Below, piece by piece: positions 1-61,608 of a stretch of DNA of 61,608 bases. The stretch's first letter is position 1; every line of letters begins with the position of its first letter. The notes beneath the pieces are model-generated. The model did no database searches, was not told where the DNA came from, and saw nothing but the letters and a program-made list of their open reading frames with translations. A program made the position numbers and the translations under genes. This DNA is from an uncultured Clostridia bacterium (GTDB lineage Bacteria; Bacillota; Clostridia; TANB77; CAG-508), in contig CALXRW010000006.1 of assembly GCA_944390965.1 (NCBI GenBank), forward strand, positions 1-61,608, in the 5' to 3' direction.

Positions 1-929
1 GGTAATCCACTACTCATATTTTCAACTACAACAAGTCCAAAAAGTTCTTCAAACATAGAAGGAACAACTGCAATATCCGCTATATTTTGAATTTTATACA
101 AATCGTGATTATCAATAAATCCTGTAAATTTAATTTTATCTTTAATTGGCTCTGCAATTTTTTCTAGTTCGTAATCATATGGCGTTTTTACCCTTTCTCC
201 ATAATTTGCACTACCTACAATCAATAATTTGCATCTTTCTATGTTGCTCATGTTTCTGAAACTGCTGATTAACTCTTTTACTCCTTTTTCAGGAATAGTT
301 CTTCCAATAAATAGAATCACTATATCTTCTTCGTCAATTTCATGTTTCCTTCTTAATTCTCTTTTTTCCTCCTCTGGTATTGTTTTATAGAATTCATTTA
401 CATCAATTGCATTATACAATAATTCAATTTGATTATCTTTTATTTTACCATCTTGTTTTATCATTTCACGTGTAAATTTGCTAATAGCTATGAATTTATG
501 ATAGATTTGTTTATTAACCTGATTATTTCCTAATGCGACTCCGTGAATATGTACCAAACATTTTTCTTTTGGGAAATGTTTTAAAAGATATTCATATCCC
601 GAAATGTCCCCACCTTCTACAATGATAAAATCATAATCCTCTGGATGGATTTGTTTTTTTATTTCATCCATATATGCTTTAAAGAATGTATCATTGCTTG
701 CAAATGTTAAATCTAAATTATCTCTTTTTTGGTCGATATAAATAAATTTTGTATATTGATATTGTTTACTTAATTTTTCTGCATTTTCTTCATAAACACT
801 AACACAAGCAAAATCTATCTTCCCTTCTTTTTCATTTTCTTTTAGTAGATTGGTCATTAAAGTTTCTGTTGCCCCTCCTTTTGTAGCAGGCACTGGAAAT
901 ACATTTGGCATAATAAGACAAACTCTCAT
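1..929 (-). CDS. GT4-family glycosyltransferase (3' end outside the window)
   Basis: Retaining glycosyltransferase with a GT-B fold, likely transferring a sugar from a nucleotide-sugar donor to an envelope glycan or other acceptor. The visible ~309 residues begin MRVCLIMPNVFPVPATKGGA, a typical GT4 N-terminal Rossmann start with a glycine-rich acceptor loop. The C-terminal half has FIGRTIPEKGVKEL, the usual start of the donor-binding domain, then a PSMFEELFGLVVVE stretch that matches the EX7E nucleotide-sugar motif. An AAAGGAG ribosome site precedes the ATG at 927-929. The reading frame runs off the left edge, so the last part of the protein is not visible. Acceptor and pathway are unknown. 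The GT2 gene upstream on the same strand suggests a surface-glycan locus. Confidence 0.88.
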   Translation of the reverse strand, partial: MRVCLIMPNVFPVPATKGGATETLMTNLLKENEKEGKIDFACVSVYEENAEKLSKQYQYTKFIYIDQKRDNLDLTFASNDTFFKAYMDEIKKQIHPEDYDFIIVEGGDISGYEYLLKHFPKEKCLVHIHGVALGNNQVNKQIYHKFIAISKFTREMIKQDGKIKDNQIELLYNAIDVNEFYKTIPEEEKRELRRKHEIDEEDIVILFIGRTIPEKGVKELISSFRNMSNIERCKLLIVGSANYGERVKTPYDYELEKIAEPIKDKIKFTGFIDNHDLYKIQNIADIAVVPSMFEELFGLVVVENMSSGL

Positions 930-945
930 TTTTTTCTCTCCTTTA

Positions 946-1032
946 AAATATCTTTGCGGTTAAGTAATTTCTTCGAAGAACGGGCGATTAAAATTGCCCT
1001 TACATTTTTTACAAATTACTTTACACTATCTT
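946..1032. repeat. Palindromic repeat family R1, copy 1
   Basis: About 87 bp with central inverted repeat GGGCGATTAAAATTGCCC, preceded by TTCTTCGAAGAAC and followed by TTACATTTTTT. Outer ends TAAGTAATTT and AAATTACTTTA are also complementary. Closely similar copies lie at 4543, 20725 and 40356. This copy runs into the neighbouring phosphatase gene and supplies its last codons and stop. It may also act as a transcription terminator. Confidence 0.85.
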
Positions 1033-1654
1033 CATTATTTTCTAAATGTTTTATATCATTTTGCAAAACCAATTGAAATTTATCTTTTTCTGTGTCATAT
1101 TCTACAATATTTAAGCTTGTATTTTTTTGGCTATATTCTTCTCTTTTCTCTGTAAATGGTTCCCCTGTTATGTTTCTCAAAAAAGCTTCAATTGCAACTC
1201 CATGAGAACTAATTAATATCGTTTTTCCTTCATTTTCTTTTGCTTTACTTCTGATATAATGATCCATTCTTGTTGCTACTTCTTTACTAGTTTCTTGTCC
1301 TTCGATCCCTTTGATTTCATTTGTTTTTACATGTTCTTCATGTATTTTCGGATCGATTTTGTTTACCTCTTCCCATTTCATTCCATCATATTTTCCAAAA
1401 TTCATTTCGCATAAATCTTCAGATGTTTCGATTGGTAAATGATTTAGTTTTGCAATTGGTTCTATTGTTTTTATGGCTCTTCCTGAAATACTAGAATAGT
1501 TTTTATCAAACTTTGTGTCCTTTAGTCTTTCAGTAAGCAATCCTATATATTTTTTCCCTTCTTCTGTTACTTCATAATCTTTTCTTCCTGTCAGGCGCTT
1601 TTCTACATTTCCCACTGTTTGTGTGTGCCTAACTATATATATTTTCGTCACCAT
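1016..1654 (-). CDS. Histidine phosphatase (phosphoglycerate mutase-like)
   Basis: 212-residue member of the histidine phosphatase branch 1 superfamily, which includes cofactor-dependent phosphoglycerate mutase, CobC and broad-specificity phosphatases. The catalytic RHT motif is at residues 9-11 (YIVRHTQT). The second catalytic histidine is in SSHGVA near residue 150, and the acidic residue region is CEMNFGKYDGM. The length fits a broad-specificity phosphatase or fructose-2,6-bisphosphatase-like protein better than the ~250-residue glycolytic GpmA. The substrate cannot be assigned. The last codons (encoding EDSVK) and the stop lie inside repeat R1 copy 1, so the C-terminus seems to have been replaced by repeat sequence. 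It has its own spacing from the GT genes on either side. Confidence 0.9.
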   Translation of the reverse strand: MVTKIYIVRHTQTVGNVEKRLTGRKDYEVTEEGKKYIGLLTERLKDTKFDKNYSSISGRAIKTIEPIAKLNHLPIETSEDLCEMNFGKYDGMKWEEVNKIDPKIHEEHVKTNEIKGIEGQETSKEVATRMDHYIRSKAKENEGKTILISSHGVAIEAFLRNITGEPFTEKREEYSQKNTSLNIVEYDTEKDKFQLVLQNDIKHLENNEDSVK

Positions 1655-1700
1655 AATCTAATCTCCTCTTACCTTTCTTTTGAAAATAAAAATTCTTATA

Positions 1701-1815
1701 CATCCAGCCATGAACTTATATTTTGAAATAAAAGCTCGAACAGCTTATCTAGCTGCCGGATTACTCCTTGAACCTTGAGAGTTTTATGAAAAAATATAAG
1801 TTCATGGGTTGGATA
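1701..1815. repeat. Structured repeat R6, copy A
   Basis: A ~115 bp element. A left arm (1704-1724) pairs with a right arm (1791-1812) through a stem of about 20 bp, ending in TATATTTT / AAAATATA. The core contains GCTGCCGGATTAC, CCTTGAACCTTGAGAG and a small CAGCT/AGCTG hairpin. The core is shared with 14318-14424, but the stem arms differ in sequence while staying complementary. It lies upstream of the histidine phosphatase gene. Function unknown. Confidence 0.7.
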
Positions 1816-1884
1816 AAAATCTCTTACATTTCATTTTCACTTCATGTTGTGAAATCTTGAAATTTCATATAGTTTCCTATTATC

Positions 1885-1926
1885 AAAAAAGAGTGAATTT
1901 CATTATATATGATGTATTCACTCTTT
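1885..1926 (-). terminator. Rho-independent terminator after the GT2 gene
   Basis: On the minus strand GAGTGAAT pairs with ATTCACTC across a ~17-base loop and is followed by TTTTTTG. It starts about 16 bases past the stop of the glycosyltransferase at 1942. Confidence 0.75.
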
Positions 1927-1941
1927 CGTATTAAGTATTTT

Positions 1942-2976
1942 TTATTTAATTAATTTTAGATTTTCTGATTCATGTGTATTTGCTACTCTTTTTTTCCCTG
2001 TTTTTCTCTTTGGTTTGGATTGATCTATTGGCACAACTTTTGTATCCTCTATTGTTTCTTTTTCAATAATGGTTGGTATTTCCTCTGTAAAAACATAATT
2101 TCTTTTTGGAAATACAGGTGTATAAGTAGCATCTTTTAAGGATTTTAAAATAGCATCAATTCTTATTGGCACCCCAAAAGTTTCATTTTTTATAAAACTT
2201 AATAAGTATGGTTGTAGCTCTTCTGGTGTTTCTTCATATAGTTCCATAAGATGATAAAGCATTTTATACATATCTTTACACCTTTTTATATTAGGTGTTG
2301 CCATAATACTTCCTTCTCTATTTCTGTAGTATACATAAATAGGAATCGCTCTAAAAGTTGTTTTTTCTGCTTTTATCGCAGCTTTTATTGAATATACCAT
2401 ATCTTCGTAGTACATTCCTTCAATAAATGTTAAATTATTTTTTTCTAAAAATTCTTTTCTCCAAACTTTGCTAGCTACTGCAAAATGCATATCACACACT
2501 ATTCTTGCTTCCCTTGTAGAATTTTGTGCATTAGGAAGATATAGCTTATTTCCTCCCCCTACATATTGTACGCCAAAATAAATAATATCATAGTCTTGGT
2601 CTCCAATGGTAGCATCAATATTTGCTAAAGTATTTCTATTATATAGGGTATCATCTCCATCTAAATGTACAATATATTCTCCTTTTGCTTGTCTAATTGC
2701 TTTATTCCTTGATGCACTTAGTCCTATATTTTTTTTATTATTAATTACCCTAATTTTTCCATTTGCTTTTTCTTCATATTTTTTTAAGACTTCTAATGTA
2801 TTGTCTGATGAGCCATCATTGACAATAATTAATTCATAATTATCAAATTTCTGATTCAAAACACTTTCAATCGCAACATTCACGATTTTTTCTAGATTAT
2901 ATGCACACATAATGACTGAAAACCTTGGGTTTACTTTTTTTGGCATATTCTCTAAATTATTTTTTGAGATATTCAT
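1942..2976 (-). CDS. GT2-family glycosyltransferase
   Basis: Inverting GT-A glycosyltransferase of about 344 residues. Motifs in order: FSVIMCAYNLE (start of the nucleotide-binding domain), IIVNDGSSDNT (donor-binding aspartates), HLDGDDT (DXD metal site) and EGMYYEDMVYS (acceptor/catalytic ED region). The C-terminal tail is lysine-rich and ends ENLKLIK, with no membrane segment visible. I choose the ATG at 2976, preceded by AAGGGAG at good spacing. An upstream ATG at 3006 would add ten residues but has no clear ribosome site. Acceptor unknown. It resembles enzymes of capsule, teichoic acid or exopolysaccharide synthesis and precedes another GT gene. Confidence 0.88.
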   Translation of the reverse strand: MNISKNNLENMPKKVNPRFSVIMCAYNLEKIVNVAIESVLNQKFDNYELIIVNDGSSDNTLEVLKKYEEKANGKIRVINNKKNIGLSASRNKAIRQAKGEYIVHLDGDDTLYNRNTLANIDATIGDQDYDIIYFGVQYVGGGNKLYLPNAQNSTREARIVCDMHFAVASKVWRKEFLEKNNLTFIEGMYYEDMVYSIKAAIKAEKTTFRAIPIYVYYRNREGSIMATPNIKRCKDMYKMLYHLMELYEETPEELQPYLLSFIKNETFGVPIRIDAILKSLKDATYTPVFPKRNYVFTEEIPTIIEKETIEDTKVVPIDQSKPKRKTGKKRVANTHESENLKLIK

Positions 2977-3044
2977 TTTTTCTCCCTTCTTAAGAAATGA
3001 AAGCATTTCTTTTTTTAGTAACAGGAAATTTAAATATTTCTTAC

Positions 3045-3136
3045 AATAAGAAAAATGGCTTTGCTATCGCACAAAAGCATAGGTAACTTAACCTTATTTC
3101 TCTGGAAATTTCTAGCGAAGTTTCCTATACAATAAA
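3045..3136. repeat. Repeat family R2, divergent copy
   Basis: Contains GCATAGGTAACTTAACCTT, shared with copies at 28462, 52121, 53824, 53931 and 61031, and ends in a stem of TTTCC / GGAAA type. This is the most degraded of the long copies. Confidence 0.7.
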
Positions 3137-3180
3137 AAAATATCTATTTCCTTTTTTAAATAAAGTGAAATAGATATTTT
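3134..3180 (-). terminator. Terminator of the tRNA pair
   Basis: TATCTATTTC (3141-3150) pairs with GAAATAGATA (3167-3176). On the minus strand the stem is followed by a run of Ts, just past the 3' end of tRNA-Gln. Confidence 0.75.
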
Positions 3181-3184
3181 TTGC

Positions 3185-3260
3185 TGGCTGGGATGGGAGG
3201 ATTCGAACCGCCGAAATGCCAGAGTCAAAGTCTGGTGCCTTACCGCTTGGCTACATCCCA
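3185..3260 (-). tRNA. tRNA-Gln (UUG)
   Basis: On the minus strand the acceptor arm TGGGATG pairs with CATCCCA and is followed by an encoded GCCA 3' end. The anticodon stem CCAGA/TCTGG encloses loop CTTTGAC with anticodon TTG. The T loop is TTCGAAT. All four arms are present over 76 nt. Confidence 0.95.
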
Positions 3261-3273
3261 ATATATTTAGTGC

Positions 3274-3351
3274 TGGGGTGGAAGATGGGACTCGAACCCA
3301 CGGCCTCTAGTGCCACAAACTAGCGCTCTAACCAACTGAGCTACATCCACC
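3274..3351 (-). tRNA. tRNA-His (GUG)
   Basis: The anticodon stem CTAGT/ACTAG encloses loop TTGTGGC with anticodon GTG. The histidine-specific extra G at position -1 faces C73, and the 3' CCA is encoded. The acceptor stem shows one T-T mismatch (pair 6-67). It lies 13 bases upstream of tRNA-Gln and the two are probably co-transcribed. Confidence 0.94.
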
Positions 3352-3353
3352 AC

Positions 3354-3390
3354 AATAGAATAGTCATTTCCCATGACTATTCTATTTTAC
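3354..3390. terminator. Hairpin between sortase and tRNA-His
   Basis: AATAGAATAGTCAT pairs perfectly with ATGACTATTCTATT around a 5-base loop. It probably ends sortase transcription, although the following T tract is weak on the minus strand. Confidence 0.55.
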
Positions 3391-3430
3391 TCTATTTCAA
3401 CTTATTTTGTCAAGCATTTTTCTAATTTTT

Positions 3431-4111
3431 TTAGTCTTCTCTTGCCCAAATAATTAATCTTTTATTTCCTTCATCTGTACAAGTTGATAAAGAAATTTCT
3501 CTTTTTCCTTGAGTATCTCTTGTCATATAAGATGCATCGTTTTCGTCTGTTTCGTACTTATTATAAATTGTATAGCTAATTCTTCTACCTGTATTATCTG
3601 TAATATAAATTTTATCTCCTAATTCTAGCATTTTATTATTTGAAAAAAGAGTACCATTTCTATAATTATGTCCCATAATAACAGTATTTCCTACTTCATT
3701 AATTCCTGGACTATAAATAGTTGCAACAGCAATTTCCAATGACCTTGTTGTTACTTTATGTAAGATTGGATAATCTCTTCCCGTTTTTGGAATTTCAATG
3801 CGTCCTAGTACAATATAATCTTCATACATTACAACATTAGATGATGAACCTCCACCTGCGAAATTAACATCTTCTAATTCTGAAAATGGATTATCTGTTG
3901 TATTCTGCGTATTAGTAGTAGTATTATTATTCTCTTCTTCGTTTCCTGTTACAAGGCTTCCTTCAAATTGTTCTAATACTTTTTCTGCTTGAGAATCTAA
4001 ATAATATTTTTGGTACATATCAATACCAAAGAAGATTAATAATCCAACAATGGCAATAATTGCAATAATTAATAGAACTGTTAAAAATTTACCATATTTA
4101 CTATTTCTCAT
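3431..4111 (-). CDS. Sortase (cysteine transpeptidase)
   Basis: 226-residue membrane-anchored transpeptidase that joins LPXTG-like surface proteins to the cell wall or to pilin subunits. A basic N-terminus is followed by a transmembrane segment at about residues 10-31. A linker rich in Asn, Thr and Glu precedes the beta-barrel domain. Catalytic residues are His in VIMGHNYRNG (near 148), Cys in SLSTC (near 211) and Arg in NKRL (218). The LSTC motif and the GHN context resemble class B/D-type enzymes; the exact class is not certain. No LPXTG substrate is encoded nearby, so it may be a housekeeping enzyme. The ATG at 4109-4111 has an AGGAGG site. Confidence 0.92.
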   Translation of the reverse strand: MRNSKYGKFLTVLLIIAIIAIVGLLIFFGIDMYQKYYLDSQAEKVLEQFEGSLVTGNEEENNNTTTNTQNTTDNPFSELEDVNFAGGGSSSNVVMYEDYIVLGRIEIPKTGRDYPILHKVTTRSLEIAVATIYSPGINEVGNTVIMGHNYRNGTLFSNNKMLELGDKIYITDNTGRRISYTIYNKYETDENDASYMTRDTQGKREISLSTCTDEGNKRLIIWARED

Positions 4112-4180
4112 GATACTTCCTCCTTTTCTTCTGTCTAATATTTTGTCATATATATTTATTATACCACATTTTTCGGAAAA

Positions 4181-4668
<488 letters not shown>

Positions 4669-4685
4669 TTCTTCTTTATACTCTC

Positions 4686-6440
4686 TTATTCTAGAACAGC
4701 TTTTATTCTTCTAACGCCAGAAGAACTTGCTTCTTCTTTTTTTATTTTAAATTTTCCAAGTTGAGCTGTATGCTCTACATGTGGTCCACCACAAATTTCT
4801 TTGCTAAAATCTCCTATTGTATATACTTTTACTTTTTCTCCGTATTTATTTTCAAACAAACCAATTGCACCAGATTTTTTTGCTTCTTCTAAACTCATTT
4901 CTTCACAAACAACTGGTAAATCTCTTTGAATTTGTTCGTTTACAATATCTTCTACTTTCTTTAACTCTTCAGGTGTTACTTTTTGTGGATGTGAGAAGTC
5001 AAATCTTAATCTTTCTGTTGTAATATTAGACCCTTTTTGTGCTACATGATCTCCTAATACAAGTTTTAAGGCTTTATGCAAGAGATGTGTTGCTGTATGA
5101 TAAGCAATTGTCTTTTCATTTTGTTCTGCTAATCCTCCTTTAAATTTTTGTTCAGAGCCTAATCTTGATTTTTCTTGATGCTCTTTGAAAAGTTTATCAA
5201 ATTGTTCTAATTCTACTTCCATTCCTTGTTCTTTTGCAAGTTCTACCGTAATTTCTTGTGGGAAACCATAAGTTTCATAAAGGTTAAACACGGTTTGTCC
5301 ATCAATTTTATTTTTCCCTTCTCTTTTAGCCTTTTCTACTGCCTTCTTAAATTCTCTTTCTCCATTTTCTAATGTCTTTACAAATTTATTTTTTTCTTCT
5401 ATTAAAACATCTTTAATTGTATTTTTATTAACTAATAATTCTGGATACATATCTTTTAATGTTTCTACATAAATATCTACTAAATTTCCAATCTCGTCTA
5501 AATTAATTTCTAATTTTCTTAAATGTCTTGTCATTCTACGGATTAATCTTCTTAGAATATACCCTCTTTCTATATTACTTGGTCTTCCCCCATCGCAAAT
5601 AATCATCATACTTGAGCGCAAATGTTCTGCTACGATTCTTCTACTATTGATATTATCCACTCTTGTTAGTTCTTTAAGTCTATCCATAACTGGTGAAAAT
5701 AGTTCAATTTCATATGGTGTTTCTTTTCCTTGTAATAACATGGTCATTCTTTCTAAGCCTAATCCTGTATCTACATTTTTTTGTTCCAATTTTGTATAAG
5801 TGCCATCTGGATGTTTGAAGAATTCCATAAATACATTATTCCAAATCTCTACATATTTTCCACAGTCGCAACTTGGGTCACAATTTGGTCCACATGCTGG
5901 TTTCCCTGTATCATAAAACATTTCAGTATCTGGTCCGCAAGGTCCTTCATTTCCTGCAATCCACCAATTGTTTTCTTTCCCAAAAAAGTAGATTCTTTCT
6001 TTTGGAATTCCAGCTTTTTCCCAACATTTTGCAGATACCTCATCCCTTGGAGCATCTTCATCTCCCGCAAAACAAGTAACGGAAATCTTTTCAACTGGGA
6101 TGTTTAATTCCTTTGTTAGAAAATCATAACTCATTTGAATGGATTCTTCTTTAAAATAATCTCCTAAAGACCAATTTCCTAACATTTCGAAGAAGGTTAA
6201 ATGGCGGTTATCTCCTACATCTTCAATGTCTACCGTTCTTACACATTTTTGATAATCCGTTAATCTTTTTCCTTCTGGATGTTTCCCTCCTAAAAGATAT
6301 GGAATTAATGGCTGCATTCCTGCTGTTGTAAATAATACAGAAGGATCATTTTCCGGTATTAGTGAGCTACTCGGTATAATTTTATGTCCATGTCTTTCAA
6401 AAAAACTTAAATATTTATTTCTTATCTCAATTGCTTTCAT
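4686..6440 (-). CDS. alaS: Alanyl-tRNA synthetase, short form without the C-terminal C-Ala region
   Basis: Charges tRNA-Ala. The catalytic class II domain (about residues 1-365) contains VLFTTAGMQPL, RHLTFFEMLGNWS and GLGLERM. The editing domain (about 445-584) contains the zinc/editing motifs HTATHLLH and CGGPHVEHT. The protein stops right after the editing domain (SSSGVRRIKAVLE) at 584 residues, where typical bacterial AlaRS is about 870-880 with a coiled coil and C-Ala domain. There is no remnant of the missing part downstream, only repeat R1, so the short form seems natural. I see no T-box upstream. Another, full-length alaS elsewhere in the genome cannot be excluded. Confidence 0.93.
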   Translation of the reverse strand: MKAIEIRNKYLSFFERHGHKIIPSSSLIPENDPSVLFTTAGMQPLIPYLLGGKHPEGKRLTDYQKCVRTVDIEDVGDNRHLTFFEMLGNWSLGDYFKEESIQMSYDFLTKELNIPVEKISVTCFAGDEDAPRDEVSAKCWEKAGIPKERIYFFGKENNWWIAGNEGPCGPDTEMFYDTGKPACGPNCDPSCDCGKYVEIWNNVFMEFFKHPDGTYTKLEQKNVDTGLGLERMTMLLQGKETPYEIELFSPVMDRLKELTRVDNINSRRIVAEHLRSSMMIICDGGRPSNIERGYILRRLIRRMTRHLRKLEINLDEIGNLVDIYVETLKDMYPELLVNKNTIKDVLIEEKNKFVKTLENGEREFKKAVEKAKREGKNKIDGQTVFNLYETYGFPQEITVELAKEQGMEVELEQFDKLFKEHQEKSRLGSEQKFKGGLAEQNEKTIAYHTATHLLHKALKLVLGDHVAQKGSNITTERLRFDFSHPQKVTPEELKKVEDIVNEQIQRDLPVVCEEMSLEEAKKSGAIGLFENKYGEKVKVYTIGDFSKEICGGPHVEHTAQLGKFKIKKEEASSSGVRRIKAVLE

Positions 6441-6473
6441 TTTTTCACATTCCTTCCTATTTTTCTGGAAAAT

Positions 6474-6503
6474 ATTATATCACAAATATGCTTATTTCTG
6501 CAA
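6474..6503 (-). promoter_or_regulatory. Sigma-A promoter for alaS
   Basis: Minus strand TTGCAG (6498-6503), 18-base spacer, perfect TATAAT (6474-6479). It lies 34 bases upstream of the alaS start. Confidence 0.65.
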
Positions 6504-6560
6504 TATATAAAGGAAAGTAAAATCAATAATCATTGAAATTTCTACTATTAATTTGAGAAA

Positions 6561-6630
6561 AGATTTTGACAGTATTTCATGAACTTCATAGATTTAAAAA
6601 TGATGTTCAGATAAAATACTGTCAAAATCT
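6561..6630. repeat. Long inverted repeat between spoVT and alaS
   Basis: A 17-bp perfect inverted repeat, AGATTTTGACAGTATTT against AAATACTGTCAAAATCT, encloses a ~36-base loop that itself has CATGAAC/GTTCA complementarity. I did not see it elsewhere in the window. Confidence 0.7.
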
Positions 6631-6651
6631 CTGTTCAAATTGACACATTTT

Positions 6652-6689
6652 ATAAAAAGAATCCTTTCTTCTCTAGAAAGGATTCTTCT
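6652..6689 (-). terminator. Terminator of spoVT
   Basis: AAGAATCCTTTCT pairs with AGAAAGGATTCTT and is followed on the minus strand by TTTTTAT, right after the spoVT stop. Confidence 0.85.
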
Positions 6690-6694
6690 TAATT

Positions 6695-7249
6695 CTATAT
6701 TTCCATCTGGCTTCCTAGAAAACCTGCTGCTGAGCCAGCCACTTTTACTTCTGTCTCTCCCATTTTTGTGTTTTGATCTTTGGAAAGTAATATGACCGTT
6801 CCAATAGCATCTCCGTCTGATATAATAGGATAAACCACTTGTGCATGATATCTTCTTTCTTTATTATCATTTTGTATTAGCGGAAGTGCTAATTCATTGT
6901 TTTCCTTACTTGTATATACCTCTTTATTTTCCATTATTTTTTCAATTTCTTCACTTAAATTCTGTTCTAAATATTCTTTTTTTCCTCCCCCAGCTACTGC
7001 TATAATAGTATCTTTATCTGTAATACAAGCAATATGGCCTGTTGTCTTTGCTAATGTTTCCGCATATCCTGTTGCAAATTCTGATAATTCTCCAATTGGG
7101 GAATATTTTTTCAAAATCACTTGACCTTCTCTATCTGTAAAAATTTCTAAAGGGTCACCTTCTTTAATATGCAAAGTTTTTCTTATTTCTTTTGGAATCA
7201 CAATTCTTCCTAAATCATCAATTCTTCTAACGACACCTGTTGCTTTCAA
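6695..7249 (-). CDS. spoVT: Stage V sporulation transcription factor SpoVT (AbrB/GAF)
   Basis: 184-residue DNA-binding regulator that tunes sigma-G-dependent gene expression in the developing spore. The N-terminal swapped-hairpin AbrB domain (residues 1-52) has the diagnostic KATGVVRRIDDLGRIVIPKE. The C-terminal GAF-like domain (about 55-180) ends in VAGSAAGFLGSQMEI, typical of SpoVT and absent from AbrB proper. Length matches B. subtilis SpoVT (~178). The start has GGAGGG upstream. A strong terminator follows, so it is probably monocistronic or the last gene of a unit. Confidence 0.94.
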   Translation of the reverse strand: MKATGVVRRIDDLGRIVIPKEIRKTLHIKEGDPLEIFTDREGQVILKKYSPIGELSEFATGYAETLAKTTGHIACITDKDTIIAVAGGGKKEYLEQNLSEEIEKIMENKEVYTSKENNELALPLIQNDNKERRYHAQVVYPIISDGDAIGTVILLSKDQNTKMGETEVKVAGSAAGFLGSQMEI

Positions 7250-7339
7250 AATTTTCCCTCCTTTTTTATTTATGTCTACCTTTATTATTACAAAATAGGA
7301 AAATTTTATACATTATTTTAAGAATTGTTCTTCCTTGCT

Positions 7340-9280
7340 TTATATATATTGTTCTAATAAATAACCAAGAGTTTCTGAGAATTCTTGTAACATGACAATT
7401 TTGATTCCAATGTCTTTTCCTTTGATATAGTCGTCAATAATCTGTTTTAATTGTGCCATATTTTTCATCTCAGGTTCAATTTCTTGTTTATGTTTTTCCA
7501 CTCGTTTCATTAAAATTTCTTTAATTGTTACAATATCTTCATTGCTTGCACAAGAAATTCTTTGGAATAATTGGAATACATCGTAATATTTGAAAATAGG
7601 AATATCCATACATTCTTTTGCAAATCTTTCGTAAAATGTCTCCATCCTCATTGGAATATTTTTGAAAATATCCTCTGCTAATTCCATATACATCTTATCT
7701 TTTAGTTTTGCGTTTAGTTCTGCAAAATGTTCTAATATGTCATTCATTTCAATATTGACATCATCAATGATAATTTGAGAAAGTTCTTCTTTTACATTAT
7801 CACAGTATTGTGATGTTAATGATGCAATATTCATTCCATTGAAAAATACACTTTTAATGGTTTTAATATCATAATCGATAAGACCTTTTTCCACAAAATA
7901 GCTAAAATATGCATATAATTTTACAATATCAATTAAACGTAGTTTTCCATTTTTTACATCATCTAATGTTTGTTCTATTACTTTTCCAAATTGATCATCT
8001 GATATTTTCCAATACTCTTCTGTTAATAATCTTTTATATGCTGGAAGCTTATCCGTATCAATAGTATTTACAATCACTTCCATGTCATCTTTAAATACTT
8101 TCATATTAAATATTCTTGTTCTTACATAAATTTCAATAAATTTAAAGAATCGGAAATCTGATTTAAAATTGTAGTAATAATTATTGTCAAATTCTTTAAT
8201 ATAAAATTGTCGATTATCCATTAATGTTCTTGAAGATACCAATAACAATTTGTATTCCTCATTATTTTCTATGTTTGCAAATTTATCTTTTGTAACCTTA
8301 CCTGCTTTAATTTCAAAAGAGATGGCAATCGTAAAAATTAACATAGTTTGTAATACTCTATTATTGGTATTAGGATAATATTTGCTTACTACTTCATAAA
8401 TTCTTTTAAAATCATTTAAGGAATGTTTTAATATTCTAAGATTTCTGGTTCCACTTTTATTAAATGTAGAAGTGATCAAATTCGTATTTTCTCTTAAAAA
8501 TCGAATGAGGTCTTTATTTTTTTCATATCTCATTAAAATTCCATTAATAATATAACTAAATTCAGGTGCATATTCAAAAGTTTCCCCAATCAATTTTTCT
8601 TTAATTCTTTCATAATCGTTTGCTTTATCGAAGACGTATTCTATAGTATCTCTTATTTTTTCTACCATGGGTTTATCTTTTTCTAGTAGGTCTCCTTCTT
8701 TGTCCAATAAATAAGTAGCAATAAATGTTTTCATCTCTAAATTAGAACTTTTTAATTTGGTAGATAATTCTTTTTCATTACAAATAATAATGGTTTTTAT
8801 ATGGTCATGTTCTACAAAGTTATTAATATATCCTAAAATATCAATAACATCTACATTTGCTCTCTCTAAATCATCAAAACATAATACTTTATCATCTGTT
8901 GAGAAAAATTGTTCATAATCAATTTTATCTCCATTTTGTGTTACTCCAAAGAAGTTCGCCATGTCTAGTCCGTTTTTAGCATATTCTGGAATAGAAGTCT
9001 GGTTATTGCTATTCATATATTTTTTTAAGTTCTTATCCATAAGTTGTGTTGTTTCAATAAAAATTTTTTTACTGATATCTTCCAAATTTGAAATACCATA
9101 TAATGACATATAAATAGTAGTATATTTCTTTCCATTTAGTTGTAAAGATTCGATTTTGTTCTTGATTTTATGGTTCCAAAAATAGGTTTTTCCGCTTCCC
9201 CATTCTCCATTAATCATAATGGCATAATCTGTATAATCCGCTCTTACATAATCTAATATACTTTCTACCAAATCTTCCAT
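7340..9280 (-). CDS. KAP-family P-loop NTPase
   Basis: 646-residue protein with a Walker A motif GEWGSGKT at residues 25-32 and a Walker B-like VLCFDDLERAN near 132-142, followed by a sensor-like IIICNEKEL. These are features of the KAP branch of STAND-like NTPases. The remaining ~450 residues are alpha-helical and charged, with no transmembrane insertion visible, unlike classic KAP proteins. The KAP family includes membrane-organising proteins and several phage-defence effectors; which applies here is unknown. The gene follows comF with a 30-base gap on the same strand. Function is not assigned beyond ATP binding. Confidence 0.8.
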   Translation of the reverse strand: MEDLVESILDYVRADYTDYAIMINGEWGSGKTYFWNHKIKNKIESLQLNGKKYTTIYMSLYGISNLEDISKKIFIETTQLMDKNLKKYMNSNNQTSIPEYAKNGLDMANFFGVTQNGDKIDYEQFFSTDDKVLCFDDLERANVDVIDILGYINNFVEHDHIKTIIICNEKELSTKLKSSNLEMKTFIATYLLDKEGDLLEKDKPMVEKIRDTIEYVFDKANDYERIKEKLIGETFEYAPEFSYIINGILMRYEKNKDLIRFLRENTNLITSTFNKSGTRNLRILKHSLNDFKRIYEVVSKYYPNTNNRVLQTMLIFTIAISFEIKAGKVTKDKFANIENNEEYKLLLVSSRTLMDNRQFYIKEFDNNYYYNFKSDFRFFKFIEIYVRTRIFNMKVFKDDMEVIVNTIDTDKLPAYKRLLTEEYWKISDDQFGKVIEQTLDDVKNGKLRLIDIVKLYAYFSYFVEKGLIDYDIKTIKSVFFNGMNIASLTSQYCDNVKEELSQIIIDDVNIEMNDILEHFAELNAKLKDKMYMELAEDIFKNIPMRMETFYERFAKECMDIPIFKYYDVFQLFQRISCASNEDIVTIKEILMKRVEKHKQEIEPEMKNMAQLKQIIDDYIKGKDIGIKIVMLQEFSETLGYLLEQYI

Positions 9281-9310
9281 AATACATTCCTTTCTTTTGA
9301 TAATTAAATT

Positions 9311-9955
9311 TTAATCTTTTGCAATAGTAACAACTAAAATTTCTTTTGCACCTGCCTGTTTTAACATTTTACTGCATTCATTTGCTGTAGCACCTGTTGT
9401 ATAAATATCATCTAATAAAACTATTTTTTTATCTTTTATTTTTTGCTGATTTATTACATTATATGCGTTTTTTATATTATTCTTTCTCTGCTTCTTGTTT
9501 AAAGAACTCTGCATTTTTGTGTCTTTTATTTTTTGTAAACTTTTTCCATCATATATTAAATTTTGATAAGCTTTTGCTATTTCCTTTGCTATTAATGCAG
9601 TTTGATTATATCCTCTTAATTTTTCTTTTTTACTATACATAGGAACTGGAATTATTATATCATATTTTTCCAAAAGTCTACTCATTTTTTCATGATTTTG
9701 TAAAATTTTTGCAAAAAAAGTAGATAAATAGCTTTTGCCTTGAAACTTATACTGTATTAACTTTTCTCTTATAATCCCCTCATAAGGAAATAAATAAAAA
9801 TGCTTTTCAAAATGAGTATGTGGATAAGCATATAATCTTGCTTTTTCTAGGTTTCTTAATTTTATAGCACATTTAGGACATAATTCCTTTTGATCAATTT
9901 TTCCACAAATTCCACATACTGGTGGATATAATAAATCTAGGACTAATTTTAGCAT
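9311..9955 (-). CDS. comF: ComF family phosphoribosyltransferase-like protein
   Basis: 214-residue ComFC-type protein, needed in naturally competent bacteria for handling of incoming single-stranded DNA. An N-terminal zinc ribbon has CGICGK and CPKC. The type I phosphoribosyltransferase domain carries IIIPVPMYSKKEKLRGYNQ and the PRPP loop VLLDDIYTTGAT near residue 190. Length is normal. It lies just downstream of the recD2-like helicase gene, a neighbour that also works on single-stranded DNA, and upstream of the KAP gene. A GGAGG site precedes the ATG. Confidence 0.92.
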   Translation of the reverse strand: MLKLVLDLLYPPVCGICGKIDQKELCPKCAIKLRNLEKARLYAYPHTHFEKHFYLFPYEGIIREKLIQYKFQGKSYLSTFFAKILQNHEKMSRLLEKYDIIIPVPMYSKKEKLRGYNQTALIAKEIAKAYQNLIYDGKSLQKIKDTKMQSSLNKKQRKNNIKNAYNVINQQKIKDKKIVLLDDIYTTGATANECSKMLKQAGAKEILVVTIAKD

Positions 9956-9984
9956 ATTTCCTCCTAAAATAAGCCCCCCATTTT

Positions 9985-12244
9985 TTATTCTAATGTTTTT
10001 AATTTATATTGTAATCCAGTGTTTCTAACCTTGCTATCAGCATTTTGTACCATAAAATCAATAATCTTATCTGAACCAATTACAATTAACAATTTTTTGG
10101 CACGTGTTAGTGCAGTATATAATAAATTTCTCGTTAACAGCATAGGTGATGATGCTGGAATTGGCAAAATTACTACATCAAATTCACTTCCGTTGTGATT
10201 TATGTATTGTAATACTATAAGCATGTTCTAATTGTTCTAGTTCTGCATATGTATACCATGCTTCTTTTTCATCATCAAATTCTACTTTTACTTGCTTATT
10301 TTCATCATCTATTTTTTTAATATAACCAAGCTCTCCATTAAATACTCCGCTTCCTGTTTCTTCTTGTTTCTCCCAGTATATATCATAATTATTTTTTACC
10401 TGCATTACTCTATCGTCTTCACGAAAAATAATGTCTCCATATTTCTTTTCTTTTTTACCATTGTTTTGAGGATTTAAAACCTCTTGTAATCTCTTATTTA
10501 ATTCTTTTGTTCCTAACATCCCTTTTTTAGTAGGTGTTAAGATTTGAATATTTTTAAAGAAATCATATTCTCCATAATTTTTTAATCTACCATTGGATAA
10601 AGAAATGACTTGATTTAATATCCTTTCTGGATTTGATTCTTTAATATAGAAAAAATCTTTTTTCTGCTTTTCTTCTTTTTTCGTAAAGCTTTTCCCGTTA
10701 TTAACATTATGTGCTGTTACAATAATATCACTCTGGGCTGCTTGTCTAAAAATTTTATTTAACTGAATGGTTTTAATTTTCTCTGATTCAATTAAATCTT
10801 TCAATACACTGCCAGGTCCCACAGAAGGTAATTGATTGCTATCTCCAACAAATACCACCTTAGTACCTAAAAATATACCTTTCATTATGTAATTCATAAT
10901 AAAAATATCTACCATAGACATCTCATCTATAATAATAACATCTGCATTTACTGGACTTACATCATAATCTACAGTTTCTAGTTGACTTTCTTCTTGTAGT
11001 TTTCCAATTTCCAATAAACGATGAATCGTTTTTGCCTCTACTCCTGTTTGTTCTGTCATTCTCTTGGCCGCTCTACCTGTTGGAGCACACAATACTACTT
11101 TCATTCCTTTTTGCTGATAGAGTTCTATCATATTTTTTATAATTGTTGTTTTTCCAGTTCCTGGTCCTCCGGTAATAATACATACATTATCACTATTTAC
11201 TAAATGAATTGCTTCTTTTTGTTCATCTGATAATTCTATTTTAAATTCTTTTTCTTGTTTTTTTAATTCCATATCAATATTTTTTATTTGTTTGGTATTT
11301 TTGCAGTGTTGTAGTTGTAGAATTTTTTCAGCTACATTCTTTTCAGCTTTATAAAATGGATACAAATATATCCATTCAACATCATCTCTTTGTTCTACAA
11401 CAATTTCCTTTTTTACTTTCAAATCGATGATTTTATCTTCTATTTCCTCTTTAGTTACATGGATTAATTCCATAACAAATTGCATTAGATTTTCTTTTAT
11501 GACACAAGTATGCCCATTGTAAGTGATTAAGATTAGTGCATATTTTATGGCACTTTCAATTCGTTTTGGATGATTGTTTTCAATACCTAAGCCCATTGCT
11601 ATTTTATCAATTTGTTTGAAATCTACCCCATAGGCAATGTCTAATAAAATATATGGGTTTTTTTCAATTTCTTCAATCGCATTTTTTCCTAATTTATCAT
11701 ACACTTTTTTACTGTTAGAGCTACTAACACCAAATCTTTCTAGAAATCCTACAATTTGCCATAATTCCCATTTTTCATTAAATTCTATCGCCATTTCTGT
11801 TGCTTTTTTCTTAGATATCCCTTTTATCGTAGAAAGTTTTTCTGGATGTAGTTTAAAAATGGATATAGTTTCCTCCCCAAATGTTTCAATAATTTTATGT
11901 GCCGTAGATGCTCCAATTCCTTTTACAATTCCACTTGCTAGATACTTTTCTAATCCTTCTAAAGTTTCTGGCAAAATTTTTTCAAATGTATCTATTTTAA
12001 ATTGTTCTCCATATTCTTGATGTGTTACATATTTTCCTACTAATTTTACAGTATCTCCTGAATGCATAAAAGGCAAATAGCCTACTGCAGTTATCACTTC
12101 ATCTTCTTCTGTTTGTAGTGTACATATTGTATAACCATTTATTTCGTTTTGAAAAATGATATCTTCTATTTGTCCTTTTATTTCCAATGGTATGTCCTCT
12201 TTTCTTTTTTGTTTAAGTCTATCAAAATAATTCTCATTTTGCAA
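9985..12244 (-). CDS. recD2: RecD2-like SF1B DNA helicase, interrupted by a +1 frameshift at CGG
   Basis: ATP-dependent 5'-3' helicase of the RecD2/YrrC family. The N-terminal part has helix-hairpin-helix repeats (about residues 95-185). Helicase motifs follow: GGPGTGKTT, DEMSMVD, GDSNQLPSVGPGS and NKIFRQ. The first frame ends with ITIHKSQRK and stop. The expected motif, HKSQGSEFDVV, continues in the +1 frame from 10191 to 9985 as GSEFDVVILP...LYTALTRAKKLLIV. The junction reads CAA CGG AAG TGA; skipping the C at 10192 gives CAA GGA AGT GAA. Joined, the protein is about 750 residues, normal for RecD2. It is either a programmed frameshift, a recent mutation or an assembly error (see findings). 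Confidence 0.88.
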
Positions 12245-12252
12245 GTAGTATT

Positions 12253-12609
12253 TTAGAGTTCTTTTTCTTCTTTTTCAATCATTTCTTTGCATTCTTTCCA
12301 GTCCATTAATTGTATATTTCCATATTCTTGTTTTAACTTTGAAATGATGGTTTTTGTCTCATCTGTAGAACCTAAATCAACGATTGCAATTTCTCTCATA
12401 TCTTTTCCATTTTCACAAATATTTCGAAATAATATTGGTCTTAAAATACCTTCTGCTCTTTCTCCAATATTTTTTACAGCAATGATAAAATGCATTCCTT
12501 TTGTTTTGGCAGGATGATATGTAAAATGAAAACTAATCGTTTTTATAATTTCTATTAGTCCATAAATAGCTAATGTCCATAAGATTCCATTTAATATAAA
12601 ATCTTCCAT
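12253..12609 (-). CDS. Small membrane-anchored protein with a GT-A-like fragment
   Basis: 118 residues. A hydrophobic N-terminal segment (about 8-26) suggests a membrane anchor. The rest resembles the first half of a GT2 domain: a beta-strand FIIAVKNIGER, then IAIVDLGSTDETKTIISKLKQ, which matches the nucleotide-binding DXSXD region of glycosyltransferases. The catalytic DXD and later parts are absent, so enzymatic activity is doubtful. It starts the recD2-comF-KAP gene string, with only 8 bases between its stop and the recD2 start. Function unknown. Confidence 0.75.
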   Translation of the reverse strand: MEDFILNGILWTLAIYGLIEIIKTISFHFTYHPAKTKGMHFIIAVKNIGERAEGILRPILFRNICENGKDMREIAIVDLGSTDETKTIISKLKQEYGNIQLMDWKECKEMIEKEEKEL

Positions 12610-12734
12610 TTTGTGCCTCCTATGGATATTATATTGTCTTTTTTAATTTTTGTGCTTTTCCTATATTACCTCCATAGTTTTTCTTTTCCATAAATTTATT
12701 CTTTTCATATTATATATAAAAATATCCACATTTC

Positions 12735-12780
12735 GACATATCTGTCATACATTTTAAAAGCTATCAATGACATAATTGTC
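12735..12780 (+). promoter_or_regulatory. Two GACA-N4-TGTC dyads upstream of an XRE regulator
   Basis: GACATATCTGTC (12735-12746) and GACATAATTGTC (12769-12780) are perfect dyads 34 bp apart centre to centre. They end seven to thirteen bases before the start of the XRE-type gene. They look like autoregulatory operators. Binding is inferred only. Confidence 0.55.
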
Positions 12781-12792
12781 TTGGTGATGAAT

Positions 12793-12995
12793 ATGATAAA
12801 AGAAAATCGAATTAAAAAAATATCACCCAAGAAGAATTAGCAGAAAGGGTAGATATTAGTTGGAGGCAATTGCAAAGGATTGAAAAAGATGAAGATAAGA
12901 CTAGAGTAGAAACCTTAAAAAAAATTGTTCATGCTTTAGATATTCCCGACGAGGAAATTCTTCATTATATTAAAAGAAAAAAACAGAGGAAATAA
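12793..12995 (+). pseudogene. XRE-family helix-turn-helix regulator, frameshifted at a poly-A tract
   Basis: A small Cro/CI-type DNA-binding protein. The first frame reads MIKENRIKK and then stops at 12840. After a one-base shift at the seven-A run (12814-12820), the other frame reads ITQEELAERVDISWRQLQRI followed by EKDEDKTRVETLKKIVHALD, a clear helix-turn-helix domain, and ends at 12995. The downstream frame has a stop just before the A run and no start codon of its own, so the shift is needed. With eight As the gene would be intact at about 68 residues. It may be a pseudogene, a phase-variable gene or a sequencing error. One of few plus-strand genes in this half of the window. Confidence 0.75.
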
Positions 12996-13011
12996 AATAG
13001 ATTAAATTGGA

Positions 13012-13045
13012 GAACAGAGCTTTTGTTAAAAAAGCTCTGTTCCTC
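13012..13045. terminator. Terminator between the XRE gene and metK
   Basis: GAACAGAGCTTTT pairs with AAAAAGCTCTGTTC. The hairpin lies between two convergent genes and may serve both. T tracts outside the stem are weak. Confidence 0.6.
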
Positions 13046-13054
13046 TATCCGTCT

Positions 13055-14167
13055 TTAATCTATTTTTATTATTTTTTCCCATGGTAAGTCCATTTTTCCA
13101 AAGTGTCCATAATTCGTTGTTTTATGAAAAAATGGCTTTTTTAAGTCTAAATAATCAATCATTCCACTAGGTGTTAAGTCAAATTTTTCTTGAATTTTCT
13201 GAACAATTTTTTCTTCTGGTATGGTATTGGTTCCAAAAGTTTCCACATAAATGGAAATAGGCTTTTGCATACCAATTCCATAGGCTAATTGGATTTCGCA
13301 TTTTTCTGCAAAACCATTTGCTACAATATTTTTCGCAATATGTCTTGCCATATATGTAGCTGATCTATCTACTTTTGTACCATCTTTTCCTGAAAAAGCT
13401 CCACCTCCGTGTCTGCTATATCCTCCATATGTATCTACAATAATTTTTCTTCCTGTTAATCCTGTATCTCCTAATGGTCCACCTATTACAAATCTACCTG
13501 TTGGATTTACAAAATATTTTGTTTTGTCATCAATATACTTTTCTTCAATAACTCTATCAATTACTTTTTCTCTAATATCTTTTTTCATTTTTTCTAAACT
13601 AGACTCTTCTAGATGTTGAGTCGATATTAATATTGTATCAATCCTTTTGGGTTTATCATTTTCGTACTCTACCGTTACTTGTGTTTTACCATCTGGTCTT
13701 AAATACGGTATTTCTCCATTTTTTCGTACTTCTGTTAATTTCTTTGCTAATTTGTGAGCCATCATAATAGCAAATGGCATGTATTCAGCAGTTTCATTTG
13801 AAGCATATCCAAACATCATTCCTTGATCTCCAGCACCACCAATATCAACTCCCATAGCAATATCACTACTTTGTTTTACGATGTTGCCTTCTATTTTACA
13901 AGTTCTATAATCCATATCTGTTTTATCATTGTCATATCCAATTTCTTTGATTCTGTTCCTAGCAATTTCTTCTACGTTAATTTTTGCATTTGTTGTAATT
14001 TGACCAGCAATTGTAATGGTATCTTTAGCTGCAAAGGTTTCCACTGCTACCCTAGAATTTTCATCTTGTTCTAAACATGCATCTAATATACAATCTGATA
14101 TGCTATCACATAATTTATCTGGATGTCCTTCTGTGACACTTTCACTGGTAAATAAGTAATTTTTCAT
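13055..14167 (-). CDS. metK: S-adenosylmethionine synthetase
   Basis: Makes S-adenosylmethionine from methionine and ATP. At 370 residues it is slightly shorter than the ~395 usual, lacking some loop sequence. Signatures: [16 protein letters not shown] (ATP and metal site), [13 protein letters not shown] (substrate loop), and the P-loop-like [19 protein letters not shown]. No SAM riboswitch of S-box type is recognisable upstream; instead there is a large palindromic element at 14263-14469. The start has an AGGAGG-type site. Confidence 0.96.
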
Positions 14168-14262
14168 TTATTTTTCCTCCTAGTATTTCATTTTTGTGGC
14201 ATATTCATTTTAGCATATTTTTTAAAATTGTCAATGGAACGAAAATTATTACAGGCAAAGAT

Positions 14263-14469
14263 AGACAGAGAGACGGCGATGTCATTAAGTTAAGGAAAAA
14301 CTTTTTATTTTGAAAGTAACCATATATAACTATATTTTAGAGCAAAAGCGTAAGCAACCTACTGCTGCCGGATTACCCCTTGAACCTTGAGAGTTTTGCG
14401 GATAAAATATAGGTATATATGGTTGATTTTCAATTTCCTTAACTTAATGACATCGCCGTCTCTCTGTCT
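14263..14469. repeat. Large nested palindrome carrying repeat R6, copy B (MITE-like)
   Basis: Outer arms at 14263-14296 and 14436-14469 are perfectly complementary over 34 bp (left end AGACAGAGAGACGG). Inside, 14318-14338 pairs with 14404-14424 over 21 bp with one mismatch. The loop holds the same core as 1701-1815 (CTGCCGGATTAC, CCTTGAACCTTGAGAG). The structure could be a miniature inverted-repeat element that captured or flanks a structured RNA. It lies about 95 bp upstream of metK. There is no coding sequence in it. Confidence 0.75.
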
Positions 14470-14475
14470 GTTATT

Positions 14476-14638
14476 TTATTGTATAGGAAAAATCGACTCT
14501 TCCTTTGATATTTCAGTATTTTTAGCGATTTTTCCGTATACAACAAGGTTAGGCTACCTATATTTGCCCGAGCTTTAGCTCGTGGCATGTATTTTGCACT
14601 TGCTTCAGAGACCTAGCTTAGCAAAATGCCTTTCTTAT
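14476..14638. repeat. Repeat family R3 (163 bp), copy 1
   Basis: Nearly identical to 54038-54200. On the plus strand it starts TTATTGTATAGGAAAAATC and ends GCAAAATGCCTTTCTTAT. It contains a CGAGCTTTAGCTCG hairpin, a GTATAGGAAAAATCG / CGATTTTTCCGTATAC long-range stem, and GCAAAATGCC near the end. The terminal TTA provides the TAA stop of the GNAT gene. Confidence 0.85.
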
Positions 14639-15225
14639 ATATATGCTACCATTCTTCTTGTTTTTTCGTTTTCTACTTGGAAGCCAACAGTTTCATAAAA
14701 TTTTACAAGTTTATCATTATTGGCAAGTAATGATAGTTTCTTATATCCTTTTTGTTTGGCAATTTTATTTGCTTCTTTTATCATAATTTTTGAATATCCA
14801 TGTTTTCTGAATTCTGGTTTTATTGCTAAGTTTGCAATATAAAATTCGTCTTCTAAACATTCTTCTAAAAACCAGTTTTCTAAAATGTACCACATAAATT
14901 TTATTTTGTTGATAATAGATTTTTGCATTGCAATTACTGCACTTTCACTTTTAGATGTTAACATATCAATGTCTTTTCCTTCTAGAAATAGAAGAATTCC
15001 AACTAATTGATTATCCTTTCTAGCTACCAATATATTATCTAATGAGAATCTATTTTCTTTAATTCTCAATAGATGATTTAATGTAGCTTTCATTTCTTCT
15101 TCTGTTCCACATCCCCATTCATCTTCTGGATATGGTTCTGTAATATAAAGTAATTCAATGATGTCTTTAATGTCTTTTTCTTTTGCTGTATCTAATTTTA
15201 AGTCCCTCGCCGAGGCACTTTTCAT
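14635..15225 (-). CDS. GNAT-family N-acetyltransferase
   Basis: 196-residue acetyl-CoA-dependent acyltransferase of unknown substrate. The acetyl-CoA-binding motif A is IANLAIKPEFRKHGYSKIMI (near residues 128-147), followed by the motif B region KKLSLLANNDKLVKFYETVGF. An N-terminal half with a CGTEEEMKATLNHLL stretch is less typical. The stop codon lies in the terminal bases of repeat R3, exactly as for era at 54197. The gene follows the alpha operon terminator and has a possible TATAAT box upstream near 15315. Confidence 0.85.
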   Translation of the reverse strand: MKSASARDLKLDTAKEKDIKDIIELLYITEPYPEDEWGCGTEEEMKATLNHLLRIKENRFSLDNILVARKDNQLVGILLFLEGKDIDMLTSKSESAVIAMQKSIINKIKFMWYILENWFLEECLEDEFYIANLAIKPEFRKHGYSKIMIKEANKIAKQKGYKKLSLLANNDKLVKFYETVGFQVENEKTRRMVAYI

Positions 15226-15362
15226 AAGTAAAACTCCCTTCTTTTCTTCTAAAAAATGTTTTACATTTTTTCGTTTAGATTTGTAAAGTAATACATTTAC
15301 TTTACATTTTTATTATATCATATTTTTATCTAAAACAAAAGTGGAGATTTTGCAAGTATTTA

Positions 15363-15420
15363 AGAGAAAAACAAAGGAAATGAGAGCAAATCTTTTTTTC
15401 TTTTATTGCTCTCATTCCCT
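15363..15420 (-). terminator. Terminator of the ribosomal alpha operon
   Basis: GGAAATGAGAGCAA (15376-15389) pairs with TTGCTCTCATTCC (15406-15418). On the minus strand the hairpin is followed by TTTGTTTTT, ~55 bases after rplQ. It ends the ~17-kb rpsJ-to-rplQ unit. Confidence 0.85.
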
Positions 15421-15474
15421 TTTTATGGTAATTCAAGATTATTTCTCGAATTTTCTCAGTCAGTATTTAGTTAC

Positions 15475-15999
15475 CTATATTAATTCTAGTATTACAGTTT
15501 CAGATGCATCTCCACGCCTTTGTCCTAGTTTTAGAATTCTGGTATATCCCCCTACTCTATCTGTATATTTTGGTGCAATTTCATTAAATAATTTTGCTGG
15601 GATATCAATATTTTTTCCATTTGCATCTTTTACTTTATTTGTTTTTCTCATAATTTTTCTTCTTGCATTTAATCTTGATGGCATATCTTTTTGTCTTTTT
15701 TCAGTTGTTTCTTCTTTCACAACTTTTAAATATTCTTTACCATTCTTGCTTTTTACTTTTTCTACTTCTTTATTTCCCTTGCTATCTAGTTTTGCTTTTA
15801 CTACTTTTACATCTACCATTTCATAGTTGTCTTTTTCCTTTATTGCTAGTGCAATTAAGCTATCAGCAATTGCTTTTGTTTCTTTTGCTCTACTTTCTGT
15901 TGTCTCAATTTTACCAGAAACAAATAGACTTGTAACTTGATTTTTTAGAACAGCTAGTCTATGGTCAGTTGTCATTCCTAATTTTCTATTCTTAGCCAC
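15475..15999 (-). CDS. rplQ: 50S ribosomal protein L17, with an internal insertion
   Basis: Large-subunit protein near the exit tunnel and the last gene of the operon. The N-terminus AKNRKLGMTTDHRLAVLKN and the C-terminus GGYTRILKLGQRRGDASE are canonical. Between them lies a lysine- and glutamate-rich insertion of about 50 residues (roughly 65-120), making 174 residues where ~115-130 is usual. I choose GTG at 15997-15999 (GTG-GCT-AAG), spaced correctly from AAAGGGTG; an upstream GTG would overlap the ribosome site. Confidence 0.93.
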   Translation of the reverse strand: MAKNRKLGMTTDHRLAVLKNQVTSLFVSGKIETTESRAKETKAIADSLIALAIKEKDNYEMVDVKVVKAKLDSKGNKEVEKVKSKNGKEYLKVVKEETTEKRQKDMPSRLNARRKIMRKTNKVKDANGKNIDIPAKLFNEIAPKYTDRVGGYTRILKLGQRRGDASETVILELI

Positions 16000-16024
16000 T
16001 TCTTTCACCCTTTCTTATATTTTT

Positions 16025-16972
16025 CTATTCTTCTTCTTGCGCAAATTCTAAACCTAATGAATGTAATTTATTAATTACTTCATCTAAGGATTTCTTTCCT
16101 AGATTTCTTACCTTCATCATATCGTCCTCTGTTTTATTAGCTAGGTCTTCAACAGTTGCAATTCCTGCTCTTTTCAAACAATTATATGATCTTACAGATA
16201 ATTCTAGCTCTTCAATTGGCATTTCTAATACTTTTTCCTTTTTAGATTCCTCTTTTTCAACCATAACTTGTGTATTCTTTGCTGTTTCAGAAAGGTCAAT
16301 GAATAATTCCAAATGTCCTGTCATTACTTTTGCTGCTAAACTAATTGCTTCGTATGGTTTTAAACTTTCATCTGTCCATACTTCAATTGTTAGTTTGTCA
16401 TAATCTACCATTTGCCCTACTCTAGTATTTTCCACAGAATAATTTACTTTTCTTACTGGTGTAAATAAAGAATCAATTGGTAGTACTCCTAATGGTTGAT
16501 TTGGTTGTTTATTTTTTTCTGCTGTATTATATCCTCTTCCCATATTAACTGTCATGTCTATTTGTAAGCTTCCGCCTTCAGAAACTGTTGCAATATGTAG
16601 GTCTTTGTTTAAAATTTCAACAGAACTATCTGTAATAATATCTGCTGCTGTAACTTCTCCCTCTCCTTTAAAGTCAATTCTGATATGTTTTTCTTCTGGA
16701 TCATGCATTTTAATACGTACACCTTTTAAGTTTACAACAATTTCTGGAACATCTTCTACTACATTTGGTATTGTAGAAAATTCATGTACTACACCTTCAA
16801 TTTTTACACTTGTGATAGCCGCTCCTGGAAGAGAAGAAAGCATAATTCTTCTTAAAGAATTTCCAATTGTCATCCCATATCCTCTTTCTAAAGGTTCACA
16901 TACAAATTTGGCATAGTTTTCTTCACTATTCATTTCTAGACATTCGATGTTAGGTTTTTCGAATTCTATCAT
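16025..16972 (-). CDS. rpoA: RNA polymerase alpha subunit
   Basis: 315 residues. The N-terminal dimerisation domain contains [20 protein letters not shown] and the C-terminal DNA-binding domain contains [18 protein letters not shown] and [12 protein letters not shown]. Complete and standard length. It sits between rpsD and rplQ, the usual alpha operon position. Confidence 0.98.
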
Positions 16973-17050
16973 TTTTACCTCCCAAACAGATATTAGAATT
17001 TAGAAGTTGGAGTTTAGAAACTCTTTTTTCTATTTTCCTCCATCTTAATT

Positions 17051-17085
17051 TTATATATAAAGTTAGATAAACTAACTTTATTATA
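17051..17085 (-). other. Hairpin in the rpsD-rpoA spacer
   Basis: ATAAAGTTAG pairs with CTAACTTTAT around a 5-base loop just past the rpsD stop. It may attenuate or stabilise the transcript. The rest of the spacer (16973-17050) carries a TTAGAATTTAGAAGTTGGAG-type degenerate repeat akin to family R5. Confidence 0.5.
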
Positions 17086-17087
17086 TT

Positions 17088-17714
17088 CTATTTAGAATAT
17101 AACTCAACAATTAAGTGTTCTTCTACTGGTATATCAACATCTTCTCTAGATGCTAATCTTACTACTTTTCCACTTAATGTTTTTTCATCTTTTTCTAACC
17201 ATTCTGGAACAGGTCTACTGCTATTTACTTCAACATTTTCTTTGATAATTTTGCTGTCTTTTCTAATTTCTCTTACTTTAATAACATCTCCTGCTTTTAC
17301 TAAGTAAGATGGAATATCTACTTTTTGTCCATTTACTTCAAAATGTCCATGTGTAATTAACATTCTTGCTTGTGCTCTAGAACTTCCATATCCTAATCTA
17401 TAAACAACATTATCAAGTCTGCTTTCTAATATTTGAAGTAAGATATCACCTGTAATTCCTTTTTTGCTAGATGCCATTTCAAAATATTTTCTAAATTGTT
17501 TTTCTCCTACTCCATAGAATGATTTGGTTTTTTGTTTTTCTCTTAATTGTGTACCATATTCTGATAATTTCTTTCTTTTTTGTCCGTTTTGACCTGGAGC
17601 ATAGTTTCTTCTTGTTATACTACATTTATCTGTATAACATCTTGAACCTTTTAAGAACAATTTTTGTCCTTCTCTACGGCAAATTCGGCATTGTTCATCT
17701 TTATATCTTGCCAT
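17088..17714 (-). CDS. rpsD: 30S ribosomal protein S4
   Basis: 208 residues with the zinc-binding N-terminal [15 protein letters not shown] and Cys-containing [10 protein letters not shown], then the S4 RNA-binding domain [20 protein letters not shown]. This is a C+ form with four cysteines. The position within the alpha operon is standard. In other bacteria S4 represses this operon by binding its leader. Confidence 0.98.
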
Positions 17715-17740
17715 TATCTTTTTTCTCCTTTCTAAGATTT

Positions 17741-18142
17741 TTATACTCTTCTTCTTTTTGGTGGTCTACATCCATTGTGAGGAATTGGTGTTACATCTTT
17801 TATCATGCTAATTTCTAATCCTGCACCTTGTAGTGACCTAATTGCTGCTTCACGACCAGTTCCAGGTCCTTTTACATATACTTCTACAGCTTTTAATCCA
17901 TGTTCCATAGCTGCTTTTGCTGCTGTTTCTGCAGCTTGCCCTGCAGCAAATGGTGTGCTTTTTCTAGAACCTTTAAATCCAAGCTCTCCTGCACTTGCCC
18001 AAGAAATTACATTTCCTTGTACATCTGTAATTGTAACGATTGTATTATTAAAACTAGAATGAATATGAGCTTGACCTTTATCGATATTTTTTCTATCTCT
18101 TCTTCTAGTTGTTGTTTTCTTTGTTGCACTTTTTGTGGCCAT
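17741..18142 (-). CDS. rpsK: 30S ribosomal protein S11
   Basis: 133 residues; platform protein of the small subunit. [20 protein letters not shown] and the C-terminal [18 protein letters not shown] are canonical. The N-terminus is slightly extended and rich in Lys, Thr and Arg. Confidence 0.98.
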
Positions 18143-18190
18143 TTCTTTTTTACCTCCTTATATAATTTGGTCATTTTTATTCATTTCGGA

Positions 18191-18562
18191 TTAAACCGTT
18201 TTTTTAGATTTGCTTACTAATTTTCTAGGACCTTTTCTTGTTCTTGCATTTGTTTTTGTTCTTTGTCCTCTTACTGGTAAACCTCTTCTATGTCTAACAC
18301 CTCTATAGCATCCGATTTCTGTAAGTCTTTTAATATTTAAAGCAACTTCTCTTCTTAAGTCTCCTTCTACTTTATAGTTTTCCATTGCTTTTCTAATATT
18401 ATTTACTTCGTCGTCTGTTAAGTCTTTTACTCTAGTATCTGGGTTTACTCCTGCTTCTTTTAATATTTTTTGAGAACTTGTTAATCCTATTCCATAAATA
18501 TAAGTAAGTCCTATTTCAACTCTTTTTTCTCTAGGTAAATCTACTCCTGCAATACGAGCCAT
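18191..18562 (-). CDS. rpsM: 30S ribosomal protein S13
   Basis: 123 residues from the ATG at 18562, which has AGGAGGTG upstream and gives the standard [14 protein letters not shown] start. A longer frame from 18601 has no ribosome site. The C-terminal [20 protein letters not shown] is canonical for the head protein contacting the P-site tRNA. Confidence 0.97.
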
Positions 18563-18775
18563 ATTTTTTACACCTCCTGAAATGTTTGGAAAAATTTCCA
18601 TTTCTTTCTCTTATTTTATTGGGAAATGCCTTTATAAAGTCGGATTTTAATTCTTTATAAAGCCAATAAAAAAGGAAAAGATTTTATATTAACATAAAAT
18701 ACTTCTAATTCAGCCGCTTCAAGTATTTTATGTAAATACCTTTTCTTTCTTAGGGTTATACCCTTCTTTGTTTTC
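18563..18775 (-). promoter_or_regulatory. Structured spacer between rpmJ and rpsM
   Basis: A 213-bp gap inside the operon. GCCTTTATAAAG (18628) pairs with CTTTATAAAGCC (18653), and ACATAAAATACTT (18692) pairs with AAGTATTTTATGT (18721). Two stable hairpins therefore lie in the leader of rpsM, where alpha-operon autoregulation by S4 acts in other bacteria. The regulatory role is inferred. No gene is visible. Confidence 0.45.
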
Positions 18776-18889
18776 TTATCCTTGTCTTTGTTTGTGTTTT
18801 GGGTTTTCACAAATTACTCTAATAACACCTTTTCTTTTGATTACTTTGCATTTTTCACATATCTTTTTTACAGATGGTCTTACTTTCAT
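18776..18889 (-). CDS. rpmJ: 50S ribosomal protein L36
   Basis: 37 residues, [20 protein letters not shown] followed by [17 protein letters not shown]. The zinc-binding set C-C-C-H is complete. It lies at its usual place between infA and rpsM. Confidence 0.97.
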
Positions 18890-18962
18890 TTCTTTCACCT
18901 CTTTCACATGTTTGAACTAGCATTCAGTTGATTTTATGTTTTACTAGATTATTTTACATTAT

Positions 18963-19181
18963 TTATTTTGCTCTCCAAGTAATTCTTCCTCTTGTTAAAT
19001 CATATGGTGAGAGTTCTACTTTTACCTTATCCCCTGGTAGAATTTTAATATAGTTCATTCTAAGTTTTCCAGAGATATGTGCTAATATTTGATGTCCATT
19101 TTCAAGTTCTACTTTAAAATTTGTATTTGGTAAAGTCTCTACCACTGTTCCCTCTACTTCAATTACATCTTCTTTTGCCAA
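18963..19181 (-). CDS. infA: Translation initiation factor IF-1
   Basis: 72-residue OB-fold protein that binds the ribosomal A site during initiation. [19 protein letters not shown] and the C-terminal [13 protein letters not shown] are diagnostic. Confidence 0.98.
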
Positions 19182-19251
19182 ATTTTCTCACCTCATTTTA
19201 CAATTACACCTTTATTTTTATTTTCATAAGCTTATCTATTATATAATGTTT

Positions 19252-20022
19252 TTATAGAATTGTCAATATTTCTGGCTCTTTTTCTGTAATTAAAATCGTA
19301 TTTTCATAGTGTGCAGACATGCTTCCATCTTTGGTAATAATAGTCCACCCATCTTCTAATTCTAAAATGTCATGTTTCCCCTGTATTACCATCGGTTCTA
19401 CTGCTAATGTCATTCCTGGTTCTAATCGAATTCCTCTACCTGCTTTTCCGTCATTTGGTACTCCTGGGTCTTCATGCATTTGTCTACCAATCCCATGTCC
19501 TTGGAACTCTTGTACAACAGAAAATCCATTAGCATATACATATTCCCCTATGGCATGTGAAATATCTCCTACTCTGTTGCCAGGTTTTGCATATTGAATT
19601 CCTTCAAAAAAAGCCTGTTTTGTTACTTTTATTAATTTTTCTATTTCTTTTGAAACTTTTCCTACTACAAAAGTTCTGGCGGCATCTCCGTGGAATCCAT
19701 TTTTAAAGGCAACAGTATCTACACTTACAATATCTCCTTCTTTTATAATTCTTTGTTTAGAAGGAATTCCATGGATAACTTCATCATTGATAGAAATACA
19801 AGTTGCAGCAGGAAAAGGAGGAATCCCTTTAATTCCTACATCATATCCTTTTTGTGCCGGAATCGCTCCTAATTCTCTCATCTTAATTTCTGCTATTTTA
19901 TCAAGTTCAGCAGTTGACATGCCAGGTCTAATTCTTTCTTCTAGCTCTTTATATACAAGAGCAACTACTCTACAAGCTTCTTTCATACATTCAATTTCTT
20001 TTGCTGATTTAATTGTAACCAA
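19252..20022 (-). CDS. map: Type I methionine aminopeptidase
   Basis: 256 residues; removes the initiator methionine from nascent proteins. The metal ligands are visible in VDTVAFKNGFHGDAAR (two Asp), QGHGIGRQMHEDPG (His), VEPMV (Glu) and YENTILIT (Glu). No N-terminal zinc extension. It follows adk with an 18-base gap. Confidence 0.97.
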   Translation of the reverse strand: MVTIKSAKEIECMKEACRVVALVYKELEERIRPGMSTAELDKIAEIKMRELGAIPAQKGYDVGIKGIPPFPAATCISINDEVIHGIPSKQRIIKEGDIVSVDTVAFKNGFHGDAARTFVVGKVSKEIEKLIKVTKQAFFEGIQYAKPGNRVGDISHAIGEYVYANGFSVVQEFQGHGIGRQMHEDPGVPNDGKAGRGIRLEPGMTLAVEPMVIQGKHDILELEDGWTIITKDGSMSAHYENTILITEKEPEILTIL

Positions 20023-20040
20023 TTTTTCTCCTTCTTTCCT

Positions 20041-20706
20041 TTATTTTACCTTTAAATATTCTTCTACTTCTTTTGCAATATCTTGTGATGTATTTTCTGA
20101 ATGAATATTTACTTTTACCGTATATAATATATCTTTATTTTTATAAAATTCAATTAGATTCTCTGAAATAGAATGATATGTTTTTAAACGGTTTCTGATT
20201 GTTTCCTCATTATCGTCTTCTCTGATAATAAGTTTTGTTCCACATTTATCGCAGATACCTTCCACCCTTGGAGGTTTAAATTCTGTATTATAAATTTCCC
20301 TACATTCTGGATTTGGACAAGTTCTTCTTTTCGTTATTCTGTCAATAATATCTTCATCAGATAAACTTAAATTAACAGCAATATTCACTTTTTTCTCTTG
20401 TTCTTGTAATAGTTTGTCTAATTCTCTAGCTTGTTTTGTTGTCCTTGGATATCCATCCAAAATAACTCCTTTTTCTACATCAGGTTCTTTTAATCTTCTT
20501 TCAAGCAGTTGGATTGCTAATTCATCTGGAACTAAAACCCCTTTTTGAATATAGTTTTCTATTTCTTTCCCTAATTCATTTTGTTTTTTTACATAGCTTC
20601 TAAAAATCTCTCCACTTGAAATATGTACAATTCCTAGTGCCTTTGATAATAATTTTCCAACGGTTCCTTTCCCTGTTCCAGGTGCACCTAACATAATAAT
20701 GATCAT
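20041..20706 (-). CDS. adk: Adenylate kinase
   Basis: Interconverts AMP, ADP and ATP. The ATG at 20706 is chosen because AGGAGG precedes it and the protein then starts MIIIMLGAPGTGKGT. A longer frame from 20787 would translate repeat R1 and is unlikely. About 221 residues, with the P-loop GAPGTGKGT, the LID zinc site CPNPEC...CDKCG and the DGYPRT motif. Confidence 0.96.
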   Translation of the reverse strand: MIIIMLGAPGTGKGTVGKLLSKALGIVHISSGEIFRSYVKKQNELGKEIENYIQKGVLVPDELAIQLLERRLKEPDVEKGVILDGYPRTTKQARELDKLLQEQEKKVNIAVNLSLSDEDIIDRITKRRTCPNPECREIYNTEFKPPRVEGICDKCGTKLIIREDDNEETIRNRLKTYHSISENLIEFYKNKDILYTVKVNIHSENTSQDIAKEVEEYLKVK

Positions 20707-20724
20707 TTTTTTCCTCCTTTTCAT

Positions 20725-20800
20725 TTGCTTTGATAATTTCTTCGAAGAACGGGCGATTAAAATCGCCCCTACATTTTCATAAATCAATTTGCACTATCTT
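20725..20800. repeat. Repeat family R1, copy 3
   Basis: Carries TTCTTCGAAGAACGGGCG and the palindrome GGGCGATTAAAATCGCCC. It lies between secY and adk, inside the ribosomal operon, and would be transcribed as a hairpin just upstream of the adk ribosome site. Confidence 0.85.
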
Positions 20801-20886
20801 TTTGTTTTATAATATTTTCTTTATTGTAATATCATTTTCTAAATCATGATATATCATAACTTAAAAAATGATATTCTAGCAGAATT

Positions 20887-20914
20887 GGAATTTGGTAATT
20901 AATTACCAAATTCC
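20887..20914. repeat. Perfect 28-bp palindrome
   Basis: GGAATTTGGTAATT followed directly by its reverse complement, just past the secY stop. It may form a stem in the secY-adk mRNA or be a protein-binding site. Confidence 0.65.
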
Positions 20915-20933
20915 AAATTCTAAGTTCCTAATT

Positions 20934-22286
20934 TTATTCTAAGAATCCTTTATAATGTCTCATAACTAATTGTGATTCTAATTGCTGAATCGTTTCTAGT
21001 GCTACACCTACCACAATCAAAATAGAAGTACCTCCAAAGGCAATATTTAATGTGGTAAATCTCATTAGCATTGGTAAAATTGCAATAATACTTAAGAAAA
21101 TTCCACCAAATAAAGTTAATTTTGATAAAATTCCAGAAATATAATCTGTTGTAGGTTTTCCAGCTCTGATTCCTGGTATAAATCCTCCATTTTTCTTAAT
21201 ATTATTAGATACTTCTGCTGGGTTGAAAGTTGCATAGGTATAAAAATATGTAAACCCAACAATTAGCAACAAATAAACGATTGCATTTGCAATTGTGTAA
21301 CCAATTGGCAAAGTACTTGTTACACCATCTGCTGTTGTAATGGTTGTAGATGAGGTAGCAATCGAAAATTTATATAATACAGCCCAAAAACCTGAAGCAC
21401 TTGCTATATCATGATTAAATATTTGAATAATCATAGCAGGAAATGTCATAAATGAGGATGCGAAAATAACTGGTATTACACCTGCCATTGCTAGTTTTAG
21501 TGGAATATGGGTATTTTGTCCTCCATACATTTTTCTTCCAACTACTTTTTTAGCATATTGTACAGGTATTCTTCTTTCTGCTTGTTGTACAAATACAACA
21601 CCAGCTACTAATATAATAGCCCCTGCAATAATTGCTAATGCTGTAATTAGACCTGTTGTACTAAATGCTCCTGTTCCCATAATCATATTGTAAACAGCTA
21701 ATACTGCATTTGGTAAACTAGATATAATTCCTATAAAGATAATAATAGAAATTCCATTTCCAATTCCTTTATTAGTAATCTGTTCTCCTAACCACATTAA
21801 AATAGCTGTACCTGTTACAAGAGATAGTACTACTAAAAATCCGGTTAAAAATCCTGGATTAATAAAAATTCCTGAAGCTTGATAAGAAATATAAATACCA
21901 GTTCCTTCTATAATAGCAAGAACAATTGTTAATATTTTTGTATATCGATTAATTTTTGCTTTTCCTTCTTCTCCTCCTTCTTTCATTAACCTTTCTAAGG
22001 CAGGTATTACCATACCTAATAATTGGATAACGATAGAAGCTGTGATATAAGGGCTAATTGTCATCGCAAAAATAGAAAACCTAGAAAAAGCTCCTCCAGA
22101 AATTATATCAATTAATCCTGTTAAACTTCCAGATGCTGATTGCATTGTTTCACTTAATGTAATAGCATCAACCCCTGGAACTGTAATAAAACATCCAAAT
22201 CTAAATATTATAATCAATACTAGGGTGTAAAGTAATTTTTTTCTTACATCTGGTGTTTTTAAAGCGTTTGCTATTGTTTTAAACAA
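20934..22286 (-). CDS. secY: Preprotein translocase subunit SecY
   Basis: 450-residue channel of the Sec translocon, with ten predicted membrane segments. Signatures: [12 protein letters not shown] (segment 1), [22 protein letters not shown] (plug and segment 2), [20 protein letters not shown] and [18 protein letters not shown]. The start overlaps the end of rplO by eight bases. Length is slightly above the usual ~430. Confidence 0.97.
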
Positions 22287-22722
22287 CTTTTACCACCTCA
22301 ACTTTTCCGCCTAATTTTTCGATTTCTTCTTTTGCTTTTGCTGTTACTCTTATTGCTTTTACATTTACTTTCTTTTCTAATTTTCCTGTTGCAATTACTA
22401 CGATTCCATCATTTTCTTTACGAATAATTCCATCTTTAATTAAACTTTCAGCTGTAACTTCATCTGTTGTTGCTTTATTTAGCATTTTTAAAGTTACTTC
22501 TGTATAATTCTTGCTATGGATATTTGTAAATCCTCTTTTTGGTAATCTTCTATATAATGGTGTTTGACCACCTTCAAATCCACGTCTTACTCCACCGCCG
22601 CTTCTAGCTTTTTGTCCTTTATGTCCTCTTCCAGATGTTTTTCCAAGACCAGAACCAATTCCGCGACCTACTCTTTTCTTTTCTATTTTTCTTTCACTTG
22701 GTTTTAAATTACCTAATTCCAT
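22279..22722 (-). CDS. rplO: 50S ribosomal protein L15
   Basis: 147 residues; [20 protein letters not shown] followed by [20 protein letters not shown] is the canonical glycine-rich N-terminus. It directly follows rpsE with a 37-base gap, so rpmD (L30), normally between them, is absent. Confidence 0.97.
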
Positions 22723-22759
22723 GTGTTACACCTCCCTTTTTTATTCTGTCTTATGAATT

Positions 22760-23248
22760 TTAAACGATATCTTCTACTTTCTTTCCTCTTCTTCTTGCTA
22801 CTTCTTCAACAGTCTTCATACTTTGTAAAGCATTTAGTGTTGCATAAACTACGTTTCTTGGATTGTTTGTTCCAATTACTTTTGTTTTAATATCTCTATA
22901 ACCCGCTAATTCTAAAACTGGTCTAACACTTCCACCAGCAATAATTCCACTACCTTCTGGAGCAGGTTTCAAAAGTACTTTTGCAGAACCAAATTCACCA
23001 ACATATTCATGTGGAATGGTTGTTCCTACTACTGGAACTTCTAATAAATTCTTTTTAGCTTCCCCAATCGCTTTTTTAATAGCATCTGGAACTTCTGAAG
23101 CTTTACCGTTTCCAATTCCAACATGTCCTTGACCATCTCCTACAATTACGACAGCACTAAAACGGAAAGTTCTACCACCTTTTACTACTTTCGCAACTCT
23201 ATTAATAGCCACAACCTTTTCCTTTAATTCAACTGCTTGTTCTTCCAT
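22760..23248 (-). CDS. rpsE: 30S ribosomal protein S5
   Basis: 162 residues with the double-stranded RNA-binding fold: [20 protein letters not shown] and [15 protein letters not shown]. Involved in decoding fidelity. Standard spc operon position, upstream of rplO. Confidence 0.98.
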
Positions 23249-23278
23249 GAAATCTATTTTCCTCCTTTTTACCGTTTT

Positions 23279-23638
23279 TTAAAATTTTAGTCCAGCTTCT
23301 CTAGCTGCTTCCGCAATTTCTTTTACTACGCCATGATAAATATATCCGCCTCTATCAAAAACAACTGTATCAATTTTTTTCTCCTTTGCTTTTTTTGCAA
23401 TAAGAGTACCCAATTCTTTAGCAGCTTCTTTGTTAGCATGTTTTGTTTTTACTTCTTTATCAAGAGTAGATGCACTAACTAATGTTTTTTGAGCAACATC
23501 ATCTATTACTTGTACATACAAATTGGTATTACTTCTATAAACACATAATCTAGGACATTCTGCTGTTCCACTAATTTTAGTTCTTACTCTTTTATGTCTT
23601 CTTACTCTTTCTGCTTTTCTGTCAATCTTTGTTATCAT
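23279..23638 (-). CDS. rplR: 50S ribosomal protein L18
   Basis: 119 residues; the 5S rRNA-binding protein. [20 protein letters not shown] and the C-terminal [20 protein letters not shown] are canonical. Confidence 0.98.
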
Positions 23639-23679
23639 GATTTTCTCCTTTCTTTTTTTGGATTTTAGTTGTTTATCTT

Positions 23680-24219
23680 CTATTTTTTACCTGTTTTTCC
23701 TTCTTTACGTCTAATATGCTCTTCTGCATATTTAATTCCTTTTCCTCTATATACCTCAGGTGGTCTCTTTGTTCTAATAACAGCTGCTGTTTGACCTACT
23801 AATTCTTTGTCAATTCCCTTTACAATAATTTGGTTAGGATTTGGCACTTCAAAGGTAATTCCTGCTGGTTCTTCCATTTCAACTGGATGAGAATATCCTA
23901 CATTAAGTACTAATGTTTTTCCTTTCTTAGATGCTCTATAACCTACTCCATTTACTTCTAGACTTCTTGTATATTCTGCTGTTACACCATGAATCATATT
24001 AGAAATTAATGTTCTCGTTAATCCATGTAAACTTCTATTAAATGGTTCATCATTTGGTCTTTCAACAGTAATCACATTATTGTCCATTTTTACCAATATA
24101 TTTTTGTGAAATTCTCTTTCTAATGTTCCTTTTGGTCCTTTTACTGTAATTTTATGATCTTGAATGTTTACTTCAACTCCTTCTGGAACAGTAATTGGCT
24201 TATTTCCTATTCTAGACAT
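23680..24219 (-). CDS. rplF: 50S ribosomal protein L6
   Basis: 179 residues with two L6 repeats. [17 protein letters not shown] and the C-terminal [21 protein letters not shown] are diagnostic. Binds near the sarcin-ricin loop. Confidence 0.98.
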
Positions 24220-24251
24220 TTTTCTTCTCCTTTCTAGCTTCTTACATTATT

Positions 24252-24650
24252 TTACCAAACATAAGCAAGAACTTCTCCTCCAACATTTTCTTGTCTTGCT
24301 TGTTTATCTGTCATAATTCCTTTTGGAGTTGAAATCAAAGCGATTCCTAATCCATTTAGAACTCTTGGTAATTCTTCTTTTGAAGCATATATTCTTAATC
24401 CTGGTTTACTAATTCTTTTTAATCCAGAAATTATTTTTGTTCCTTTTTCATCATATTTTAATGCAATTCTAATCATTCCCTGTGCATCATCTTTAATCTC
24501 TTCATATGATTTAATATAACCTTCATTTAATAAAATTTCTGCTATTGCTAACTTCATTTTTGAAGATGGAACATCTACTGTTTTGAATTTTTGACTATTT
24601 GCATTTCTAATTCTTGTTAACATATCTGCTATTGGATCAGTTGTATTCAT
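24252..24650 (-). CDS. rpsH: 30S ribosomal protein S8
   Basis: 132 residues; [19 protein letters not shown] and the C-terminal GGEVLAYVW are canonical. In E. coli S8 represses the spc operon; no equivalent site is evident here. Confidence 0.98.
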
Positions 24651-24667
24651 TTACTTACCTCCTTTTT

Positions 24668-24805
24668 TGATAGATGCTAGAAGTTAGATATTAGAAATTA
24701 GAACAATATGTTCTTTTTTATCTTCTTCTTACATCTTATTTCTTTCTTAGAAGTAACAATCAGAGTTTATTTCTAATCTCTAATTTCTAACTTCTAACCT
24801 CTATT
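24668..24805. repeat. Inverted repeat R5 between rpsN and rpsH
   Basis: The left arm (TAGAAGTTAGATATTAGAAA) and right arm (around 24770-24803, CTAATTTCTAACTTCTAACC) are complementary over ~25 bp and enclose about 75 bp. Related AT-rich, TTAGAA-type words occur at 16987-17016. No gene is visible. Confidence 0.65.
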
Positions 24806-24991
24806 TTACCAACTTGCCTTTTTAACTCCAGGAATCTCTCCTTTATGTGCTAATTCTCTAAAGCAAATACGGCATATTCCATATTTTCTTATATAAGCAT
24901 GTGGTCTTCCACAAATTTTACATCTATTATATTCTCTTGTTTTATATTTTTGTGGTTTTTGTTGTTTTGCAATCATTGACTTTTTAGCCAT
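24806..24991 (-). CDS. rpsN: 30S ribosomal protein S14 type Z (zinc-binding)
   Basis: 61 residues with four zinc cysteines ([10 protein letters not shown] and CRICFRELA), the S14Z form. The start is the ATG at 24991 giving [14 protein letters not shown] nine bases upstream is too close to GGAGG to be used. Confidence 0.96.
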
Positions 24992-25050
24992 ATTTTTCAA
25001 TTTCCTCCTTTATTTAAGGTTAGGAAGAACATTCTTCCTTCTATTCCAAA

Positions 25051-25590
25051 CTAATTTCTAAATGGCATTCCTAGTAATGTAAGCAATTCTTTTGCTTCTT
25101 CATCTGTGTTAGCTGTTGTTACAAATATAATGTCCATTCCTCTTAGTTTGTCGATTTTATCATATTCAATTTCTGGGAAAATTAATTGTTCTTTGATTCC
25201 CATTGTATAATTTCCTCTTCCATCAAATGAGTTTCCAGATACTCCTCTAAAATCTCTTACTCTTGGAAGAGCAACATTAAATAACTTATATGCAAAATCA
25301 TACATTTTTCCAGCTCTTAAAGTGACTTTTACTCCAACATTAGCTCCTTCTCTTAGTTTAAATGCTGCAATTGATTTTTTTGCCTTTGTTACAATTGGTT
25401 TTTGTCCAGTAATTTGCTTTAAATCATTAATAGCATTATCTAGTGCCTTTGGATTGTCTTTTAAATCACCTAGTCCAATGTTAATAACAATCTTTTCAAG
25501 TTTTGGAGCTTGCATTACAGATTTATATCCAAACTTTTTCATTAAAGCTGGTTTTACTTCTTTCTCATATTGTTCTCTTAATTTTTCCAA
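25051..25590 (-). CDS. rplE: 50S ribosomal protein L5
   Basis: 179 residues; 5S rRNA and P-site tRNA contact. [37 protein letters not shown] and the end LLGMPFRN are canonical. Confidence 0.98.
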
Positions 25591-25603
25591 GACTATTCCC
25601 TCC

Positions 25604-25912
25604 TTATTTTATTTTGTTACCGCATTTTTTGCAAACACGTATTTTTTCTCCATTTTCTATTACATAACCTATTCTAACAGGTTTATTGCATTTACTACAT
25701 ACTACATTTACTTTGCTGCTTGGTATGCTACATTCTACAGAAAGAATTCCGCCTTCTTCACCTTGTTTTCTAGGTTTTACATGTTTTTTTCTAATATTTA
25801 CACCTTTTACCACTACTTTTTGTGTTTTAGGTATTACTTCTAAAACTTCTCCTGTTTTTCCTTTATCGTTTCCAGATAAAACTTGAACAGTATCACCTTT
25901 TTTGATTTTCAT
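25604..25912 (-). CDS. rplX: 50S ribosomal protein L24
   Basis: 102 residues with an N-terminal KOW motif ([20 protein letters not shown]). An added C-terminal zinc ribbon, [12 protein letters not shown] and CKKCGNK, is present in many Firmicutes. Assembly initiator of the large subunit. A 143-bp AT-rich spacer (25913-26055) separates it from rplN; I see only short imperfect palindromes there. Confidence 0.97.
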
Positions 25913-26055
25913 TTAGGATTTTCCCTCCTTCTTCTATAATTAACTTTATCATGTTATGTCTTAACCTAAAGATTCATCAGAAATAGTAGATTACTAGGCA
26001 AAATTTAAAAAATATTTTAAATTTTAATGACATAAGATACTGTTTTCATTAGTCA

Positions 26056-26424
26056 CTAAAGTACTTCTGGGGCTAATGATAATATCTTCATATAATCCTT
26101 ATCTCTTAATTCTCTTGCGATTGGCCCAAATATACGTGTACCTCTAGGGTTTCCATCGTCACGTATAATAACTGCTGCATTTTCATCAAATCTAATATAA
26201 GAACCGTCTGGTCTTTTAGTATTTCTTTTTGTTCTTACGACAACTGCTTTTACAACATCACCTTTTTTTACAACTCCACCAGGTGTTGCTGTTTTTACAG
26301 AAGCGATGATTACATCTCCTATTTTAGCTGTTTTTCTATGAGAGCCACCTAAACATCTGATACACATAATTTCTTTTGCTCCCGTATTATCAGCTACTTT
26401 TAGTATTGTTTGTTGTTGAACCAT
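26056..26424 (-). CDS. rplN: 50S ribosomal protein L14
   Basis: 122 residues; [20 protein letters not shown] and [15 protein letters not shown] are diagnostic. Forms the bridge to 16S rRNA. Confidence 0.98.
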
Positions 26425-26452
26425 AATTTTTCTCCTTTCTTAGGAATTTTTT

Positions 26453-26716
26453 CTATTTTATTTCCGCTTTTTGTACTACTTCTACTAGTCTCCATCTCTT
26501 ATCTCTAGAAAGTGGTCTAGTTTCCATTACTTTTACTTTATCTCCTATTTGGCAAACATTTTCTTCATCATGTGCTTTTAATTTATATGTTCTTTTTACA
26601 ATTTTGCCATATAGAGGATGTCTTACGCTTGTTTCAACTGATACAACGATTGTTTTATCCATTTTATTAGATGTTACTGTACCAATCATTACTTTACGAA
26701 GATTTCTTTCTTCCAT
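26453..26716 (-). CDS. rpsQ: 30S ribosomal protein S17
   Basis: 87 residues with an OB fold; [20 protein letters not shown] and the C-terminal [20 protein letters not shown] are canonical. Confidence 0.98.
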
Positions 26717-26752
26717 CTTTTCTTTTCCTCCTTCTTTCAGGTTAAAGGTTTA

Positions 26753-26947
26753 TTATTTTGCTAATTCTCTTTGTCTTAATACTGTATGAATTCTTGCAAT
26801 GTCTTTTTTTACTTCTTTAATTTTCATTGGATTATCCAATCCATTGGTAGCTAGACTGAATCTTAATTTAAACAATTCGCTTTTTAGTTCTTTTAATTCT
26901 TTTTCTAGCTCTGGTGAAGACATTTCTTTTATTTTATTTATCTTCAT
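26753..26947 (-). CDS. rpmC: 50S ribosomal protein L29
   Basis: 64 residues; a two-helix protein near the tunnel exit with [20 protein letters not shown] and the end [13 protein letters not shown]. The start overlaps the end of rplP by 14 bases. Confidence 0.97.
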
Positions 26948-27380
26948 CTATACCACCACCTTGTTTACATTCTTCCTTAGATACAAATTTTGTTTTGACA
27001 GGTAGTTTATGCATAGCAAGTCTAAGTGCTTCTTTAGCAGTTTCTTCTGGAATTCCAGCTATTTCAAACATTACTCTTCCTGGTTTTACTGCTGCTACCC
27101 AATATTCTACAGCACCTTTTCCACTTCCCATACGTGTTTCTGCTGGTTTTTTTGTAATTGGTTTGTCTGGAAAAATTTTAATCCAAACTTTACCACCTCT
27201 TCTGATAAAACGTGTCATAGCAATACGAGCTGCTTCAATTTGGTTTGAAGTAATTAACCCTGCTTCTAAAGCTTGTAATCCGTATTCTCCTTCAGAAACA
27301 TAATTTCCTCTTGTTGCTTTTCCTCTATTTCTACCTTTTTGCATCTTTCTATATTTTGTTCTTTTTGGCATTACTGGCAT
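26934..27380 (-). CDS. rplP: 50S ribosomal protein L16
   Basis: 148 residues; [20 protein letters not shown] and [20 protein letters not shown] are canonical for the A-site protein. Start and rpsC stop overlap as TAATG. I keep the first ATG (MPVMPKR) because GGAGG is eight bases away. Confidence 0.97.
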
Positions 27381-28045
27381 TATTGTTCTCCTCCTTCTGT
27401 TTCTTTTTTATTTTTTTCTGGAAGGATTTCGCCTTTATATATCCAAACTTTCACTCCTATCTTTCCATAGGTTGTGTTTGCTTCAAAAAATCCATAATCA
27501 ATATCTGCTCTTAATGTTTGTAGAGGAATGGTTCCTTCTTTATAGAATTCTGTTCTTGCCATATCTGCTCCACCTAATCTACCAGATACTGATGTTTTGA
27601 TTCCTAAGGCTCCTGCTTTCATTGTTTTTTGCATACATTGTTTCATTGCTCTTCTAAATGAAATTCTTCTTTCTAATTGATTAGCAATATTTTCTGCCAC
27701 TAATTTAGCATCTAAGTCTGGATTTTTCACTTCCATAATCTCTAAATTTACATCTTTATTTATCATTTTTTGTAATTCATTTTTTATTGTATCTACACCA
27801 TTTCCACCTTTTCCAATTACGAGTCCTGGTTTTGCTGTATATACAATTACTTTTACAAATTTAGCAGTTCTTTCAATTTCTATTTTAGAAATTCCACTAG
27901 CTGCTAATTTTTTATTAAGCAATTCACGGATTTTGTAATCTTCTACTAGATAGTCTCCAAAATGTTTTGAATCTGCATACCATTTTGAATCCCAATCTTT
28001 AATGATTCCTACTCTTAGTCCGTGTGGATGCATTTTTTGTCCCAT
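27380..28045 (-). CDS. rpsC: 30S ribosomal protein S3
   Basis: 221 residues; the N-terminal [20 protein letters not shown], the KH motif [15 protein letters not shown], and [17 protein letters not shown]. mRNA entry-site protein. Normal length. Confidence 0.98.
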
Positions 28046-28056
28046 AATTTACCCTC

Positions 28057-28413
28057 CTAATTTCTTTCTCTTAGAACTATTGTAATATGACTAGTTCTTT
28101 TTCTTATTCTTACAGCAGAACCTTTTGCTGCTGGTCTAATTCTCTTTAATGTTGGTCCTTGGTTAGCATAAATCTCTGAAATATATAGTTTTTCTCTTGC
28201 CATATGATGATTATTTTCTGCATTGGCAATAGCTGATTTTAATAATTTTTCTAATATTTCTGAAGATGCTTTTGGTGTATATTTTACGATAGCCAAAGCT
28301 TCATCTGCATTTTTTCCTCTAATTAAATCTGCCACAATTTTTACTTTTCTACTTGATATTCTTGCATGATTTAAGGTTGCTCTAGCCTCTATAATTTCAT
28401 TTTCTTCTGGCAT
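28057..28413 (-). CDS. rplV: 50S ribosomal protein L22
   Basis: 118 residues; [20 protein letters not shown] and the extended hairpin [20 protein letters not shown] that lines the exit tunnel. Eleven bases separate it from rpsC. Confidence 0.98.
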
Positions 28414-28461
28414 TTTTATTTCTCCTTTCTTTTACTTGCTAGAAGAGTTCTTGCTCTCCTT

Positions 28462-28550
28462 TTTATTGCATAGGAAAATCGCTAGATTTTTCCGGAGCAA
28501 CAAGTTTAAGTTACCTATCTTTCTGTGCGATTGCGAAGCAATCTGTAAAC
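28462..28550. repeat. Repeat family R2 copy inside the ribosomal operon
   Basis: ATTGCATAGG, GGAGCAACAAG and GTGCGATTGCGAAGCAATC identify it. It fills the rpsS-rplV spacer and includes a GATTGC/GCAATC-type hairpin. The copy lacks the final GTGGCGAAGCCAC hairpin. Confidence 0.85.
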
Positions 28551-28558
28551 CTCATTAT

Positions 28559-28873
28559 TTATTTCACTGTTGATGCTTTTTCTCCGGAATGTCCTTTAAA
28601 AGTTCTTGTTAATGCAAATTCTCCTAATTTATGTCCTATCATTTCTTCTGTAATATAAATAGGAACATGTTTTCTTCCATCATGTACTGCTATTGTGTGT
28701 CCAACCATTTCTGGATAAATGGTAGAAGCTCTTGACCAAGTTTTTAATACTTCTTTTTTACCTGTTTCATTCATAGCTTGAATTCTTTTCATTAATTCTG
28801 GTGCTACAAATGGTGGTTTAATTTCCTTTTTCTTAGCTGGTATTACTTCTTTTTTTGATGATGTTTTTGGCAT
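28559..28873 (-). CDS. rpsS: 30S ribosomal protein S19
   Basis: 104 residues; [20 protein letters not shown], a shorter [15 protein letters not shown] stretch and [16 protein letters not shown]. The N-terminus has about ten extra lysine-rich residues compared with the usual 92-93. Confidence 0.97.
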
Positions 28874-28894
28874 TTTATGATTTCTCCTTTCTTA

Positions 28895-29722
28895 TTATTT
28901 TCTTCTCTTTACAATAAACTTATTAGATAGTTTATTTTTCTTTCTCGTCTTATATCCAAGAGCTGGTTTACCCCAAGGAGTAAGTGGTCCTGGATGTCCT
29001 ACTGGTGCTCTACCTTCACCACCACCATGTGGGTGATCTACTGGGTTCATAACAGTACCTCTTACAGTAGGTCTAATTCCCATATGTCTTTTTCTTCCTG
29101 CTTTTCCTAATTTTACATTCTCATGATCTGTATTTCCAATTGTACCAATCGTTGCTCTACATTTAGATTGTACTAATCTCATCTCTCCAGAAGGAAGTCT
29201 AACATGTGAGTATTTTCCTTCTTTTGCCATTAATTGTGCTTCTCCTCCTGCTGTTCTTACTAATTTTCCTCCTTGCCCTGGATTTAATTCAATATTATGA
29301 ATCATAGTACCTACTGGAATATTTTCAATTGGCAAACAGTTGCCTGGTTTAATATCTACATTTGCGCCAGAGATTACTTTATCTCCATCTGTAATTCCAA
29401 TTGGTGCTAAGATATATGCTTTTTCTCCATCTTCATACTGGATTAATGCGATATTGCTTGAACGGTTTGGGTCATACTCAATACCAATAACAGTTGCAAA
29501 CATATCATCCTTTTTACGTTTAAAATCAATAATTCTATATTTTTGTCTTGCTCCACCACCTTGATGTCTTACAGTAATTCTACCATATGAATTTCTACCA
29601 GCTTTTTTCTTTTTTACTGTTATTAAAGATTTTTCTGGTGTCTTTTTTGTAATTTCTTCAAATGTAGAAACTGTCATCCCTCTTCTAGATGGTGTAGTTG
29701 GTTTATAATGTTTAATTCCCAT
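28895..29722 (-). CDS. rplB: 50S ribosomal protein L2
   Basis: 275 residues; [18 protein letters not shown] and the peptidyl-transferase-proximal C-terminus [20 protein letters not shown] (containing the universally conserved histidine). Complete. Confidence 0.98.
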
Positions 29723-29818
29723 TTTCTTTCTATCCTTTCTTATTTTAATTTTATTTTCCTAGTTTTAAAACTAGATAATTTCAATTTTTCACTTCTCGTA
29801 TCTCACTTTTCATACAAC

Positions 29819-30111
29819 AGCTAACGAAGTAGTTCGATGTTTAGTATCTTTTTTTCTTTAAACAAATAATAAACGAGAAATACGAGGCAGCCTAGCTAAA
29901 AAACCGGAGGCGTACTTATTTTACGCCTAAGGATTTTTTTTGCGACGGCTAACGAAGTAGTTCGATGTTTAGTATCTTTTTTCTTTAAACAAATAATAAA
30001 CGAGAAATACGAGGCAGCCTAGCTAAAAAACCGGAGGCGTACTTAAGGTACGTCGAGGATTTTTTATGCGACGGCTAACGATGTAGTTCGAAGTTTAGTA
30101 TTTGTTTAAAC
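29819..30111. repeat. 127-bp tandem repeat (2.3 copies) between rplW and rplB
   Basis: Units begin at CTAACGA: 29821, 29949 and 30075 (periods 128 and 126). Each has GTAGTTCGATGTTTAGTATC, AATAATAAACGAGAAATACG, AAAACCGGAGGCGTAC and a GGCGTA-TACGCC-type hairpin, then GATTTTTT. The units are near-identical except around the hairpin loop. The third is cut off after ~36 bp, at the rplW stop, which it supplies. The 383-bp spacer contains no gene and is within the S10 operon. Confidence 0.9.
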
Positions 30112-30417
30112 GCCAAAAGCTTCAATAGAATCCTTATACTTCTTATCTGTAGGATTAGTGTCAATCTTAACAATTGCTTTTTTCCAATTTGCTGTTTTTC
30201 CAAGGTGTGCTCCTACTCTTTTTTCTTTTCCTAATACATTCATAGTATTTACATTTAATACTTTTACTTCAAAAAGTTTTTCAACTGCTGTAGCAATTTG
30301 AATTTTATTTGCATTTTTTGCTACTTCAAAAGTATATTTTCCCTCTTGAATATCTGAACTACTTTTTTCTGTAATGATTGGTCTTAAAATAATGTCTTCT
30401 GGTTGCATTTTAAGCAT
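30106..30417 (-). CDS. rplW: 50S ribosomal protein L23
   Basis: 103 residues; [20 protein letters not shown] and [11 protein letters not shown]-like sequence near the end. Docks SRP and trigger factor at the tunnel exit. Start overlaps rplD by eight bases. The stop lies in the truncated third copy of the tandem repeat. Confidence 0.97.
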
Positions 30418-31033
30418 ACACCTCCTCTAATTTCTTAGCTGTATCTACAGTTATAATTAATTTGGTGTATTTTAATAAATCAAATACATTAATGGTATTA
30501 ACAGCTAACGCTTTTACACCTTCAATATTTCTAGCAGATAGCATTACATTTTGGTTTGCTTCAGGTAAAAGAATTAAAGCTTTTCCTTCTACTTTTAAAT
30601 TCTTTAATGCATTTGCCATTGGTTTTGTTTTAATCTCTTTTAAATCCATTTTATCTACTACTAATAATTGGTTGTCTAATACTTTAGAACTTAAAATAGA
30701 TTTAATAGCTAATTGTTTTTCTTTTTTGTTTACTTTATATTTATAGCTTCTTGGTTTAGGTCCTAAAGCAATACCGCCTTTAAACCAATGTGGTGCTCTG
30801 ATACTACCTTGTCTTGCTCTACCTGTTCCCTTTTGTCTCCATGGTTTTCTTCCACCACCAGATACCTCTGCTCTTGTTTTTGTACTTTGTGTACCCTGTC
30901 TTTGATTTGCTAAATAGTTAGTTAATACACTATGTACAACTGCTTCGTTTGGTTTAATACCAAAAACTTCTTCATTTAGTTCGATGGTATTTACCTTTTT
31001 CCCTGTCATATCATATACATCTATTTTAGGCAT
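30410..31033 (-). CDS. rplD: 50S ribosomal protein L4
   Basis: 207 residues; the tunnel loop [20 protein letters not shown] is diagnostic. In E. coli L4 regulates the S10 operon by binding its leader; whether it does here is unknown. Confidence 0.98.
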
Positions 31034-31049
31034 TTCTCTTACTCCTTTC

Positions 31050-31682
31050 TTAGTTATTCTTTACAGAATCTTTAATTTTTAGAATAGCGCCTTTATTTCC
31101 AGGAACACTACCTTTTACTAAAATTACATTTTTATCTAAATCTACTGCAACTACTTCTAGGTTTTGAATGGTTACTGTTACTTTTCCCATATGTCCTGGA
31201 AGTTTCTTACCTTTGAATACTCTTCCTGGTGTTGATGTAGGTCCCATTGAACCAGGTCTTCTATGATACATAGAACCATGTCCCATTGGTCCTCTATGTT
31301 GTCCATGACGTTTAATAACACCTTGGAATCCTTTTCCTTTAGTAATTCCTTGAATATCTACTTTATCTCCTACTACAAAAATATCTGCTTTTACTTCATC
31401 TCCTACTTTGTAGTTTTCGATATTATCTACTCTAAATTCTCTCAAATTTTTCTTTAAAGCTAATTTTGCTTTTGCAAAATGTCCTTTTTGTGGTTTGTTC
31501 ATTTTGCTTTCTTTTACATCTTCAAATCCTAATTGAATACTATTGTATCCATCTTTTTCTTCATTTTTAATTTGTACTACTGTACAAGGTCCTGCTTCGA
31601 TAGCAGTTACTGGAATTACCACACCTTTTTCTCCAAAAATTTGTGTCATTCCAATTTTTTTACCTATGATTGCTTTTTTCAT
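31050..31682 (-). CDS. rplC: 50S ribosomal protein L3
   Basis: 210 residues; [32 protein letters not shown] and [20 protein letters not shown]. Complete. Confidence 0.98.
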
Positions 31683-31726
31683 TATGATTTTTCCTCCTAA
31701 CTATTGGCTGGTATCCCAGCTTGGTT

Positions 31727-32053
31727 TTATAATTTAATTTCAATTTCAACACCAGCAGGTAACTCTAATTTCATAAGTGTATCTACTGTTTTTTGTGTTG
31801 GGTAAAGAATATCGATTACTCTTTTATGTGTTCTCATTTCAAATTGTTCTCTAGAATCTTTATGCTTGTGTGGAGAACGAATTACAGTTACGACTTCTTT
31901 TTCTGTTGGAAGTGGAATAGGTCCTGAAACTTGTGCTCCTGTTCTTTTAGCAGTATCTACTATTTTTTCAGCAGACTGGTCTAAAACAACATAGTCATAT
32001 CCTTTCAATCTTATTCTCATTTTGTCGCTTCCTCCATTTTGTTTTGTTGCCAT
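31727..32053 (-). CDS. rpsJ: 30S ribosomal protein S10
   Basis: 108 residues; [20 protein letters not shown] and [20 protein letters not shown]. The N-terminus [12 protein letters not shown] is a few residues longer than usual, but the ATG at 32053 has a good AGGAGG site. First gene of the operon. Confidence 0.98.
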
Positions 32054-32314
32054 ATTTTATACCTCCTTATTTCATGTTAGGGATATTTCCCTTTTGTATG
32101 AGCTTTGCTTGGTTCGTATGGCAAGTTTTTCTCCAACGCTTCCTGGTGTTTCTTACTTATCCTTTATAAAAGCCTAAGATTATTAGATTTCTTAGGATAA
32201 GTAGTAAACATTTTAAAACTTATCCGCTTTGGTCTATGCCAAAACATACTCCACAGGAGTTCCCTCCACCCGTAAGAGTGTAGCCACATCCTGCTTCAAC
32301 GCTAAACTCAATGC
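32054..32314 (-). promoter_or_regulatory. Leader of the S10 operon
   Basis: About 260 nt of untranslated RNA between the promoter and rpsJ. It can form GGAACTCC-type and CCTAAG/CTTAGG stems, a long-range TACTTATCC / GGATAAGTA pairing and a GGGAAATATCCC stem near the start. Firmicute S10 leaders are known sites of ribosomal-protein feedback. I see no T-tract terminator inside, so regulation, if any, would be translational. Confidence 0.55.
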
Positions 32315-32320
32315 TTGATT

Positions 32321-32350
32321 ATTATACTATACTTTTCCTAGTAATGTCAA
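32321..32350 (-). promoter_or_regulatory. Sigma-A promoter of the S10-spc-alpha operon
   Basis: Consensus TTGACA (32345-32350), 18-base spacer, consensus TATAAT (32321-32326). It is the best promoter in the window and diverges from the promoter of the orphan gene at 32457. Confidence 0.85.
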
Positions 32351-32383
32351 GCTTTTTTGAAAAAATCTTGAAAAATACGTCAT

Positions 32384-32412
32384 TTGCAGTTTTTGTTGTC
32401 ATATGGTATAAT
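32384..32412 (+). promoter_or_regulatory. Promoter of the 61-residue orphan gene
   Basis: TTGCAG (32384-32389), 17-base spacer, TATAAT (32407-32412). AGGAGG follows just upstream of the ATG at 32457. Confidence 0.7.
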
Positions 32413-32456
32413 ATAAGTAGGTTTTTACCTAATAATAAGAGAGGAGGAAGCTTCTG

Positions 32457-32642
32457 ATGAATCAGAAGGATTTTGGCAATTGGTTTTTGCGGTTTAAGGA
32501 AAGATTTCCTGGTACTAGCATTGTCATCGACAACGCTGGTACATTCTTGGGGATTCGCGTCCCCGCAACCATTCAAGAAATTCCAAAGGAATTTCTTGAG
32601 GATGCCGTTGCAATGGGTTTGAAGATTTTCTTCAAAGCCTGA
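32457..32642 (+). CDS. Orphan 61-residue protein, function unknown
   Basis: A free-standing small gene with its own promoter, AGGAGG site and a strong terminator. The protein starts MNQKDFGNWFLRFKERFPGT and ends AMGLKIFFKA; it is amphipathic with no signal peptide or membrane segment. I recognise no family. The gene is clearly richer in G and C than its neighbours and uses CGC, CGG, CCC and GCC codons that the surrounding genes avoid, so it is probably acquired. It holds the only in-frame CGG (codon 12) I found in an otherwise intact gene. Skipping that C would open a different 57-residue frame that looks less protein-like. Confidence 0.7.
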   Translation: MNQKDFGNWFLRFKERFPGTSIVIDNAGTFLGIRVPATIQEIPKEFLEDAVAMGLKIFFKA

Positions 32643-32653
32643 ACCTCTCGACG

Positions 32654-32683
32654 AGCCCCCTGAAGGGGGCTCTCCTTTTTTTA
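32654..32683 (+). terminator. Terminator of the orphan gene
   Basis: GAGCCCCC and GGGGGCTC form an 8-bp GC-rich stem with a TGAA loop, followed by a run of Ts. Textbook intrinsic terminator. Confidence 0.95.
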
Positions 32684-32752
32684 ATTAATAATGAATAAGG
32701 AATAGTGAATAATGAATAATATCGCCAATTATTCATTATTCATTTATATTTA
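32683..32752. repeat. Repeat family R4 (AATAATGAATAATG-type inverted repeat)
   Basis: GTGAATAATGAATAATATCG is followed by AATTATTCATTATTCATT, forming an imperfect palindrome downstream of the metallopeptidase gene. Related arms occur at 35379-35585. Confidence 0.7.
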
Positions 32753-33271
32753 TTTTAATTCCTTCCTTATGCTTTTATAATCTGGCATGCATTCTTCTAC
32801 TAAATTCCAGAATTGTTTTGAATGGTTCATGTGTTTTAAATGGCAGAGTTCATGTAAGATGACATATTCTATCTCCCTTTCTGAATACTTAGCTAGTTTT
32901 TCATTGATTGAAATATTTTTCTTAGCTGAACAACTTCCCCAAGCATAGTTTAAGTCTCTAATACGAACTTTATTAGGATATTCTCCAATTTTCTCTGCAT
33001 AAAAAGGAACCTTTTCTTGTACAATTTGTTTTAGTTTTTCTAATTCTTTTTCTGTCATTTTTTCTTCTTTTGGATTTTGCTTTTGTTTTCTTACTCTATC
33101 AAATATCCACTTCTTTTTTTCTTCTACCACAGAAATTGCTTTTCCCTTTTCCATTTTATACGGAATCGTAACAATTACTTTTGCTTCTTTTATATGAATA
33201 TACATATTTTTAATTCTTTTTCTTATCATTTCATATGAAATTTGTTCATTTTTGTAACTTAATGTTTCCAT
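32750..33271 (-). CDS. DUF45/YgjP-like metallopeptidase
   Basis: 173-residue predicted zinc metalloprotease of the M48-related YgjP/DUF45 family. The zinc motif HELCHLKHMNHSKQFW (HExxH plus a downstream His) is near residues 137-152 and is preceded by the typical RDLNYAWGSCSAKKNIS. Length is at the short end of the family (~170-240). Cytoplasmic, with no signal peptide. Substrate unknown. It lies downstream of spoVG, separated by a terminator. Confidence 0.88.
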   Translation of the reverse strand: METLSYKNEQISYEMIRKRIKNMYIHIKEAKVIVTIPYKMEKGKAISVVEEKKKWIFDRVRKQKQNPKEEKMTEKELEKLKQIVQEKVPFYAEKIGEYPNKVRIRDLNYAWGSCSAKKNISINEKLAKYSEREIEYVILHELCHLKHMNHSKQFWNLVEECMPDYKSIRKELK

Positions 33272-33290
33272 TTTCTCTCCTATACGTCAA

Positions 33291-33324
33291 AAGGAGTTAT
33301 CCTACTTTTTAGGATAACCCCTTA
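33291..33324 (-). terminator. Terminator of spoVG
   Basis: GGTTATCCTA pairs with TAGGATAAC on the minus strand, followed by TCCTTTTG. It lies within 20 bases of the spoVG stop. Confidence 0.75.
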
Positions 33325-33337
33325 ATTTTTTATTTTA

Positions 33338-33607
33338 TTATTCAGCTGTTTCTGCTTCTGGATTATCATAAGCTTCTAAAATAGCTTTTTGAATTTTCTC
33401 CCTTGTATCAGCATTAATTGGATGAGCTATATCCTTAAATTCTCCGTTTGGAGTTTTTCTGCTTGGCATAGCAATGAATAATCCATTTTGGCTTTCAATA
33501 ACTTTAATATCATGAACAACAAATTCATTATCAAAAGTTACAGAAGCTACTGCTTTCATTCTGTTTTCAGAATTTACTTTTCTTAAACGTACGTCTGTAA
33601 TTTGCAT
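33338..33607 (-). CDS. spoVG: Septation regulator SpoVG
   Basis: 89-residue RNA/DNA-binding regulator of septum formation, sporulation and virulence traits in Firmicutes. [50 protein letters not shown] and INADTREKI are near-perfect family matches. It has a predicted sigma-H promoter upstream, as in B. subtilis. Complete. Confidence 0.97.
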
Positions 33608-33677
33608 AATTTTTTCCCGCCTTCCAATGTATTAAAAATATTACACAAAAAATTTAATTTTTATGTATAAGTATAGT

Positions 33678-33704
33678 ATTCGCCAAAAAAAACTTTTTTC
33701 CTTC
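33678..33704 (-). promoter_or_regulatory. Sigma-H-type promoter of spoVG
   Basis: Minus strand GAAGGAAAA (33696-33704), 11-base spacer, GGCGAAT (33678-33684). This matches the Bacillus sigma-H consensus RnAGGAwww-N11-12-RnnGAAT. The spoVG P1 promoter of B. subtilis is a classic sigma-H promoter. Confidence 0.65.
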
Positions 33705-33826
33705 TAATTTTTACATTTTGTTAATTTTTTTCTTTTGCTATTTCTATAATATGTTTAGCTGTAGCTGTTTAAGTAGTAATAGGACATTCCCCATTTTGTT
33801 CTACTTAACATATTATACAATAAGTA

Positions 33827-33855
33827 TTGAAAATTTATGTTTTTCAGTGTATAAT
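33827..33855 (+). promoter_or_regulatory. Sigma-A promoter of murC
   Basis: TTGAAA (33827-33832), 17-base spacer, TATAAT (33850-33855), 32 bases before the murC start. Confidence 0.8.
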
Positions 33856-33887
33856 TCTTTTAGTTTTTGTATGGGAGTGAATACTTT

Positions 33888-35300
33888 ATGATTAAAATAT
33901 GTGATTTAAATGAATTAAAACATTATAAAAATATACATATGGTTGGTATTGGTGGTATTAGCATGAGCGGTATTGCCGAAATTCTTTTTAATTGGGGATT
34001 CCATGTGACTGGTTATGATGCCTGTGATAGTGAGATTGTAAGGAAATTAAACGAAACTGGTATTCCGGTTGTAACAGAACATAATTTAGATTTTATTAAT
34101 CAAGCAGATCTAGTTGTTTATACTGCCGCTATAAAAAAAGATAATCCAGAATTAGTAGAAGCACGTAATCTTGGAGTCCCAACCATTGAAAGAAAAGACT
34201 TTTTAGGAATTATTACAAAATCTTATTTAAATACCATTGGTATTTCTGGAACACATGGAAAAACGACAACTACATCTATGGTATCTCTTTGTTTTTTGGA
34301 AGAAAATTTAGACCCAACTATTCAGGTTGGAGCTATGTTAAAACAAATTAATGGTAATTATCGAATTGGAAATAGTAATTATTTTATTATTGAAGCATGT
34401 GAATATGCAGAGAGTTTCCTAAAATTTCATTTGAAATCTGCTGTTATTTTAAATATAGATAATGACCACCTAGATTATTTTAAGACCTTTGAAAATATTA
34501 AACATGCTTTTGTAAAGTATGTAAAAAAATTACCAAAAAGTGGTTTTTTAGTATTAAATGCTGATGACCCAAATTGTCTTCATTTACGTGAAGAAACAAA
34601 AGCTTCAGTTGTTACACATGGTTTAAAAAATCCAGATGCAGATTTTATTGCAAAGGATATTCAATTTGATGAAAATGGTTGTGCTCGTTTTCAAGTTTAT
34701 TATCATTCAGAATTTTATGAAACATTTTCTTTATCTGTTCCTGGAATTCATAATGTATCTAACGCTCTAGCTACTATTAGTTTATGTCATTGTTATGACA
34801 TTTCTAAAAATGCCATGAAATCTGCTTTAGCAAAATTTACAGGTGCTAATAGAAGATGTGAATTATTAGGCAAAATTTCTAATGGAATAAAAGTATTTGA
34901 TGATTACGGTCATCATCCTACTGAAATTCATGCGACTGCTTGTGCTATTTCTCAGAAAAAATTTCATTCCTCATGGGTTGTTTTTCAACCACATACCTAT
35001 AGTAGGACTCAAAATTTATTGAAAGATTTTGCCAAAGCATTGCTTGATTTTGATCATATTATTATTACAGATATTTATGCTGCACGAGAAACTAACACAT
35101 ATGGCATTACTTCTGAGCACTTAGTAGATGAGATTAAAAAATTAGGCAAAAATGCCATATACATACAAAATTTTGATGAGATTGTGAAATATTTAGAACA
35201 ACATATAGAACCAGATGATTTAGTCTTAACATTAGGTGCTGGAACCGTAGTTGATGTTGGCAAAATTTTAGTAAAAAATAATATAAACAAGAGGAGCTAA
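33888..35300 (+). CDS. murC: UDP-N-acetylmuramate--L-alanine ligase
   Basis: Adds the first amino acid of the peptidoglycan stem peptide. I choose the ATG at 33888 (MIKICDLNELKHY), eight bases after GGGAGTG; an upstream ATG would add seven residues over the ribosome site. 470 residues. Domains: N-terminal UDP-binding (HMVGIGGISMSGIAEIL), central ATPase (GISGTHGKTTTTSM, near residue 115-128) and C-terminal GANRRCELLGK and DDYGHHPTEI. Monocistronic on the plus strand, divergent from spoVG. Confidence 0.97.
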   Translation: MIKICDLNELKHYKNIHMVGIGGISMSGIAEILFNWGFHVTGYDACDSEIVRKLNETGIPVVTEHNLDFINQADLVVYTAAIKKDNPELVEARNLGVPTIERKDFLGIITKSYLNTIGISGTHGKTTTTSMVSLCFLEENLDPTIQVGAMLKQINGNYRIGNSNYFIIEACEYAESFLKFHLKSAVILNIDNDHLDYFKTFENIKHAFVKYVKKLPKSGFLVLNADDPNCLHLREETKASVVTHGLKNPDADFIAKDIQFDENGCARFQVYYHSEFYETFSLSVPGIHNVSNALATISLCHCYDISKNAMKSALAKFTGANRRCELLGKISNGIKVFDDYGHHPTEIHATACAISQKKFHSSWVVFQPHTYSRTQNLLKDFAKALLDFDHIIITDIYAARETNTYGITSEHLVDEIKKLGKNAIYIQNFDEIVKYLEQHIEPDDLVLTLGAGTVVDVGKILVKNNINKRS

Positions 35301-35328
35301 GTGAAATAAATCACTTAGTTCCTAATTG
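35291..35328 (+). terminator. Terminator of murC
   Basis: GGAGCTAAGTGA pairs with TCACTTAGTTCC and overlaps the stop codon. AATTGTTTATT follows. Confidence 0.75.
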
Positions 35329-35342
35329 TTTATTATATGTTT

Positions 35343-35585
35343 CTTTCTGGGTTCGTCAAGACGAACCCCTACATATGTAATTAATGAATAGTGAATAATT
35401 AATAATGAATGATGAATAATTTCTTCTTTCGGGTAATTTCTTTGCAGCACGGGGTCGCTTAAGTCGCGGCGACACCCTACATGCTAATTATTCATTATTC
35501 ACTATTCATTCTTCATTATTCATTAATTTTGTTTTACAACATTACCAATTTTTTCTAATGAATAGTGAATAATTAGTAATGTTGC
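35343..35585. repeat. Nested palindromes between murC and spoIVB (families R1 and R4)
   Basis: GGGTTCGTC-AA-GACGAACCC followed by CCTACAT (35348-35373) and GTAATTTCTTTGCAGCACGG with a GTCGC...GCGAC stem (35432-35480) share the R1 layout but with different stem sequences. The second is enclosed by complementary R4 arms at 35379-35423 and 35482-35530. No gene is visible in 35301-35716. Confidence 0.7.
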
Positions 35586-35716
35586 AATATTTCAAAATTC
35601 TCTTTTATTTTATCTTTTTACGTCATTTTTGTCAATATTTTTCTCATGAAATACCCTACTATTATAGTCTTTTATCTCAGTTAGATTTTTTCTTTTTAAG
35701 TCTAGCATTATTGATT

Positions 35717-36959
35717 TTAGTCTGTTTCTCTCATTTGTTTTATCATTAAATCTGCAAATATGCCATATCCTTTGCTTGGATCATTTACTAACACATGTGT
35801 AACAGCCCCACAAAATTTTCCATTTTGAATAATAGGTGATCCGCTCATTCCTTGAATAATTCCACCTGTTAAGTTTAATAATTCCTCATCTGTTACTTTA
35901 ATTACCATGCTCTTATTTGTTGTATTGTTATTAGGATAAATTTTTTCTATTTCTATATCATATTCTTTTTTAACATTATTTTCTAGAGAACATATTATTT
36001 TAGCTGGACCTTCTTGAATTTCTTCTCTCAATGCTACTTCCATTTCATTTTGATTACTAATGTTTAATGCAGCAGGATTTTTTAATTTTCCATAAATTCC
36101 AAATGAAGTATTTTGATAAATTTCTCCTATGCTTGGTTGATTCACAATACTTCCTTTTATTTCTCCGGGTATTCCTTTTTCGCCCTTTACAATGGAAACA
36201 ATATTAGAAGTAACTACTTCTCCTTCTGCGATGTCTAGTAATTCTTCTGTATCAATATCCATAATTCCATGTCCGGAGAGCTGCAAACATTCCTGTAGAT
36301 GGTTCATAAAAACTTACTGTTCCCACCCCTGCTGCTGCATCTCTTACCCATAGTCCTAGTTTATATTCATTTGAGCCTGTTTGTGCCGGTTCTATTTGTG
36401 TTTCTTCTACTTGTCCATCTCTTACATATTTAATCGTTATCTCTTGCCCATTTGAACTATTTACGGTTTGTATTAATTCTGCTGTACTACCAACTTGCTT
36501 TTCATTTATTTCTATTATCATATCTCCTTCTTCTATTCCAGAATTTTCATATGGTTTTACCTTTTTATCTAGACTATCTATTTCTGACATACCTACGACT
36601 AATACCCCATTAGTATAAAGTTTTAACCCTATACTGGTACCCACTGGTATTACAGTTGTTTTAGGTATTACATTCACACTTACTTCTTTTAACGGAATAC
36701 TCCCTAAAAGGCTTAATTCTAATTCTACTTCTCCTGTTTTTTCTGAAATAATATTTTTTTCATTCAAGCTACTAGATGCCTCTACTATTTCTTCATTTTG
36801 ACTGTTTTTTTCTTTGATTCGAATGCCCAAAACAGTATTTAATTGCAGTGTTTCTCCTTGAAATAAAATAAGACTATCTGGTATAGCCGTAATATTACTT
36901 GCATAAATTAAAGCAATGATAGCAATAATAAGCAGTAAATAAATCTTTATTTTTTTCAA
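35717..36959 (-). CDS. spoIVB: SpoIVB peptidase, interrupted by a +1 frameshift at CGG
   Basis: Serine peptidase that activates pro-sigma-K processing during sporulation. The N-terminal signal anchor (about residues 5-25) and the PDZ domain (IEEGDMIIEINEKQVGSTAE) are in the first frame, which stops shortly after GMFAALRTW. The expected ALGHGIMDIDTEELL and the catalytic S55 domain continue in the +1 frame to 35717, including the nucleophile motif GGIIQGMSGSPI. The junction is GCT CTC CGG ACA; dropping one C gives CTC GGA CAT, restoring the catalytic GHG. Joined length is about 413 residues, normal for SpoIVB. Same type of lesion, at the same codon, as recD2. Confidence 0.9.
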
Positions 36960-37072
36960 TTTTGTTTACCTTCTTTTTTCTTTTTCTTTTAGAATAACCA
37001 TTTTTTTTATTTTTATTCCAAACAACTATTAATCATATTTTTATTGATAGAAAGGTACATTTTCCTCTATTC

Positions 37073-37114
37073 AAAAAAATATTGATTTTGCTTTGCAAAA
37101 TCAATATTTTTTGA
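37073..37114 (-). terminator. Terminator of the Tad-like operon
   Basis: AATATTGATTTTGC and GCAAAATCAATATT form a perfect 14-bp stem with a 3-base loop, followed by Ts on the minus strand. It lies within 10 bases of the last gene. Confidence 0.92.
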
Positions 37115-37117
37115 ATT

Positions 37118-38521
37118 TTATATATTTAATTCATTTGATTTGTTATATAACCTATATTTTTCTCTTGCTACTGTTTCTAATAATAGTTTTCTTCTTGTAT
37201 TGGTAATCACTGGTTCATAGTTATTTGAAACCATACAATAATAACAAAGTTCATAATTTCCATAATCAAATGGTTCATAAGTTCCGGTTGTTGGATTTTG
37301 ATAATCACTTTGTGTTCTATATGTCCATTCCCTTGTTGTTTCATATGAGCCATTTACTTCTTCTGTTCTTTCTACTTGTATTTTTTCAAATAAATATTGT
37401 TTATGTCCTATTATCCCTGATTCTACCATCTGTGGGCAATCATATTTATGTATTTTTCCATTAGCGTCTGTAAAACAAACTGTATTCTCTGTTACCATTT
37501 CCTTATTCATAGTGTTTACTACATAAGAATAACCATTATACACTTTTAACCCCATTGGAATTCCCTGCATAAATCCAATAACAGAAATATTACTTAAAAT
37601 TTGATCCCATTCTGTATCTTGTAATACAGGCATTCTAAAATTGTAAGAGGAATTTCTTGAGTATGAAGCCATTGCGGCATTTAGATTATTTTGAATGGAT
37701 AATTTTATAATTCCTTTTCTATGGGAATTGAAAATAGAATTATCCTCTCTTGGATTGTTTTCTGCATTTTCAAAATTTAAAATTTGTTGTGTATGTCCTG
37801 CAAATTGGCTATAGGATTCTTGATCCCAGTCTCCTATTGGCTTGGCATCCCCTTCTGTAATTTCTCCTAGCTCATCTGTTACCCATTGTGTAAAATTATA
37901 GGCATTTTTATAATATTCTTTTGCCTCTGAATCAGTAATGGTAATGCCATCATATACAACATTGTCACCATTTACAGTTAGCAAATCTAAGCTTTCTAAA
38001 TATCCTGCTTTTGTTACATATTCGCTTCCAATATTCCCATAAACTGTTAAATAATTATCCAATGTATAATTTATAACAACATCAATATTTCCTCTTTGAT
38101 ATCTTACTGTATAATAAATATATGGTTTTAAAATATGTTCATATTCACCTGTTGTTTGGTTTATTACAGGTGAATAAATATAATATCCATCATAAAGGGT
38201 ATAAACTAGTGCTGGTATATACTGCATGATATAATCTTGATTTTGCCCATCAACTCCAAAACCTAATGCTAAACTAGATGCAAATGTATTAATAGAAGCA
38301 TTTACATCTCTTATCATAGATTGTGCACTTTTAGAAGTCAAATCATTTAATGTGTTTGTCTTAAATGCTTTAACAGCATCATATACTGCTACATTTAATG
38401 TAGCAGTATATGTTTCCTGTAAACTTAATACATCTATTTGTGTTTTCGTATACATAGAAAACAATAATATCACTGGTAATATAATTATAATAAATATCAC
38501 AGTAAGGTTTTGTAGTCTCAT
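37118..38521 (-). CDS. Large pilin-like/TadE-TadG-like exported protein
   Basis: 467 residues and the last gene of the Tad-like operon. A single N-terminal hydrophobic segment (about 7-25, VIFIIIILPVILLFSMY) is followed by a long extracellular region rich in Tyr, Asn and Thr. The pattern NVAVYDAVKAFKTNTLND resembles the start of TadE/TadG minor pilins. There is no known enzyme motif. It may be a tip or anchor subunit. A possible C-terminal pair CYYC is present. Function inferred only from context. Confidence 0.72.
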   Translation of the reverse strand: MRLQNLTVIFIIIILPVILLFSMYTKTQIDVLSLQETYTATLNVAVYDAVKAFKTNTLNDLTSKSAQSMIRDVNASINTFASSLALGFGVDGQNQDYIMQYIPALVYTLYDGYYIYSPVINQTTGEYEHILKPYIYYTVRYQRGNIDVVINYTLDNYLTVYGNIGSEYVTKAGYLESLDLLTVNGDNVVYDGITITDSEAKEYYKNAYNFTQWVTDELGEITEGDAKPIGDWDQESYSQFAGHTQQILNFENAENNPREDNSIFNSHRKGIIKLSIQNNLNAAMASYSRNSSYNFRMPVLQDTEWDQILSNISVIGFMQGIPMGLKVYNGYSYVVNTMNKEMVTENTVCFTDANGKIHKYDCPQMVESGIIGHKQYLFEKIQVERTEEVNGSYETTREWTYRTQSDYQNPTTGTYEPFDYGNYELCYYCMVSNNYEPVITNTRRKLLLETVAREKYRLYNKSNELNI

Positions 38522-38553
38522 TCTTCTTCACCTTTATTTTAAACTTTTGTATT

Positions 38554-39081
38554 CTACCTACCTGTACTCATTACAACTCCTGAATGTGAAGCAGCAATTT
38601 GATAAGTATCATCTCCACTTAAGCTATAGAAAAAGTTTCTAAGCATTTCAGATATAGTCTTGTTTGTATTTTTTACTTTAACAGATACAATATCCCCTTC
38701 TTTTAAGTTTTTAACACCATTGTTATTTCTTGTTTCTTCTAGTATTTGTGATGTATATTCAGAATAATATAAATTCTCTCCTATTTTAGTAGTAGAGGTT
38801 CCTGCCGCAGGTTTTCTACCTGGGTTTGAGTCTTGAATTTTGAATTCTAATTCTACATCATAAGCATTTCCAGTTGCTGCTAATCTCTCTATGAATGTAC
38901 CATAATTTGCCTCAGTAAATTTCCCAGTTGTTCTAATATTATCTACAAACTGAGTTGTAAGTGTTTGTATATTTAATTGGGTAATATCGTCTGTTCTCTC
39001 TGATACTGACATAAGTGGAAAAACAAACATTAGTGTTGCTGCTAAGAAAATTGCAATGATAGTAATTAAGGTATCTCCCAT
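38554..39081 (-). CDS. Pilin-like membrane protein of the Tad-like operon
   Basis: 175 residues. The N-terminus MGDTLITIIAIFLAATLMFV is a hydrophobic helix without a cleavable leader, then a region RTDDITQLNIQTLTTQFVDN that resembles TadE minor pilins, then a soluble domain. Preceded by a GGAGG-type site. Unassigned, but the layout matches its neighbours. Confidence 0.68.
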   Translation of the reverse strand: MGDTLITIIAIFLAATLMFVFPLMSVSERTDDITQLNIQTLTTQFVDNIRTTGKFTEANYGTFIERLAATGNAYDVELEFKIQDSNPGRKPAAGTSTTKIGENLYYSEYTSQILEETRNNNGVKNLKEGDIVSVKVKNTNKTISEMLRNFFYSLSGDDTYQIAASHSGVVMSTGR

Positions 39082-39116
39082 TTTTTCTCACACTCCTCCT
39101 TTTCTTGCTTCTTATC

Positions 39117-39887
39117 TTATTTTTTTGTATAGATTATAATCGTTTTATCTTCTCCTTCTGATAGTACGGTTCCTTCTTCTGTAACTTCTCCACTTGTTTT
39201 ATATTTAATAAATCTTTCTTCAAAAGTATCGCCTTTATAGGTTTCAAAAAAACCATTGCCATCTTTTAATATTGTCCCATTTATTTCATTGTCAGTTGCA
39301 TCTACGCCCCCCACAAACAAGTCAACTCTTTTGTTAATTCTTTCATTTGTGTTCCAAGGAATAATGTAAGCAGAATTTTGTACTACATTCTTTTTATAAG
39401 AATCTATATAGGCTTTTATCAACTCATTTGGTGTATAGTTTGTACCTAAAAGTTCATTCATTAAATTTAATTCTGGTAGCCTTGTTTTCATATCTTCTAA
39501 TACGCTTTTTCTATAACTATTGGTAATGGAATCACTATTTGGTTGTATATGGTCATATTCTCTCCAAATAATTTCTATATCTCTATCCATTGCAGTATCA
39601 AATACTTGTACAATTTCGTTTTCGGCTGTAATAATGATCCTAAGTGGTTCATTATTATAACGATATAGTGTTGGAATAATTGTTTCTGTACTTACTTCTC
39701 TTGTAATTTCTGCATTTGGTGCATTATCCTCTGATACATATTCATAAAACGTAGAAACATCAGATGCAGCAAATACAATATCTGATGTGCTCTTGGCTTT
39801 GTTAATTACAAAAAATGCTATTGATATGGCAATGACAAATATTAGCATTGCTGCAGCCATTTCTAACGCTTTTGCTACATCCTCCAT
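39117..39887 (-). CDS. Pilin-like protein, 256 residues
   Basis: The N-terminus MEDVAKALEMAAAMLIFVIA follows the M-E-[DN]-x-[AS]-K-A-L pattern shared by the other subunits of this operon, then a transmembrane helix and a longer ectodomain. The gene is close to its neighbours (35-base gaps) on the minus strand. No enzymatic motif. Confidence 0.7.
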   Translation of the reverse strand: MEDVAKALEMAAAMLIFVIAISIAFFVINKAKSTSDIVFAASDVSTFYEYVSEDNAPNAEITREVSTETIIPTLYRYNNEPLRIIITAENEIVQVFDTAMDRDIEIIWREYDHIQPNSDSITNSYRKSVLEDMKTRLPELNLMNELLGTNYTPNELIKAYIDSYKKNVVQNSAYIIPWNTNERINKRVDLFVGGVDATDNEINGTILKDGNGFFETYKGDTFEERFIKYKTSGEVTEEGTVLSEGEDKTIIIYTKK

Positions 39888-39922
39888 TCTCCGTCTTCCT
39901 TTCGATTTTCTAAAATTCTTTA

Positions 39923-40342
39923 TTATTTTTTCTTAATTGTCACTCCATCAATTATCCCAGAATTATAAGAAAATGTTACAGTATAAGTATTTGCTGTTGT
40001 AATTGCATTTTGAGCTTTTGTAATATTAGTATCATCTGTTATATCCTTAACAATATCAGCTGATCCATCATTATATGTAACTTTTACTTCATGAATTTGG
40101 GTATCAGATGCATTAGATGCCCTAATTGCGGATAGCAATGCTCTTACATTACCTGCATTTTGCTCACCTTGATAACTTTCGAATTTTCTATTAAAAATTT
40201 GTTTTGCTTGGTCTGTCATTCCTTCTACACCTTGTTCTACTGGTTCATTCATATTATTTACTACTAAAACTCCTACTGCAATTAATACTATGGCAATTAA
40301 TATTGCTCCTGCTATGATTAATGCTTTTGATGCATTCTCCAT
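39923..40342 (-). CDS. Pilin-like subunit, paralogue 1
   Basis: 139 residues. The first ~65 residues (MENASKALIIAGAILIAIVL, then EQGVEGMTDQAKQIFNRKFE) are almost identical in DNA and protein to those of the gene at 40430. The C-terminal half differs: KVTYNDGSADIVKD versus QVTYKSDESTSN. This indicates a recent duplication with a divergent, presumably exposed C-terminus. The N-terminal helix has no leader peptide and no G/A-F/M cleavage context. Probably assembles as a pilus or pseudopilus. Confidence 0.75.
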   Translation of the reverse strand: MENASKALIIAGAILIAIVLIAVGVLVVNNMNEPVEQGVEGMTDQAKQIFNRKFESYQGEQNAGNVRALLSAIRASNASDTQIHEVKVTYNDGSADIVKDITDDTNITKAQNAITTANTYTVTFSYNSGIIDGVTIKKK

Positions 40343-40355
40343 AAAAAGACCTCCT

Positions 40356-40432
40356 TATCTTTTAGTAATTTCTTTGCAGAACGGGCGATTAAAATCGCCC
40401 CTACAATTTTTACAGATTACTTTATACTACTA
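40356..40432. repeat. Repeat family R1, copy 4
   Basis: GTAATTTCTTTGCAGAACGG plus GGGCGATTAAAATCGCCC, sitting between two nearly identical pilin-like genes and touching the stop codon of the upstream one. It may have taken part in the duplication or merely inserted. Confidence 0.85.
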
Positions 40433-40864
40433 TTTTGATACTTTTGAACTTGTTATTGTTACAGAAGTAATTACACCAGAGTCATATCCAAATTCAACTG
40501 TATAGGTTGCATCCGTTGTAATATCCTCTTGTGCTGTTGTGATTTTATCTTCATCAGTAGTATTTGTAATATTAGATGTAGATTCATCACTTTTATATGT
40601 GACCTGTACTTTATGAATTTGAGTATCTGATTCATTAGATACTCTAATTGCTGATAACAATGCTCTTACATTATTTGCATTTTGTGTACCTTGATAGCTT
40701 TCAAACTTTCTATTAAAAATTTGTTTTGCTTGGTCTGTCATTCCTTCTACACCTTGTTCCACTGGTTCATTCATATTATTTACTACTAAAACTCCTACTG
40801 CAATTAATACTATGGCAATCAATATTGCTCCTGCTATAATTAACGCTTTTGATGCATTCTCCAT
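40430..40864 (-). CDS. Pilin-like subunit, paralogue 2
   Basis: 144 residues. Near-identical N-terminal helix and linker to the gene at 39923, then a diverged tail of ~70 residues ending TSVTITSSKVSK. The stop lies in the edge of repeat R1 copy 4. It probably forms a variable set of major subunits with its duplicate. Confidence 0.75.
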   Translation of the reverse strand: MENASKALIIAGAILIAIVLIAVGVLVVNNMNEPVEQGVEGMTDQAKQIFNRKFESYQGTQNANNVRALLSAIRVSNESDTQIHKVQVTYKSDESTSNITNTTDEDKITTAQEDITTDATYTVEFGYDSGVITSVTITSSKVSK

Positions 40865-40921
40865 ATTTTTTATCCTCCTTATCTTTTGAATTAATATATA
40901 TTTAAAATATTAAAAACAATT

Positions 40922-41350
40922 TTATATTTCTGTAAAACGAATTTCTGCTATTTTACCTGTTTTTTCATGGTAAGCTATTACTTCTCCCTTAAAAGTTGCA
41001 GTATTAAAATTTCGAATAAATTCTGTTGTTCCTACTTTGTATATGGTTTCCATAGGATATATGGTTTCATTTAAAGAAAATTTAATTTCAATTTTAATGC
41101 TATTTTCATCATCTGGTATATAAATTCCTTGTTCATCTTTTTTTATTTGATATGTTTCATTATGGTCTATTGCCTTGTTTAATATGGTACCAACATCTGT
41201 ACCATAAATTTCTTTATTTAAATATTGTTCATATTCTAAGTTAAATTGTTTTGCCATTTTTTGTTTTGCTTCTATGTTGTTTAAGAAGAATATAATTGCT
41301 ACCATGATGCAAATTAATAGGGCTATTAAAATAATAATTGTCTTTTTCAT
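40922..41350 (-). CDS. Pilin-like protein, 142 residues
   Basis: Does not carry the MENA start, but the N-terminus MKKTIIILIALLICIMVAII is a hydrophobic anchor. The region QFNLEYEQYLNKEIYGTDVG matches the FNxxYxxY...G(x)DV pattern of the paralogues at 41406 and 41826. Likely a minor or adaptor subunit. Confidence 0.65.
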   Translation of the reverse strand: MKKTIIILIALLICIMVAIIFFLNNIEAKQKMAKQFNLEYEQYLNKEIYGTDVGTILNKAIDHNETYQIKKDEQGIYIPDDENSIKIEIKFSLNETIYPMETIYKVGTTEFIRNFNTATFKGEVIAYHEKTGKIAEIRFTEI

Positions 41351-41405
41351 AATACTCCCTTTATTATATTATAATATGTTTTTCGCTATTTTTCAAGGGT
41401 TTTCG

Positions 41406-41822
41406 CTAAGTTTTCTGTTCAAACACAATTTCCTTAATTTTACCATTATTTTCTCTATAAGTTATATTTTTACAAATAAAACTGGAGTCAATATATTGAG
41501 GAATAATTTCATTAATGTTCATATTGGTCAAATTTAGATTCGGCTTTGATATTTGTACTGAAATTGGCTCTGTTGGGTCAATTTCATTTTGTTCTTTTGC
41601 TAAATTTACAATTGTAACAATATCATGTATGGTAACATCTTCTTCTCCAGGATAAACAGCAAATTGACTATTAATTTGCTCAATTTCTTGCATTTGCTGC
41701 TGTTGTTGGTACTGTGCACTTAGTCTACTACTATTGGAAAAAAGATATACTCCTAAGGAGAGGATAATAATTCCTATGAGAATGCCACCTGTCATTAATA
41801 ATGCTTTAGAGGCGTTTTCCAT
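41406..41822 (-). CDS. Pilin-like subunit, 138 residues
   Basis: The N-terminus MENASKALLMTGGILIGIII is the shared helix. The ectodomain has EQINSQFAVYPGEEDVTIHD, the family pattern QF..Y.G..DV. It starts three bases before the upstream gene ends. No leader peptide and no enzymatic motif. Confidence 0.7.
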   Translation of the reverse strand: MENASKALLMTGGILIGIIILSLGVYLFSNSSRLSAQYQQQQQMQEIEQINSQFAVYPGEEDVTIHDIVTIVNLAKEQNEIDPTEPISVQISKPNLNLTNMNINEIIPQYIDSSFICKNITYRENNGKIKEIVFEQKT

Positions 41823-41825
41823 GTC

Positions 41826-42326
41826 TTATTCCCCCCTTGTCTCTATTTCTATTTCCTCAAATACCATTTTAGAGATAATACCATTTTCATTTTCAAATTT
41901 TGTTTGATTACTTACACATTTAAAAAATCTTTGTTCTTTAAATAATTTAAAACTAGTTTCATTTTGTTTTAAATTATTATAAGTATTTAATGCACTACCA
42001 GTAAAAATGTAATTATTGGGTTGTAGTCCATCTAAAATATCGGTACGATTAATTCTTACCTCTATTGTTATTGGATTTTCTGGATTCTGGACATTATTAT
42101 TAATAGCTTTATTTGTAATAGTAATAATTTCAATTCCTCTTAGTTCTTTTTTATCATAAGCTGTATACTCTTGATTAAATTTCCTTACTTGTTCTTCTTC
42201 TCTTGCTGCACTTTCATATTCATGCAAATCTCTTGTTCTTGTATATACAATTATTCCTGTAGAAATAATGACTAATGCAATTAAAATTCCTCCTGCTATT
42301 AATAATGCTTTTGCTGCATTTTCCAT
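41826..42326 (-). CDS. Pilin-like subunit, 166 residues
   Basis: The first subunit gene after the membrane platform gene. N-terminus MENAAKALLIAGGILIALVI; ectodomain VRKFNQEYTAYDKKELRGIE with the family pattern. About 27 bases separate it from the TadB/C-like gene. Function inferred from context. Confidence 0.7.
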   Translation of the reverse strand: MENAAKALLIAGGILIALVIISTGIIVYTRTRDLHEYESAAREEEQVRKFNQEYTAYDKKELRGIEIITITNKAINNNVQNPENPITIEVRINRTDILDGLQPNNYIFTGSALNTYNNLKQNETSFKLFKEQRFFKCVSNQTKFENENGIISKMVFEEIEIETRGE

Positions 42327-42353
42327 ACTTTTTATTCCTTTCTATTGTAAAAA

Positions 42354-44429
42354 TTACATCATGCCAGATATAGAGTTGAATGAACTTGTCATACTACTAA
42401 TTCCAATAACAACTAATGGAACAATAAGGTATCCAACAAATAAGCAAATCATTGGTGCAAATCCAATTGCTTTTCCAATTAAGCCTTTTCTTGATATTAA
42501 TCTTTCATTAGATTCTTTTCTTTTTTCTTGGTAATAAGCACGTTCTGTATCTAGTTCATCAAAAGCATCCGCAATTGGTATTTTTTCAACAGAAGCTTGT
42601 AAACTTTCTACAATTCTAATTAATTGTGGTTGTGAAACATCGTTTTTTAGTTCTTCTAGTGCTTCCCATGCACCACTTTCATAGTTATTTACACATTTGG
42701 AAATTGGTTCTCTGAAGATATTAGAATATCTTTCTATCCATTCTAAAATGATTTCTACATTTACTCTTTCAATTTTCATTAACATTAATATAATTGTTTG
42801 GAACTGCATTACTTCATTTTCCATTTCTAGTTGTCTCATTTTAGATTGGAAAACAAGAACAGCAACTGGTGCGTAGTAACCAGCAAAACCAATAACTGCT
42901 GCAAGCAATAGTTCAAACCACTGTAGATGCTCCGTTTTTACAATCTGCAATTTTGTATATAATCTGTCTGCATCTTCTGCAATTTTTTCGTCTCTAACAC
43001 CTTCATAATATTCTGACTCTGATATCGTTTCAATAATCTCTTCTTTTGTAATATCATTTTTATTTTTAAATATCTCTAAAAAGTAATTATCTTGTTCTGT
43101 TAATTCCATTCCTCTTATTTGGTCTGATTCTGATACCATTCCCATAACATCATAATTGCTGGTTGGTTCTTCATATACATTTTTAATTGCTATTCTATGT
43201 AATTGTATAAAAAAAGTTAATGATAGTGCAAAACTCAAAACACATGCACAAATCCTATTGATATATATCCACTCAATTTTGGATTTAGATGCTGAATCTT
43301 TCATGAGCTTTACCATTTTTCTGTTTTCTTTTGAGTTTTTCTTTGGAATAAATAAGTCTATTATTTTTTTGAAAAATGGATTTTTATATATTTTTGCTTG
43401 CCATGGGTTGTCAGTTCCTACTTTTCCATTTGAAGTATCTCCACTGTCTTTTAATTTTCTGATTAATACATAACAAACAAAAGTAATAATTAGGATTAAA
43501 ATTTGAACAATCATTCCACCTTTTCCACCATAGAATTGATTGGTGAAAGAGAACTGTGATACTGCCCAAGATTTTAATGGTTCAATAAACATAATAGGTA
43601 CTGCTGCAATTAAAGATAAACTTTGAAATACATAATCTAATTTATCTCTTTTTAAGATTTCTAATTGCATTTCTTGTGTAATATTATTTAAATTTTTAAG
43701 GTACAAAGATGCACCATCTATTTTTCTATCTCCAAATTCTTTTGTTAAATAGGAGATTCCTGCAAATTCTTTTAAATAACTGTTTGGTGCAATGTCATAA
43801 TATTTTTCTAGTTCTGTTTCAGGATCATTGGAAGTTAATATTTCATAAATTTTGTCCGCTTGTCTTGATACTTCTAGTTCATCATTTTGCGCAACTTCAT
43901 AAATAGCTTCTTCTACCATGTTATATTCATGATAACTATGTCTAATTTCTGCAAAGAAGTCAATCTGTTGTTTTAAAATTTTATTGTCAATTTTATCTAC
44001 CATTCCTTCTACAAGTGTTTCAATAAAGAACACTTCAAAGAGTAATAAAATACATAATAGCATAATATTAGAACTTGTAAGAATTAAAATTAAAATCGTA
44101 AATGGTAATACAACAAGTAATGCTTTTGTAATTACTTTTGCTGTTTGTTTTCTAGTTAAGTATTCATCTTCTATATTAGTAATTTCAAGCCTTCTTCTAA
44201 TTTTTAGCGTGTATCTTTTTATAACAGGAATTTTTAAGAAATATACATATAATTTTTGGTAAAGGATTTCTGTAGAAAATTTCTTCTGTTCTGTTCCTTC
44301 TTTTAATTTTCTTATTGTCTGTGCATCGCCTTTATTCAAGGTTTTTCTAATAATTAAGTAGGCAATTATAATAAGTACTAATAAAGCTCCACTGCCTGCT
44401 AGTATATACATGATGATATTCTCTGACAT
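42354..44429 (-). CDS. TadB/TadC-like fused membrane platform protein
   Basis: 691 residues with about seven hydrophobic segments, one at the N-terminus (about 7-27) and the rest in two clusters. Tad systems normally encode separate TadB and TadC (type II secretion F-like domains); here both halves appear joined in one protein. The second half contains a QFQTIILMLMKIERVNVEI-like stretch and AIGFAPMICLFVGYLIVPLV near the end. It would form the inner platform that the ATPase drives. No known name. The gene order (ATPase, platform, subunits) supports the role. Confidence 0.75.
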   Translation of the reverse strand: MSENIIMYILAGSGALLVLIIIAYLIIRKTLNKGDAQTIRKLKEGTEQKKFSTEILYQKLYVYFLKIPVIKRYTLKIRRRLEITNIEDEYLTRKQTAKVITKALLVVLPFTILILILTSSNIMLLCILLLFEVFFIETLVEGMVDKIDNKILKQQIDFFAEIRHSYHEYNMVEEAIYEVAQNDELEVSRQADKIYEILTSNDPETELEKYYDIAPNSYLKEFAGISYLTKEFGDRKIDGASLYLKNLNNITQEMQLEILKRDKLDYVFQSLSLIAAVPIMFIEPLKSWAVSQFSFTNQFYGGKGGMIVQILILIITFVCYVLIRKLKDSGDTSNGKVGTDNPWQAKIYKNPFFKKIIDLFIPKKNSKENRKMVKLMKDSASKSKIEWIYINRICACVLSFALSLTFFIQLHRIAIKNVYEEPTSNYDVMGMVSESDQIRGMELTEQDNYFLEIFKNKNDITKEEIIETISESEYYEGVRDEKIAEDADRLYTKLQIVKTEHLQWFELLLAAVIGFAGYYAPVAVLVFQSKMRQLEMENEVMQFQTIILMLMKIERVNVEIILEWIERYSNIFREPISKCVNNYESGAWEALEELKNDVSQPQLIRIVESLQASVEKIPIADAFDELDTERAYYQEKRKESNERLISRKGLIGKAIGFAPMICLFVGYLIVPLVVIGISSMTSSFNSISGMM

Positions 44430-44456
44430 TTCACACCTCCTGTTTTTCTTTTGTCT

Positions 44457-46400
44457 TTATACTGTTTTTGGTTTTCTTCCTCTTTTTTTGCTTGTTAGTT
44501 TTTGAGTTTGATTTTGTGAATTTCCCCATGTTTCTTCGATAAATTTATCGAATTCTTCCATATCTGAGGAATCCATATTGCTTCTCATTTCTGCAATATT
44601 GGTATCTGAAATTTTATTGGTAATCACATATTCGTCATCTATATATTCCAAGATATTTACATATCTGTATAATTCCTTATTGGTTGATTTTGTAAAGTAA
44701 TATGTAGCATTGTCTAAAAATTTATCTAATTTTCCTTCTAATGTTTTCTCATTTTTATGTTCAAAGGTATATTCATTTTTATCTTCAACTGGAATACATT
44801 CTGTTACTCTTTCAATGTATCTTCTTCCTCTAAAGTCTTTTACTAAGTGTACATCAAAATTTAATACTTGAATAACTTGTTCTTCAGCTGTTTTTTCATT
44901 TGTGAATACACCTGTTCTAAGCATAGAGTTTCTTAAAGCTGTTACTAAGTTTGGAAATGTTTTAGCATGGTGTGTAAATAACGTAAATTTAGATGCTACC
45001 TGTGCTGCTTGAATCATCCAAGATGCAACTGGGTCTGTTGCAACCTCTCCAATGATGTTAACAGAACCATCTGTTTTTTTCTGAACATCAAGGCCTTCTT
45101 GTCCTGAAATAGTATCTGTTTCTCTGAATGTTAAAATATTTCTTGTTGGATAAATTTTCCTCAAATGAAGCTCGAATGCTGTTTCTTGCACCCTTATATT
45201 CATGGTTTCATAGATATTTTCTATCATACCCATTAACATAGTGGTTTTACCACAACCTTGCTCACCTGTAATAGCAATGATTCTTGCTCCTTTTACTAAA
45301 TACTTTAATAAAGCAATTGCTTTATCTCCACCTGGCGCTGTAATTAATTGTTCTAGTGTTGCTCTTTTTACATCGAATTTTCTTACGAAAAATGCCCATG
45401 TTTCTGAAAAGCTTGGACGTACAACAACAACTCTGGAACCATCTTTCATTTCATTAATTTTATATCCATTTGTATCAGATAATTGTCCTGGGTTATTATA
45501 TTTATATATGTTTTGACAAACTCTTTTTAATTCGCTTTCTGTTCCAAAGGATAAAAACTCTAAACGTATAGATTTTCCTTGGAAAAATATCCAAATACTG
45601 TCACATGCTCTTGGCACTTTGTGTTCTAATATTTGGTCAACATAGTCTGCATCTGTCTGTGCTACTTGGCTTAAGAAACTTTCTGGTAAACCAGATACTC
45701 CCCCAGATACTCCATCTATATTCATATCTCTTATTTCATCAATACTGCTATATCCTTTATAGTGTTGGTATACCCTTTGTACTACTATATTTAATTTGTC
45801 AGCAAAATCTAGTGGAATATTTTCTTTTTCATATATTTCACTGATTTCATCTGAGGTAATAACATAAGTAGGTTTTGTTTCACCTGCTACATATTTTAAT
45901 GTTGCTAAATTATATTTTTTTATTAATACTGTCAAAGCTTCATATCCAAAGTCTTTTTTATAGGCATATAGTAATATGTCAAATTTATCTTGTGCAGTAA
46001 GTAAAGATGGTATATCAAATGGAATGGCTCTAGATATTGTCATTTCATCTACACCATATTCTTTATATAATAAATCATATATTAATTCTTTTACATATTT
46101 TTTATCATTGACATCTCCATAGGTACATCCTTTTAATGCCTTTTTTAATTCATACTTTTTATTTTTTCTTCTTTTTAATTCTTCTTCTGAAAGGCCTATA
46201 TCATATAGGTTTATTTTAGTAATCTCATCTAATCTTCTTTTTATAAATTCGCTCATTTTTTCAAGTGTATATGTTTTATCATCTACACTTTTAATTTCTT
46301 CTTCATCGTCTTGTTTCTTTTTTTTGGTTATTTTATATACAACTGTAAAAATAATGACAGCTAAAACAACTAAAATTAGTAATATGTTTAATATGTCCAT
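44457..46400 (-). CDS. TadA/CpaF-like secretion ATPase
   Basis: 647-residue hexameric motor for pilus assembly. Walker A ITGEQGCGKTT is near residues 378-388. An N-terminal membrane segment (about 5-22), lacking in classical CpaF, and an unusually long N-terminal region (~350 residues) set it apart. His- and Asp-box-like parts follow (VNIIGEVATDPVASW, FTLFTHHAKTFPNLVTALR). A gap of 27 bases separates it from the platform gene. The ATPase type is clear; the substrate is inferred. Confidence 0.88.
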   Translation of the reverse strand: MDILNILLILVVLAVIIFTVVYKITKKKKQDDEEEIKSVDDKTYTLEKMSEFIKRRLDEITKINLYDIGLSEEELKRRKNKKYELKKALKGCTYGDVNDKKYVKELIYDLLYKEYGVDEMTISRAIPFDIPSLLTAQDKFDILLYAYKKDFGYEALTVLIKKYNLATLKYVAGETKPTYVITSDEISEIYEKENIPLDFADKLNIVVQRVYQHYKGYSSIDEIRDMNIDGVSGGVSGLPESFLSQVAQTDADYVDQILEHKVPRACDSIWIFFQGKSIRLEFLSFGTESELKRVCQNIYKYNNPGQLSDTNGYKINEMKDGSRVVVVRPSFSETWAFFVRKFDVKRATLEQLITAPGGDKAIALLKYLVKGARIIAITGEQGCGKTTMLMGMIENIYETMNIRVQETAFELHLRKIYPTRNILTFRETDTISGQEGLDVQKKTDGSVNIIGEVATDPVASWMIQAAQVASKFTLFTHHAKTFPNLVTALRNSMLRTGVFTNEKTAEEQVIQVLNFDVHLVKDFRGRRYIERVTECIPVEDKNEYTFEHKNEKTLEGKLDKFLDNATYYFTKSTNKELYRYVNILEYIDDEYVITNKISDTNIAEMRSNMDSSDMEEFDKFIEETWGNSQNQTQKLTSKKRGRKPKTV

Positions 46401-46428
46401 ATTTTTAAGCCCCTTCCTTTGTAAAGAA

Positions 46429-47262
46429 TTATCTCCTCATTTGTAATTCTTGCAATTTTGCAATAATACTTTCTGTTGTGTTATCTACTTCTTTAATAAA
46501 AATGGCATTTCTGTCTGTAGGATTAATATTACGAAATCTCCAAAAGAATTCATCTACTGTTGCATCATTTGTTGCATCAAAGAACAGTGTACTGTATGGT
46601 ATGGTGCAAATTTCATTTCGAATTCCCATATATCTAGCTATATTTTTGCTCGTAAATTTTGAAAATTTATCATATCTTCCTAATAATAATAAAGTGTTTC
46701 CTTTTTGAAAAAGTGGATTATTTTCTCGTAATGCCATTACTTCATTAATACTTTTTATTTTTTGTGTAAAATTAATTAAAATTAAATCTACATCATTTAA
46801 TATATCTACAATATATTTTTTATCTAATCCTTTGTTTAAGTCCACAAAAACTAAATCGTAATATCGGTTGGCTACTTGTAGTAAATCTCCATAAATTGGG
46901 AAAAATCTCTCGTATTCTTCATAAGAGTTTGTTTTAGGTGGTAGCAAAATTTCTAATCTATCTTTGAATACAACTTTTGTGTAGTTTGTTATAATTTCTG
47001 GTGTTGCTCTATTACTTTTTAATGCTTTTGCTAATCCCTCAATTCCAGATTCAATTCCAAAATTATTTCTTTTTGATAAAAAATTCTCAGTTGTTTGTGC
47101 CTTTTTCCAATAGCATGATTCTAAAGTATCATCGTTATAACGTGTAGATACTGTTAGAATTCTATAATTATGTTTAATTGCCATATAAGTAGAAATTGCT
47201 ACCATTGATAAGGTTTTTGCACTTTCTTCTTTTCCATTGCTCCAAAAGGCTACAACTGACAT
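46429..47262 (-). CDS. MinD/TadZ-like ATPase with a degenerate P-loop
   Basis: 277 residues. The N-terminal WSNGKEESAKTLSMVAI resembles the deviant Walker A of MinD/ParA proteins (KGGxGKT expected), while the second lysine-like position is altered. YYDLVFVDLNKGLDKKYIVD matches the ParA-type Walker B region. In Tad loci TadZ-like proteins locate the machine at a pole. Two such genes are adjacent here. ATP binding uncertain. Confidence 0.7.
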   Translation of the reverse strand: MSVVAFWSNGKEESAKTLSMVAISTYMAIKHNYRILTVSTRYNDDTLESCYWKKAQTTENFLSKRNNFGIESGIEGLAKALKSNRATPEIITNYTKVVFKDRLEILLPPKTNSYEEYERFFPIYGDLLQVANRYYDLVFVDLNKGLDKKYIVDILNDVDLILINFTQKIKSINEVMALRENNPLFQKGNTLLLLGRYDKFSKFTSKNIARYMGIRNEICTIPYSTLFFDATNDATVDEFFWRFRNINPTDRNAIFIKEVDNTTESIIAKLQELQMRR

Positions 47263-47264
47263 TC

Positions 47265-47960
47265 CTATACTCCTTTTTCTATATTCTTAAATATTTTTCT
47301 AATTTCACTTTCTCTTTGATTACCTAATATTTCTGTTGCAATATAAATCAAACCTTCTTTATATTGATTACTTAAATTTTTAAATTTTATTTTAGAAGCT
47401 CTTTGATTTTCTATAATCACGCTTTGATCTCCTAATTCATATGGAAAATATATTTTTTCTTCTTCCCATTGAATAGGATAAGGACTTGCTAAAAAATTTA
47501 AATAATCGTCATCTTCTTGATTAATATCTCTAGAAAATAAAACTTTTTTTAAAGTCAAAGGTTCTTTTAAACCACTTATAATTTCTATTCCTCTTTTTAA
47601 AGAATACATGTCAAATGAAGTAACAAAATAGTTTATTTTGGCATGTGAAATATCAAAATTATTAAACGTTTTGCTTGAGTCTACATCAATTAATGCCATA
47701 TCATAGTTTTCACTAATATCATCTACCATAAGGTAATCATTGATTTGTGGCAGTTCGTGGAAACCAACTGCCACATCCATATTTTCAAACTCGGTAACAT
47801 ATGTTGTGGTAGGATTAATAACAGGTATAATATATTTTGCTTTTTGATTTGTAGTAGCATCTATTACAATAATTCTTTTTCCTGCTTCTGTTAATATTTT
47901 GGCGATTTGTATGATAAGGTCTGTTTTATCAAATGCCCCAATAAATCCGATTTTCTCCAT
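47265..47960 (-). CDS. Second MinD/ParA-like protein, degenerate P-loop
   Basis: 231 residues. The start MEKIGFIGAFDKTDLIIQIA keeps the beta-strand and helix of a ParA fold but lacks a GK[ST] P-loop, so it is probably a nucleotide-free or weakly binding partner of the gene just downstream. NYDMALIDVDSSKTFNN resembles a Walker B/Switch II strand. Only two bases separate the two genes. Confidence 0.65.
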   Translation of the reverse strand: MEKIGFIGAFDKTDLIIQIAKILTEAGKRIIVIDATTNQKAKYIIPVINPTTTYVTEFENMDVAVGFHELPQINDYLMVDDISENYDMALIDVDSSKTFNNFDISHAKINYFVTSFDMYSLKRGIEIISGLKEPLTLKKVLFSRDINQEDDDYLNFLASPYPIQWEEEKIYFPYELGDQSVIIENQRASKIKFKNLSNQYKEGLIYIATEILGNQRESEIRKIFKNIEKGV

Positions 47961-47974
47961 GTTACCTCCTTATT

Positions 47975-49087
47975 TTATTGTACAACTGTACTACCAGAAG
48001 CTGCTGCATTTAGTTCTTCCCAATATTGCTCTCTTGCTTCTAATTGTTTTGTCATGTCTTCTGCAACTCCTGATTCAATTGATCCTTTAGCTGATTCTGC
48101 ATATTGATTTAATGCTGGATTAATTGCCCCTTCTCTTTGTTCTGTGTTATATCTTGCACGTAAAGCATCTTTTACTTCTTGTATAATATTTGGGTTCTGT
48201 TGAATCAATACTCCAACATTGTTGCTAACTGGATATGTTGGTGTTGCTTCTGCCTGCATACCAGGGTCTATATAGGTCGTTGCATAAAATTTTGATCCTG
48301 TAATGGTATAAGCTGTTATAATAGCATCACTCATAGTAAGCATTTCTAATTCAGATAGTTGAATTTTAATGGTATCTGCTGTTGCATCTAAAATTTGTTT
48401 TTTAGCTAATACTAGGTAGTCTTGTCCTGTTTGTAAGGTTAATCTAATGTCTACATAATCTCCTACTTCTAGTTCTACTGGTAATGAAATCATATTATAT
48501 TCTTGGATTCTAGCATCATCTGTTACTGCTTGATTTGCTTTAGATACCATATCTAATGTTACAACAGTATTCGCCTTTAAGTCTACTTTTGCAACAATTG
48601 GATTGTTTTGTACTTCAATATATTGTTTTTGATTATTATTTGACATTGTATAATATCTATCTGTTCCTGGTTCATTATAGACTGTTACATTTTGGTTGTT
48701 TATTGTAATATACATATTACCTTCTTCATTTGTTTTAATGGTTTGACCTGAACTTTTTTCTACTAAGAATTGATTTAAGAAAATATCAACTGGTGCTACC
48801 TTTCCTTCTTCTACTGTTACATTTGCTGCTATTGCATTTGCTGGCACCATAGAAATATCTACTTCCATAGGAATTAATAAATCCTCAGTAATAGTTTGAC
48901 CTGATTTTACATCTTGTGCCAGTGTATAAACTGTTACTTTACTTTGTTCTCTTTGTTGTTCCTCTTCTTTCATGTTTGTAATTTGTACTAAAAGAACAGC
49001 TATAATAATTCCTGTTACTAGTAGCATAATAAACATTCCCAATAAAAATGAATTTCTTGATTTTCTTTGCATTGGATTAATTGCCAT
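47975..49087 (-). CDS. CpaB/RcpC-like SAF-domain pilus assembly protein
   Basis: 370 residues and the first gene of the operon. A single transmembrane segment (about 14-37) is followed by a SAF domain: VYTLAQDVKSGQTITEDLLI and AKVDLKANTVVTLDMVSK. Family members (CpaB/RcpC) in Gram-negative Tad systems couple pilus and cell wall; here it would sit at the membrane surface. The C-terminus is Ala- and Glu-rich. Confidence 0.82.
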   Translation of the reverse strand: MAINPMQRKSRNSFLLGMFIMLLVTGIIIAVLLVQITNMKEEEQQREQSKVTVYTLAQDVKSGQTITEDLLIPMEVDISMVPANAIAANVTVEEGKVAPVDIFLNQFLVEKSSGQTIKTNEEGNMYITINNQNVTVYNEPGTDRYYTMSNNNQKQYIEVQNNPIVAKVDLKANTVVTLDMVSKANQAVTDDARIQEYNMISLPVELEVGDYVDIRLTLQTGQDYLVLAKKQILDATADTIKIQLSELEMLTMSDAIITAYTITGSKFYATTYIDPGMQAEATPTYPVSNNVGVLIQQNPNIIQEVKDALRARYNTEQREGAINPALNQYAESAKGSIESGVAEDMTKQLEAREQYWEELNAAASGSTVVQ

Positions 49088-49149
49088 AATGAATTCCTCC
49101 CTATATATTAACTTACATAATTCTAAAAAATATACTAACTATCTATTTA

Positions 49150-49178
49150 ATTGTACATCATTTTACATATAAAAACAA
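49150..49178 (-). promoter_or_regulatory. Promoter of the Tad-like operon
   Basis: Minus strand TTGTTT (49173-49178), 17-base spacer, TACAAT (49150-49155), 62 bases upstream of the cpaB-like start. Moderate match. Confidence 0.55.
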
Positions 49179-49203
49179 TAATTTAAGGTTGTGTAATATA
49201 AAA

Positions 49204-50094
49204 TTAATTTGTTTGTAATATTTTTGTAATATTTCTTTCAATCGCTTGTCCCACACCATTTTCTTCATTAGACGTAGTAATATCATCTGCTATTTTTTTT
49301 ATCTCTGGAGCAGAGTTTGCCATAGCAATTCCTAATCCCGCATTTTTTATCATTTCTATATCATTACTATTGTCTCCAATTGTCATAATTTCTTCTGTTT
49401 TAATATTTAATTTATTTGCTAAATATTGAATTGCATTCCATTTATTGGTGTTTTCTTGGGTGATTTCTGTATAATAATATTGTATTTCCAAAATTTCAGT
49501 TCCCATTTTTATTTTTTTTCTAGACATGTGTGAAACTTCTAGAATATCAATTTCTTTTATTTTTTTAACTTGTTCTAATATTCTCGCAAAAATACTACTT
49601 GTTTCGTCGCAAATTGTTATTTTTAAAAAATTTAAGTTTTCCGTTGTTTTTATATAAAGTGGTATATCTTCAATAATATTAATTTGAGTCTTTTTTCCAT
49701 CTTCTTTATTTCTATTTTCATAATAATAGAATAAAGTATTATAATTTAAAGATTTTGTTATAATAGCATTATCTGTAAATACCGTATAATACATACTATT
49801 TTTTTCGCAGAATTCTACTATTTCTATTACTTTTTCTCTTGGTAAATAATGATTGTATAAAATCTTTTCGTTTTGCAAATCATAAATAACAGCACCATTG
49901 CCAGAAATAAAATAATGTTCTGCCCCAATTTCTTTTGAAAAGTTTATAGTAGATGCAATAGAACGACCTGTTGCTAACACAATTTCCACTTTTTTTTGGA
50001 TTGCCTCCTGAATAATTTGTTTATCTTTTAGCGAAATTTGCCCATATGGGTCAAGCAAGGTTCCATCTAAGTCAATTGCCACAAGTTTATACAT
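49204..50094 (-). CDS. Cof-type HAD-IIB phosphatase
   Basis: 296 residues; a haloacid dehalogenase superfamily phosphatase, probably acting on phosphosugars or FMN-like substrates. Motif I is VAIDLDGTLLDPYG near residue 5-18, motif II VLATGRS, motif III-IV MTIGDNSNDIEMIKNAGLGI and MANSAPEIKKIAD. A type IIB cap lies between motifs. Substrate not determinable. Isolated between the Tad operon and the SASP gene. Confidence 0.93.
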   Translation of the reverse strand: MYKLVAIDLDGTLLDPYGQISLKDKQIIQEAIQKKVEIVLATGRSIASTINFSKEIGAEHYFISGNGAVIYDLQNEKILYNHYLPREKVIEIVEFCEKNSMYYTVFTDNAIITKSLNYNTLFYYYENRNKEDGKKTQINIIEDIPLYIKTTENLNFLKITICDETSSIFARILEQVKKIKEIDILEVSHMSRKKIKMGTEILEIQYYYTEITQENTNKWNAIQYLANKLNIKTEEIMTIGDNSNDIEMIKNAGLGIAMANSAPEIKKIADDITTSNEENGVGQAIERNITKILQTN

Positions 50095-50200
50095 AAGTTA
50101 AATTCCTTTCTTTTTTTCTTTTATTATAACATTAAACTATAATTTTACAAGTTTCTTTTTTTATTATCTATCTTTTTTAAAAAATTTACAAAAATTACTA

Positions 50201-50229
50201 GTTTAAAAAAATAATTTCTACACATGATA
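50201..50229 (+). promoter_or_regulatory. Possible sigma-G promoter of the SASP gene
   Basis: GTTTA (50201), 17-base spacer, CATGATA (50223-50229). The -10 fits the sigma-G consensus CATnhTA well; the -35 is a partial match. Confidence 0.4.
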
Positions 50230-50296
50230 TATATTGAAAAAACAAATACTGTTTTTTTGAAAAAATGAAAAGGACTTTCTAGGAGGTGAAATAATA

Positions 50297-50503
50297 ATGG
50301 CAAACACAAACAGCAATAGAAAATTAGTTCCAGAAGCTATGGACTCTTTAGACAGATTTAAATATGAAGTAGCTAGTGAAGTTGGAGTTAACTTAAAAAA
50401 TGGTTATAATGGAGATATATCAGCTAAAGATGCTGGTAGAATCGGTGGTAACATGGTAAGAAAAATGATCCAACAAGCTGAAAATCATATGATTGGTAAG
50501 TAA
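50297..50503 (+). CDS. Alpha/beta-type small acid-soluble spore protein
   Basis: 68 residues. It coats spore DNA and protects it from UV and heat. The family motifs RFKYEVASEVGVNLKNGYNG and GRIGGNMVRKMIQQAE are near-perfect, including the GPR protease site region KYEVASEVG. AGGAGGTGA precedes the ATG. This is direct evidence of spore formation. Confidence 0.97.
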   Translation: MANTNSNRKLVPEAMDSLDRFKYEVASEVGVNLKNGYNGDISAKDAGRIGGNMVRKMIQQAENHMIGK

Positions 50504-50530
50504 GTTTTTTACTAGTTAAATAGCATAAAT

Positions 50531-50614
50531 AGACAGGAATTGCTTTTTCGCTTCTTATTATTAGAATCACTTCTGTTCTAATAATAAGAGGTGGGAAACA
50601 ATTCCTGCCTTTTA
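50531..50614 (+). terminator. Large hairpin terminator after the SASP gene
   Basis: Outer stem GACAGGAATTG with CAATTCCTGCC encloses a second perfect stem CTTATTATTAGAA with TTCTAATAATAAG. TTTTATTTT follows. Confidence 0.75.
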
Positions 50615-50674
50615 TTTTAAAATACATTTTTCCTTCATGATACTTGCATAACGCAAAATATTGTTGTCTATCTT

Positions 50675-51871
50675 TTATTTCTCTAATAACCAATCAATTA
50701 CATTTTTATGAATAATTCCATTTTGCGAAAAGTCTAGTTTATCCATTGTTAAAACATATTTCGGATAGTTATCTTGAATTTCTTTAAACGCTCCAAATTC
50801 TCTTTCTATTACATCATCATCTGCTAAAATATATGCTACTTGTACATATATCTTTTCATCAAAATATGATGCAATAAAATCTATCTCAAAAGAATCAGAC
50901 TTTCCAACTAAAACTTCATATCCTCTATTGATTAATTCATTATATACTATATTTTCAAGTACACTTCCTTTTCCTTTGGCTTTAATTGGACTTTTTACCT
51001 GTCCAAGCCCTAAGTCTGTTAGATAATATTTGTCATTTGTACTTAGTACTCTCTTTCCTTTTATATCATATCTTTTTGCTTTATTCATTATAAAAGAATT
51101 TGTTATATATGATAAATAATTATACAATGTTTCATTAGAACAATTTCTACTTTCACTTTTTAGGTAATTAACTATATTAGTTACAGAAAATTGTTGTGCT
51201 GGTGTAGACATTAAGTATTCTAAAATTTTATTTAATAACTCTACATCTTTTACTTTATATCTACTTATAATATCTTTTACGACAATTGAATCATATAAAT
51301 CCATTAAATAATTTTTAGTTTCTTGTTCATCATTAAAGTAAAATCTTTGTGGCATTCCACCCCATTTCATATAATCTTCAAATGCCTTTTCTATTTTCTC
51401 TTTCTCTTCTATTCCTTTTAACTCACAAACTTCTTTAAAAGAAAATGGTTGTATTTTAAAAGATACATATCTACCTGCTAATAAAGTAGCTAGTTCTCCT
51501 GATAATAGATTACTATTGGAGCCAGTTATAAATATAGAAACATTTTTAGTAGCCTTAAATGAATTTACGGCTTTTTCCCAATCTATTACATTTTGAATCT
51601 CATCAAAAAACAAATAATATTTTTCATCATCTTTTATTTTTTTCTTTATATAAGAATTCAAATCAACATCATTTTTTATAAAAGACATTTCAATATCTTC
51701 AAAATTTATATAAATTATTCTTTCTTGTTTTACTCCTTTATCTTTTAGTTCATCTATCATTTGTTTTAATAATGTTGACTTTCCAGATCTTCTTATTCCC
51801 GTAATTACTTTTATCAAATCTTGATCGTAAAATCCTCTAATCCTCTTTAAATACTCTTCTCTTTTTATCAC
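50675..51871 (-). CDS. AAA ATPase with a DUF4143 domain
   Basis: 398-residue protein of the widespread P-loop/DUF4143 group. Walker A GIRRSGKST is at residues 25-33 and the Walker B-like YYLFFDEIQN near 93-102. The C-terminal DUF4143 half has a nuclease-like fold: YYLTDLGLG, NIVYNELINRGYEV and a PD-(D/E)xK-like SFEIDFIA. Cellular role unknown. A promoter overlapped by a perfect palindrome indicates a specific repressor. The upstream region also contains a repeat R2 copy. Confidence 0.85.
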   Translation of the reverse strand: MIKREEYLKRIRGFYDQDLIKVITGIRRSGKSTLLKQMIDELKDKGVKQERIIYINFEDIEMSFIKNDVDLNSYIKKKIKDDEKYYLFFDEIQNVIDWEKAVNSFKATKNVSIFITGSNSNLLSGELATLLAGRYVSFKIQPFSFKEVCELKGIEEKEKIEKAFEDYMKWGGMPQRFYFNDEQETKNYLMDLYDSIVVKDIISRYKVKDVELLNKILEYLMSTPAQQFSVTNIVNYLKSESRNCSNETLYNYLSYITNSFIMNKAKRYDIKGKRVLSTNDKYYLTDLGLGQVKSPIKAKGKGSVLENIVYNELINRGYEVLVGKSDSFEIDFIASYFDEKIYVQVAYILADDDVIEREFGAFKEIQDNYPKYVLTMDKLDFSQNGIIHKNVIDWLLEK

Positions 51872-51903
51872 AAAGATATCCTCCTTATTTAGTATCTATA
51901 TTA

Positions 51904-51932
51904 ATTATACTATTTCTTTATGATTACGTCAA
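51904..51932 (-). promoter_or_regulatory. Sigma-A promoter of the DUF4143 ATPase gene
   Basis: TTGACG (51927-51932), 17-base spacer, TATAAT (51904-51909) on the minus strand, 33 bases upstream of the start. Its -35 box is overlapped by the palindrome. Confidence 0.8.
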
Positions 51933-51960
51933 TATTTTTACGACGTATCGTAAAAATATT
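51931..51960. promoter_or_regulatory. 30-bp operator-like palindrome
   Basis: AATATTTTTACGA, CGTA and TCGTAAAAATATT make 13-bp perfect arms around a 4-base centre, overlapping the -35 box. A weaker second match, TTTACGATGTGCCGTATT, is at 51977-51994. A DNA-binding repressor is suspected. I do not recognise the operator. Confidence 0.65.
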
Positions 51961-52120
51961 ATTTATTCTGTATAATTTACGATGTGCCGTATTTTTTGTT
52001 CATTATAGTGATTTCGTTTTACTGAAATAACTATATGTATATTTTCCCCACAAATATCAATTTTAGACGATTACTTTCTTTTTTGCTTTATGATTTTTTC
52101 AAATGTCAAATATCGTAAAA

Positions 52121-52226
52121 GTGGCTTCTCCACATGTACAGATTGCTTCGCAATCGCACAGAAACATAGGTAACTTAACCTTGTTGCTCCGGAAAAATCT
52201 AACGATTTTTCCTATGCAATTAAAAA
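52121..52226. repeat. Repeat family R2, full copy (opposite orientation)
   Basis: Shows GTGGC-type, GATTGCTTCGCAATC and GGAAAAATC/GATTTTTCC hairpins and CATAGGTAACTTAACCTTG. It lies between the HPF gene and the DUF4143 ATPase gene (51872-52256); apart from the promoter and operator nothing else is visible there. Confidence 0.85.
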
Positions 52227-52256
52227 AGAGGCTAATGTTAACCTCTCTTTGCTTTT

Positions 52257-52793
52257 TTAGTTTTCTGGTTCAATTAAACCATAATTTTTTCCATCCTTTA
52301 ATTTATAAATGACATTTACTTTATTTGTGTCTACATTTATAAATACTAGGAATTTATCTTTTGGTTTTTCTTGCAATTTTAATTTTGCATCTTCTGCAGA
52401 TATTGGTTTTATTTCATAATACAATGTTTTAATAATTTCGTTTTCAATAACTTCATGTTTTTCTTCTAATGCTTCTGCCATAATTTTTGCTGTACTGTCT
52501 TTTAGTTGTCTTTCTTTTTTTGTTTTCCATTTTCTTATTTGTCCTTCTAAGATGTCTATATCACTGTCAATAGATGCATATAAATCTTTATGCGCTGTTA
52601 CTGCTCTATAAATATCTCCTTTTACATTTACTTGTATTTCTGCAATTTGTTCATTTTTCTCTACCTTTACAGTTACATTTACTGTAAGTTCTTCTCCTTC
52701 AAAATATTTTTCTATTCTTGACATTTTTTTTGCAATATAATCTTTTATTGCCTCTGTTGCTTTTACCTCTTTTCCTGTGATTTTTATTTTCAT
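52257..52793 (-). CDS. hpf: Ribosome hibernation promoting factor, long form
   Basis: 178 residues. The N-terminal HPF domain starts MKIKITGKEVKATEAIKDYI. The C-terminal dimerisation domain has IIKTLYYEIKPISAEDAKLK and ends FLVFINVDTNKVNVIYKLKD, typical of the long HPF that pairs ribosomes into 100S dimers. Complete. Confidence 0.95.
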   Translation of the reverse strand: MKIKITGKEVKATEAIKDYIAKKMSRIEKYFEGEELTVNVTVKVEKNEQIAEIQVNVKGDIYRAVTAHKDLYASIDSDIDILEGQIRKWKTKKERQLKDSTAKIMAEALEEKHEVIENEIIKTLYYEIKPISAEDAKLKLQEKPKDKFLVFINVDTNKVNVIYKLKDGKNYGLIEPEN

Positions 52794-52864
52794 AATTATC
52801 TCTCCTTCCCAAGTTTATAAAAGTATATTTTCATTATACTTTTATTATGCAAATAAGTCAAGCA

Positions 52865-53590
52865 CTAAAATTCGTCCATTTTATATTCCTTTTCTAGTTT
52901 TTCATTAAAATATACTTTTGCAATTAGCTCTAGTTCTTTTTTGCAATCGTCTGGAATTTGAAAGGAATAAAGTTTCTCGCTTGGTGCTAATATACTATAA
53001 CGAATAGCATCTCTCGTTCCTTCTTGCATCTGTATGCAACTGCTGTCCTGTTTACCACATAGTTCACATTTAAATGTGTTATCTTTTATGCTAAAGTAAG
53101 TTAAGTTCTCTGTTGTTTTACAATTTTTACACATTTTGATATTTGGCATAAATCCCAGCATAGAGACTAAACGAAGTTTAAAAATTGCCAAAACAAAATC
53201 TAAGTTCATTTCTTTTTCTGCAATTACATACAAAGTATTTAAATACAGTCTAAGTAATTTAAAAGTATTTTGGTTTTCAGTTGTTACATCACTTATCATT
53301 TTAGTAATATGAACAGCATATCTAAGTTTTTCAAAATCTGTTCTAATTGGATAGAAAACTTCAATTATTTCGCAAGAGTTCATGCTGTAAATTTCTCCTG
53401 CTTTATATAAAATATATTCTCCGAAACATAAAAATTGAGTGCCAGCTAATAGCAAACTTTTTGTTCTTCTTGCTCCTTTAGCAACACACCCAATTTTCCC
53501 TAGTCCCGGTGTTAAAATGGTAAGCATTTTGTCATAATCGTTTAAATTATTTTCCGCAATAATGATTCCCTTCGTTTTTACAATTCCCAT
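52865..53590 (-). CDS. recO: DNA repair protein RecO
   Basis: 241 residues; loads RecA with RecR. The N-terminal OB domain VKTKGIIIAENNLNDYDKML and GKIGCVAKGARRTKS is typical. The zinc motif CKNCKTTENLTYFS then CELCG is in the middle. It overlaps the yqzL-like gene by 44 bases. Normal length. Confidence 0.95.
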   Translation of the reverse strand: MGIVKTKGIIIAENNLNDYDKMLTILTPGLGKIGCVAKGARRTKSLLLAGTQFLCFGEYILYKAGEIYSMNSCEIIEVFYPIRTDFEKLRYAVHITKMISDVTTENQNTFKLLRLYLNTLYVIAEKEMNLDFVLAIFKLRLVSMLGFMPNIKMCKNCKTTENLTYFSIKDNTFKCELCGKQDSSCIQMQEGTRDAIRYSILAPSEKLYSFQIPDDCKKELELIAKVYFNEKLEKEYKMDEF

Positions 53591-53699
53591 CTGTGTTCAC
53601 CTTCATATTTTTTTCTATATTTTCTACTTCCATTAATTCTAAAAATGTATCTATATTTCCAGTTTTTTTAAAGGTATTCCATGCCATATTCTTTATCAT
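53547..53699 (-). CDS. YqzL-like small protein overlapping recO
   Basis: 50 residues: MIKNMAWNTFKKTGNIDTFL then ELMEVENIEKNMKVN, continuing into the recO region. The pattern WNTFKKTGNIDTFLELME matches the YqzL family of Bacillus and Clostridia, which always sits between era and recO. An AGGAGG site lies 11 bases upstream of the ATG at 53697-53699. Function unknown in the family. Confidence 0.7.
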   Translation of the reverse strand: MIKNMAWNTFKKTGNIDTFLELMEVENIEKNMKVNTDGNCKNEGNHYCGK

Positions 53700-53823
53700 A
53701 TTGTTATTTACCTCCTATTTTCTCTAATGTTTTTATCTATCTTTATCTTGTGTAATTTTTTTCATTTTATACTATTATAGTATGCATGGATTTTATTTTT
53801 TGTAAAATTTTGTAGAACTTTTT

Positions 53824-53929
53824 TTATTGCATAGGAAAAATCGTCAGATTTTTCTGGAGCAACAAGGTTAAGTTACCTATGTTTTTGTGCGATTGCGAAG
53901 CAATCTGTACATGTGGCGAAGCCACTTTT
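53824..53929. repeat. Repeat family R2, tandem copy 1
   Basis: ATTGCATAGGAAAAATCGTC, TTCTGGAGCAACAAGG and the GATTGCGAAGCAATC and GTGGCGAAGCCAC hairpins. First of three consecutive elements between yqzL and era. Confidence 0.88.
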
Positions 53930-53930
53930 C

Positions 53931-54033
53931 TTATTGCATAGGAAAAATCGTCAGATTTTTCCGGAGCAACAAGGTTAAGTTACCTATGTTTCTGTGCGAT
54001 TGCGAAGCAATCTGTACATGTGGCGAAGCCACT
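53931..54033. repeat. Repeat family R2, tandem copy 2
   Basis: About 98 percent identical by eye to the copy just before it, ending in GTGGCGAAGCCACTTTTC. Directly followed by repeat R3 copy 2. Confidence 0.88.
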
Positions 54034-54037
54034 TTTC

Positions 54038-54200
54038 TTATTGTATAGGAAAAATCAACTCTTTTTTTGACGTTTCAGTATTTTTAACGATTTTTCCGTA
54101 TACAACAAGGTTAGGCTACCTATATTTGCCCGAGCTTTAGCTCGTGGCATGTATTTTGCACCTGCTTCAGAGACCTAGCTTAGCAAAATGCCTTTCTTAT
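54038..54200. repeat. Repeat family R3, copy 2
   Basis: Nearly identical to 14476-14638, with CGAGCTTTAGCTCG and GCAAAATGCC. Its terminal TTA provides the TAA stop of era at 54197-54199, exactly as copy 1 does for the GNAT gene. With the two R2 copies it fills the gap 53700-54196. Confidence 0.88.
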
Positions 54201-55105
54201 TTTTTCTTGATTTTAAATTTTTCTAAAATCATTTCATTATTTTGCCAGTCTTCTTTTACTTTTACCCACAATTTTAGATTTATTTTTGTTTGTAACATTT
54301 TTTCTAAATCTTGTCTTGCATATTGTCCAATTCTTTTAAGCATTTCTCCATTTTTTCCTATAATAATCCCTTTATGGGAATTTTTTAAACAATAAATTGT
54401 TACCTCAATATCATAGATAGCTTCTCCTGTTTTTGTTTTCCTTCTTTTCATCTTTTCTGTTTCCATATACAATCCATGAGGTACTTCTTCTTGTAAAAGT
54501 TTTAAGGCCTTTTCTCTAATTACTTCTTCTACAAGTTGTCTTTGGGTTTGATCTGTGTATTCTTCTATGTCATAATACATAGGACCAGGTTTTAATATTT
54601 TTTCAATTTCTTTTAGAACTTCTTCTCTTCCTTTATTTTTTAGTGCAGAAATTGGAATAATTGCTTCAAAAGGATATTCATCCTTATATGATGTAATTAT
54701 TTTAGCTATTTGTTCCTTTGAAACTAAGTCTATTTTATTAATTAATAAAATGGTTGGCTTTTTCTTATTTTTAATCTCTTCTAACAATAATGCCTCATTT
54801 TTTCCAATTTCTTTTTTTGTTCCATCTATGAGAAATAAGAGAATATCTCCTTCTCCCGCTTCTTCTTTCGCTGTTTCAATCATGGTTTTTCCCAATTTAT
54901 TTTGTGGCTTATGAATTCCAGGAGTGTCAATAAAAATGATTTGTGCATTTTCTAAGTTTAAAATAGCCTTAATCGCAGTTCTTGTGGTTTGTGGTCTAAA
55001 AGTAGTAATAGCTACTTTTTCATTCGTTAAGTAATTTAGCAAAGTAGATTTTCCTGCATTCGTTTCACCTATAATTGTCACAAATCCGGATTTAAATTCT
55101 GGCAT
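54197..55105 (-). CDS. era: GTPase Era
   Basis: 302-residue ribosome-assembly GTPase that binds 16S rRNA. G1 GETNAGKS, G2/G3 TRTAIKA and DTPGI, G4 NKID, then a KH domain with GIIIGKNGEMLKRIG. Standard length. The stop codon is contributed by repeat R3. Gene order recO-yqzL-era is the normal one. Confidence 0.97.
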   Translation of the reverse strand: MPEFKSGFVTIIGETNAGKSTLLNYLTNEKVAITTFRPQTTRTAIKAILNLENAQIIFIDTPGIHKPQNKLGKTMIETAKEEAGEGDILLFLIDGTKKEIGKNEALLLEEIKNKKKPTILLINKIDLVSKEQIAKIITSYKDEYPFEAIIPISALKNKGREEVLKEIEKILKPGPMYYDIEEYTDQTQRQLVEEVIREKALKLLQEEVPHGLYMETEKMKRRKTKTGEAIYDIEVTIYCLKNSHKGIIIGKNGEMLKRIGQYARQDLEKMLQTKINLKLWVKVKEDWQNNEMILEKFKIKKK

Positions 55106-55131
55106 TTACTCTCTTATCTCCTTTCTTCCTA

Positions 55132-56232
55132 TTATTCTGTTGGTGTTTCTACCTCGGGTGCAAGAGAAACTTCTGTGTCTGTTGGGCATATTTGAATAAA
55201 TGTATTTCCATCATTTACTTCAATTTCTTCTCCTGCTTCATTTTTGTAAACTGTTTTTTCTGTTCTACTTGGCTTACTACATGTAATTTTTATTGCTTTT
55301 CCATTTGTAATATAATATCCTTCTTTATCTCCTATATTATATAAGCCTTGCCTTCCCTTATTTTCACTGTCTGCTAACGTATAATTGTCAGCAAATGTAA
55401 TGATAATATTTTTTGTAACAACATCTTCTCCTGTTACCCAATCTACTTGTTTTTCTCCTCTTGCATATCTAACATAGACTTTTCTTTCAGGATCATATTT
55501 ATATTCCACTTTTTGCAAAGTAGAAACAGGGATTTTAACATCTGTTGCTGTTTCTCCATTTTCCAAATCAAATTCTTTTGCTACATAGTTTAACACACTC
55601 TCTGCATCAGATGAAGTTCTATATTCTTTTTGATTTGCAATTTTTAGAATTTTTTCTGTACTAGATACAGCATTATGTGGAGCATATTTCCCTTTATCTC
55701 TCCAGAAATCAGAAGAACTTTGTACTAATCCATTTATATTGTCAATGTCAAAAGATGATATGTCACTTTCTGCTTGTGGACTTTGTCCATAATGTACATA
55801 AATGGCATCGTTTTCCATTGCATAGTCTAGGAAATAGTGTCTTGCACTTCTAATTGGTCCTATCTTTTCCAAACTTTTTCCTTTAAATATAGGCATTAAT
55901 CTGGTTTCTCCGCCCTCTACAATAATTTCATATACAATATAAGCATCATTTAAGCCTGCTTGTGGCCATGCAGATTCATGATTATCTATCATAACTGCAA
56001 TTGGTCTATCTGTTCCTGCCACAATTTGTGGTTCTGGCTCTGGTTGTAATTCTACTACTTCTATTTCGTTTGCTATATTTTCGTTTTGTACATCTTCTGT
56101 TTTCCTATCATTTAGTATTTTCATAACTAATAAAACGGCTACAATAATAATAACTACTATCAATAAAATGATTAGCAATTTATTACTTACTCCTTTTTTT
56201 CTCTCCCTTTCAGCTGTTCTTTTCCCTTTCAT
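55132..56232 (-). CDS. DUF3048 protein (YerB-like)
   Basis: 366 residues. A basic N-terminus then a transmembrane segment (about 19-43) anchors the protein outside. Extracellular signature DRPIAVMIDNHESAWPQAGL and YVHYGQSPQAESDISSFDID match the DUF3048 family. No lipobox Cys; anchored by the helix. Function in the family unknown. Confidence 0.85.
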   Translation of the reverse strand: MKGKRTAERERKKGVSNKLLIILLIVVIIIVAVLLVMKILNDRKTEDVQNENIANEIEVVELQPEPEPQIVAGTDRPIAVMIDNHESAWPQAGLNDAYIVYEIIVEGGETRLMPIFKGKSLEKIGPIRSARHYFLDYAMENDAIYVHYGQSPQAESDISSFDIDNINGLVQSSSDFWRDKGKYAPHNAVSSTEKILKIANQKEYRTSSDAESVLNYVAKEFDLENGETATDVKIPVSTLQKVEYKYDPERKVYVRYARGEKQVDWVTGEDVVTKNIIITFADNYTLADSENKGRQGLYNIGDKEGYYITNGKAIKITCSKPSRTEKTVYKNEAGEEIEVNDGNTFIQICPTDTEVSLAPEVETPTE

Positions 56233-56259
56233 CTTTATTATCCATCCTTTCCATTTTAT

Positions 56260-57000
56260 CTATGTTAAATTATATAGAGTTAATCCATAAACCATTAGAA
56301 CAATTAAAACTCCGAGGCATGCTCCAAAAATTACTTCTCCCAAGTTCTTTTTTTGTGCTTCTATTCTGTTTTCTGCTATCATAATAGACAAAACAAGTGA
56401 TAATGTAAAAACTACAATGTTTTTCGTATTTAGCCAAATAGTAGTTAAAATAGCAAAGGCAATTGCTGTATGACCACTCGGCATAAATTTAGAATGAATC
56501 ATTTTATACTTGTTAGAACTACCTGCTGCCTGTAGAGCAACTACTCCTATTACAGTTAAGATAATACATACAAAAGCAATATGAATTGGTGAATTCACTA
56601 CTACTTCTAATATGTTTGTTCCCCACTCTCCTATTTTGTCAAAAAATAGAAAATACCCTACAATTACACTATTAATTGCTGCTAGTATTACTGCTCCAGC
56701 TCCTACATCTTTTGCAATTTTAGCCTTAGGATGATAAATGTCTGTATATAAATCAACTACAGTTTCTATCGCCGTATTTACCATTTCTACAATAATAACT
56801 AGCATAACAGAAAATACCAAGCATAGAAACTCTGCTGTTGTTAAATCAAAAAACAAACTTAACACCATCACAAGTACAGCAATCACAAGTTGCTTTTTAA
56901 TATTAGCTTGTGTTGTTGTAGCATAAATTACCCCATTAATAGCATTGTACCATGCATCAATAAAGTTTTTATTATGTAATTTTTGGGCATTTTTTTTCAT
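56260..57000 (-). CDS. Diacylglycerol/undecaprenol kinase fused to a PAP2 phosphatase
   Basis: 246 residues. The N-terminal half (about 8-125) is a DgkA-type kinase: VEMVNTAIETVVDLYTD is the catalytic EMxNTAIE motif. The C-terminal half has the PAP2 motif SKFMPSGHTAIAFA and a later arginine-containing ENRIEAQKKN. About seven membrane helices. In Gram-positives the kinase acts on undecaprenol; the fusion would put kinase and lipid phosphatase together. Start overlaps nothing; ybeY ends two bases upstream. Confidence 0.87.
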   Translation of the reverse strand: MKKNAQKLHNKNFIDAWYNAINGVIYATTTQANIKKQLVIAVLVMVLSLFFDLTTAEFLCLVFSVMLVIIVEMVNTAIETVVDLYTDIYHPKAKIAKDVGAGAVILAAINSVIVGYFLFFDKIGEWGTNILEVVVNSPIHIAFVCIILTVIGVVALQAAGSSNKYKMIHSKFMPSGHTAIAFAILTTIWLNTKNIVVFTLSLVLSIMIAENRIEAQKKNLGEVIFGACLGVLIVLMVYGLTLYNLT

Positions 57001-57001
57001 T

Positions 57002-57481
57002 TCAAGAATCCTCTCTTACAATTTTTAATTCTTGTAAAATTTCTTCTTCTTTTTTTCTCATTTCGATTTTATCATTTTCTTCTATATGGTCATATCCAAG
57101 TAAATGGTAAAAACCATGTACTAACATATAAGCAAATTCTCTTTCAAAACTATGTCCAAATTCTTTTGCTTGTTCTTCTACCTTTGGAATAGAGATTACT
57201 AAGTTTCCTAAGATATCTTTTTCTTGTATTTTTAAAGGAAAATCGTTCCTCTCAAACATAGGAAATGACAATACATCAGTTTCTTGGTCAATATTACGAT
57301 AGGTTTTGTTTATTTTTCTTATTGTTTCGTTATTCGTTAGAATAATTTCTATCCATAATTTTTCTGGCTGAATATTTTCCTTTTCAAAGCATTTTGTTAA
57401 TACTCTCTCTATTAATTGATTATACTCTTCTTTTTGTTCAATATTTTCATATGACAATTCAAATATCATTTTATACTCCAC
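57002..57481 (-). CDS. ybeY: Endoribonuclease YbeY
   Basis: 159 residues; needed for 16S rRNA 3' end maturation. The zinc site HGFYHLLGYDH (residues ~118-128) and TDVLSFPMFER are characteristic. Start overlaps the end of the preceding gene by 11 bases. Confidence 0.96.
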   Translation of the reverse strand: MEYKMIFELSYENIEQKEEYNQLIERVLTKCFEKENIQPEKLWIEIILTNNETIRKINKTYRNIDQETDVLSFPMFERNDFPLKIQEKDILGNLVISIPKVEEQAKEFGHSFEREFAYMLVHGFYHLLGYDHIEENDKIEMRKKEEEILQELKIVREDS

Positions 57482-58652
57482 TTTCTATGGTGTTTTTCTT
57501 TTTTATTCCACCACTGCATGTCCTACAAGTTGATTTTAGTTTTCTCATTACTCCATATTCCGTTAATTTCTTGATATAGAATTTCTTTATTTGTGTGTAA
57601 TCTTTTTTGCTCTTCTTTAGTAATTTTAAATCATAGGTAATAAACAAAATCTCTTTTTCTTTCTGAGTTTTCGTATTTTGATATTCTTTCCAGAATGTTT
57701 TATAAAGCTCTCTTAAATTAGGGTTGTCCCAGTATACTTTAGTAGAAAGTAGTTTTACATTATAGTCTTCGATTAATTTAATTAATAGCTCGTATGCCTC
57801 TTTTTCTTTCACATCATTTCTACTATTTACAATTAAATTTCTTGTATCTTTTAATAATTTAATATAACATTGTTCTGCTGCTACTAATGGTAGACTATGT
57901 GTAAATAAATTTCTACTAATTCCTAATAATACCATATTTTTTTCGATTTCATCTTTTGCATCAAATTTTCCTGCTTCAAACCTTGAAAATTCTTCATAAT
58001 CTGCTACTATTTTTTCATGTACCTCTGTTTGGTCAATTTTTATTTTTATTGGTAATATTTCTGTAATATATTCTTCTAATGTCTCGAAAATTTTATTGTA
58101 TACAGTTTCTTCTTTTTCATATTTACTAGTTATTTTGTCTGCTAATTTGATAGCATAATTTTTTAGAATGCCTTTATAGAAGCTATCCATCTTTTCTACA
58201 TAAAATTCTTCATATCTTTCAAGATATTTTTCTTTTCCAGATGTAAGTACATTTTCATAATCTAGTTCTAACAAATATTTTTGTTTTCTATATTTATATT
58301 CTAAATATTCACTTTCCTTTAATTGTGTTACTGTATAATATTTTGTTAAAGCTTCTTTTTCAAATTCATTTGCTGCTCCATTTTTAACCTTTGTATAAAT
58401 AGAATCCATAATATATTTATCAATTGCTTCTAAGTATAAGGTATAGCTTTCTTCATACCTTTTTTCTAATCCTTCCTTTTCTGTGTTTTGTTTATAATTT
58501 TCATATGTTTTTATCACATTATTTCTTTTCATGGAAATTAACATTCCATTGAATCCTACTTTTGTTGGTAATAAAAGTTTTGTTAATGTATTTGTTATTT
58601 TCCCAAAAAAGGTTCTGTTTTCTCCAAGTATTTTAAGACTTCTTTGCTCCAT
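57471..58652 (-). CDS. Unknown 393-residue protein in the yqfCD-ybeY cluster
   Basis: Highly helical and charged, without signal peptide or transmembrane segment. Starts MEQRSLKILGENRTFFGKIT. The long middle part (about 60-320) is rich in Lys, Glu and Tyr with coiled-coil-like stretches. The C-terminal end has CRTCSGG near residue 380, a possible single metal or redox site. In Bacillus phoH and yqfF (pgpH) occupy this place; neither is recognisable here. Not assigned. Confidence 0.72.
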   Translation of the reverse strand: MEQRSLKILGENRTFFGKITNTLTKLLLPTKVGFNGMLISMKRNNVIKTYENYKQNTEKEGLEKRYEESYTLYLEAIDKYIMDSIYTKVKNGAANEFEKEALTKYYTVTQLKESEYLEYKYRKQKYLLELDYENVLTSGKEKYLERYEEFYVEKMDSFYKGILKNYAIKLADKITSKYEKEETVYNKIFETLEEYITEILPIKIKIDQTEVHEKIVADYEEFSRFEAGKFDAKDEIEKNMVLLGISRNLFTHSLPLVAAEQCYIKLLKDTRNLIVNSRNDVKEKEAYELLIKLIEDYNVKLLSTKVYWDNPNLRELYKTFWKEYQNTKTQKEKEILFITYDLKLLKKSKKDYTQIKKFYIKKLTEYGVMRKLKSTCRTCSGGIKKKNTIESGV

Positions 58653-58665
58653 TTGTATCCTCCTT

Positions 58666-59850
58666 TTAAAATATTATTTTTTCTTTTGCACCAATATTTT
58701 CCCTAACTTCATAAATCACTTCAACTTCTATATAATCTTTTCCTTCATAATAATTTACTTGCTTATTTTCTACCTTTCCTAAATCTTCTATTTCTTTTTC
58801 TAATTCTTCTTCTAATTTTGCAATTGTTTTTTCCTTTAATTCCGCTTTTCCGTAAGTTATTATCTTCTTTTCCTTTTCTTTATGAATTTGTTTTTCAATA
58901 CTAATTGGCAAATAAAAATTACGAAATAAAGTTAGTTTTTTGGTTTCTACTATTGTATCATAATTTTCAAATTTTGAAAGGGTTTTATACAAATTTATTT
59001 GAAAATTATGAATATTAATTTTATATTTTTTTTCTTCTTTGCCTGTTTCTACCTCTATTTCTTGTGTACAATATACTCTTTCTTTTTTGCTATGCCATAC
59101 GGTTGCTTCAATTTCAGCAGTTGCATGAACATATCTTGTTCCTGTATATTTTCCTTCTAAATATCCTCCTACTAACATATTCCCTTTTTTTACCATATCT
59201 CCTTCTTCTACTAGGGCTGTTCCATTTTGCACATTTATTTTTCGAATAATACCTTCTTTGTCTGATACTATATTACAAAATTCATCTGCATTAATAACAT
59301 CTGGTTTTTCGGTGGCTTCTATTACCTCAACAATTGCATTGGTTCCTTCTAGCTTTATTCCAATCCATGCAATATCATCCCTTTGTAATCTAATAGCTTC
59401 TACTACTTTTTTTGTTTCTATATTTTTCTTTCTTTCTCCAATTTCAAGGCCATTTTCTTTTAATTGTTCTATTAATTCTTGCCTGTCTAAATCGCTTTCT
59501 GTTATAATTTCAATATTCCATATATATTGCGAAAGGATTAAAATTCCGCAAAATACTAATCCTAAAAGAAGAGCAAATATCTTTCTCTTCTTATATTTTT
59601 TAAATATAAATGGTAACCCCTTTTTTTCTATTATTTTTATTTTGCATTGTGCATTTTTTGCAATTTTTCTTACTTTTTTGAAGTCAGATATTCCTATATC
59701 TGTATACAAAATAGTAGATTTTTCTCTCTTCATTTTTGCTAAATATATCTTTTTGCTAATGCATATATTAATAAATCTTTCTACGAAATATCCTTCTACT
59801 GCAATTCTCACATATCCAATAATAAAATGAAGTAATTTTTTTAAAATCAT
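58666..59850 (-). CDS. yqfD: Sporulation protein YqfD
   Basis: 394 residues. A membrane segment at about 95-112 is followed by a long extracytoplasmic region. YGEKKxxW-like KGLPFIFKKYKKRKIFALLL and RLQRDDIAWIGIKLEGTNAI match the YqfD family, induced in the mother cell in Bacillus. It overlaps yqfC by four bases (ATGA). Normal length. Confidence 0.9.
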   Translation of the reverse strand: MILKKLLHFIIGYVRIAVEGYFVERFINICISKKIYLAKMKREKSTILYTDIGISDFKKVRKIAKNAQCKIKIIEKKGLPFIFKKYKKRKIFALLLGLVFCGILILSQYIWNIEIITESDLDRQELIEQLKENGLEIGERKKNIETKKVVEAIRLQRDDIAWIGIKLEGTNAIVEVIEATEKPDVINADEFCNIVSDKEGIIRKINVQNGTALVEEGDMVKKGNMLVGGYLEGKYTGTRYVHATAEIEATVWHSKKERVYCTQEIEVETGKEEKKYKINIHNFQINLYKTLSKFENYDTIVETKKLTLFRNFYLPISIEKQIHKEKEKKIITYGKAELKEKTIAKLEEELEKEIEDLGKVENKQVNYYEGKDYIEVEVIYEVRENIGAKEKIIF

Positions 59851-60134
59851 GATGCCCCCTCTAAAACATCTTCTATATCAATACTTTGTATTTTTCCTGT
59901 TACCATAATGTCATCTTCTGTCATTTGATTTAAATTTAGATGAAATCCATTAATATTAATTGTTCCCATACTAGTATTAATGCGAATATAAAAGTCCTCA
60001 TATTCTAATATTCCTTTATAATTTTCAATTAACATTTCTTGAAATCCTAATATTGTAATTTTAGGTGCCTTAGAAATCACTTCTTTAGGGATTTCTAAAA
60101 ATTGTTTAATTTTTCCATCTTTTTCCTTATTCAT
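59847..60134 (-). CDS. yqfC: Sporulation protein YqfC
   Basis: 95 residues; DUF-type protein always paired with yqfD in spore formers. KITILGFQEMLIENYKGILE and EDFYIRINTSMGTININGFH match the family. Translationally coupled to yqfD. Confidence 0.9.
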   Translation of the reverse strand: MNKEKDGKIKQFLEIPKEVISKAPKITILGFQEMLIENYKGILEYEDFYIRINTSMGTININGFHLNLNQMTEDDIMVTGKIQSIDIEDVLEGAS

Positions 60135-60152
60135 TTTGATTCACATTCCTTT

Positions 60153-60980
60153 CTACCTTACAAACTCATCTATAGACTTAATTTCATATCCCATGTTTTT
60201 TATTTCTTTAATACAAGTGTCTAAAATGTTCATATTATCCTTTGACGTTCCATGCAATAATATGACCGCTCCCGGGTGTATGTTTTCCAATATTTTTGTT
60301 TTACCATATTCTTCTCGTCCTTGTTTGTTCTCATCCCAATCATCATAAGCTAAAGACCACATGACTGTTGTATAGCCTAAAGAATTACTAAGGCTAAGTG
60401 TTCTTTCACTATATTCTCCTTTTGGGGGTCTCATATATTTCATTTCATATCCTGTTAATTCTAGAACAGAGTGATGTAAGTCCATAATTTCTTTCTTTAT
60501 TTCTTCATCTGTTAAACTTGGCATACTATGGTGATTTACGGTATGGTTTCCTACAATATGTCCCTCTTCCACCATCCTTTTTACTAAATCCGGTTGTGAA
60601 TTTAAATAATGGGCAGTAATAAAAAAAGCAGCTTTTACATCATTTGCTTTTAGTGTATCTAAAATACTGGCAGTATAACCAGCTTCGTATCCATTGTCAA
60701 AGGTCAAATATACAATATTTTTTTCGGAGTTTCCCATAGCAACTCCATCATATTTTTTCATTAAATTAATATTTTTGCTTCCAAGCTCTGGTTGTTTATG
60801 ATCTTTTTCCCTTTTTACGCCCCACTCTATCTTTTCATTACTTAAGGCAGTTGTAGTACTAACTTGAATTGCATCTTCTTTTGTAAAAATAAAAGTAATT
60901 CCTACAAGTACAGCAATAAAAACAATAGCTAATGTTATTTTAAACACTTTTTTCTTATTCTCTTCAAAAATCTTTTTCAT
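60153..60980 (-). CDS. PdaA-like spore-cortex polysaccharide deacetylase
   Basis: 275 residues. An N-terminal membrane segment (about 12-31) is followed by a NodB deacetylase domain: YLTFDNGYEAGYTASIL, HIVGNHTVNHHSMPSL (zinc His pair), RPPKGEYSERTLSLSNSLGY and HPGAVILLHG. The DNGYE form in place of DDG is characteristic of PdaA, which makes muramic-delta-lactam in the cortex. Context (yqfC/D, SASP) agrees. Confidence 0.92.
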   Translation of the reverse strand: MKKIFEENKKKVFKITLAIVFIAVLVGITFIFTKEDAIQVSTTTALSNEKIEWGVKREKDHKQPELGSKNINLMKKYDGVAMGNSEKNIVYLTFDNGYEAGYTASILDTLKANDVKAAFFITAHYLNSQPDLVKRMVEEGHIVGNHTVNHHSMPSLTDEEIKKEIMDLHHSVLELTGYEMKYMRPPKGEYSERTLSLSNSLGYTTVMWSLAYDDWDENKQGREEYGKTKILENIHPGAVILLHGTSKDNMNILDTCIKEIKNMGYEIKSIDEFVR

Positions 60981-61030
60981 CTTTCACTCCTTTTCTTTGT
61001 TTCATTTTATGAAATGTACTTAAAAATATG

Positions 61031-61090
61031 ACTAGGTAACTTAACCTTGTTGCTCAAGAAATTTTTAGCGGATTTTCCTATATAATAAAA
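61031..61090. repeat. Repeat family R2, partial copy
   Basis: CTAGGTAACTTAACCTTG, TGCTCAAGAAATTTTTAGCG and TTTTCCTATATAATAAAAG. The element lacks the GATTGC and GTGGC hairpins. An AGAGATATC/GATATCTCT hairpin follows at 61089-61113. Confidence 0.75.
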
Positions 61091-61149
61091 GAGATATCAT
61101 TTTGATATCTCTAACACATGTAATTTGTGGGGATGATTACTGAGAAAAA

Positions 61150-61177
61150 ATTAGCAAATATTTTATATTTGCTAACT
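61150..61177 (-). terminator. Hairpin after the decayed toxin gene
   Basis: TTAGCAAATAT pairs with ATATTTGCTAA around a 3-base loop at the stop of the toxin remnant, with Ts following on the minus strand. Confidence 0.65.
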
Positions 61178-61439
61178 ATTCATCTTTTAAATATTTTTCC
61201 CAATCCATAAAAACATGACCTATTCTCGCCACTAATGCTTTAGAATTTTTGTCATCCACTATATAAAATACTATATAATTTCTCACATTAATTTTTCCAA
61301 TGTTTTTATACCCAGTTAAATCTCACTTAAAATAGGCATACTCCCTGCAATATTCTCTAAATTTTGGAATTCCTGGTTGAATAAAATCTTGTATTTGTCT
61401 GCTATAATATCTCCTGCTAAACTAAATAGTATATTTCAT
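61176..61439 (-). pseudogene. ParE/RelE-family toxin, decayed
   Basis: An 88-codon frame from ATG 61439 to TAG 61176 encodes a RelE/ParE-type toxin but contains two in-frame stops, TAG at codon 6 and TGA at codon 38. The surviving C-terminus GYKNIGKINVRNYIVFYIVD followed by ARIGHVFMDWEKYLKDE has the strand pattern of the toxin. No antitoxin is intact nearby; upstream there is only the C-terminal end of another gene at the window edge. Confidence 0.7.
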
Positions 61440-61546
61440 ATCTTAGAAATATTCATGTTTTGTTCTTTTTTATTTCTAAAACACAAAAAGAGAAATTTTT
61501 TTGATACCTCTAACATATATAGAATAACAACTTGTAATTTGTTTGT

Positions 61547-61608
61547 CTAATTATGCATTTTGTTTATTATTTCATCTAATTGTTTTTGTTGTTCATTAGA
61601 TAATATAG
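61547..61608 (-). CDS. C-terminal end of an unidentified gene cut by the window edge
   Basis: Minus strand frame ending ...LSNEQQKQLDEIINKMHN and TAG. Only about 20 codons are visible. It could be the antitoxin partner of the toxin remnant, but it is too short to assign. Confidence 0.4.
   Translation of the reverse strand, partial: ILSNEQQKQLDEIINKMHN

Follow-up and report, generated by a model that had tools for sequence, protein, structure and literature searches.

A Tad (type IVc)-type operon with a fused platform and subunits without canonical class III signal peptides in an uncultured Clostridia bacterium

Results

Operon layout and gene calls

The window, that is, the whole 61,608-nt stretch of contig CALXRW010000006.1 that was analysed, carries 13 ORFs at 37118–49087, all on the minus strand and separated by intergenic gaps of 2–87 nt. 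A Shine-Dalgarno-like sequence precedes every start, and most of the 13 starts have an in-frame stop at most 20 codons upstream, which leaves no room for hidden leaders. Mis-called starts concealing leaders are thereby ruled out, and the 13 co-directional genes of the original prediction proved to be real ORFs with correct starts. The operon is a Tad (type IVc) assembly core, comprising a CpaB-like SAF protein, two TadZ/MinD-like proteins, a motor of the CpaF type and a TadB-TadC fusion, together with eight subunits that have one anchor each. Its features are as follows.

49192..49230, minus strand: operator of four DTWACA-like hexamers with an 11-bp period, probably WalR/PhoP-type (score against shuffles)
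49150..49178, minus strand: probable sigma-A promoter, TTGTTT, 17 nt, TACAAT (read from the sequence)
47975..49087, minus strand: P0013, SAF-domain protein resembling CpaB/RcpC, 370 aa, anchored once at the N-terminus (Pfam SAF)
47265..47960, minus strand: P0012, TadZ/MinD-like protein without P-loop, 231 aa (CbiA; profile against 4v02)
46429..47262, minus strand: P0011, TadZ/ParA-like protein, 277 aa, P-loop reduced (alignment)
44457..46400, minus strand: P0010, N-terminally anchored motor ATPase of the CpaF/TadA type, 647 aa (T2SSE; CpaF structures)
42354..44429, minus strand: P0009, TadB-TadC fusion platform, 691 aa (hhalign)
41826..42326, minus strand: P0008, major-type subunit MENAAKAL, 166 aa
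41406..41822, minus strand: P0007, major-type subunit MENASKAL, 138 aa
40922..41350, minus strand: P0006, subunit with similar head and MKK N-terminus, 142 aa (position conserved in most loci)
40430..40864, minus strand: P0005, major-type subunit MENASKAL, 144 aa (AlphaFold2 model)
39923..40342, minus strand: P0004, P0005 paralogue of 139 aa, anchor nearly identical and head diverged (DNA identity)
39117..39887, minus strand: P0003, minor subunit MEDVAKALEM, 256 aa (comparison with relatives)
38554..39081, minus strand: P0002, minor subunit MGDTL at the TadE/F position, 175 aa (widest subunit conservation)
37118..38521, minus strand: P0001, large minor subunit and last gene, 467 aa (conserved in all families)

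Motor, platform and associated proteins

The SAF-domain protein predicted at the head of the operon was confirmed by a Pfam SAF match of 22.1 bits in P0013, over the cut-off; the same protein matches TIGR03177 (pilus_cpaB) at 24.9 bits (E=1e-5), below the model cut-off. P0010 likewise has the expected identity of a CpaF-type ATPase with a hydrophobic N-terminal anchor, as its T2SSE match (27 bits) is over the cut-off, its profile finds the CpaF structures 8rkd and 9e24 as best matches with E about 1e-9 (best 8e-10), and its Walker A, GE box and HHA box are invariant in the alignment.

Two ParA/MinD-like proteins with defective P-loops had been proposed, and both are present. The P-loop of P0011 is reduced, with TGKT in relatives and the preceding KGG absent, and P0012, which is conserved across all families, has no P-loop in the alignment. 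P0011 matches ParA/MinD structures weakly (E=0.2–0.7), and its plasmid orthologues carry a ParA annotation, while P0012 matches CbiA (E=0.013) and its profile matches the MinD structure 4v02 (E=0.0055). Neither protein gave a significant match to solved TadZ structures, and their MinD/ParA matches are weak.

Residues about 63–326 of P0009 align with a separate TadB-like gene (hhalign, E 1e-13 to 1e-14) and residues about 304–671 with a separate TadC-like gene (E 3e-26). By these alignments, the 691-aa protein is a joined form of the two, and the single 691-residue TadB/TadC-like protein of the original prediction stands, each half matching a gene of a split-platform operon. Pfam T2SSF has no match in the fusion and matches the split homologues weakly (E=0.03–0.14); the platform profile found nothing among PDB sequences, and similarity to PilC of the same genome was not detected. 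The structure model of P0009 is of low confidence and too weak for use; Foldseek searches with the subunit model and this low-confidence platform model returned no significant match.

Anchored subunits

A motor, a platform and single-helix-anchored subunits, the general set of a type IV filament, are thus all present. Among the eight exported subunits, which had been predicted to start with MEN(A)xKAL, the pattern holds for P0004, P0005, P0007 and P0008 (MENAxKAL), P0003 has the variant MEDVAKAL, and P0001, P0002 and P0006 do not follow it. In relatives of P0003, position 9 is mostly K and position 6 mostly D/E, opposite in charge to K6 of the major type. P0002 is the most widely conserved subunit, from Clostridia to the plasmids of Bacilli; P0001, likewise conserved, closes the operon in every family, and a P0006-type subunit is kept at the same position in most loci.

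The AlphaFold2 model of P0005 (pLDDT 85.8) has an N-terminal helix (residues 2–31) and a four-strand alpha/beta head, with no significant fold match to any solved structure. Since neither sequence nor fold comparison linked any subunit to a solved pilin, the label of pilin rests on anatomy and context; searches of phage protein families gave only weak matches of unknown function. P0004 and P0005 share 96% DNA identity over the first 177 nt and 68% over the remainder, and a conserved anchor with a diverged head is as would be expected of paralogues packed by their anchors with the heads exposed.

Subunit N-termini

The original prediction held that the subunits have no leader to cleave. They are without a canonical class III signal peptide, as judged from their residues: E/D at +5 occurs in 0 of 297 subunits, and residues 1–7 have a net charge of 0 or below in all 297. 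E2, N3 and A4 are kept in 225, 225 and 222 of 227 subunits, respectively, Ala (rarely Gly) stands at the helix boundary, position 7, in 225/227, and the MENASKA segment is as conserved as the hydrophobic helix. The T4a prepilins of order TANB77 have varied leaders with charges of 0 to +4 and mostly Gly at -1; their D/E at +5 is always present, but was imposed by the search pattern used. A near-invariant, uncharged-to-acidic N-terminus lacking Glu+5, unlike the basic T4a leaders, favours uncleaved subunits. Peptidase independence is unproven, however, because the near-invariant Ala7 leaves a non-canonical cleavage site possible.

The subunits might instead be divergent prepilins, in which a MENASKA leader is cut after Ala7 by an unlinked A24 peptidase, a reading that we consider a serious contender at somewhat under even odds. 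The PilE leader MNTLQKG equals the seven-residue MENASKA segment in length, and archaeal leaders can be without Glu+5, as the subunits here are. The boundary Ala/Gly also stays in place where the preceding residues vary (MSTNASKA-L, MGNAQSA-L, MDSVTKA-I and MGGSLSEG-L). The literature allows for such a leader: the last leader residue may be Ala as well as Gly, and many but not all prepilins have Glu+5 (PMC10191384). Prepilin peptidase genes, moreover, frequently lie apart from the pilus genes and serve more than one system (PMC6668835). Against this reading, the supposed leader is conserved like the helix and is neutral or acidic, unlike the T4a leaders of the order, the P0003 type has K or E at +2, and P0002 and P0001 have no plausible cleavage site.

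Prepilin peptidase and secretin

Neither a prepilin peptidase (TadV/A24) nor a secretin (RcpA) is present within the operon, as had been predicted. A secretin is not expected in a monoderm. The predicted absence of a peptidase does not extend to the genome, which has one unlinked A24 gene with both catalytic motifs (G000:C24:10722-11474), so that a peptidase-free source genome is ruled out. A24 is found in 135/143 genomes of the order and is kept in 22/24 genomes that have the operon but no other strong T4P ATPase; cleavage by an unlinked enzyme is therefore possible, in line with the divergent-prepilin reading. A TadV-like gene adjoins the operon only in locus L164 (genome G459), which also favours that reading. 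On the other side, A24 is present in 9/9 genomes without the operon and without a T4a pilus, and its presence is thus not tied to the operon. Because A24 is nearly universal, comparing the presence of the operon, the T4a pilus and A24 across the 143 genomes gives no information on dependence.

Genome G029, a 94% complete MAG, has an intact operon and no A24 match, and the site that matches the A24 position of a sister species is closed on a contiguous contig. It is with caution taken as an operon-bearing genome without A24, which speaks against cleavage by such an enzyme. G062 was rejected as a peptidase-free genome, as its gap falls between two contig ends. The proposal that the system needs no peptidase is thus favoured by the non-canonical N-termini and opposed by the A24 gene elsewhere in the genome.

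Promoter and operator

The operator consists of the hexamers ATTACA, ATTACA, ATTAAT and ATTACA, spaced by AAAAT, AACAA and TTTAT. The window has a single copy of its three-repeat core, with 0.02 expected. The best score for four repeats at period 11 was at least 20/24 in 71/72 loci versus 2% of shuffles, and 11 is the sole favoured repeat period. The operator is also found in other families of order TANB77, and most of about 30 aligned upstream regions have the same promoter layout. By its repeat pattern the operator is probably of the WalR/PhoP type.

The same operator type precedes ftsA, sepF-divIVA and the T4a pilus operon. Together with the two MinD-like proteins, its occurrence before division genes would suit an envelope or division apparatus that forms no filament, with anchored proteins placed at the septum or poles by the MinD-like partners. 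We regard this as quite improbable, given that the same operator also stands before the T4a pilus operon and that, to our knowledge, moving pilins is the sole role described for a CpaF motor paired with a TadB/TadC platform. Moreover, the operator pattern has 9 matches in the genome versus 5 for a reversed control pattern, so that single sites may be chance.

Distribution and phylogeny

The platform occurs in 116/143 sampled genomes of order TANB77 (29/33 genera) and in other Clostridia families, and the cassette is carried by large plasmids of Paenibacillus (soil strains among them), Alkalihalophilus, Lysinibacillus and Butyrivibrio. One such plasmid is pBpOF4-01 of Alkalihalophilus pseudofirmus OF4. 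About 75 loci of the source family share one gene order, which is also kept in three further families of order TANB77, in additional Clostridia families and on the plasmids of Bacilli and Butyrivibrio. The ATPase tree places the motor among Tad-type ATPases, with the fused-platform lineage as one clade (support 0.965), and follows families within the order. This wide occurrence, the plasmid cassettes and the single motor clade indicate a distinct Tad lineage. With the fused platform, the two MinD-like partners and the conserved gene order, the suggestion of a distinct Gram-positive Tad/type IVc system was borne out. The system is a widespread, hitherto unstudied relative of the Tad (type IVc) machine in Gram-positives. 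A phage, conjugative or mobile origin in order TANB77 is unsupported, as the ATPase tree follows families.

The plasmid copies might point to a device for secretion or DNA transfer that works by a short piston and forms no surface pilus, and would themselves serve plasmid biology. They lie upstream of S-layer-domain and DUF5704 proteins, one adjoins a conjugative coupling protein, and the subunit heads are small, with no adhesin domain recognised. Such a device is nevertheless unlikely, since in order TANB77 the operon context is chromosomal, the ATPase tree tracks families and no conjugation genes were seen beside the operon.

Discussion

Proposed mechanism and significance

We propose, with a probability of roughly 70%, that the products of the operon form a filament machine of the Tad (type IVc) lineage, suited to the envelope of a monoderm cell. 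In such a machine, the CpaF-type hexameric ATPase in the cytoplasm would power the TadB-TadC fusion platform in the membrane, which may raise the single-anchor subunits from the membrane into a filament or piston. Several major-type subunits have one anchor helix in common and differ in their heads, and the conserved minor subunits P0003, P0002 and P0001 may start or cap the filament. The two degenerate MinD/TadZ-like proteins might set where in the cell the machine sits, and the filament could be guided across the wall by the CpaB-like SAF protein. No secretin would be needed because there is no outer membrane. The odds that the subunits keep their M-E-N-A-x-K-A N-terminus, with no leader lost, are about even. 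A WalR/PhoP-type regulator, with sites also before cell-division genes and the T4a operon, probably drives transcription. The full combination, a type IV filament assembled with Met1 and acidic residue 2, with no peptidase and with expression tied to growth and division by a WalR-type operator, is put forward tentatively, at a little below an even chance.

By general understanding, prepilin processing is one of the steps that define any type IV filament. We know of no earlier type IV filament exempt from it, and an uncleaved system would, if true, be the first. A lineage of gut Clostridia and of plasmids of culturable Bacilli with unprocessed-looking subunits makes the processing rule directly testable. 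The operon also presents a single-gene platform and multiple subunits with a common anchor and diverged heads, as well as possible co-regulation with cell division, in organisms whose surface appendages have hardly been studied.

Comparison with known systems

In common with the Tad/Flp/type IVc pilus, the operon has a CpaF-type motor, TadB and TadC platform halves, a CpaB-like SAF protein, TadZ/MinD-like partners (by weak matches) and small single-anchor subunits, all in one operon. Unlike that pilus, TadB and TadC are fused here, two TadZ-like proteins are present, and neither TadV nor a secretin is linked. An Flp prepilin, which has a leader with G at -1 and E/Y at +5/+6, is absent: the subunits lack a canonical leader and Glu+5, and Ala rather than Gly stands at the boundary. 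The major-type subunits have 138–166 residues with a folded head, whereas Flp pilins have about 60 residues. The genome also has a complete type IVa pilus, separate from the Tad-type operon (G000 contig 16), which shares the motor-platform-subunit logic and the upstream operator type and differs in its PilB/PilT/PilC, PilM-like proteins and canonical prepilin (MKEKLKNKNG-LTGID). The reported ancestor of Tad lies among the archaeal type IV pili, of the kind that has two platform genes (PMC6668835).

Membership of a described Tad subtype is partly answered by a 2011 report of tad-like loci in Gram-positives that lack prepilin signal peptides altogether, the "no Flp_2" group, in Clostridium kluyveri, C. 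cellulolyticum, C. bolteae, C. sp. L2-50 and Desulfitobacterium hafniense (PMC3244431). These loci have tadA, tadC, tadZ and rcpC homologues and are distant from other clostridial tad genes (PMC3244431). Loci of like description were on record in 2011 and have never been characterised since. The "no Flp_2" loci are said to include tadV (PMC3244431), whereas the operon here has none. With the tadA/tadC/tadZ/rcpC homologues and the lack of a recognisable prepilin in common, the operon and the "no Flp_2" loci, as compared by description alone, probably belong to the same or a sister lineage.

Operon organization and conserved components

The interval 37118-49087 is filled by 13 minus-strand ORFs with intergenic gaps of 2-87 nt, in agreement with the 13 co-directional genes of the original prediction. 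Since a Shine-Dalgarno-like sequence lies directly 5' of all 13 start codons, an in-frame stop occurs within 20 codons upstream of most ORFs and relatives have the same starts, longer leaders hidden by mis-called starts were ruled out for the main subunits. The proposed MEN(A)xKAL start was found in the major-type subunits P0004, P0005, P0007 and P0008 (MENAxKAL) and nearly so in the minor subunit P0003 (MEDVAKAL), and not in the remaining anchored proteins. In the surroundings, the overlapping ORFs 36252-36959 and 35717-36307 (window 35717-36959) resemble by eye one frameshift-broken SpoIVB-type protease gene, and a gene that, likewise by eye, looks like one for a small acid-soluble spore protein lies close to the operon at 50297-50503, even though the genome is small (1.4 Mb).

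The assignments of the motor and its partners were upheld: the ATPase P0010 matched T2SSE above the cut-off and CpaF motor structures in a profile search, the SAF protein P0013 matched SAF above the cut-off and CpaB weakly, and P0011 and P0012, which have weak database matches to MinD/ParA, are degenerate MinD/ParA-like proteins, for which a putative TadZ label would rest on gene position and P-loop remnants. The 691-residue platform P0009 matched no Pfam family. In profile comparisons with split-platform operons (two from a sister family of the order TANB77, one from outside the order), alignments placed the separate TadB-like gene on its first half and the separate TadC-like gene on its second, and the sister-family operon neighbours are a clear T2SSE ATPase and a SAF/RcpC protein. 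The single TadB/TadC-like protein originally proposed is therefore a TadB-TadC fusion. A secondary split of the platform, at about residue 430 and away from the ancestral TadB/TadC joint, occurs in some genomes, mostly of one genus (g2).

Distribution

Within the order, 116 of the 143 genomes sampled carry the platform, and they represent 29 of 33 genera; a class-wide sample of 391 genomes yielded it in 34, among them members of families f11, f56 and f65, which lie beyond the order. The suggested synteny comparison revealed a constant gene order, 13-12-11-10-09-08-07-06-(05/04)-03-02-01, across roughly 75 loci of the family, and the same operon with fewer or more subunits beyond it. Moreover, motor homologues with at least 80% query coverage occur on 23 plasmid records, and the five examined (Thermobacillus, Paenibacillus, Alkalihalophilus, Lysinibacillus and Butyrivibrio) carry a complete cassette in the same order: SAF, two MinD/ParA-position proteins, CpaF, a fused-size platform and four subunits. 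In the ATPase tree, the fused-platform lineage forms a clade (support 0.965) nested in a Tad branch; split platforms characterise the deeper members of that branch.

Outside the order, a Ser/Thr protein kinase adjoins the operon (L163:14974-16386, L164:5086-6549, L166, L168-L171), joined in L164 by a DUF6382-FHA protein, which suggests phospho-regulation. As well, an S-layer-homology protein and a large DUF5704 protein lie downstream of the cassette on Bacilli plasmids (L215-L218), possibly as surface partners or cargo.

Subunits and their N-termini

At the DNA level, P0004 and P0005 are 96% identical across their first 177 nt and 68% identical thereafter, and paralogue pairs in several other loci have identical first 31 residues and 40-65% identical heads; one pair is near-identical over its full length. 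Unchanging anchors with diverging heads fit helix-packed subunits with exposed heads. Position 6 is mostly D/E in P0003-type minors versus K in majors, and this charge contrast might possibly reflect pairing between subunits. The structure prediction suggested originally was run on P0005, for which AlphaFold2 modelled, at a pLDDT of 85.8, helix 2-31 and a head made up of additional helices plus four main strands; a fold search with the model gave no significant match.

Among 227 major-type subunits, E2, N3, A7 and L8 are each conserved in 225 and A4 in 222; residues 1-7 have a charge of 0 or below in 297 of 297 subunits, and E/D at +5 occurs in none of the 297. The leaders of ten type IVa (T4a) prepilins, one from the genome itself and nine from sister genomes sought upstream of PilB with a pattern that itself demands D/E at +5, vary in sequence and length, with a charge of 0 to +4 and Gly mostly at -1. 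Residue-for-residue conservation is unexpected of a removed leader and therefore favours retention of the N-terminus. In favour of cleavage, A7 is the exact position where a class III site would require Ala/Gly, and distant relatives with different first residues still have Ala or Gly there. The odds between an uncleaved and a cleaved N-terminus are about even.

The claimed absence of a prepilin peptidase holds for the operon and not for the genome, where the proposed search found one intact, unlinked A24 peptidase on contig 24. A separate T4a locus encodes PilB, PilT, PilC, a canonical prepilin and a PilD-like protein (G000:C16, L132:5200-6051) with a strong A24_N_bact match, in which the Peptidase_A24 domain was undetectable and the second catalytic motif unrecognisable; methylase-like and peptidase functions may be divided between this gene and the contig-24 gene. 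Across the 143 genomes, A24 occurs with or without the operon and with or without a T4a pilus, and co-occurrence therefore decides nothing. Nine genomes (G012, G044, G051, G071, G087, G102, G114, G135 and G139) have A24 and neither the operon nor a strong T4P/Tad ATPase. One relative (L164) carries a TadV-like gene next to its operon. In G029, a 94% complete MAG, the operon is intact and T4a pilus and A24 are both absent, its contiguous contig being closed at the site where a sister species carries A24. A second peptidase-free candidate, G062, was rejected for an assembly gap.

Predicted operator

One regulatory feature was predicted from its sequence pattern:

49192-49230, upstream of a sigma-A-like promoter: predicted operator of four DTWACA-like hexamers with an 11-bp period

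The four-hexamer array scored at least 20/24 in 71 of 72 loci versus 2% of shuffles and was favoured solely at period 11; it is kept in most loci of the order's other families and not in f11 loci. Its reverse complement fits the WalR consensus TGTWAH-N5-TGTWAH (PMC9210968), and the array is also similar to Pho boxes (PMC4415409). In the genome, the three-repeat core has nine sites versus five for a control pattern; such sites lie ahead of ftsA, sepF-divIVA, the T4a pilus operon and a gene for a cohesin-domain secreted protein, among others. A predicted operator of the WalR/PhoP type is shared by the present operon (window 49192-49230) with sepF-divIVA, ftsA and the T4a pilus operon (G000:C9:11634, C10:41399, C16:10967).

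Comparison with known systems

No paper characterising the system was found in a literature search. Regarding a described Tad subtype, a 2011 survey reported tad-like loci of some Clostridia without any prepilin-signal-motif protein (PMC3244431), which are alike by description. The operon is filed as a variant of the Tad kind because, while it differs from Tad in having no canonical pilin and no linked peptidase, it shares with Tad the CpaF-type motor, the TadB/TadC platform and the CpaB-like SAF protein.
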